From: a virus
Length of the DNA: 24,166 bases
Reading direction: 5' to 3' (one strand)
IMG/VR virus record: IMGVR_UViG_3300042516_003887
Span: 1-24,166 of that record
Position 1 is the stretch's first letter. The number at the start of each line of letters is the position of its first letter. The translations under genes and the position numbers were made by a program. The notes under the pieces are model-generated. The model had not been told where the DNA came from. It made no database searches and saw only the letters and a list, made by a program, of their open reading frames with translations. Positions 1-24,166 of the stretch are shown here, one piece after another.

Positions 1-508
1 GGGGTTTACCTAAATACTCTGCTATTCTATTATTAAAAGCGGCATCTTCTCCTGTATTTTTTTCTGGTACTCCTCCTACTGCATCAAATAATTTTCTTGA
101 AACTATATTTGCTCCTTGTGTTTGATTTGGTTTTTTGTAAAGAACATCTCCGTAGAGTATATAAAATGGACCTTCATATAAAAAATCAGACTGATTTAAA
201 TTGTTAACCATTCTACTTATTCTGCCTGGTAAGTAAATATCATCATCCCCCCATGTTAGTAAATATTCTCCAGTAGCATAACTATAAGTTACATTCCATT
301 TGTGTCCTAAATTAGGGGATCTTTCTAATGAGTTAATTATTTTTACTTCTGGGTGTTCAAATATAAATTCTTGTTGGGAGAAATCATTATATATTATTAA
401 TTCTTTTTCTCCTTGGTAATCTTGTTTTAAGAAAGATTCAAGAGCTTCTTCCAACAGATATGCCCTGGAAAAGGTAGGACATATACAAGATATTTTTGGT
501 AAAATCAT
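1..508 (-). CDS. Family 2 (GT-A) glycosyltransferase, 3' end beyond window
   Basis: I translated this frame by hand; it is open from an ATG at 508 to the window edge, giving 169 residues of N-terminal sequence. It begins MILPKISCICPTFSRAYLLE, followed by an EEALESFLKQDY segment and a DDD metal/nucleotide-sugar motif at residues 88-90 (LLTWGDDDIYLPGR). This order is typical of GT2 enzymes that transfer a sugar from a nucleotide-sugar donor. The ATG overlaps the stop of the upstream glycosyltransferase gene as ATGA, which implies translational coupling. With the fibre genes just upstream, a role in glycosylating a virion protein or modifying host surface glycan is plausible but inferred. The acceptor cannot be read from the sequence. 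Confidence 0.85.
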   Translation of the reverse strand, partial: MILPKISCICPTFSRAYLLEEALESFLKQDYQGEKELIIYNDFSQQEFIFEHPEVKIINSLERSPNLGHKWNVTYSYATGEYLLTWGDDDIYLPGRISRMVNNLNQSDFLYEGPFYILYGDVLYKKPNQTQGANIVSRKLFDAVGGVPEKNTGEDAAFNNRIAEYLGKP

Positions 509-1446
509 ATTAAACATGTTTTTTTAGAAGTTTCTATAATTTCATTAACATAGTTATATGAACAAAAATTAGAATCAAACGTGTTTTCTATGCCATATGG
601 ATATGAATTAATATAATTACCCTTCATAAATAACTTACCATGTTCTGTCACACCAGCATTATGGAATATTGATACATTATTCCATCCATTAATAGGGTCA
701 GTTGCCCAACAAAAATCTAATCTTTTATCTACTTTAGTTTCATTACCAAATAACCAAGCATTCCATAATAGTGACCACATACCTGCAGTCCACTTTTGAA
801 TTGGATATCCTTCACCCTTCCATAAAGGTTCTTGTTCACAAAACCATCTATATAATCTAATTGAATCTTTTTCTACTTTATCCCAATATTCATAAGTAGA
901 ACCTTTAACAATATGTTGAGCACCCCCAGAATTTGAATTTAATAGTTTAGGTATTAAAGGATCAATTCCTATTATATTACACATTCCTTTATAAACATCT
1001 TCACCTTTTGTTAAAACATATTGAGTTCCAATATAACCAACAGTATCACTTAAATACCAAATTTTATCATTTAGCATACTGCTAAAATCAACTGGTTTTG
1101 TAAATAAGATATCAGAATCGTGTAAAAATAGAGGTTGGTCTATTAGTTCTGGGTGGGCCTTAATGTGTTGTTTTAATATATTAAAGTAAATAGAAGGAAT
1201 ATAATTCATATCTTCTCTAGTATCTTCATAGAAGAAGAATCTAACATAATTGTATGTATTAGCTAATTTATTCCAAGCTTCTATTACTTCTGGGGTATTA
1301 GTATCGTCATTGGAGTTCCAAGCAACTAGAATATCAATATTATTACCACTGATTCCATTTTTAATAAAGTTATTAATCATAACTTCTACTTGCCAGGCAT
1401 AATATATCAGACGAGGTTGAACGCAAATATAACGTAAATTTTTCAT
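505..1446 (-). CDS. Putative glycosyltransferase (DxD-containing)
   Basis: This is a 313-residue soluble protein. It has an N-terminal strand-helix start (MKNLRYICVQPRLIYYAWQV), a long helical stretch, and FLHDSDILFTKPVDF with a DxD motif at D110 and D112. That arrangement resembles GT-A enzymes with an HDSD-type metal site. A histidine near the C-terminus (VSIFHNAG) could be the second metal ligand seen in GT8-like folds, which is inference. The gene overlaps the next glycosyltransferase by 4 nt and lies about 40 nt downstream of the Thr-Ser-rich fibre gene, so all three probably share a transcript. I am fairly confident of the glycosyltransferase class but not of the family number or substrate. 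Confidence 0.65.
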   Translation of the reverse strand: MKNLRYICVQPRLIYYAWQVEVMINNFIKNGISGNNIDILVAWNSNDDTNTPEVIEAWNKLANTYNYVRFFFYEDTREDMNYIPSIYFNILKQHIKAHPELIDQPLFLHDSDILFTKPVDFSSMLNDKIWYLSDTVGYIGTQYVLTKGEDVYKGMCNIIGIDPLIPKLLNSNSGGAQHIVKGSTYEYWDKVEKDSIRLYRWFCEQEPLWKGEGYPIQKWTAGMWSLLWNAWLFGNETKVDKRLDFCWATDPINGWNNVSIFHNAGVTEHGKLFMKGNYINSYPYGIENTFDSNFCSYNYVNEIIETSKKTCLI

Positions 1447-1489
1447 AACTATAATATAATTATCCTAATTTATGACTCCAAATTTTTTA

Positions 1490-3004
1490 TTAAATAGGAG
1501 TACAAGTATCAATATTAGTTATTTTATAATTCTTTCCTGTTACTGGTGATGTGACAGTAGTGTTATTATTTGGTACGGCAGTTGATGATGAATCTGACCA
1601 AAGTATTGTTACTGAATCTATTTTAGTTGTTTGAACAGTTCCTGTAGAGAATATATCAACACTTTGTCCTGTAGTATTACCAGAAAATATTGTTGTTGTT
1701 TGTGCTGTAAAGAAATTACTTTGTGATATTTCCCCTGCTCCACAATTTAGTGATGTATAAGCATGACTAACACTTCTAATTACTTGAAATTCAATATTTT
1801 CAGTTAAAGTAGTTGCTGAATTTCCTTCTAATCTTATATTTCCTGCTGCATCAACATAAGCTATAGATAATATTATTGGAGGAGCAGTTGTTGTACTAGT
1901 TGTTGTACTAGTACTTGTTGATGTCGATGTACTTGTTGATGTTGATGTTGAAGTACTCGTTGAAGTACTTGTCGATGTTGAAGTACTTGTCGATGTTGAA
2001 GTACTTGTAGAAGTAGATGTACTTGTTGATGTCGATGTACTTGTTGATGTCGATGTTGAAGTAGATGTACTCGTCGAAGTACTTGTTGATGTAGATGTAG
2101 AAGTACTAGTTGTTGTGGTTGGTGTTAATGTTATACTTACATTTACTGCTATTTTAGCTTTATTACTTGGAATATTACCACAATCATAACTAGATTCCAC
2201 AGTATAATAAATTACATATGTCCCGACAACTGATGAATTTAGAGTAACAGTTCCATCACCGTTATTAGTCCAAAATACTAAATCAGCTGCACTACCAGAT
2301 AAAGTTAAAGTACTAGGTACTAATGTTCCTCCTCTAGGATCGTCATTAATTAATGGAGAGATAGTTTTAGGAAAATCAGTATTTAGAAAATAAGCAATAT
2401 CATTTTTAGCTAATGGAGGTAAAGGAAACATTAATTGATAATCTGGGTCAGTTATAATTCCTATTCCATGAGCATAAAACATATTTCCAATATGCTTTTT
2501 TGTAGATTTTGTATCATATAAATTACCAAAACCATCATCAGTTACATAATATGCAGATGAAGATAAGATAAAGTGGTTTGGTAATACTTTATTACCATAA
2601 ATGTCTTGATTAACAGCTAACACACGGATTCCTTCCATAGTACCTGTAGGGAAGAGGGTAATTAAATTCTTATTGTCGTTATATACAAAATAAGATGAAG
2701 TTGGTCTTTGCTGCGATGCAGATTCGTAGTTGTTAAGTGAAAGCATTAACGAACTAGTATCTAAAGAAGTAGTATAATCTTGATAGAATAACTGGTTGAT
2801 TTGATTATAGACTAGTCTTTCATATTGATTTTCAGTAACGGGATCGTCATCTAAAGAAAAACTCCCAGTAAGGTTTGTGCCTTTATAAATAGTTAAATAG
2901 TCAGATGATGTAGGGTATGGGCAATAATCCAGTATCCATTGCTTATTAGCATGGTAAGGTACTACTGTAACGTCTGATTTGCTTAACTTTTTGAATGAAG
3001 ACAT
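1490..3004 (-). CDS. Tail-fibre-like structural protein with long Thr-Ser tract
   Basis: The 504 residues read as three parts. Residues 1-190 share a module with the neighbouring protein at 3008-4009: I-x-V-x-x-V-N...Y...LP-x-x-F-x-L, then TDD, then MFYAHGIGIIT. Residues about 197-292 look like an Ig/cadherin-like beta domain (NDDPRGGTLVPSTLTL, WTNNGDGTVTLNSS). Residues about 295-373 are an almost pure Thr-Ser dipeptide tract ending TTTSTTTAPP, followed by a C-terminal beta-rich domain of about 128 residues with a possible disulphide pair. The tract is probably an extended, glycosylatable linker that projects the C-terminal domain. The gene follows the related fibre gene after 3 nt and precedes two glycosyltransferases. 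Receptor binding is inferred, not shown. Confidence 0.75.
   Translation of the reverse strand: MSSFKKLSKSDVTVVPYHANKQWILDYCPYPTSSDYLTIYKGTNLTGSFSLDDDPVTENQYERLVYNQINQLFYQDYTTSLDTSSLMLSLNNYESASQQRPTSSYFVYNDNKNLITLFPTGTMEGIRVLAVNQDIYGNKVLPNHFILSSSAYYVTDDGFGNLYDTKSTKKHIGNMFYAHGIGIITDPDYQLMFPLPPLAKNDIAYFLNTDFPKTISPLINDDPRGGTLVPSTLTLSGSAADLVFWTNNGDGTVTLNSSVVGTYVIYYTVESSYDCGNIPSNKAKIAVNVSITLTPTTTTSTSTSTSTSTSTSTSTSTSTSTSTSTSTSTSTSTSTSTSTSTSTSTSTSTSTSTSTSTSTSTSTSTSTTTSTTTAPPIILSIAYVDAAGNIRLEGNSATTLTENIEFQVIRSVSHAYTSLNCGAGEISQSNFFTAQTTTIFSGNTTGQSVDIFSTGTVQTTKIDSVTILWSDSSSTAVPNNNTTVTSPVTGKNYKITNIDTCTPI
1886..2122 (-). repeat. Degenerate hexanucleotide repeat encoding (Thr-Ser)n
   Basis: Roughly 35 consecutive Thr-Ser codon pairs lie inside the fibre gene. 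Local 18-nt units such as ACATCGACATCAACAAGT recur. The serine codons alternate between the TCN and AGY families and threonine among ACA, ACT and ACG, so this is not a freshly expanded perfect microsatellite. Confidence 0.9.
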
Positions 3005-3007
3005 GCA

Positions 3008-4009
3008 TTAATAGTCTAGTTTGATTCTAATTAGAGCTTCTTTAGTAAAGTCTTTAGTTAATGGTTTACTTAATTTAGCTACTGCTAACAACTCATTATT
3101 ATCATTATACATACCTACTGTTGTAACGTATGTTTGAGGATTGTTAATTAAAGTTGTGTATAATAAGTTGCCATTTGCATCTATAATAGATGGATTTGAA
3201 GTATAGTTAAACTCACTATTTTTTACTCTTGTAAAGAAATATCTTGAAGAAACAGTTTCAGATGATTTTAATTGAAAAGGGAATGTTGAAGATCCACTAA
3301 CAATCGAATTATATAATTTAATGGCATTATAATTAGCTGAAGATGTAGTTTGAGCTAATGGAGCAAATACATTAGTTAAAGATACTGTTGATGATGCAGA
3401 AGCATTTAATACAATAATATCTAAATCAGGAAATACCATTCCGTAATATGAAGATGAAGCAGCTGGGGTATATGCATTACCATTACTTCCGCTAATAACA
3501 TAATATACTTTATTTTCACCAATAAAACGAGTTAAACTTGTAGTTCCGCTATCATCAGTTAATCTAACTGTATTACTACCACTTCCTAAGGTTAAATTAA
3601 ATGAACTAGGTAATAAAGATTCTTTATAACGAGAACGAGCAACATTAATTACAAATATATCATTTGCGGTTGTTGCACCATTATCAAAGCTAAAGTTTGT
3701 GGTTTCAGTTCCGTAAACTAAATTTCTATATTCACCATATACTACACGAGATGGAGTATATCCACCTAATGGGATATTAGGATTAATTAAATTAGATCCA
3801 GATCCATTTAGGTTACCATATTGAATTGAAAACTGTACTGAAGAACCTGATATTGAAGGATCTCCATTGTATACATCTAGATAATATTCAGTGTATCCAC
3901 TTTGGGTAAAAAATGTAGATAGAGAATTATTATCTCCACCCCATAAACCTCTAACTACGGTTTCTGAACTGATTACTGAATCTTCGGTGTTATATCTTGA
4001 AAATGACAT
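3008..4009 (-). CDS. Conserved phage structural (fibre/baseplate-associated) protein
   Basis: This is a 333-residue protein rich in Ser, Thr, Gly and Asn, with the alternating pattern of beta-structured phage tail proteins. Residues 117-202 contain IFVINVARSRYKE, LLPSSFNLTLGSG, VRLTDD and YYGMVFPDLDIIVLN, which match residues 126-187 of the next fibre protein and indicate a common module. The C-terminus (YNDNNELLAVAKLSKPLTKD followed by FTKEALIRIKLDY) resembles conserved ends of structural proteins in T4-like environmental phages, as I recall them. There is no signal peptide or membrane segment. It lies 8 nt from the upstream gene and 3 nt from the downstream one. A virion location is likely; the exact position in the tail is unknown. 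Confidence 0.7.
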   Translation of the reverse strand: MSFSRYNTEDSVISSETVVRGLWGGDNNSLSTFFTQSGYTEYYLDVYNGDPSISGSSVQFSIQYGNLNGSGSNLINPNIPLGGYTPSRVVYGEYRNLVYGTETTNFSFDNGATTANDIFVINVARSRYKESLLPSSFNLTLGSGSNTVRLTDDSGTTSLTRFIGENKVYYVISGSNGNAYTPAASSSYYGMVFPDLDIIVLNASASSTVSLTNVFAPLAQTTSSANYNAIKLYNSIVSGSSTFPFQLKSSETVSSRYFFTRVKNSEFNYTSNPSIIDANGNLLYTTLINNPQTYVTTVGMYNDNNELLAVAKLSKPLTKDFTKEALIRIKLDY

Positions 4010-4017
4010 ATGTTAAA

Positions 4018-4680
4018 TTAGATTGATGATACTTTTTGAATATTAAGAGGAATAGTAACTCTTGCACCACTATCTCTACCAATCACAGTGATTGTAGTAG
4101 CTAATGAAGTTAAAGTAGAACCAAATAATGTATTAATTGTTGTACCTGTTAACGTGAATGAAGTACCAATTTGAGTTACTGATAATACAGTTCCTGTAGT
4201 TGTGTTTAATCCTGCAGGTGGTGTTGTTGAAGTAATACCTGTACCTGTAAATGAAGATACTAAACGAGAATCAGCAATTGTAGCTGTGTAACCATTTGCT
4301 TCAAATGTACTTGTAGAACCTAAATAATTTAAGGTTTGTGGAGTAATTGTTAATGAAGCACCTTGACGTAATATAATACTGTTATAACCTAAGTTAATAA
4401 CTGGTAATTTAGATGTACCACGAGGTAAAGTTACTAATTTGTAACGCATAATTTGTGATTCGTTAGGGAAAGCTTCTAACACAGGAGTGTTTTCAATTGC
4501 TTCACCATAGAACGCAGATCCTGATGGGTGATTTGGGTTATACAAAGTATAATCAATCTCATCATCAGCTAATGCGAATTGAGTAATTTGGAATGAACCG
4601 TCGTTACGAGCCAATAATTCGCGGCCCTTCGTGGTTAATATTGCATCTACAGTTACTGTCGTAGGATTTAAAATTGCCAT
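4018..4680 (-). CDS. Conserved phage structural protein, 220 aa
   Basis: The N-terminal half (DAILTTKGRELLARNDGSFQ, then ITQFALADDEIDYTLYNP and GSAFYGEAIENTPVLEAFP) is a type of sequence I recognise from tail-region proteins of T4-like environmental phages, although no firm function is attached to it. The C-terminal half is Thr/Ser/Gly-rich and beta-patterned (GTSFTLTGTTINTLFGSTL), like a small Ig-type domain. It is the first gene after a 61-nt gap that contains an ATATTTAT motif at 4704-4711, so it may start a late transcript covering the fibre and glycosyltransferase genes. A short adaptor or fibre-attachment protein is a reasonable guess. Confidence 0.7.
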   Translation of the reverse strand: MAILNPTTVTVDAILTTKGRELLARNDGSFQITQFALADDEIDYTLYNPNHPSGSAFYGEAIENTPVLEAFPNESQIMRYKLVTLPRGTSKLPVINLGYNSIILRQGASLTITPQTLNYLGSTSTFEANGYTATIADSRLVSSFTGTGITSTTPPAGLNTTTGTVLSVTQIGTSFTLTGTTINTLFGSTLTSLATTITVIGRDSGARVTIPLNIQKVSSI

Positions 4681-4703
4681 AATTCTTTATGTTGTATATA
4701 CTA

Positions 4704-4711
4704 ATAAATAT
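4704..4711 (-). promoter_or_regulatory. Candidate late promoter element ATATTTAT
   Basis: CATATTTATTAG lies about 23 nt upstream of the ATG of the 220-residue structural gene, in one of the few real gaps of the late cluster. The same octamer occurs in the other late-region gaps. Its assignment to the gp55-like factor is inference. Confidence 0.4.
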
Positions 4712-4741
4712 GTTAAATTAAAATTTTATTATTAGGGACTA

Positions 4742-7700
4742 TTAAGGAAAAGTTCCACCATTAAGGTCATTAATTATTGGTTGATCTCCAAGTATTTTTT
4801 GCTTTACTTCTTTAGTTATTACATCAATATTGTTCAATACGGTTTGACTAATATTTTCAGGTATTAAGAACCCATTTGATGATTTACCATTACGTCTAAC
4901 AAAGTTTAATACAACGTTAGTTTCATCTTTTCTTCTTGATAGTAATAAAAATCTTCTATAATTATTATTTGTTAAATCATATATAGTTGATAATGATAAC
5001 TCTTCATTAAAATGCAATGTTAATTCATTTGTTGTTGGATTTACACTTAATTTACTAATAACATATTCTAAAACACTACTATCAGATAAATGTAAAACAA
5101 CTATATCGTTTTCTTTAGGATCAAATGTATAATCTACATCGAAATAAGTTCCATATAAACTGTTTTTAGAACCGGATACTGGGTTTGGTGTGAATAAGTA
5201 CCCACCATTGTAAAAATTAGATAATGAATTAGTAAATGTAATTGAAGTAGAAGTTGAACCGGTTATATAAGGGCAGTTTGTAACAGAATATCCAGTACTT
5301 AGTGCTAAAGATCCAACAGATAAATTACTAGGAGTAAGAGAAGCAGTATAGTTGTCGCTACTTATACCTAATAGTCTTAATTGGAAATATAATTTATCCC
5401 CAGTTAATCCTGTTCCACCTGTAAGAGAAATATAATCAGTATTATTAGTTCCTTTATCAATATTAAAGTTTACATTTTGAGTAGTTCCCACAGAAACTGT
5501 GTAAGTATCACATGGTGTAAGAACATTTAATACAGTAACTTCTGCAGGACTTGCTGGGTCTCCAGAACTTCTTCTTACTATAGGGTATGACCTAGAGCAT
5601 ATAGGAACAGTAGTGCCTGGGGGTAGGCTTATGTTTTGTGTTGTTCCATCAGCACATAAGGGATAACTAATAACAAAGTTGGTAGATGGAGTATTGTTTG
5701 TAACATCATACCCGAAACAATCCCCTATTACATTCCCAAAATACATTTGTTGAGTTGAACTAGCTGCTAAAGTGCCATTTTTATACATTTCTAAACTCCA
5801 AGTAGCATGAGCACCATCAGCCATAGTAATATTCATACCCACAGAAGCATTTACTCTATATTGTCCTGTTTCTTGAGCTGAGTATGTAGGTACATGATTT
5901 AAAGCTCCTGGGTAGTAATACTGTACTGGTGTAGAAGGTGTATTGATTGCATTGTTAAATATATTAACAACAGCATTAGTTCCTCCAATACCTGCACTCA
6001 TTGTTACTGGGAATCCTAGTATTGGACTTCCGCTTACAAAGAAAGATGAGCTTAAGTTTTGAGCTGTAGCTAAGTAAGCTGATTGGTTTCCTTGATTTTG
6101 GAAAGATAATTTAGGATCAGATGAACATGTAGAAAAATATAATAGTGGAGAATAACTATATCCACTGCTATAAATTATTTTTTCACCATCCGTAGTCTTT
6201 TGATTAGAATATAGCTGGTTGTTGAATTGGGATATACTTCCTGTATCTCCTGCTATAAAGGTATTTTGAATTTCTTCCCAATGTGTATTGCGAAGGTTAA
6301 GTTCAGTTAAATTACCATCAATATCCACTAAATATTTTAATATAGCATTGTTACGTTTTGGTAAATATACATTTTCTGTTATTTCAGAAAATAGACCTAA
6401 TTTAACTACGTTTTTATCTATTGTAGCTGTTTTACCAAATGAAGTATCACCTTCATAAGTTGATGAAGCACTAGTGTAAGTATTATATTTTAAACTAGAT
6501 ATTTTAACACCATCATATCTTGATAGTTGGTGGGTTTTTAAAGATTCGTATGAGTCTTGTAATTCAACTGGTGATATGATGCTTTGTGTTGTACCAAAAA
6601 TATATTCAATATCTTGTCTATTACGTGATGTTAAACTTTTAGAAACATTATTTAACATTACATTATAATCAGAATGAGCAAATTTATTTAAATCAATACT
6701 TTCAGATATTGGATTTTGAGCATTCCAAACAGCTATATTGGATAAATAAGGATTTATATTTCCACTAACAAAATAACTATGAACATTAATTCCACTTCCA
6801 GTTAAATTACCATCATAATAAGCTACCTTATTATCATAATTAATACCTTGATAAAGATCAGTATATTCTGTTTGAATAGAAGGACCATTGATAGTACCAT
6901 CCTCTACCTCAATTTCAGAGGTAGAAGATGGATTTGCGAAAACCCATTTGTTTCTCTCTAAAATAGGAGAACTAATAGTAATACCTGTTGATAGACTTGT
7001 TCTTGCGGGAACATAATCTTTCAACATTTTAAATAATGAATTATCAAAAAACTGAATTAAACGAATAAAGCTATTATAGTCAGTAGCCCCAATTGATCCA
7101 CTAGCTAAAGAACCAGTATAGGGTACTATAGAGGCCGTTAGTGGAGATAAATAAATTGTACGCTCAGTTTCTAATGTAGGATAAATCTGGTTATATTGAA
7201 ATCTAGGGTCACCAATAAAATCATCTAAACTCCAAGTTGGTGATGCTACAGCTATAGAAGCAGAAGTAAATATATCAATTTTATCTTGTGGTGAAAATGA
7301 TATATCTACATAATGTAAATCATTTGTTCTAAATTGGGTTGATGATGTAGGTTGCTGTTGTAAACTAATAAATGGAGATAACACACTACCAGTAACGGTA
7401 TTAGATACAATTCTAATTTTATCATTGTTAAATTCATCTAATAACCCTGATTTAATATCCCCACCATATTCTTTTATTTGTAATACACTACCAGTAATAC
7501 CAAAAGTAGAAACTAATGTTTGTAAACCATAAGCTGTACCTTTTGTTTTTAATAATAGAGGTAAGTTATGATAAATTCTTTTATAAGATTCAGCAAGTAA
7601 ATCCTTACGTGGTATTGCATTTAAATAAGAACCAGTTGAGGTAAAGTTATTATCCCAATTAGAACTACCACTCACACCAACTAAAAAATTAATATTGTTT

Positions 7701-9151
7701 GAATCGCCGTATTGGTTGTATAATTTTACTCCCAATGATTGTAGTACATTGTATACTAAATCCTTAGAAACGCCTTTTTCTAGGTTGTTATTTGCTAGAT
7801 TAATATCAGTTATTGCTTGTAAGAAAATCCAAATATTATCAAAATAATGACCAACCATATTAAGGAATGTAATATATGGATCATTATCTTCATCATCTTT
7901 AATAAATGAAGGTAAAGTAAATGATAAATTATTTTGGTTATTTTCATCATAAACCTCAGCACTACCTGTAAGAGCACTATACCATGTTTGAGCAGATGCT
8001 GTTGTTGCTAAAGCATAAGGAGTAGTAGTAGTAGTTTTGGGCCATGCGTATGAACTTGATTCAAAATATAAGTATTGTTCATATCCATCAAACTGAGATA
8101 TAATGGTGTTAATTGCGTTTTTAGATGATGATATTTCTAAAGCTAAATTACCAATAGTAGAAACATTAGGTATGTAACTAACTATAAGGTTATTATAATC
8201 TTCTATTTGTTTTACTTTACCATAAAAATTAATAACTCTCTGTTTAGCAGAACCAAAAAATGAAAAATTTGTAAAGTTAGTATAGTCTACATTTATATCA
8301 ATACTTTGTGATGTAATTAGACTTAATAATTGTTGATATGAAGATGTAGATACATTTTGAATACTATTAACTAAACTAGTATAATTTTGATATGATGTAG
8401 CAATGTTGTTTTGGTTTGGAATATCAATATTAAAATTAGGACCTCTTAGTTTAGGACCGGGAGCCTGAATTATTAGTGTATCTAAATTAATATCAAAAGA
8501 GTAAGGATTTGATTTTTCCTGTACTACCCACAATGTACTTTTTTCTTGAATATTGTCTGGGAGTGGGTGGTATAATTTAAATAGTATTTCATATCCACTT
8601 TCTACCTTATTAAGAGCAACGTTTACTACTACTACTTGAGTATTATTACTAAAATTTAAAAGATAATCTACAAAATAAGGAGAATTAGTATATTCATTTA
8701 TAAGTTCTAAAGATCCACTTTCAATTTGTTCATTAGTTAAAATAGTAGATCCTACTCTTAATTCAGTTCTGTCTGCTGATATTTCTTTTAAGAATAATTC
8801 AGCATCAGAATTTGAAATTTTATTAGTAAATAAATTATATTGAACTCTAAATTCCCCAGATCTATAACCTAAATTTTGTAAATCTTTAACGGGATCAATC
8901 TCAATAATAGGTAATCCATTATTTTTTGGATTAACATATGATGTAGATGGTGCTTTAAAATCTCTATAAGTATAATTTGTATTTAATAAATTCTCACCAG
9001 CATCATAAACAAAATATTCAATATAATCATTAGTTAAACCAAAATCTTCTTGGATTGTTTGAGTAGCAAGTAAATTAACATCAGCAGCATCATAACGAGG
9101 TACCTGCTGTTCGCTTAATATGTTTCCTACTATTTTAATATTATCTGCCAT
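4742..9151 (-). CDS. Very large baseplate/tail structural protein with P2 gpI-like segment
   Basis: At 1469 residues this is the largest gene in the window. Residues about 415-490 (ITFLNMVGHYFDNIWIFLQA, then LEKGVSKDLVYNVLQSLGVKL) and about 525-560 (RIYHNLPLLLKTKGTAYGLQ, then TLVSTFGI) resemble the helical KTKGT...G region of P2 tail protein I-type baseplate proteins. The remainder is Ser/Thr/Asn-rich and beta-patterned, with many SGS/TGS turns. By size and position after the gp25-gp6 block it may be functionally analogous to the large wedge protein gp7 of T4, but I see no direct sequence signature of gp7. Its start overlaps the preceding stop as TAATG, implying coupled translation. It has no membrane segments. 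Confidence 0.75.
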   Translation of the reverse strand: MADNIKIVGNILSEQQVPRYDAADVNLLATQTIQEDFGLTNDYIEYFVYDAGENLLNTNYTYRDFKAPSTSYVNPKNNGLPIIEIDPVKDLQNLGYRSGEFRVQYNLFTNKISNSDAELFLKEISADRTELRVGSTILTNEQIESGSLELINEYTNSPYFVDYLLNFSNNTQVVVVNVALNKVESGYEILFKLYHPLPDNIQEKSTLWVVQEKSNPYSFDINLDTLIIQAPGPKLRGPNFNIDIPNQNNIATSYQNYTSLVNSIQNVSTSSYQQLLSLITSQSIDINVDYTNFTNFSFFGSAKQRVINFYGKVKQIEDYNNLIVSYIPNVSTIGNLALEISSSKNAINTIISQFDGYEQYLYFESSSYAWPKTTTTTPYALATTASAQTWYSALTGSAEVYDENNQNNLSFTLPSFIKDDEDNDPYITFLNMVGHYFDNIWIFLQAITDINLANNNLEKGVSKDLVYNVLQSLGVKLYNQYGDSNNINFLVGVSGSSNWDNNFTSTGSYLNAIPRKDLLAESYKRIYHNLPLLLKTKGTAYGLQTLVSTFGITGSVLQIKEYGGDIKSGLLDEFNNDKIRIVSNTVTGSVLSPFISLQQQPTSSTQFRTNDLHYVDISFSPQDKIDIFTSASIAVASPTWSLDDFIGDPRFQYNQIYPTLETERTIYLSPLTASIVPYTGSLASGSIGATDYNSFIRLIQFFDNSLFKMLKDYVPARTSLSTGITISSPILERNKWVFANPSSTSEIEVEDGTINGPSIQTEYTDLYQGINYDNKVAYYDGNLTGSGINVHSYFVSGNINPYLSNIAVWNAQNPISESIDLNKFAHSDYNVMLNNVSKSLTSRNRQDIEYIFGTTQSIISPVELQDSYESLKTHQLSRYDGVKISSLKYNTYTSASSTYEGDTSFGKTATIDKNVVKLGLFSEITENVYLPKRNNAILKYLVDIDGNLTELNLRNTHWEEIQNTFIAGDTGSISQFNNQLYSNQKTTDGEKIIYSSGYSYSPLLYFSTCSSDPKLSFQNQGNQSAYLATAQNLSSSFFVSGSPILGFPVTMSAGIGGTNAVVNIFNNAINTPSTPVQYYYPGALNHVPTYSAQETGQYRVNASVGMNITMADGAHATWSLEMYKNGTLAASSTQQMYFGNVIGDCFGYDVTNNTPSTNFVISYPLCADGTTQNISLPPGTTVPICSRSYPIVRRSSGDPASPAEVTVLNVLTPCDTYTVSVGTTQNVNFNIDKGTNNTDYISLTGGTGLTGDKLYFQLRLLGISSDNYTASLTPSNLSVGSLALSTGYSVTNCPYITGSTSTSITFTNSLSNFYNGGYLFTPNPVSGSKNSLYGTYFDVDYTFDPKENDIVVLHLSDSSVLEYVISKLSVNPTTNELTLHFNEELSLSTIYDLTNNNYRRFLLLSRRKDETNVVLNFVRRNGKSSNGFLIPENISQTVLNNIDVITKEVKQKILGDQPIINDLNGGTFP

Positions 9152-9483
9152 TATCTCTTAGTCAATTCGTTTATTGTTTGTTGTGATTCAAGTACTTGTT
9201 GTCTTAATGATGTAATTTCATTTAATAATGCTTGAATATCATCTTGACTAATACTAACACCTAAATAATCAGCCTCACGTTGTAAAATATATCTATGAGA
9301 ATTAGTATCTCCTTCTTTAGGAATTTGATAAAATAAATCTTCATACAGTTGAAAGAAATCATCCACTGTAAAAGTATCAGTTTCTTCTACAGTTTGGTTT
9401 AATAATTGACTAAATTGAGTGTCAATTACTCTGCCATAACTATCCTTATTAAATACAGTTTTCTGTACTGGTATTTGAGACAT
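9151..9483 (-). CDS. Small baseplate-operon protein with C-terminal coiled coil
   Basis: This is a 110-residue acidic protein. The N-terminal part (VFNKDSYGRVIDTQFSQLLN) is followed by an aromatic-rich stretch (TVDDFFQLYEDLFYQIPKEG), and residues about 78-108 form a heptad-like coiled coil (IQALLNEITSLRQQVLESQQ). It is locked between two structural genes with one-nucleotide TAATG-type overlaps on both sides, so it must be made in step with them. That points to a stoichiometric virion component or assembly chaperone. I do not recognise a named family. Confidence 0.65.
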   Translation of the reverse strand: MSQIPVQKTVFNKDSYGRVIDTQFSQLLNQTVEETDTFTVDDFFQLYEDLFYQIPKEGDTNSHRYILQREADYLGVSISQDDIQALLNEITSLRQQVLESQQTINELTKR

Positions 9484-10580
9484 TATCTTACAACTTTAAA
9501 AATATAATCTTTATCAGCTACTATTACTTCCTTAGTTGGGAGGATTGTTTTAATAAGTAATTTATAGTAACGTTCTGGTTCTAAACCATTCATGTATACA
9601 TCAAAATAATTACTAACACTATCACAACTGATCTTAGTATATGATGTATCGTAATCTACGACCATTTCTTCAGTATCCAAATCTTTTATTGCCCAATATG
9701 AAGAAGTAGGTAAAGCATGTGTATTGCCATAACTTAATATAGTTCTAAATGCTGTTGGAACATATAATCCCCTAACAGCAACTCTAAAACGTTGAATTGA
9801 GTCTTGTTGATATTCTGCTTTGTTGTTGTTTATAACAGCGGCAAAATAACTAGACGTTACTACTGTTAATGAACCTGTACTATATGAAAAATCATCCCAT
9901 CTAATTTCCAGACACGGAGGATAAATAGTATGTGTATTTGCTGAGAAGTATTTAGTTTCAAATTTAGAAGTAGTAGTAAATTCTAATGAGCTGCTATGTT
10001 TTAAAATAAAACCATGATTAGGTATTGCAATACCATACCATGCAGCTACAGTATTTGTTACTTTCATTTCAATGTCTTTAGTTGAAATGTTAGTAAACGA
10101 TTGAGTTGATTGATAAGATGAAGCGGTATACCAAGTACCACCACCTATATCAGACCCAGTATAAGATCCTGTTATGCCACTAGAAAATGTACCATTAGTC
10201 CATACTATACTTCCTGATTGATCTGTGTATTTCCAACCTACTCCGTCTGTTGTTGTTGGAACATTGCTTAACCTCCCAGTGCCTTGATTCCAATTAGCAG
10301 CTACAGGATGGGAAAATAGAGTATAATTTAAAGGAATTTCAGAAGCATTAGCTAAGTATCCTTTAAGATAAGCATCATAAGTCTTACCAGATACTTTATT
10401 CTGGATTGTATCGTTTATTTGATCTGTTGGGAATTTAATTAATACCCGTGATACTTCATTAGTACCATTTATAGATTCGAAAGTACTAATTTCCAATATT
10501 TCATCAATACCCGTGTTTAATGTTGGGTAGAATGAATATATAGTAGCACTTTTTTCAGGAAAAATTTTATATACCGCCAT
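9483..10580 (-). CDS. Structural protein with DNRLRE-like beta domain
   Basis: The N-terminus (VYKIFPEKSATIYSFYPTLN, then TGIDEILEIST and SRVLIKFPTDQI) has the pattern of DNRLRE-type beta domains: A-T-I-Y...PT-x-N-x-G, then a strand ending with a V-x-I-x-F motif. The remainder of the 365 residues includes GTWYTASSYQSTQSFTNIST and WYGIAIPNHGFILKHS, again typical of this beta-jelly-roll class. The C-terminal domain (ERYYKLLIKTILPTKEVIVA) may be a separate small beta fold. In T4-like environmental phages such proteins sit in the tail cluster. The gene begins after a 43-nt gap carrying an ATATTTAT motif and overlaps the following start by 1 nt. Confidence 0.7.
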   Translation of the reverse strand: MAVYKIFPEKSATIYSFYPTLNTGIDEILEISTFESINGTNEVSRVLIKFPTDQINDTIQNKVSGKTYDAYLKGYLANASEIPLNYTLFSHPVAANWNQGTGRLSNVPTTTDGVGWKYTDQSGSIVWTNGTFSSGITGSYTGSDIGGGTWYTASSYQSTQSFTNISTKDIEMKVTNTVAAWYGIAIPNHGFILKHSSSLEFTTTSKFETKYFSANTHTIYPPCLEIRWDDFSYSTGSLTVVTSSYFAAVINNNKAEYQQDSIQRFRVAVRGLYVPTAFRTILSYGNTHALPTSSYWAIKDLDTEEMVVDYDTSYTKISCDSVSNYFDVYMNGLEPERYYKLLIKTILPTKEVIVADKDYIFKVVR

Positions 10581-10583
10581 AAT

Positions 10584-10606
10584 TAGTAATTACTACATAT
10601 AAATAT
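10584..10606 (-). promoter_or_regulatory. Candidate late promoter with adjacent AT palindrome
   Basis: On the coding strand CATATTTATATG (octamer at 10599-10606) is followed by a 12-nt perfect palindrome TAGTAATTACTA (10584-10595) just ahead of the ATG at 10580. The octamer matches the other late-region gaps. The palindrome could be an operator or simply chance in AT-rich DNA. Confidence 0.35.
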
Positions 10607-10623
10607 GGCAGTATATAATTTTG

Positions 10624-11223
10624 TTATGCTAACAATGCGTGATATTCTTTAAAATGTTTGATTCTATCAGCTAAACCAATAGTACCACCATTAACACGTT
10701 TAGTAATTTGTGTAACAACTGCGTCAGTTGCACCACCATCAGCTAATTTATGTAAACCATTTTTACTAAAAAACCAAGCAGCTGATAATAGAGCATATTT
10801 CTCTGCTACTACTGTTGGGTTAGATGCAATATCTTCGTTGATTGATTTACCAAATGCGGTATAATTGTCTTTACCAGTTAACTGGATATAACCACGGCCG
10901 CAGTACTTAGCACCATCACCAGATGTTTCAGGGCCATTACCCATTCTATTACCATATACTTTATTAGCAATCTTTTCAGGCTTACGAGCGTATTGATTTG
11001 CTAATGCTTCATTTGGGAAATATTTTTTAAAAATACCCATTAAACCTTTAGCTGAGTAATTTAAATTTTCTTTTGTTAAACGAAAACCACCTGATTCATG
11101 ACCACATTGAGCTAAAAAGTGAGCTAAGCGTAGTGGAGTGTTAATTTGGAATTTTTCTATAACACCAGGGATTTGTTCAATTACTTTGTCAGGAATATGT
11201 CCTTTTAATTTGTCTAAATTCAT
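10624..11223 (-). CDS. Glycoside hydrolase family 19 endolysin / tail muramidase
   Basis: This is a compact 199-residue GH19 (chitinase-like lysozyme) domain without a signal peptide. The catalytic-site region reads FLAQCGHESGGFRLTKENLN, with E43 as the expected general acid and E52 as the likely second acidic residue. The substrate-binding stretch DGAKYCGRGYIQLTGKDNY and a C-terminal WFF...VTKRVNGG-like segment complete the family pattern. It should cleave the glycan backbone of peptidoglycan. The gene sits inside the baseplate cluster between gp6-like and other structural genes, so it could be a virion-borne cell-wall-penetrating enzyme instead of, or as well as, the lysis enzyme. No recognisable holin is adjacent. 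The leader is A-rich with no Shine-Dalgarno sequence. Confidence 0.9.
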   Translation of the reverse strand: MNLDKLKGHIPDKVIEQIPGVIEKFQINTPLRLAHFLAQCGHESGGFRLTKENLNYSAKGLMGIFKKYFPNEALANQYARKPEKIANKVYGNRMGNGPETSGDGAKYCGRGYIQLTGKDNYTAFGKSINEDIASNPTVVAEKYALLSAAWFFSKNGLHKLADGGATDAVVTQITKRVNGGTIGLADRIKHFKEYHALLA

Positions 11224-11242
11224 ACTTTATTATTTTTAATTT

Positions 11243-13066
11243 TTAACTTACTACTACTCTACCTTGTATATCAACATCAGGGAATCTAATTTCAAATATA
11301 GCTGGATCTAATGAAGGGTAAATATTTCCACTTTTAGTAGCCCCAGCAATATCATATCCGTATTGAGAATAATTTCCTCCTTGTTTGTTTGTTATTTCTA
11401 ACTTAACTACAGATTGAACGCCTTTAACTTGTAATAATTTAGAAGTAATATCTGAAATGATAATTGGTTGGTTAATTTGCCATTTATCTGTATTAAAATG
11501 GTCTTTTAATGTAGTTATACAATTAGTTATTACATCTTTATTAGAATATCCACTCAATATAATAATATCAAAGTTAAGTCCAATATTGATATAATATGCA
11601 TCTTTAATATTAATAGCATCAGTAACCATTCTATATTGATTAAGATAAGTTACTAAATTTTGTTTTAATGTTGGTACTGCTGTAGTTAATTGTTTATCAC
11701 TATTATATGATAAAATATATAGATCTAAAGCTAGTGGATTAAAGGGACTTGTGTAGGCTACCGTTTCTTGAGGATTTGTATTTAAATCTTGTGAAATATA
11801 TGCTTTAGCTACAGTACCATAATCAGCAGGCATTGACATTGCTCTTACTATATAATCATCTTTAGTTACAGCTCTTAATTGAGTTGAATAAGCATATAAA
11901 GCGTTTTGTCTAATTTCATCAACTGTATCTCCATTTCTCCCACCCGAAGATGGATTTGGATTTGATGATACTATACTTTGCAATACAGTAGCATTTAAAG
12001 CCCCACCACCACCAGGAAATGTTACACCTGTTGTATCTATAGTAGTTAAATCATTAGCAGGTACATTTGATGTAATACCACCACCAACTAAATACTTTAC
12101 TATTAAATCACCATTAGGTACTAAACCATATTCTTGAGTAAAGAAAGTACCAGCTTCATTGTAATTATTTGTTAATAATGAAATACCAGGTACAATACCC
12201 GCTTGAATATTAGATGGAGTTGGAATTATTTGAGTATCAGTTTTATTTATAGATAAACCAGCTCCAAATTCTAATTGTAAGGTATTGTCTGATAATATTC
12301 TAGAAACAAAACGTCTAGGGGCTCTTTGTAATTGCAATAAATAGGGAACCTGATCGGTATTGTATGATGGATTAGCTATTTGTTGAAAAATAGATGATTG
12401 TGCTAAATAAGGAACTTCATACCACTGATTACCCATACTACCAGTAACATTTAATATTTGTAATATATTATCGTCAGTAATAGTTGTAGTAGCAAATTTT
12501 TGATTTGTACCTACATTAATTGTAGTTTCTTTTATTTCTGCTGATATAGCAGGAACTGATTTTTTGAGTAGATAATAGTTAGAGTCTACAAAAGTAATTT
12601 CAGTACTACCAGTGTCTGTAAAATCAACTTGTTGTGTAGTTAAAAATTTAGTTCCGTTTGTTGTTGAGGTGAGTGATGTATTTGTTGGGACTATAATTCC
12701 ATAAGTAGCATAATCCGGAGTTGTAACACCACCATTAGTAATAGAAGGAACCAATTGATATATATCAACAGTAGTATTTGAAGCATAAGATGCTTTAGGG
12801 CGATAACCCATTACATATGCTTGTGCATATAAATTTTCTTTTTCTTTAGCGTATAATAAGAAATTTTCTTGTACTTGAGTATCTAAATAAAATGACATAA
12901 CATCACCAACGTAAGATGCCATTTCAATAAACATATTACCTGGTGTGGCTTCTGTAAAGTCATTATAAGTTGTTGGAAAATAAGTTTTGGCGTATTGTTG
13001 TAATTCTGCTTTAAAGGAACCAAAATCTTTATTTAAATATGATATATTTTTATCTTCGTTTGTCAT
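11243..13066 (-). CDS. gp6: Baseplate wedge protein, T4 gp6-like (Baseplate J family)
   Basis: This 607-residue protein has the hallmarks of gp6/Baseplate_J proteins. The N-terminal region (YLNKDFGSFKAELQQYAKTY, then ATPGNMFIEMASYVGDVMSF) is characteristic. The J-domain segment NPSSGGRNGDTVDEIRQNAL at 371-390 is followed by STQLRAVTKDDYIVRAMSMP. T4 gp6 has 660 residues, so the length is normal. Gp6 dimers form the inner ring of the baseplate wedge, and neighbouring gp25 binds it, consistent with the adjacent gp25-like gene 2 nt upstream. It belongs to the tightly packed late structural operon. The identification is strong. Confidence 0.9.
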   Translation of the reverse strand: MTNEDKNISYLNKDFGSFKAELQQYAKTYFPTTYNDFTEATPGNMFIEMASYVGDVMSFYLDTQVQENFLLYAKEKENLYAQAYVMGYRPKASYASNTTVDIYQLVPSITNGGVTTPDYATYGIIVPTNTSLTSTTNGTKFLTTQQVDFTDTGSTEITFVDSNYYLLKKSVPAISAEIKETTINVGTNQKFATTTITDDNILQILNVTGSMGNQWYEVPYLAQSSIFQQIANPSYNTDQVPYLLQLQRAPRRFVSRILSDNTLQLEFGAGLSINKTDTQIIPTPSNIQAGIVPGISLLTNNYNEAGTFFTQEYGLVPNGDLIVKYLVGGGITSNVPANDLTTIDTTGVTFPGGGGALNATVLQSIVSSNPNPSSGGRNGDTVDEIRQNALYAYSTQLRAVTKDDYIVRAMSMPADYGTVAKAYISQDLNTNPQETVAYTSPFNPLALDLYILSYNSDKQLTTAVPTLKQNLVTYLNQYRMVTDAINIKDAYYINIGLNFDIIILSGYSNKDVITNCITTLKDHFNTDKWQINQPIIISDITSKLLQVKGVQSVVKLEITNKQGGNYSQYGYDIAGATKSGNIYPSLDPAIFEIRFPDVDIQGRVVVS

Positions 13067-13068
13067 TT

Positions 13069-13482
13069 TTATCTAAGTGTTTCAAATTGAATTGTTACTT
13101 GGCCTGGGGTGTTAGATATTATAATTTTATAGTATATTGTTATATTTATTTGATTATAATCAGTATTTGGAACTACTTCTATTAATCCAACTTGTATTTC
13201 AGGCATGAATATACTAACAGCTTCTACAATAATATCTATAATTTTTTGTTGTAATTCAGTAGTAATATTTTGAAATAATTGTTTTTTTATATCACATCCA
13301 AAAGTAGGATTCATTATTCTTTCACCTTTATTAGTAAGTAAAAGATTGATTAAATTAGATTTAATTTGATCCTTAGTAGTAAAAGTACTTGTAAAAGGTC
13401 CTTTAAAAGGTAGCGATACCCCAATAGCAATATTTTTACGTAAATCTAACGGATTTACACGTATTGTTTGAGGTAGTGGCAT
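13069..13482 (-). CDS. gp25: Baseplate wedge protein, T4 gp25-like (GPW/gp25 family)
   Basis: This 137-residue protein contains the gp25 core: FKGPFTSTFTTKDQIKSNLI followed by LLLTNKGERIMNPTFGCDIK and KQLFQN, then helices and an amphipathic strand region ending VTIQFETLR. The T4 protein has 132 residues. The conserved G-E-R...P-x-x-G-C/S-D motif is intact. Gp25-family proteins clamp the sheath-initiating part of the wedge and are shared with type VI secretion (TssE) and other contractile systems. It lies 2 nt from the gp6-like gene, the order expected for T4-like baseplates. Confidence 0.92.
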   Translation of the reverse strand: MPLPQTIRVNPLDLRKNIAIGVSLPFKGPFTSTFTTKDQIKSNLINLLLTNKGERIMNPTFGCDIKKQLFQNITTELQQKIIDIIVEAVSIFMPEIQVGLIEVVPNTDYNQINITIYYKIIISNTPGQVTIQFETLR

Positions 13483-13483
13483 A

Positions 13484-13849
13484 TTAATCTAAATTTCTTA
13501 ATCCTGATTTATCCATTGATGTCATGTTAGCAGCAGCATCAGCAATAAACGCAGCGAATGGATTTACCCTTTCACCTGTAGCTTCATCAACAGCATCAAT
13601 TACTTTTAACTGTTGTTGTGGTTGTTGAAACCCAAATGCTTCACCCATTTTACTACGAAGTGACGATCTAACGTCTGGGTTGCCTGCTCCTGTCATTACA
13701 TCGGCGCTAGTAAAACTCATTGTTCTGTTTTCACGCAATGATTTTTTCTCTTGTTTAGCCATGTGCTCTTCAAGAATGTATGGTAACTCTTCATGAATAG
13801 CATCGATTACGGCTTCTTTAATTAGTCTTTTAAATGCTTTAGTGTTCAT
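13484..13849 (-). CDS. Small structural-operon protein of unknown function
   Basis: I place the start at the ATG at 13849 (MNTKAFKRLIKEAVIDAIHE), giving 121 residues. The longer frame begins with TTG at 13888 inside the upstream gene. The N-terminus is an amphipathic helix of the type K-x-L-K-x-x-I-x-E-E-L found on several tailed-phage structural proteins; a similar helix occurs in the 237-residue protein at 18180-18893. The middle is polar (RTMSFTSADVMTGAGNPDVR), and the C-terminus includes INPFAAFIADAAANMTSMD-like alanine-rich sequence. It is packed between a coiled-coil structural gene and gp25, so a virion or assembly role is likely. I do not recognise a family. Confidence 0.6.
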   Translation of the reverse strand: MNTKAFKRLIKEAVIDAIHEELPYILEEHMAKQEKKSLRENRTMSFTSADVMTGAGNPDVRSSLRSKMGEAFGFQQPQQQLKVIDAVDEATGERVNPFAAFIADAAANMTSMDKSGLRNLD

Positions 13850-13853
13850 AATT

Positions 13854-13861
13854 ATAAATAT
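13854..13861 (-). promoter_or_regulatory. ATATTTAT motif in gap before 13849 start
   Basis: The octamer occurs 4 nt ahead of the ATG at 13849, in AAAATATTTATAATT. This is too close for a normal leader, so it may serve a leaderless transcript or be fortuitous. Confidence 0.2.
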
Positions 13862-13862
13862 T

Positions 13863-15110
13863 TTATCCTTGTAAATTTCGTTGATCAATAATTAGTTTCA
13901 ATTGGTCTACTAGATCATTGGGATCTAGCGTAAATGAAAAATCGCTTTTTAAAACCTCTACACCGTCACGATTAGTCGCAACTGCGTAGCGGCGTTTATT
14001 GCCTTTAACAACAAATGCTTGATTTTGTTCTTCTTTAATTTTAAATTTAAATCCTTTATATGGTGGAAATTGATCCACATTATTATATATAGATGAAGTA
14101 AGATCAGATAATTGTTGACTATTTAATCCATCTAAATTAATATTTTTTAATTTTAGTATTAATTCATTTAGTTTATTTACCTCATTTTCCAATGCTATTG
14201 TAGCAACAGCCAATACCACATTTAATGCAGATACTAATTTATTAGCTTTTTCAATAGTATTAACAATCCTAGTAATTATATTAACGGGAATACCAACACC
14301 AGGAGGTACTGAGGTTGGTATTGGGATGGCAGATAATACTGTTACAATAGCATTAAATATAGCTAGATATGTATTTATCTGATTTAATATAGTTTGTAGA
14401 TTTTGTAATTTATCTATACTGCTATTAATCAAAGTAATAGTATTATTTCTTAAATTAGTAGCAATAGTGGTGGTTTCAGGAGTATTAGCTGTATCAATAT
14501 AAGTATTTACTTGATCTACTAATTCTTCTAATTTTGATCTTTGAGATATAATAGAAGAAAGTTGATTAGCGATTTGTAATCCTATAATAGGGGCTAAAGT
14601 TTTTTTAGCATTTTTTATTACTTTTTTATTAAGATCTCTTTTTGCTTGAGTATCTCTAGCTTTATTTTTTGCTCGTTTTTCTTGCCTTTGTGCTTTTCTT
14701 TTTTTTCTATCTTCTTTTATTTTTTTTTCTGGATCTAGATTAATATCATTTATATCCTTGTTTATTTTTTTCTTTTGAAGATCAAAAGATTCTTGTTGTT
14801 TTTTATAAGCCTCATTTTCTGCTAAAACAGCTTTATCATATTCTTCTTTAGTAGGAATTTGTCCTTGCTGATATAATGTTTCTAGTCTTTTTAATTCATT
14901 ATTATGATCAATTCCAGCTTGGTATTCATCTTTAATTACTTGTTCAAGATTAGATGCTAATTCTCCAGCTTTATCTCTAATAACAGCTACAACTTTTTCT
15001 TTAGCTTTATCCTTTAACTGATCACCAAAAGTTTTAATTGCTGTTGATGCAGATATTGTTTTTAAAACATCAGGAGAAACTACAGATCCTACATTTAAAT
15101 TATTTGCCAT
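13863..15110 (-). CDS. Coiled-coil tail/baseplate structural protein
   Basis: Of 415 residues, about 35-165 are highly charged, Lys/Glu/Arg-rich helix (for example KKIKEDRKKRKAQRQEKRAK). A second helical part with hydrophobic segments follows (YLAIFNAIVTVLSAIPIPTS, then PGVGIPVNIITRIVNTI and LVSALNVVLAVATIALENEV). The C-terminal 65 residues form a compact domain (YKGFKFKIKEEQNQAFVVKG, then KRRYAVATNRDGVEVLKSDF). Its stop lies near the next start, and its start overlaps the gp5-like stop as TAATG, so expression is coupled to the hub protein. A hub- or tube-associated protein is plausible. I see no named-family signature. Confidence 0.6.
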   Translation of the reverse strand: MANNLNVGSVVSPDVLKTISASTAIKTFGDQLKDKAKEKVVAVIRDKAGELASNLEQVIKDEYQAGIDHNNELKRLETLYQQGQIPTKEEYDKAVLAENEAYKKQQESFDLQKKKINKDINDINLDPEKKIKEDRKKRKAQRQEKRAKNKARDTQAKRDLNKKVIKNAKKTLAPIIGLQIANQLSSIISQRSKLEELVDQVNTYIDTANTPETTTIATNLRNNTITLINSSIDKLQNLQTILNQINTYLAIFNAIVTVLSAIPIPTSVPPGVGIPVNIITRIVNTIEKANKLVSALNVVLAVATIALENEVNKLNELILKLKNINLDGLNSQQLSDLTSSIYNNVDQFPPYKGFKFKIKEEQNQAFVVKGNKRRYAVATNRDGVEVLKSDFSFTLDPNDLVDQLKLIIDQRNLQG

Positions 15111-16279
15111 TACGCTGTAAAGTTTTGTTGTGATAAAATTCCTTCTAAATCCTTTTCAATTCTATCAATTGAAGTACATAAACCCCTAGCAGCAGTTATT
15201 ATATCGGTAGCTGGTGTTCCTTCAGGACTACCAACAACACTTGAAAGGCCAGTTCCGAATTCATGTAGTGAATCCATCAGATTAAGTAATAAATCGTGTA
15301 ATTTACCACCCAATACTATATTTTCAGTTGGCAATTGATTATTTACAGTACCTAAAAAAACTTTCCCTCCATTAAGATGTACTCTATCATCAGCATTTAA
15401 GTTAATAATATTTTTAGTACTTATCTCAATATTTGTTTTAGCAAACAACATTACTTCATCCTTCTTAGAATTTAAAACAATTCTATCACTATTTAAAATA
15501 GCTTGAGAATTAAAGTATTTTGATGGATCAATAGGATTAGTAAGTGGATTTAATACTCCTGTTTTATCTGTTTGTAATGGTAATTGTTGTGTTGATGTTA
15601 GATAAAGTGAAGAGTCATCTTTATTTATTTGTTCAACATAATAATTTTTCTTAGGATCAAATTTAAGTCCGTTTGTTACTATTGTAATAGGGCTATCTTC
15701 ATTTCCTATGCTACTCCATTCATTCGAATCACTATGTAATTTTGTTGTAGAACTAAATCTTATAGATCCACCTTGTCTACCTTGTATTATATAATCACCT
15801 TCAAAAGGTAGTAGTGATCTAATGTTTGAGTTTTCAACAAATGTAACTCCTAAATTAGCATCATAGTTTGCTGGTTGGGCATTTTGTTGAACACTATTCC
15901 ATAAATTTATAAGAGTATAGTATGGAAAAGTAGAAGAAGGTGATTGTTGAGTATCTGAGGATGGTAAGTTTAAAATATTAACTAATTCACCTAATACAGG
16001 ATAATTTGCTATTTGAGATGATAATGGTTTAGCAATATTACAATCATCTAAAAAAGCATCATCTGTACGTCCAGCAATACCAATTGATTCATTGTAACTA
16101 AGATAAAAAACAGTACCAATAGCATTAAATCCACCTACTTTTTCAAACATTGCTTTTGTAGGTGTATCTTTAGTTGTAACAACACCATATACTCTACCAG
16201 TAGTTGGAGGTGGAATATTTGAGAAATTATTATTTCCAAATCCTTTAAAAGAGTTTGCTGATCCAATAGTATACTTCAT
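15110..16279 (-). CDS. gp5: Baseplate hub/central spike protein, gp5-like
   Basis: The 389 residues contain an N-terminal OB-like region (GRVYGVVTTKDTPTKAMFEK, residues 28-47), a segment FEGDYIIQGRQGGSIRFSST (159-178) typical of gp5/VgrG-like spikes, and a short beta-helix-like run (SDRIVLNSKKDEVMLFAKTN followed by IEISTKNIINLNADDRVHLN, 264-303). T4 gp5 trimerises to form the membrane-puncturing spike. Here the beta-helix is short, and I see no lysozyme domain like the one inserted in T4 gp5, which may explain a separate GH19 enzyme nearby. It overlaps the downstream coiled-coil gene by one base and sits 1 nt from the upstream gene. The spike role is inferred from these motifs. Confidence 0.7.
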   Translation of the reverse strand: MKYTIGSANSFKGFGNNNFSNIPPPTTGRVYGVVTTKDTPTKAMFEKVGGFNAIGTVFYLSYNESIGIAGRTDDAFLDDCNIAKPLSSQIANYPVLGELVNILNLPSSDTQQSPSSTFPYYTLINLWNSVQQNAQPANYDANLGVTFVENSNIRSLLPFEGDYIIQGRQGGSIRFSSTTKLHSDSNEWSSIGNEDSPITIVTNGLKFDPKKNYYVEQINKDDSSLYLTSTQQLPLQTDKTGVLNPLTNPIDPSKYFNSQAILNSDRIVLNSKKDEVMLFAKTNIEISTKNIINLNADDRVHLNGGKVFLGTVNNQLPTENIVLGGKLHDLLLNLMDSLHEFGTGLSSVVGSPEGTPATDIITAARGLCTSIDRIEKDLEGILSQQNFTA

Positions 16280-16280
16280 A

Positions 16281-16664
16281 TTAGTTATTTATTGCAACAA
16301 CAGGTGCTTGTTCTAATAGTTTTTTTCCTTGTTCTTGAACTTCTTTCTGTTCAGCCAACAAAGCTTCAATCTCACTCATATCAATAAGCTCGTTATTCGA
16401 ATTATTACTAACAGTTGCTGCACGTTGCGCAATAGCTGCCATTTTAATTAGCTGTTCGTTATTTTTTACGTTAACATCAATTAAATCCTTGACAGTAGGC
16501 ATTAACATTGTTGCAGAACCCGCGTTAGCTGTCGCCATTGGTTTCATAGTATCAATAAAATCACCGATTTGTTTGTCGATGTCTTTATTATTCTTGTGTA
16601 TTTGTTTGAACAGATCCGATAGAGACGTGCTACCGAATACTGTCACGTCATCAAAATTTGCCAT
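16281..16664 (-). CDS. Small late-operon protein of unknown function
   Basis: I choose the ATG at 16664 (MANFDDVTVFGSTSLSDLFK, 127 residues) over an upstream TTG because the upstream codon lies within the ATATTTATTG motif. The protein is mostly helical: a segment around SDLFKQIHKNNKDIDKQIGD, a methionine-rich middle (AMLMPTVKDLIDV-like), and a C-terminal coiled coil (IEALLAEQKEVQEQGKKLLE). It follows the late sigma gene and precedes the gp5-like spike gene, so a hub-associated or tail-assembly role is likely. I do not recognise a named family. Confidence 0.6.
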   Translation of the reverse strand: MANFDDVTVFGSTSLSDLFKQIHKNNKDIDKQIGDFIDTMKPMATANAGSATMLMPTVKDLIDVNVKNNEQLIKMAAIAQRAATVSNNSNNELIDMSEIEALLAEQKEVQEQGKKLLEQAPVVAINN

Positions 16665-16678
16665 AAATGCGTTTATCA

Positions 16679-16686
16679 ATAAATAT
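16679..16686 (-). promoter_or_regulatory. Candidate late promoter element ATATTTAT
   Basis: TATATTTATTG lies 15 nt upstream of the ATG at 16664, directly after the gp55-like stop codon. It would open the late structural operon that runs leftward. The assignment is by motif recurrence only. Confidence 0.4.
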
Positions 16687-16692
16687 AAATAA

Positions 16693-17469
16693 CTAAATCT
16701 TTATATGTCCGTGCTCGTAATATTCATTATATAGCTGAACGTATATTAATTTAAGTTTTTTAATTATTTTAGTAATCTGAGGAGTAGATACGTCGGTGAT
16801 TTCGCGTATATAAATGTATAATGCTTTTTTATTGAATATTTCTAATGTTTCGCGTTTGCGGAATAATTCAACAATAGCATCTGCTGTTTGAGCATCTTGT
16901 TTTTTAGGGAACAGTTTAAACAGATATTTGTCTATATACCTAATATATTGATCCATGAATGTATTACCATCCAGCATACTCTCAATATTCTTATCATTTT
17001 CATATAATGACATTTGTTCCTCATCAGATTCATCTACATCAACTTTTTCTTGAAGTTTCTTGTAGTTATTTTCATTATATACAATAAGATAGCGTTTGGC
17101 AATAGTACCAAAATAAGAGAATGCTTTACCCTTCTCAGGTTTATATAAGTGGAGTTTTTCGAGTAGGAATGTAATTACCTCGTGCTTTAATTCCTCAATA
17201 GTATCAGTATCAGTGTAGTAGAACTTAAATGTATGGATAATGTTTTCGGACAGTTTATAAAAACCATATTCAATACGGTCGTTATAAATGCGATTACGTT
17301 CAGCTTGATCAATACAAGCTAAATATTCTACAATAGCGTCTTCAGTATCTTGAGTGAAATAAATACGAGGTTCTTTTGGTTTACGCTTACGCGGTTTACC
17401 TCGTTTAGTAAGTGCTAATTTATCATCATCGGCGAAAATATCAGCACCGTAATTATCATAATATGACAT
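16693..17469 (-). CDS. gp55: Late-transcription sigma factor, T4 gp55-like
   Basis: The 258 residues include IIHTFKFYYTDTDTIEELKH (77-96), EVITFLLEKLHLYKPEKGKA (97-116) and FSYFGTIAKRYLIVYNENNY (117-136). This matches the conserved sigma region 2-like core of gp55 (helix, K-G-x-A-F-S-Y-F, helix), which recognises late-promoter -10 elements on the host polymerase. The N-terminus carries a basic patch (KRGKPRKRKPKEPR). T4 gp55 has about 185 residues; here a C-terminal extension of about 90 residues includes a helix-turn-helix-like stretch (LYIYIREITDVSTPQITKII). The gene has its own leader with an AGGAA sequence before the ATG, and it directly precedes the late structural genes it would activate. 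Confidence in the family is high; the role of the C-terminus is open. Confidence 0.85.
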   Translation of the reverse strand: MSYYDNYGADIFADDDKLALTKRGKPRKRKPKEPRIYFTQDTEDAIVEYLACIDQAERNRIYNDRIEYGFYKLSENIIHTFKFYYTDTDTIEELKHEVITFLLEKLHLYKPEKGKAFSYFGTIAKRYLIVYNENNYKKLQEKVDVDESDEEQMSLYENDKNIESMLDGNTFMDQYIRYIDKYLFKLFPKKQDAQTADAIVELFRKRETLEIFNKKALYIYIREITDVSTPQITKIIKKLKLIYVQLYNEYYEHGHIKI

Positions 17470-17490
17470 AGTGATTTCCTAATTTTACTC

Positions 17491-17522
17491 CCAATATATG
17501 GAAGGAAAGTTACGTAACCAAA
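17491..17522 (-). promoter_or_regulatory. Candidate Bacteroidota-type promoter for the gp55-like gene
   Basis: On the coding strand TTTG (17519-17522) and TATATTGG (17491-17498) are separated by 20 nt, resembling the -33 TTTG / -7 TAnnTTTG arrangement. The spacer holds a perfect palindrome GTTACGTAAC (17509-17518). The gap lacks ATATTTAT, consistent with expression by the host enzyme before late genes. Confidence 0.3.
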
Positions 17523-17795
17523 CTAGTTTCTAGAATTATTAAAATCACTTATGATGGTTTGGATTTCCTTTAAATTATTAAAGAATGTTCCTACTTCATC
17601 ATCTGCTTCAAATGCACCTTGAATATCTAATTCCTTTAATTTAGCATCCGAATTAGCAATTATAATACTAATAGCATCAATATATTGACGTTGTTCAACA
17701 ACTGCTTTTTCAAGCGCAGCATTACGTCTAATTAGTAATATACCACCAACTACAGCTAACTCAACAATATGTACAATTAATAATGTTAACCACAT
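17523..17795 (-). CDS. Small single-pass membrane protein with coiled-coil tail
   Basis: This is a 90-residue protein. Residues 1-23 (MWLTLLIVHIVELAVVGGIL) form one transmembrane helix followed by RR, which predicts the tail in the cytoplasm. Residues 30-90 are an acidic coiled-coil-like tail with EADDEVGTFFNNLKEIQTII. Small proteins with this N-terminal anchor and a DDEVG-x-F motif recur next to tail genes in T4-like environmental phages, to my recollection, but I know of no assigned function. It is 2 nt from the upstream 65-residue gene and ahead of the sigma factor gene, so the three form one unit. Confidence 0.7.
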   Translation of the reverse strand: MWLTLLIVHIVELAVVGGILLIRRNAALEKAVVEQRQYIDAISIIIANSDAKLKELDIQGAFEADDEVGTFFNNLKEIQTIISDFNNSRN

Positions 17796-17797
17796 AA

Positions 17798-17995
17798 TTA
17801 TCTAGCGAATTGTTGTGCAAAATCATCTCCTTCTAAAGAAATCATTTCACGTGTTTTTTCTACTTGTTCTTTTAAATCTTCAATAGACTCTAAAATTTGA
17901 TCTTGATCCATTCCTCTATTTACTTGGAATTGAATTTTAGTAATAGTAGATTCTAATTGTGTTAATTTATCTAATACGTTATTTTTGTATCTCAT
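17798..17995 (-). CDS. Small coiled-coil protein, conserved hypothetical
   Basis: This 65-residue protein is almost entirely helical. VLDKLTQLESTITKIQFQVN (residues 7-26) and ILESIEDLKEQVEKTREMIS are separated by a short turn, which suggests a helical hairpin or a dimerising coiled coil. The sequence resembles small conserved hypothetical proteins that accompany gp55-like genes in T4-like phages, as I recall them. It is the first gene of the unit 17995-16693, directly downstream of a G-run-rich tract and an ATATTTAT motif. No enzymatic motif is present. Confidence 0.65.
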   Translation of the reverse strand: MRYKNNVLDKLTQLESTITKIQFQVNRGMDQDQILESIEDLKEQVEKTREMISLEGDDFAQQFAR

Positions 17996-18010
17996 AATAT
18001 ATGTTTATAT

Positions 18011-18018
18011 ATAAATAT
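18011..18018 (-). promoter_or_regulatory. Candidate late promoter element ATATTTAT
   Basis: ATATATTTATATATAAAC lies about 15 nt ahead of the ATG at 17995, just after the G-rich tract. It would drive the 65-residue, membrane and sigma genes late in infection, in addition to any promoter closer to the sigma gene. Confidence 0.35.
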
Positions 18019-18027
18019 ATGTGCTTT

Positions 18028-18085
18028 CCCGTTCCCCAACCCCTCGCCGTTTTTCCCATTTCCCCCATTCCCTTTTTCCCAACCC
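18028..18085 (-). other. G-run-rich tract with G-quadruplex potential
   Basis: The coding strand carries eight runs of three to five G within 58 nt (plus-strand C runs at 18028-30, 18034-37, 18040-43, 18055-57, 18062-66, 18070-72, 18078-80, 18083-85) separated by 2-11 nt. Four adjacent runs with short loops suffice for an intramolecular quadruplex. No ORF on the minus strand uses this DNA, and it stands out in an AT-rich genome. Confidence 0.7.
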
Positions 18086-18121
18086 GCGTAGGTGGAAGTT
18101 ACGAAGGGGATTTTATACCTC

Positions 18122-18153
18122 CAAAGAAAAAGGGCATCTTTTTCAAGATACCC
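18122..18153 (-). terminator. Rho-independent terminator after the 237-residue gene
   Basis: The coding strand reads GGGTATCTT, loop GAAA, AAGATGCCC (a 9-bp stem with one G-T pair, 18132-18153), followed at once by TTTTTCTTT. It lies 27 nt past the stop codon of the gene at 18180. This is the clearest terminator in the window. Confidence 0.88.
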
Positions 18154-18179
18154 TACTTTTCTATATTATGTGTGAATTA

Positions 18180-18893
18180 TTACAATTTCTTAGAAGGATC
18201 AGCTGCACCAATAGCGCTACTTGCCTTTTGTAATTTTGCGTATAATTCTGGATTCTTTTGTTTGATTTTATCTTGTAACTTCATGATAGCAGCACTGCCT
18301 AACCCTAAACCACCTACACCTGCTAAAACACCTAAGATATCCATTACTGGAGATTCTTCAATTACTTCAGTTTCTTCTAAGTTTTTAGAAGGATCTGCTT
18401 TACCAATTGCACCGCTGATACCTTGTAATTTCTTAAATAATTCTGGCTTTTTAGCTTTTAAAACATCTTGTGCTTTCATAATAGCCGCACTACCTAAACC
18501 TAAACCAGCAACACCAGCTAAGATAGATAAAATTTCAACTGCAGGAGATTCTTCTAGAATTTCTTCGTTCTCGTCTAATTTTTCTTTGTCTTCGTCTTTA
18601 ACTTTTTTCTTTTCAGCTAATACAGCTTGTAATTCTTGACGAACCATTTCTTTTAATTCGTCTTTAGTCATTTTTTTCTTGTTATTTTCCATTTCTTTTA
18701 TGGTGTTAATTTTTGGAGATTGTTTTAAAATACCTTTAGCTATTTGTAATTGTTTTGGTTCGTCAATAGTCACTTCAAAATATCCCTTAAACTCATTATC
18801 TACCATTTGATTGGTATTTAATTCAACATCTGCTTTTTCCATTTGATTAAGAAAAGCAGCTTTGTCTTCTAGTTTTATTTTGAATGTAGCCAT
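18180..18893 (-). CDS. Protein with duplicated glycine-rich hydrophobic module
   Basis: The 237 residues comprise an N-terminal domain of about 65 residues (MATFKIKLEDKAAFLNQMEK), an amphipathic helix (MTKDELKEMVRQELQAVLAE, 75-94) of the type found near the ends of tailed-phage structural proteins, an acidic linker, and two copies of a roughly 60-residue module at 111-172 and 177-237. Each module starts EESP and contains LAGV-x-GLGLGSAAIMK, a glycine-zipper-like hydrophobic helix, then a charged helix ending SGAIGKADPSKNL or SSAIGAADPSKKL. It is a monocistronic unit with an ATATTTAT motif upstream and a strong terminator downstream, suggesting high, separate expression. A virion-internal or membrane-active protein is possible. 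I do not know the family. Confidence 0.75.
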   Translation of the reverse strand: MATFKIKLEDKAAFLNQMEKADVELNTNQMVDNEFKGYFEVTIDEPKQLQIAKGILKQSPKINTIKEMENNKKKMTKDELKEMVRQELQAVLAEKKKVKDEDKEKLDENEEILEESPAVEILSILAGVAGLGLGSAAIMKAQDVLKAKKPELFKKLQGISGAIGKADPSKNLEETEVIEESPVMDILGVLAGVGGLGLGSAAIMKLQDKIKQKNPELYAKLQKASSAIGAADPSKKL

Positions 18894-18901
18894 TGTTTAC
18901 A

Positions 18902-18909
18902 ATAAATAT
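18902..18909 (-). promoter_or_regulatory. Candidate late promoter element ATATTTAT
   Basis: ATATATTTATTG lies about 8 nt before the ATG of the 237-residue gene, matching the other late-gap copies. The spacing implies a very short leader. Confidence 0.35.
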
Positions 18910-18968
18910 ATCAAACAGCAATAAGCCATCGCTCCCTATTATAGTCTTGTGGCTACCAACACCAATCT

Positions 18969-19139
18969 TTAGATACGTATATACGCACGTTTAGCAGTAA
19001 AGAAATGCCATATCGCGTGTAATAGCATAAATCCCATAAATTGTAATGGGCTAATTCCAACGACAGACATACGATAGCGATGAAGGTAAATTAAGGCCAT
19101 ATGACCTAATAAAACTAGTAAGATATTAGTTAATTTCAT
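18969..19139 (-). CDS. Small two-helix membrane protein, 56 aa
   Basis: I translated this frame by hand; it runs ATG at 19139 to TAA at 18969. It begins MKLTNILLVLLGHMALIYLH and continues with RYRMSVVGISPLQFMGFMLL then HAIWHFFTAKRAYIRI. There are two hydrophobic helices (about 4-19 and 26-46) and a basic C-terminus (KRAYIRI), which predicts both ends in the cytoplasm. It lies 18 nt downstream of another two-helix membrane gene. Paired small membrane proteins in phage early regions can act in superinfection exclusion or host-membrane takeover, which is only a context-based guess. The frame is short, so some risk of a false gene remains. Confidence 0.6.
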   Translation of the reverse strand: MKLTNILLVLLGHMALIYLHRYRMSVVGISPLQFMGFMLLHAIWHFFTAKRAYIRI

Positions 19140-19157
19140 TTGATTTGTGGTTTTAAA

Positions 19158-19355
19158 CTATTTTTTTAATCGAATTTGTCCTAAATAAATTATTACAACT
19201 ATCGGTAGCATTAACCAACCGAATAATATACCACCGATAAAGTTAATTGATAGATCAAGTAGTGTGTGACGATGATTGTTTTCGTGTTCGCGTATACTGA
19301 CGAACCCAGCGATGAATAATCCGCTGAATAACACGTAAAATAAGAACATTTCCAT
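19158..19355 (-). CDS. Small two-helix membrane protein, 65 aa
   Basis: Residues 4-21 (FLFYVLFSGLFIAGFVSI) and about 37-59 (INFIGGILFGWLMLPIVVII) are hydrophobic helices joined by a polar, histidine-bearing loop (REHENNHRHTLLDLS). The C-terminus is basic (QIRLKK). The gene follows an upstream cassette of the early type (GATATTTAACC, AT-rich leader, GGTTATG) that overlaps the stop of the preceding 57-residue gene. It is co-oriented and nearly contiguous with the 56-residue membrane gene, so the two probably share a transcript. The function is unknown. Confidence 0.7.
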   Translation of the reverse strand: MEMFLFYVLFSGLFIAGFVSIREHENNHRHTLLDLSINFIGGILFGWLMLPIVVIIYLGQIRLKK

Positions 19356-19384
19356 AACCTTTTATTTGTTTGGTTAAATATCCG
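19356..19384 (-). promoter_or_regulatory. Small-gene promoter cassette, copy 14
   Basis: GGATATTTAACC (box 19373-19383), a CAAACAAATAAAA leader and GGTTATG match the longer-leader version of the cassette. The box shares bases with the stop codon of the 57-residue gene. Confidence 0.4.
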
Positions 19385-19547
19385 ATGGAGGTTTTGCCTG
19401 AACAACTGATCCACTCATTATTGCTTGTTGCCATTCATCAAGTGTTAATCCGTATTGCGCGGCTTCCGCGGTTTGTTGACGTAACGCCGCTTCGATGAAT
19501 GCTTCTTTAGTTAACATCAATGAATCCTGTATATACTTTTTCGACAT
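19374..19547 (-). CDS. Small helical protein, 57 aa
   Basis: I translated this frame by hand from an ATG at 19547 to a TAA at 19374. It starts MSKKYIQDSLMLTKEAFIEA, then ALRQQTAEAAQYGLTLDEWQ, and ends QAIMSGSVVQAKPPSDI. The body is helical and soluble, with no membrane segment or cysteine. LTLDEWQQAIMSG looks like a helix-turn element, but no DNA-binding family can be claimed. The ATG follows a T/A-rich leader without a Shine-Dalgarno sequence, downstream of the GC-rich structured region. Natural amino-acid composition and agreement with the surrounding gene direction support it. Confidence 0.6.
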   Translation of the reverse strand: MSKKYIQDSLMLTKEAFIEAALRQQTAEAAQYGLTLDEWQQAIMSGSVVQAKPPSDI

Positions 19548-19619
19548 AAAAAATTTTGTTTAAAAGAGATTTTGAGGTTTTCGCAAGTGGTTCCAAAATG
19601 GGTTAAATGAAAATGCGGG

Positions 19620-19828
19620 TATAAATATGGGGGATATGCGTATATACTGTCGGGGCGTAGAGATCGTGTGCGAGTTGAAAATCCCCATAGCTTTTTTGTG
19701 CGCAACCACGGCCCGTCGATGGACCGCAATTATCATGGGAGCATTCCGTCGTCAGACCGCTATCGGGACGCTAACAACCGCTAGCGACCCGATCCTTCAG
19801 AACTTTGTATGCCCGAGCATCATGCCCA
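19620..19828 (-). ncRNA. Candidate structured RNA in GC-rich gene-free region
   Basis: The stretch from the EF-hand stop codon to about 19620 is much richer in G and C than its surroundings (36 of 60 bases at 19741-19800). On the minus strand it folds on paper into ATCGGG-T-CGCTA / TAGCG-T-CCCGAT with an 8-nt loop (19762-19793), GCGGTCC / GGGCCGT with loop ATCGAC (19708-19727), and a long-range pairing of TATGGGGAT (19681-19689) with ATCCCCCATA (19626-19635). No frame looks like protein. It could be an RNA, a transcript-end structure or a replication element. 19548-19620 shows nothing beyond an ATATTTAT copy at 19621. Confidence 0.35.
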
Positions 19829-20035
19829 TTAGATTTTAATTCCCACGGTAGCCATCATGCGCTTGTATTCATCTGGTGACTCGTCACCGTATCCGCCTGA
19901 GTTATCATCACCCATGCCTATCTCATTTAATATCGCTTGTGCTTCCGCTTTCGATACCCATCCATCACCATCAACATCGTATATGTTACCTACATAGTAC
20001 ATATCATTCATGTTCATTAATTCGTTTACGTTCAT
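19829..20035 (-). CDS. Small EF-hand calcium-binding protein
   Basis: This 68-residue protein contains a complete canonical EF-hand loop at residues 20-31, DVDGDGWVSKAE: acidic residues at loop positions 1, 3, 5 and 12 (D20, D22, D24, E31), glycine at 6, and valine at 8. A following helix (AEAQAILNEIGM) and a preceding helix of Met/Asn-rich sequence complete one hand. The tail is acidic and glycine-rich (DDNSGGYGDESPDEYKRM). The single loop could bind Ca2+ as a dimer or act as a dockerin-like half. It is the last gene of a three-gene unit (64, 51, 68 residues) from the cassette at 20401. There is no signal peptide, so an intracellular role is likely; its target is unknown. Confidence 0.75.
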   Translation of the reverse strand: MNVNELMNMNDMYYVGNIYDVDGDGWVSKAEAQAILNEIGMGDDNSGGYGDESPDEYKRMMATVGIKI

Positions 20036-20042
20036 ACTCTGG

Positions 20043-20198
20043 TTATTTTAATTTATTAACGTTAGTAATTACTATATCACATACTTCGTTTTTGAGGTTT
20101 TCATAATCACTAGGTGATAATGTATCTTCAATACCCATTCCATCTAATAGACTTAATAAGTCCTGTTGTAGTTGTTCTTTTAATTCGTTTGTGTTCAT
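20043..20198 (-). CDS. Small acidic helical protein, 51 aa
   Basis: I translated this frame by hand from an ATG at 20198 to a TAA at 20043. It begins MNTNELKEQLQQDLLSLLDG, continues MGIEDTLSPSDYENLKNEVC and ends DIVITNVNKLK. It is acidic and helical, with leucine-rich heptad-like spacing. It is separated from the upstream 64-residue gene by 7 nt and from the EF-hand gene by 7 nt, so all three are co-transcribed. Its N-terminus (MN-x-NEL) resembles that of the EF-hand protein (MNVNEL), which may reflect shared start-region sequence. The function is unknown. Confidence 0.6.
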   Translation of the reverse strand: MNTNELKEQLQQDLLSLLDGMGIEDTLSPSDYENLKNEVCDIVITNVNKLK

Positions 20199-20205
20199 AC
20201 TTTAA

Positions 20206-20400
20206 TTATAGTTTACCTGTTAATTTTAATTCGTTTATTTCCTCATTTACTTCATCCATAGCTAGACGTCCAATCTCATCACCGATTTTATCTATCAGGT
20301 TAGTTACTACATCCACATTAACGAAATGTGAATCTTTGTCGTTTAGTAATACATTTAAGCTGTAATACACTTCATTTAACTCTTGTAATGTTAATTCCAT
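20206..20400 (-). CDS. Small acidic helical protein, 64 aa
   Basis: I place the start at ATG 20400 (MELTLQELNEVYYSLNVLLN). The longer frame from 20418 begins inside the repeated cassette leader, where the sister copy at 20900 has the same ATGATAAAATTAAAACGT. The protein is acidic and helical throughout (VNVDVVTNLIDKIGDEIGRL, then AMDEVNEEINELKLTGKL), suggesting a small two- or three-helix bundle. It is the first gene of the unit 64 aa, 51 aa, EF-hand. No family is recognised. Confidence 0.65.
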   Translation of the reverse strand: MELTLQELNEVYYSLNVLLNDKDSHFVNVDVVTNLIDKIGDEIGRLAMDEVNEEINELKLTGKL

Positions 20401-20435
20401 ACGTTTTAATTTTATCATGACGTGAATATATGATC
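20401..20435 (-). promoter_or_regulatory. Small-gene promoter cassette, copy 13
   Basis: TATATTCACG (20421-20430), then TCATGATAAAATTAAAACGT to the ATG at 20400. It is nearly identical to copy 11 at 20900, including the bases next to the upstream stop codon. Confidence 0.5.
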
Positions 20436-20436
20436 G

Positions 20437-20667
20437 TTACTCAGCCCAACCGCTAAATGGATCAACATATTGAGTTAATTCATCTATGTCTATTTTCCAC
20501 GTTGCGGTTTGTGTTTTAACTAACGCCGTTACTTTGTTCATTTTAATTATGATACCGTACTCAGTGTTTAACCACATACTCATACCTCGATCGTTAATTG
20601 ATCTGTTGAATTGAACGCGATCACCTACTTGAAATGTTACTACTGGTTGTGTTGTTATTTGTTTCAT
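20437..20667 (-). CDS. Small SH3-like barrel protein, 76 aa
   Basis: The start is set at ATG 20667 (MKQITTQPVVTFQVGDRVQF). A longer frame would begin within the preceding gene and read through the promoter box. The sequence is beta-patterned: VGDRVQFNRSINDRGMSMWL is followed by TEYGIIIKMNKVTALVKTQT and a C-terminal WKIDIDELTQYVDPFSGWAE. The V-G-D-R-V...G-I-I...A-x-V pattern is that of KOW/SH3-like small barrels, which often bind nucleic acid or protein. The specific ligand cannot be stated. It has its own cassette. Confidence 0.65.
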   Translation of the reverse strand: MKQITTQPVVTFQVGDRVQFNRSINDRGMSMWLNTEYGIIIKMNKVTALVKTQTATWKIDIDELTQYVDPFSGWAE

Positions 20668-20698
20668 ATCATTATTATTATGACGTGAATATATGTGT
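20668..20698 (-). promoter_or_regulatory. Small-gene promoter cassette, copy 12
   Basis: TATATTCACG (20684-20693) followed by TCATAATAATAATGAT and the ATG at 20667. This copy has the shortest, most A/T-only leader of its subgroup. Confidence 0.5.
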
Positions 20699-20899
20699 TT
20701 ATTTCTGACCACCCCATCTCATCATTGCAACTGATATTGTAGGTAAACCTAATACGAACCCGTAGAACGTCCATGCGTTAATGAGTTCAGGGCCATCAAT
20801 CGGACCGTCTGATCCAGCTCCAATTACTATTACTGCTACCATTACTACTGCCCATACTGCTAATAACGCAGCACCTGTTTTACTTACTGTTTGTTTCAT
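20699..20899 (-). CDS. Small two-helix membrane protein, 66 aa
   Basis: The start at ATG 20899 (MKQTVSKTGAALLAVWAVVM) is preferred, because the upstream in-frame ATG at 20917 is part of the cassette leader. Residues 9-28 (GAALLAVWAVVMVAVIVIGA) and about 41-60 (AWTFYGFVLGLPTISVAMMR) are hydrophobic helices around a short acidic loop (GSDGPIDGPEL). The N-terminus is basic and the tail ends WGGQK, so both termini are probably cytoplasmic. Its first codons ATGAAACAAA match those of the neighbouring 76- and 80-residue genes. The function is unknown. Confidence 0.65.
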   Translation of the reverse strand: MKQTVSKTGAALLAVWAVVMVAVIVIGAGSDGPIDGPELINAWTFYGFVLGLPTISVAMMRWGGQK

Positions 20900-20934
20900 A
20901 CGTTTTAATTTTATCATGACGTGAATATACGATT
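20900..20934 (-). promoter_or_regulatory. Small-gene promoter cassette, copy 11
   Basis: TATATTCACG (20920-20929) with leader TCATGATAAAATTAAAACGT to ATG 20899. The leader contains an in-frame ATG that I treat as part of the repeat, not the start. Confidence 0.5.
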
Positions 20935-20935
20935 G

Positions 20936-21178
20936 TTACTCTGCCGTAGCGCGTTGAGGTACTGTTTCGTTATTAATCGCTCTAATACGTTTAGCAGCAT
21001 ATGTGTATTCATCTATATGTAACTTTAGGCTACTCAATAACTCACGTTTAGCGTCTGCTAATTTGAAGAACGTAGTGTGGTAATTATCAACGTGTTCTTT
21101 ATGTGTGTTGATTACTACTATGTTACTATAGCATCCATCATGCTCGATGTGGTACGCTTTAATCATCTTTTGTTTCAT
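20936..21178 (-). CDS. Small soluble protein of unknown function, 80 aa
   Basis: Two ATGs, at 21184 and 21178, begin the frame two codons apart (MSMKQK). The cassette alignment favours 21178 (MKQKMIKAYHIEHDGCYSNI), which also matches the ATGAAACAAA of its neighbours. The body mixes a beta-like N-terminus (CYSNIVVINTHKEHVDNYHT) with a helical C-terminus (FKLADAKRELLSSLKLHIDE). Three histidines and one cysteine are not arranged as a clear metal site. It is basic to neutral and soluble. No family is recognised. Confidence 0.6.
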   Translation of the reverse strand: MKQKMIKAYHIEHDGCYSNIVVINTHKEHVDNYHTTFFKLADAKRELLSSLKLHIDEYTYAAKRIRAINNETVPQRATAE

Positions 21179-21210
21179 ACTCATTAATTTTATACCGTGA
21201 ATATACGAAC
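21179..21210 (-). promoter_or_regulatory. Small-gene promoter cassette, copy 10
   Basis: TATATTCACG (21196-21205), leader GTATAAAATTAATGAG, ATG at 21178. Compare copy 9, which has GTATAAAATTAAATGAT. Confidence 0.5.
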
Positions 21211-21214
21211 CGAA

Positions 21215-21502
21215 CTATGCCACGGCACGTTTCGGTGTATATTGAGCTTCCCAATATATGATTATTGATTTCATATACTCGTTAATCGCCTCACAATCGG
21301 CTTTAGCTTCATCGCTCGCCCAATTAAGGCATATTGCATCTTGGTAACTACGATTCCATTCGATTGAATCATCAATTGATGAGCCGTGTTTTTGGAATGT
21401 TAATGAACCATGAAACCCATCATCGTCAACACTGTAACCTAAATCACTAACGAACTGACATACTGTCCTTGTAATCATGTTCTTAATTTCTTTCTTATTC
21501 AT
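21215..21502 (-). CDS. Small soluble protein of unknown function, 95 aa
   Basis: The start at ATG 21502 (MNKKEIKNMITRTVCQFVSD) follows a clean cassette; the longer frame from 21541 would translate the promoter box itself. The protein has an N-terminal helix, then SVDDDGFHGSLTFQKHGSSI, an acidic central part (DDSIEWNRSYQDAICLNWAS) and a C-terminal helix (EAINEYMKSIIIYWEAQYTP) ending KRAVA. Two tryptophans and several aspartates are visible, but I can name no motif. Confidence 0.65.
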   Translation of the reverse strand: MNKKEIKNMITRTVCQFVSDLGYSVDDDGFHGSLTFQKHGSSIDDSIEWNRSYQDAICLNWASDEAKADCEAINEYMKSIIIYWEAQYTPKRAVA

Positions 21503-21534
21503 ATCATTTAATTTTATACCGTGAATATATGAAC
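21503..21534 (-). promoter_or_regulatory. Small-gene promoter cassette, copy 9
   Basis: TATATTCACG (21520-21529), leader GTATAAAATTAAATGAT, ATG at 21502. A small GGG-CAATGT-CCC hairpin lies directly upstream, next to the stop of the preceding gene. Confidence 0.5.
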
Positions 21535-21545
21535 GGGACATTGCC

Positions 21546-21731
21546 CTACAAGTGGACGCGTTGCACTACGTTGTGTAGGCTTCCGAATCGTACGTGTTGA
21601 CACCATTCGAACTCGGGTAACTTAGACGGAGGTTGTACGGTGCGTTTAGGTTGCTCAACGCCATATTCCATGTTGATTGGTTCACCCACGACTTTAACCC
21701 CAAATAGAAATTCTATTAGTATATTTATCAT
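21546..21731 (-). CDS. Small protein of unknown function, 61 aa
   Basis: The start at ATG 21731 (MINILIEFLFGVKVVGEPIN) is chosen, since the longer frame from 21776 starts inside the upstream hairpin. The first 15 residues are hydrophobic and could be a weak membrane anchor or a buried strand. The rest is polar (MEYGVEQPKRTVQPPSKLPE, then FEWCQHVRFGSLHNVVQRVH). It has a proline-rich middle and no recognised motif. It lies between the three-hook AT-hook gene and the 95-residue gene, with its own cassette and hairpin. Confidence 0.55.
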   Translation of the reverse strand: MINILIEFLFGVKVVGEPINMEYGVEQPKRTVQPPSKLPEFEWCQHVRFGSLHNVVQRVHL

Positions 21732-21757
21732 AACTTTTATTTGTGTGGTAAATATAT
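21732..21757 (-). promoter_or_regulatory. Small-gene promoter cassette, copy 8
   Basis: TATATTTACC (box 21748-21756), leader ACACAAATAAAAGTT, ATG at 21731. This subtype, with CACAAATAAAA in the leader, also occurs at copies 6, 7 and 14. Confidence 0.45.
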
Positions 21758-21778
21758 GGGTGGAGCTACGCCCCACCC
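21758..21778 (-). terminator. GC-rich hairpin between gene and next cassette
   Basis: GGGTGGGGC, loop GTA, GCTCCACCC forms a 9-bp stem with one G-T pair, 7 nt after the stop of the AT-hook gene and abutting the next promoter box. No long T tract follows, so termination is likely but not certain. Confidence 0.55.
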
Positions 21779-21785
21779 ACTTTAA

Positions 21786-22040
21786 TTAAGCTACTGATTC
21801 AACGATCAATGCTTTTGCTGGGCGACCACGCTTAATCGTTTCACCAGCTGCGATTCTAGCTGCTTGAGCTGCTAATTTCGCTTGACGTGCTGAACCTTGA
21901 CTAGCGGGTCTACCACGCTTTACTTCACCACCCGCTGCTACGCGAGCCGCTCTTGCTGCTAAACGCGCTTGACGAGCTGAATTACTTACTGTTGGACGAC
22001 CTCTTTTACCTGTGTTTTTTACTGTTGTACTTTTTGACAT
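21786..22040 (-). CDS. Triple AT-hook DNA-binding protein, 84 aa
   Basis: Three copies of the AT-hook core RGRP, each preceded by K, occur at residues 13-16, 42-45 and 71-74, exactly 29 residues apart. Between them lie two near-identical helical linkers (SARQARLAARAARVAAGGEV and SARQAKLAAQAARIAAGETI). AT-hooks insert Arg-Gly-Arg into the minor groove of AT-rich DNA, so a three-hook protein should bind such DNA with avidity and could bend or bridge it. The protein is strongly basic and lacks any other domain. The gene has its own cassette and ends before a hairpin. Likely roles are a phage nucleoid-type protein or a modulator of transcription or replication. The family call is strong and the role is inferred. 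Confidence 0.85.
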   Translation of the reverse strand: MSKSTTVKNTGKRGRPTVSNSARQARLAARAARVAAGGEVKRGRPASQGSARQAKLAAQAARIAAGETIKRGRPAKALIVESVA

Positions 22041-22086
22041 AACCTTTTGTTTTATTTATTTATTATTTGTGTATTGTAAATATCGG
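22041..22086 (-). promoter_or_regulatory. Small-gene promoter cassette, copy 7 (long leader)
   Basis: GATATTTACAATACACAAAT (box 22076-22084) precedes an AT-only leader extended by AATAAATAAAT-like repeats and GGTTATG at 22040. The extra leader distinguishes the AT-hook gene from its neighbours. Confidence 0.45.
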
Positions 22087-22108
22087 AACTTAATTCTGCC
22101 TCGACTAA

Positions 22109-22312
22109 TTATCTCACTACAGCGTTTCTCATACTATCACTACCAAACCTAATCCCAGCATGAAATATACATAATACATCCATACCATCATTCACTTCAA
22201 ATATGATTAAATCTTGGTTGTCATTGTATTCTCTAACTTCAATACGATCTTCACCTAATTCTTCTACTAAGTAAGGTACTCTTTCCTTTGTAATCGCTAA
22301 TTCTAATTTCAT
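22109..22312 (-). CDS. Small protein of unknown function, 67 aa
   Basis: This is a 67-residue acidic protein. A helix-rich start (MKLELAITKERVPYLVEELG) is followed by strands (DRIEVREYNDNQDLIIFEVN) and DGMDVLCIFHAGIRFGSDSM. The alternating pattern suggests a compact alpha/beta fold. The start follows the cassette directly (AAAAGTTATG), so no alternative is needed. I recognise no family and see no membrane segment. Confidence 0.65.
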   Translation of the reverse strand: MKLELAITKERVPYLVEELGEDRIEVREYNDNQDLIIFEVNDGMDVLCIFHAGIRFGSDSMRNAVVR

Positions 22313-22350
22313 AACTTTTAATTTTTATTTGTGTACCGTAAATGTATGAA
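22313..22350 (-). promoter_or_regulatory. Small-gene promoter cassette, copy 6
   Basis: TACATTTACG (22337-22346), leader GTACACAAATAAAAATTAAA then AGTT and ATG at 22312. The box abuts the hairpin at 22348. Confidence 0.5.
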
Positions 22351-22369
22351 GCGGGTTTTGCCCCGCCTC
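22348..22369 (-). terminator. GC-rich hairpin, near-identical to that at 23482
   Basis: GAGGCGGG, loop GCAAAA, CCCGCTTC gives an 8-bp stem with one G-T pair. It sits between the stop codon of the 104-residue gene and the next promoter box. It differs from the hairpin at 23482-23503 by a single base. Confidence 0.6.
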
Positions 22370-22377
22370 ATTTTTAC

Positions 22378-22692
22378 TTAGTAACTTACATTAACTTCTT
22401 CTATAATATCATTTGTCATTTCATTTATTTTTTGGGCAAGGGCCTTGTCCCAATCAATTCCCATTTCCAAATGAAATTGCTTAAACTTTCTCCAATTATT
22501 ATAACCTTCAATTGGTATGCCCATATATGTAATATCACTTATATCTGCAAATTCAATTTCATCTTCCCCTTCATTGGGCTCATTTAATGTGCCAAGTGTT
22601 CTACAAACTTGCATTTGTGCTTTACATTTTAATTCACCTACTTGGACCGGAACTTCGACCATAACCATTAATAACGTTTGTGTAACTTTCAT
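22378..22692 (-). CDS. Small acidic protein of unknown function, 104 aa
   Basis: The first 30 residues are beta-like and hydrophobic (MKVTQTLLMVMVEVPVQVGE, then LKCKAQMQVCRTLG), followed by an acidic stretch (NEPNEGEDEIEFADISDITY) and a helical C-terminus (WRKFKQFHLEMGIDWDKALA). It is the longest of the small cassette genes. Two cysteines near the start could pair or bind a ligand, but no motif is clear. The start lies exactly after the cassette leader. The function is unknown. Confidence 0.65.
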   Translation of the reverse strand: MKVTQTLLMVMVEVPVQVGELKCKAQMQVCRTLGTLNEPNEGEDEIEFADISDITYMGIPIEGYNNWRKFKQFHLEMGIDWDKALAQKINEMTNDIIEEVNVSY

Positions 22693-22730
22693 ATTTTTTA
22701 ATTTTTAATTGTGTAACGTAAATATATAAA
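22693..22730 (-). promoter_or_regulatory. Small-gene promoter cassette, copy 5
   Basis: TATATTTACG (22717-22726), leader TTACACAATTAAAAATTAAA then AAAT and ATG at 22692. No strong hairpin is visible upstream. Confidence 0.5.
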
Positions 22731-22741
22731 CGAAACGCTGC

Positions 22742-22966
22742 CTAATCTAATGTTGCTAATTGCATCATAGTATTAACAATTACTTCATGGGCAGTGTGTG
22801 TTTCATAACCCATATCTTCATAAATGTTAACTAGGTCGAGCAATGTATTTGCCCTTTCAAATTTATTTTCTGTTTCACCAATAACAGAATCAGGTACTTC
22901 ATTATCGTATTGTATTTCTACTTCGCCCTGACATAATATGCCTTTTAATTGTTCAAATGTTATCAT
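22742..22966 (-). CDS. Small acidic helical protein, 74 aa
   Basis: The sequence (MITFEQLKGILCQGEVEIQY, then DNEVPDSVIGETENKFERAN and TLLDLVNIYEDMGYETHTAH) is acidic and largely helical. The C-terminus EVIVNTMMQLATLD is another helix. There are no membrane segments and no known motif. It is preceded by its own cassette, and its stop lies close to the next one. The function is unknown; small acidic early phage proteins often bind host factors, but nothing here identifies a target. Confidence 0.65.
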   Translation of the reverse strand: MITFEQLKGILCQGEVEIQYDNEVPDSVIGETENKFERANTLLDLVNIYEDMGYETHTAHEVIVNTMMQLATLD

Positions 22967-22997
22967 AACTATTAATTTTATAACGTGAAGATATAAA
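22967..22997 (-). promoter_or_regulatory. Small-gene promoter cassette, copy 4
   Basis: TATCTTCACG (22984-22993), leader TTATAAAATTAATAGTT, ATG at 22966. Its box is the TATCTTC variant shared with copy 3. Confidence 0.45.
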
Positions 22998-23027
22998 TTG
23001 TGTTTTGCCCCACCCTATTTTATTTAA

Positions 23028-23246
23028 TTAATTTTTCCAATCACATCTATTATTTTCTTCTAATATACCTTCACTTATATAACACATATTTAATCTTTCT
23101 AATTCATCTATAAAATAACAAAATGCACTATTCCCATAATATTTAACACATTTATTATATACTTCACCTATACTTAATTCATTATTATAAATTTTAATAA
23201 TACAATTATCTACAATTTTTTTACTTCTTTTACTTAATTCTTTCAT
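23028..23246 (-). CDS. Small basic helical protein, 72 aa
   Basis: MKELSKRSKKIVDNCIIKIY opens a 72-residue, mostly helical protein with a basic N-terminus and an acidic C-terminus (CYISEGILEENNRCDWKN). Four cysteines (15, 33, 43 and 55, with another near the end) are scattered without a zinc-finger pattern. VYNKCVKYYGNSAFCYFIDE is rich in aromatics. Its DNA is markedly more AT-rich than that of the AT-hook genes on either side. I do not recognise it. It has its own cassette. Confidence 0.6.
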   Translation of the reverse strand: MKELSKRSKKIVDNCIIKIYNNELSIGEVYNKCVKYYGNSAFCYFIDELERLNMCYISEGILEENNRCDWKN

Positions 23247-23277
23247 ATTTTTTAATTTTATAACATGAAGATATGAA
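23247..23277 (-). promoter_or_regulatory. Small-gene promoter cassette, copy 3
   Basis: TATCTTCATG (23264-23274 region), leader TTATAAAATTAAAAAAT, ATG at 23246. A short GGGT...ACCC pairing lies immediately upstream. Confidence 0.45.
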
Positions 23278-23297
23278 TTGGGTCCTGCCCCACCCCA

Positions 23298-23453
23298 CTA
23301 AAATGAAATATAATCAATGGCTTTTTGACCTATCGATTTACCATCTTTAGTAATTTCATAATCAGGATCCATACCTGAAATCATAATATGAGCAATCAAA
23401 TCACCAATGCAGGTAAATTCGGCTCCGTAATAATCACATTTTAAACTATACAT
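23298..23453 (-). CDS. Small protein of unknown function, 51 aa
   Basis: I translated this frame by hand from an ATG at 23453 to a TAG at 23298. It begins MYSLKCDYYGAEFTCIGDLI, continues AHIMISGMDPDYEITKDGKS and ends IGQKAIDYISF. The composition is natural, and the ATG sits precisely behind a cassette, which is the main reason to accept so short a gene. The pattern suggests a small alpha/beta fold with two cysteines. Without it, the cassette and its strong hairpin at 23482 would serve nothing. No family is recognised. Confidence 0.65.
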   Translation of the reverse strand: MYSLKCDYYGAEFTCIGDLIAHIMISGMDPDYEITKDGKSIGQKAIDYISF

Positions 23454-23484
23454 ACTTATTAATTTTATAACGTAAATATAAGAA
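23454..23484 (-). promoter_or_regulatory. Small-gene promoter cassette, copy 2
   Basis: TATATTTACG (23471-23480), leader TTATAAAATTAATAAGT, ATG at 23453. It is close to the consensus of all copies. Confidence 0.5.
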
Positions 23485-23503
23485 GCGGGTTTTGCCCCGC
23501 TTC
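23482..23503 (-). terminator. Perfect GC-rich hairpin between small genes
   Basis: GAAGCGGG, loop GCAAAA, CCCGCTTC is a perfect 8-bp stem, 3 nt after the stop of the 57-residue gene and overlapping the edge of the next promoter box. It probably ends the upstream transcript; the TTCTTATATTT that follows is only partly T-rich. Confidence 0.65.
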
Positions 23504-23506
23504 AAA

Positions 23507-23680
23507 TTATTTACTATATTTTTCAATTTTAAGAATGTAACCCCAAACATAATCAGGAATCATATCCATCATATTGTTGTCATCGTAGTAGTCAACCAAA
23601 TGTTTAACATTAGCATTGATAATAGCTAACTTTTCCATGTAGTTTAGTTGTGTTAGTTCTTCGTCTAATTCTTTTGGCAT
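23507..23680 (-). CDS. Small acidic helical protein, 57 aa
   Basis: The start is placed at ATG 23680 (MPKELDEELTQLNYMEKLAI), directly after the cassette. The longer frame from 23719 would run through the promoter box. The sequence is acidic and helical (INANVKHLVDYYDDNNMMDM, then IPDYVWGYILKIEKYSK). An aspartate cluster (DYYDDNN) is visible but is not an EF-hand. The stop is followed at once by the perfect hairpin at 23482. The function is unknown. Confidence 0.65.
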   Translation of the reverse strand: MPKELDEELTQLNYMEKLAIINANVKHLVDYYDDNNMMDMIPDYVWGYILKIEKYSK

Positions 23681-23714
23681 ATATTTTAATTTTTGTGTAA
23701 CACAAATATATGAA
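23681..23714 (-). promoter_or_regulatory. Small-gene promoter cassette, copy 1
   Basis: TATATTTGTG (23701-23710) contains an exact TAnnTTTG, the Bacteroidota -7 consensus, followed by TTACACAAAAATTAAAATAT and ATG at 23680. This copy is the best link between the repeat family and a host-type promoter. Confidence 0.55.
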
Positions 23715-23725
23715 CACAATTTGGC

Positions 23726-24166
23726 CTACCTACGATTTGATTTAGGTCGTCCACGTTTACCCCCTGTACGGACACGAGTCGCTGCTTTCGCTGCAACACG
23801 ACTCGCAATAACAGCGTCGCTTACTTTTGGTCGGCCGCGTTTACCCCCTGTTTTAGCCTTAACGATTGGTGTTTTATCTGATTTTGGACGGCCACGTTTA
23901 CCACCACTACGTTCCGATTTAGCTATTTTCTCGGCGTCGCGTGCTGCCTTAAGTGCTGGGTCTAGTGCTGGTCTACCCCGTTTCCCTGTTGATTCCGGTT
24001 TCGGTTTAGCGCTACGCTTCGCGTCGCGTTCTTTCTGCTTAGCAATTTTCTCCGCGGTGCGGTGCATTTTGTCTAATGTCTTCTTATGTTTAATTACGGC
24101 TGGATGTATAATAACCTGATCCAAATCATAACATCTCAGTCCACCACTCTCGTCGCGTACCTCAAA
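23726..24166 (-). CDS. Four-AT-hook DNA-binding protein, 5' end beyond window
   Basis: The frame is open to the window edge (147 codons counting the stop). The segment before the TTG at 24124 (FEVRDESGGLRCYDLDQVII) reads like normal protein and no cassette precedes that TTG, so I treat the gene as truncated by the window. Four GKRGRP hooks lie about 28, 19 and 27 residues apart in the C-terminal 85 residues, each in G-K-R-G-R-P-[AK]. The linkers are Ala/Lys/Arg-rich helices (DPALKAARDAEKIAKSERSG, VSDAVIASRVAAKAATRVRT). A basic helical segment (KIAKQKERDAKRSAKPKPES) precedes the hooks. The protein should bind AT-rich DNA through the minor groove; an N-terminal domain of unknown type may lie outside the window. 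Confidence 0.8.
   Translation of the reverse strand, partial: FEVRDESGGLRCYDLDQVIIHPAVIKHKKTLDKMHRTAEKIAKQKERDAKRSAKPKPESTGKRGRPALDPALKAARDAEKIAKSERSGGKRGRPKSDKTPIVKAKTGGKRGRPKVSDAVIASRVAAKAATRVRTGGKRGRPKSNRR

Follow-up and report, generated by a model that had tools for sequence, protein, structure and literature searches.

Promoter-like cassettes repeated before small genes of a relative of Flavobacterium phages, and hybrid gene junctions that meet in their box

Why would a phage place near copies of one short sequence ahead of small gene after small gene? The question is raised by a 24,166-nt stretch of viral DNA (IMG/VR record IMGVR_UViG_3300042516_003887; hereafter the window) from a relative of Flavobacterium phages. 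Sequence comparison makes it quite likely that the copies are composite terminator-promoter-leader modules of about 50 bp, which would act both as pre-late promoters for small genes and as recombination hinges.

A one-strand array of cassettes

A sequence-only reading of the window had claimed a modular array of fourteen near-copy cassettes, one per small gene or unit. All 14 boxes were located on the minus strand, each 25-44 nt before the ATG of a small gene, and all were recovered by a 44-column matrix trained on other phages only (ten relatives contributed its 110 sites, and no site equals a 44-mer of the window), with scores of 27.5-42.7. At a cut-off of 8 the matrix added one weak site in the window (18019, score 13.3) and gave none on the plus strand; the Markov null was 0.35 hits per window at this cut-off and 0 at 15. 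The cassettes, in window coordinates and with the box start given first, are as follows.

Cassette 1, 23681..23733 (minus strand): box TATATTTGTG at 23710-23701, an exact TAnnTTTG; GGCC in the place of GGCA; leader; ATG 23680, 57 aa
Cassette 2, 23454..23503 (minus strand): strong terminator-like hairpin 23503-23482 (z -5.1) adjoining box TATATTTACG at 23480-23471; ATG 23453, 51 aa
Cassette 3, 23247..23296 (minus strand): weak hairpin (z -0.7); box TATCTTCATG at 23273-23264; ATG 23246, 72 aa
Cassette 4, 22967..23016 (minus strand): GGGGCA; box TATCTTCACG at 22993-22984; z -0.8; ATG 22966, 74 aa
Cassette 5, 22693..22749 (minus strand): box TATATTTACG at 22726-22717; ATG 22692, 104 aa
Cassette 6, 22313..22371 (minus strand): strong hairpin (z -6.5) adjoining box TACATTTACG at 22346-22337; ATG 22312, 67 aa
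Cassette 7, 22041..22107 (minus strand): box GATATTTACA at 22084-22075; long leader; ATG 22040, 84-aa protein with three KRGRP motifs
Cassette 8, 21732..21780 (minus strand): strong hairpin (z -4.9) adjoining box TATATTTACC at 21756-21747; ATG 21731
Cassette 9, 21503..21552 (minus strand): box TATATTCACG at 21529-21520; ATG 21502, 95 aa; hybrid junction relative to other phages
Cassette 10, 21179..21228 (minus strand): box TATATTCACG at 21205-21196; ATG 21178, 80 aa
Cassette 11, 20900..20952 (minus strand): box TATATTCACG at 20929-20920; without hairpin (z -0.3); ATG 20899, 66 aa
Cassette 12, 20668..20716 (minus strand): box TATATTCACG at 20693-20684; ATG 20667, 76 aa; hybrid junction
Cassette 13, 20401..20453 (minus strand): box TATATTCACG at 20430-20421; ATG 20400, 64 aa; hybrid junction
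Cassette 14, 19356..19405 (minus strand): divergent box GATATTTAAC at 19382-19373 with GGCA; score 28.5; ATG 19355, 65 aa

Cassettes 11 and 13 are identical in box and leader. The two genes after that of cassette 13 (ATG 20198 and 20035) have no cassette, and like the gene with ATG 19547 they lack a box. The first codons said to be shared by three neighbours are indeed ATGAAACAAA at 21178, 20899 and 20667, while the box variants need amending, copies 3 and 4 reading TATCTTC and copies 7 and 14 beginning GATATTT. Between the box region and the ATG, the leader of 13-32 nt is AT-rich rather than AT-only as had been claimed, a strictly AT-only leader occurring in 1 of 14 copies.

The span given for the array contains its 14 sites, but the true array is longer. 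A 179-kb relative (G001) contains the same DNA, and there the array extends at least 8 kb beyond the window's end: a refined scan found 38 sites, all on one strand, at a threshold expected to yield about 1, and 28 of the 38 fall at 44.5-61.6 kb, 14 of these past the window's end. As a sequence motif, promoter-like cassettes number 278 in 25 of 26 contigs. A strict cassette pattern (corrected spacer scan) matched 4 IMG/VR contigs, and a looser version was also found in some fetched loci. Among cultured phages, blastn with window positions 19000-24166 gave no match.

Cassette anatomy and possible readers

The box had been read as the Bacteroidota -7 element TAnnTTTG. According to PMC6847099, the Flavobacterium johnsoniae element TAHHTTTG, with a nearly invariant G as its eighth base, occupies positions -12 to -5, and transcription begins 4-5 nt further on; on this spacing +1 would fall on a conserved A of the cassettes (14/14 in the window,.83 of 198 matrix-chosen sites). 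The TA..TTT-type core stands, as does the lack of a Shine-Dalgarno sequence, and the weak -33 region described for housekeeping promoters in the same paper may have a counterpart here. The eighth base does not: among sites picked by the upstream element alone it is A in 114/120 and G in 2/120, and only copy 1 of the 14 has an exact match at -12 to -5, as had been noted for that copy. With A in place of the host's nearly invariant G, the unaided host sigma factor may read these boxes poorly.

Two elements were absent from the earlier reading. One, G(G/T)CARA, sits 16 nt before the box and, together with a TC element, sets the cassettes further apart from the housekeeping promoters in the PMC6847099 excerpt. 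Relative to the box start, the window copies have G at -16, C at -14 and A at +12 in 14/14 each. A matrix-free check in 25 contigs other than G001 found G(G/T)CA at -16 in 148/385 core boxes lying 20-51 nt before an ATG frame versus 9/432 other core boxes (p 1e-44). In matrix-chosen sites the -33 TTG is less well conserved than GGCARA, being weak in the window's group (T.45, T.55 and G.68 at -23..-21 in 198 sites), and about a third of the sites have C at -6.

The other element is a hairpin adjoining the box in about a third of cassettes, roughly two thirds being without one. Hairpins of E <= -6 occur at 69/188 cassettes versus 20/188 starts scored below zero by the matrix (p 3e-9). Single hairpins number 89 among 257 distinct boxes, and in 76 of these the GGCARA place is covered by the loop, with the 3' arm ending at -6..0. 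GGCARA also persists in 112 of the 168 cassettes that lack a hairpin, so it is more than a loop sequence. When 17000-24166 was scanned for terminators, 6 sites turned up, not clearly more than the 3.7 (sd 2.1) of shuffled sequence; one of them is a cassette hairpin, on the gene strand. The T-rich tails of cassette hairpins are imperfect. Over the same interval a consensus scan found fewer sigma-70-type sites (23) than the shuffle mean of 32.7, and sigma-70 promoters were set aside. The sole Rfam match in 19000-24166 up to E 1 scored 17.9 against a gathering threshold of 60, the GC-richer gap at 19560-19832 folded no better than shuffles (z -0.43), and no tRNA was found in the window.

On this anatomy, roughly one module in three would open with a hairpin resembling an intrinsic terminator, which may end the upstream gene; the loop of this hairpin covers GGCARA, and the box follows as its T-rich tail. 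The promoter would be read by host RNA polymerase with Bacteroidota-type geometry, through a weak TTG near -35, GGCARA near -28, TC at -15/-14 and TATATT(T/C)A at -12 to -5, starting at the conserved A, and the AT-rich leader would close the module ahead of the ATG. With a copy for each small gene or unit, the region would be an array of independently promoted genes.

Promoter letters also divide the genes of G001. G(G/T)CARA-N10-TA..TT occurs at 11/31 array starts versus 0/57 others, and ATATTTAT, a second, one-element class, at 25/57 other starts versus 2/31 array starts; the host consensus TAHHTTTG is found at 2/31 and 2/57, with a tile rate of 143/4847. Because array promoters differ from the ATATTTAT class ahead of many non-array genes, the array genes are probably expressed, early or middle, before the late genes, many of which have the ATATTTAT box.

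The cultured Flavobacterium phage immuto (NC_055915) carries an array of its own at the equivalent genome position, on the 5' side of the baseplate genes. Like the window, it has near-identical cassettes before many small genes, with hairpins (E <= -6) in 6/21; unlike the window, these read AGTTG-N20-TATATTTAGGTATCAATAATTAAAA without GGCARA. In 45 kb of immuto, 16 exact sites have TTG placed 20 nt ahead of TATATTTAG; shuffles gave 0. The immuto feature tables consulted do not mark the array, and no phage RNA polymerase stands out in them as a box reader, one 100-aa product being 'RNA polymerase, subunit N'.

One protein of the window bears on the choice of reader.

Sigma-factor-like protein, 16693..17469 (minus strand): 258 aa, outside the array; all scores below formal cut-offs

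Compared with a T4 gp55-type late sigma factor, it has a sigma-70 region 2 match of 15.1 bits against a cut-off of 24; among 20 aligned relatives, 10 matched phrog_1740, with E 0.0027 at best. With a structure model of pLDDT 67, most of the 50 Foldseek matches listed were initiation-complex chains or named sigma factors (best E 0.1). A PDB sequence search with its profile gave no match, and for sigma-70 region 4 nothing exceeded the cut-off in five records, a single sub-cut-off match, in record G021, containing an internal stop. We regard the protein as a candidate reader of the ATATTTAT class.

As for the cassettes, we tentatively suggest that they may form a phage promoter class of their own, defined by TATATT(T/C)A, in which -5 is A, and by GGCARA at -28, poorly read by the host housekeeping sigma factor, with a phage factor re-aiming host polymerase. 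The array would then be a phage-specific regulon of interchangeable genes that pass from phage to phage like cartridges and are joined at the -7 element; the terminator would stay with the gene upstream, and the leader would accompany the gene downstream. In T4, MotA and AsiA replace a weak -33-type contact at middle promoters. Middle-type promoters, at which a phage activator or phage-altered host polymerase would use GGCARA in place of the weak -33 contact and the array would fire after a first gene set, would fit the conservation of GGCARA over the -33 TTG, its recovery without a matrix and its persistence in hairpin-less cassettes, and also the A rather than host G at -5 in both the window's group and immuto. 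We are nevertheless doubtful of them, as no candidate activator gene was identified, the immuto cassette has a TTG at canonical spacing and no GGCARA, and no TAHHTTTG set able to fire first stands out in G001. It is improbable that the sigma-like protein itself reads the cassettes. The gene is located close to the array and is kept at the corresponding place in immuto, yet it sits among virion genes, its product's likeness to sigma factors falls under formal cut-offs, and a sigma factor in which no region 4 was detected would pair better with the one-element ATATTTAT class.

Gene exchange at the box

The sequence-only reading had also predicted gene exchange in the shared flanks, to be sought by comparing relatives; the comparison found swaps with their joints in the box, and hybrid junctions could be seen directly. 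At box 1989 of contig G017, the left flank is identical over 60/60 positions to that of box 595 in G003, and the right flank over 60/60 to that of box 60338 in G001; on the other side these two match it in only 23/60 and 15/60. With the joint free to fall anywhere between -45 and +45 (90 bases), 20/277 junctions were hybrids of two others, many of the 20 being copies of one event in near-duplicate contigs. The parental identities meet inside the 10-bp box in 18 of the 20, the two exceptions having gaps at -9..0 and -12..0, and in 16 the right-hand identity begins with the box's first base or the base preceding it.

Hybrids were found at 28/144 box anchors with a close partner versus 5/115 box-less starts (p 3e-4). 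Swaps upstream of the same downstream sequence were likewise more frequent at boxes (89/144 versus 45/115, p 4e-4) in a test tolerant of leader length, and equally frequent (44/102 versus 39/86, p 0.77) in one intolerant of leader length changes. By protein family, next-gene order was kept at 113/244 cassette junctions versus 112/210 box-less ones; as order is about equally conserved, protein families do not support a higher overall shuffling rate. An earlier box-anchored search, permitting joints only at about -3 to +15, gave 14 hybrids, one of them doubtful (c8267 3360). An ORF-anchored search gave one doubtful hybrid at cassettes and three at ATGs called box-less, the latter an effect of ORF calling, which for some genes places the start at an ATG within the leader.

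As near-identical sequences with a common 10-bp box, the copies could recombine with one another, within or between phages, and so delete, insert or swap whole genes; the hairpin side would remain with the gene upstream and the leader with the one downstream. Illegitimate recombination anywhere, with selection alone holding junctions at gene borders, would account for the swapping of box-less small genes and for a next-gene order about as unstable there; we consider it unlikely, given where the identities of free-joint hybrids meet and the enrichment of hybrids at boxes. Still harder to credit is a repeat that is mainly selfish or passive in recombination, or a translational leader, and not a promoter. 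Similarity does reach into the leader and first codons, and swaps happen there, but the fixed internal spacing fits a promoter, the copies lie on one strand in one orientation to the ATG, and immuto builds the Bacteroidota promoter geometry from different letters.

Relation to known systems

The sequence-only reading knew of no described family of this kind in Bacteroidota phages. Among the matches listed in the open-access literature no description of such arrays surfaced there, and a term search of PMC7077304 returned none of immuto, promoter, terminator or transcription; the kind of design is, however, known from T4-like phages and HGTV-1. The promoter early stem-loops (PeSLs) of T4-like phages are reportedly due to Arbiol 2010 and Comeau 2014. 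In the excerpt of PMC4503421, PeSLs are composites of promoter and stem-loop, repeated where genes change and tied to modular gene shuffling. Here the repeated promoter motif before many small genes is present as a sequence motif, and shuffling appears as hybrid junctions that join in the box, enriched over box-less starts. With the T4 layout taken in outline only, the cassettes differ in their Bacteroidota-type core (not sigma-70 -35/-10) and extra GGCARA, in a hairpin that is present in about a third, overlaps the promoter spacer and has the box as its tail, and in a joint within the 10-bp box. They are thus built from different sequences, and we do not class them as PeSLs, although by analogy they would act like them.

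These results suggest that swappable modules with one promoter per gene also exist in Bacteroidota-type phages, where the promoters are spelled differently from those of T4; such a design may therefore be a general way of maintaining a changing stock of small genes. Metagenomes resolve the joints to the base, so that the trade in small genes among phages becomes directly testable, and the cassettes are candidate compact promoters for Flavobacterium genetics. A PeSL-like motif is also described for the haloarchaeal virus HGTV-1 (excerpt of PMC3950731), where the promoter is of archaeal type and both virus and host domain differ.

The box and its upstream element

Aligning the 14 window cassettes on their 10-bp box confirmed all 14 boxes where the sequence-only reading had placed them and brought out a second element that it had missed. 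Counted from the first base of the box, G stands at -16 in 14/14 copies, G at -15 in 13/14, C at -14 in 14/14 and A at -13 in 11/14; nearer the box, 12/14 have C at -2. At a cut-off of 8, a 44-column matrix built from 110 sites in ten relatives regained the 14 boxes (scores 27.5-42.7), added a single weak site (18019, score 13.3) and picked up nothing on the opposite strand of the window. The Markov null gave 0.35 matches per window at cut-off 8 and 0.05 at 12, and had fallen to zero by 15. G001, a relative of 179,381 bases, carries the window's array DNA at essentially full identity. Here a seed-and-refine scan returned 33 to 38 sites (threshold expectation ~1). The last round placed every site on the gene strand; 28 of the 38 lie within 44.5-61.6 kb and 10 elsewhere, several of those weak and not near an ATG.

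Related contigs were chosen non-randomly, by match to the array, to two array genes or to the cassette pattern. Matches came from 15 of the 20 records searched with the array, and 11 of these entered the set; G002 (a duplicate end), G005 (no box), G007 and G013 were left out. With 15 more, the final set comprised 26 contigs, several of them near-duplicates, and boxes occur in 25. Across 198 ORF-linked sites in this set, the upstream element reads G (.92), G (.79) or T (.19), C (.90) and A (.79), frequencies biased toward the element because the selecting matrix includes those columns; a weak TTG lies at -23 to -21, and A at +12 in.83. A matrix-free check in the 25 contigs other than G001 gave the same answer: G(G/T)CA stands at -16 in 148/385 core boxes that have an ATG reading frame 20-51 nt downstream and in 9/432 of the remaining core boxes.

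The earlier view of the box as a host-type TAnnTTTG promoter may hold for its geometry but fails at its last base. Flavobacterium johnsoniae promoters, as described in PMC6847099, have nearly invariant T-12, A-11, T-8, T-7, T-6 and G-5, a start 4-5 nt downstream of the element and a weak -33 element. Placed over the boxes, this geometry would put the start on the conserved A and give leaders of 13-32 nt. Phage boxes end in A, however, whereas the host element ends in G. Among sites picked by the upstream element alone, the last base is A in 114/120 and G in 2/120; core boxes before reading frames, with both letters permitted, gave 352 A and 33 G. TAHHTTTG showed no clear enrichment before G001 genes (2/31 array starts, 2/57 others, 143/4847 tiles).

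The window is an IMG/VR fragment of a contractile-tailed phage, encoding an endolysin and baseplate wedge proteins (PHROGs). Its closest annotated relative is the Flavobacterium phage immuto (NC_055915), cultured on Flavobacterium sp. LMO8 and represented by 3 isolates plus a RefSeq copy (4 records), with a baseplate wedge 45% identical across 99% of its length. Flavobacterium would be the host, which we infer rather than assert because a phage deposited under Microcystis also matches in the same baseplate wedge search (42%). The pattern TTG-N19-21-TAHHTTTAG has 31 copies in immuto; the gene strand carries 30 of them, 24 of these at 60.9-76.2 kb. Of the 9 copies in the host form with final G, 8 are on the opposite strand. 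Thus the window's group and immuto, with unlike cassettes, both have the final A. In immuto the cassette reads AGTTG-N20-TATATTTAG, has a leader of its own and is present in 16 exact copies in 45 kb (shuffles, 0). The immuto array (NC_055915, 60.9-76.2 kb) uses other letters than the window's and is unmarked in the feature tables examined.

Gene swapping at the box

Comparison of relatives supported the earlier proposal that genes are swapped at shared flanks. In the 31 junction pairs from different contigs with the same upstream gene, similarity lasts as far as the box and is down to background past the ATG; the 16 pairs with the same downstream gene stay near background until about -21 and are alike from the box onward. 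With pairs collapsed to anchor families (13 same-upstream, 9 same-downstream), similarity was 0.63 vs 0.31 at -60 to -22 (p 0.003), 0.64 vs 0.38 at -10 to -1 (p 0.01) and 0.32 vs 0.72 at +30 to +60 (p 0.003). The two groups did not differ within the box (0.82 vs 0.78, p 0.66), nor significantly at +10 to +24 (0.62 vs 0.78, p 0.13).

Hybrids, junctions composed of two parental junctions, numbered 14 in 278 boxes (one doubtful) in a box-anchored search, where only joints near the box are detectable. A second search, tolerating length changes and leaving the joint free from -45 to +45, found 20 in 277 boxes, several being one junction in different contigs and so not independent. Parental matches overlap inside the box in 18 of these 20, and the right-hand match starts at the box's first base or one earlier in 16/20; at c8267 3360 and c20161 2479, a gap just upstream of the box separates them. 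Box 1989 of contig G017 matches one parent at 60/60 on its left and another at 60/60 on its right. Box 830 of contig G003 matches its two parents at 56/60 and 60/60, and the gene lying between both parental cassettes in G001 is absent there.

Rates were compared at anchors with a close partner, 144 boxes and 115 box-less ATGs in the length-tolerant test. Boxes exceeded box-less ATGs in same-upstream swaps (64/144 vs 31/115, p 0.004), same-downstream swaps (89/144 vs 45/115, p 4e-4) and hybrids (28/144 vs 5/115, p 3e-4), with p values that ignore shared ancestry. The intolerant test, likewise uncorrected for ancestry, gave 44/102 vs 11/86 same-upstream swaps and 14 vs 3 hybrids, with no difference in same-downstream swaps (44/102 vs 39/86). 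On the hybrid and rate tests, the box is, as read from sequence comparison, the place where cassette junctions recombine. The DNA test also suggests that it makes the region more fluid than other stretches of small genes; the protein-family test does not, next-gene conservation being similar there (113/244 cassette vs 112/210 box-less junctions).

Hairpins and a second promoter-like class

The 33 nt that lead up to the box fold at -6 kcal/mol or below in 69/188 distinct cassettes vs 20/188 control starts, defined by a matrix score below zero (p 3e-9). A single hairpin of that strength is found in 89 of 257 distinct boxes, 76 of the 89 having the loop over -16 to -11 and the 3' arm ending at -6 to 0. 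Many cassettes have no hairpin and extend over the end of the preceding gene. A distance of at least 22 nt from the end of the closest upstream stop codon to the box is seen in 72% of the 94 boxes with a hairpin vs 44% of the 138 others. Six of 11 folded window copies reach -6, and three fall below -16 with no shuffle equally stable; repeat folding gave z -4.9 to -6.5 for those three and -0.3 to -0.8 for three others. Immuto has the hairpin in 6/21 cassettes. A scan with a terminator pattern speaks against the hairpin signal: it matched 6 sites in window 17000-24166 vs 3.7 (sd 2.1) in shuffles, and one of the 6 is a gene-strand hairpin belonging to a cassette.

Within 60 nt of spaced G001 gene starts, ATATTTAT precedes 25/57 non-array and 2/31 array genes (tiles, 72/4847). 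Such starts number 36 among 191 non-array genes: 89% have an A standing 12 nt from the first motif base, no upstream element is conserved, and GGCA or GTCA occupies the matching place in 2/36. This class looks like a one-element late promoter. The window holds copies and a candidate regulator:

Upstream of 17995, 18893, 10580 and 4680: ATATTTAT class
16693-17469, minus strand: gene for a sigma-like protein, similarity under formal cut-offs

The 16693-17469 product is probably a late sigma, a reading drawn from distant similarity and a predicted fold. Pfam sigma region 2 scores 15.1 bits (cut-off 24) and is weak in 3/5 records; phrog_1740 (RNA polymerase sigma factor) is matched in 10/20 aligned relatives, best E 0.0027. 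The model is of middling confidence (pLDDT 67), and the best 50 of its 174 Foldseek matches are mostly named sigma factors or chains of transcription-initiation complexes, with a best E of 0.1. An immuto homologue (47% identity, 224 columns), annotated hypothetical, adjoins the immuto array.

Known systems and other array features

The sequence-only reading knew no such family in Bacteroidota phages, and we found no description of such arrays there among the open-access matches listed; the kind itself is known, its closest example being the promoter early stem-loops (PeSLs) of T4-like phages. A similar motif is described for HGTV-1 in PMC3950731. The arrays studied here seem to serve the purpose that PeSLs serve, from which they differ in their Bacteroidota-type core, extra GGCARA element and hairpin fused into the promoter. 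Further features of the array are:

19560-19832: GC-richer gap inside the array, no clear gene or cassette; partial matches in relatives
19829-20035, minus strand: small protein, possible EF-hand (20.9 bits, cut-off 25)
21786-22040, minus strand: array protein with three KRGRP (AT-hook-like) motifs
23726-24166, minus strand: array protein with four KRGRP (AT-hook-like) motifs

The gap gave nothing above cut-off in Rfam and folded no better than shuffles. Proteins with at least two RGRP number 27, spread over 16/26 contigs, and the KRGRP proteins could possibly bind the AT-rich leaders.
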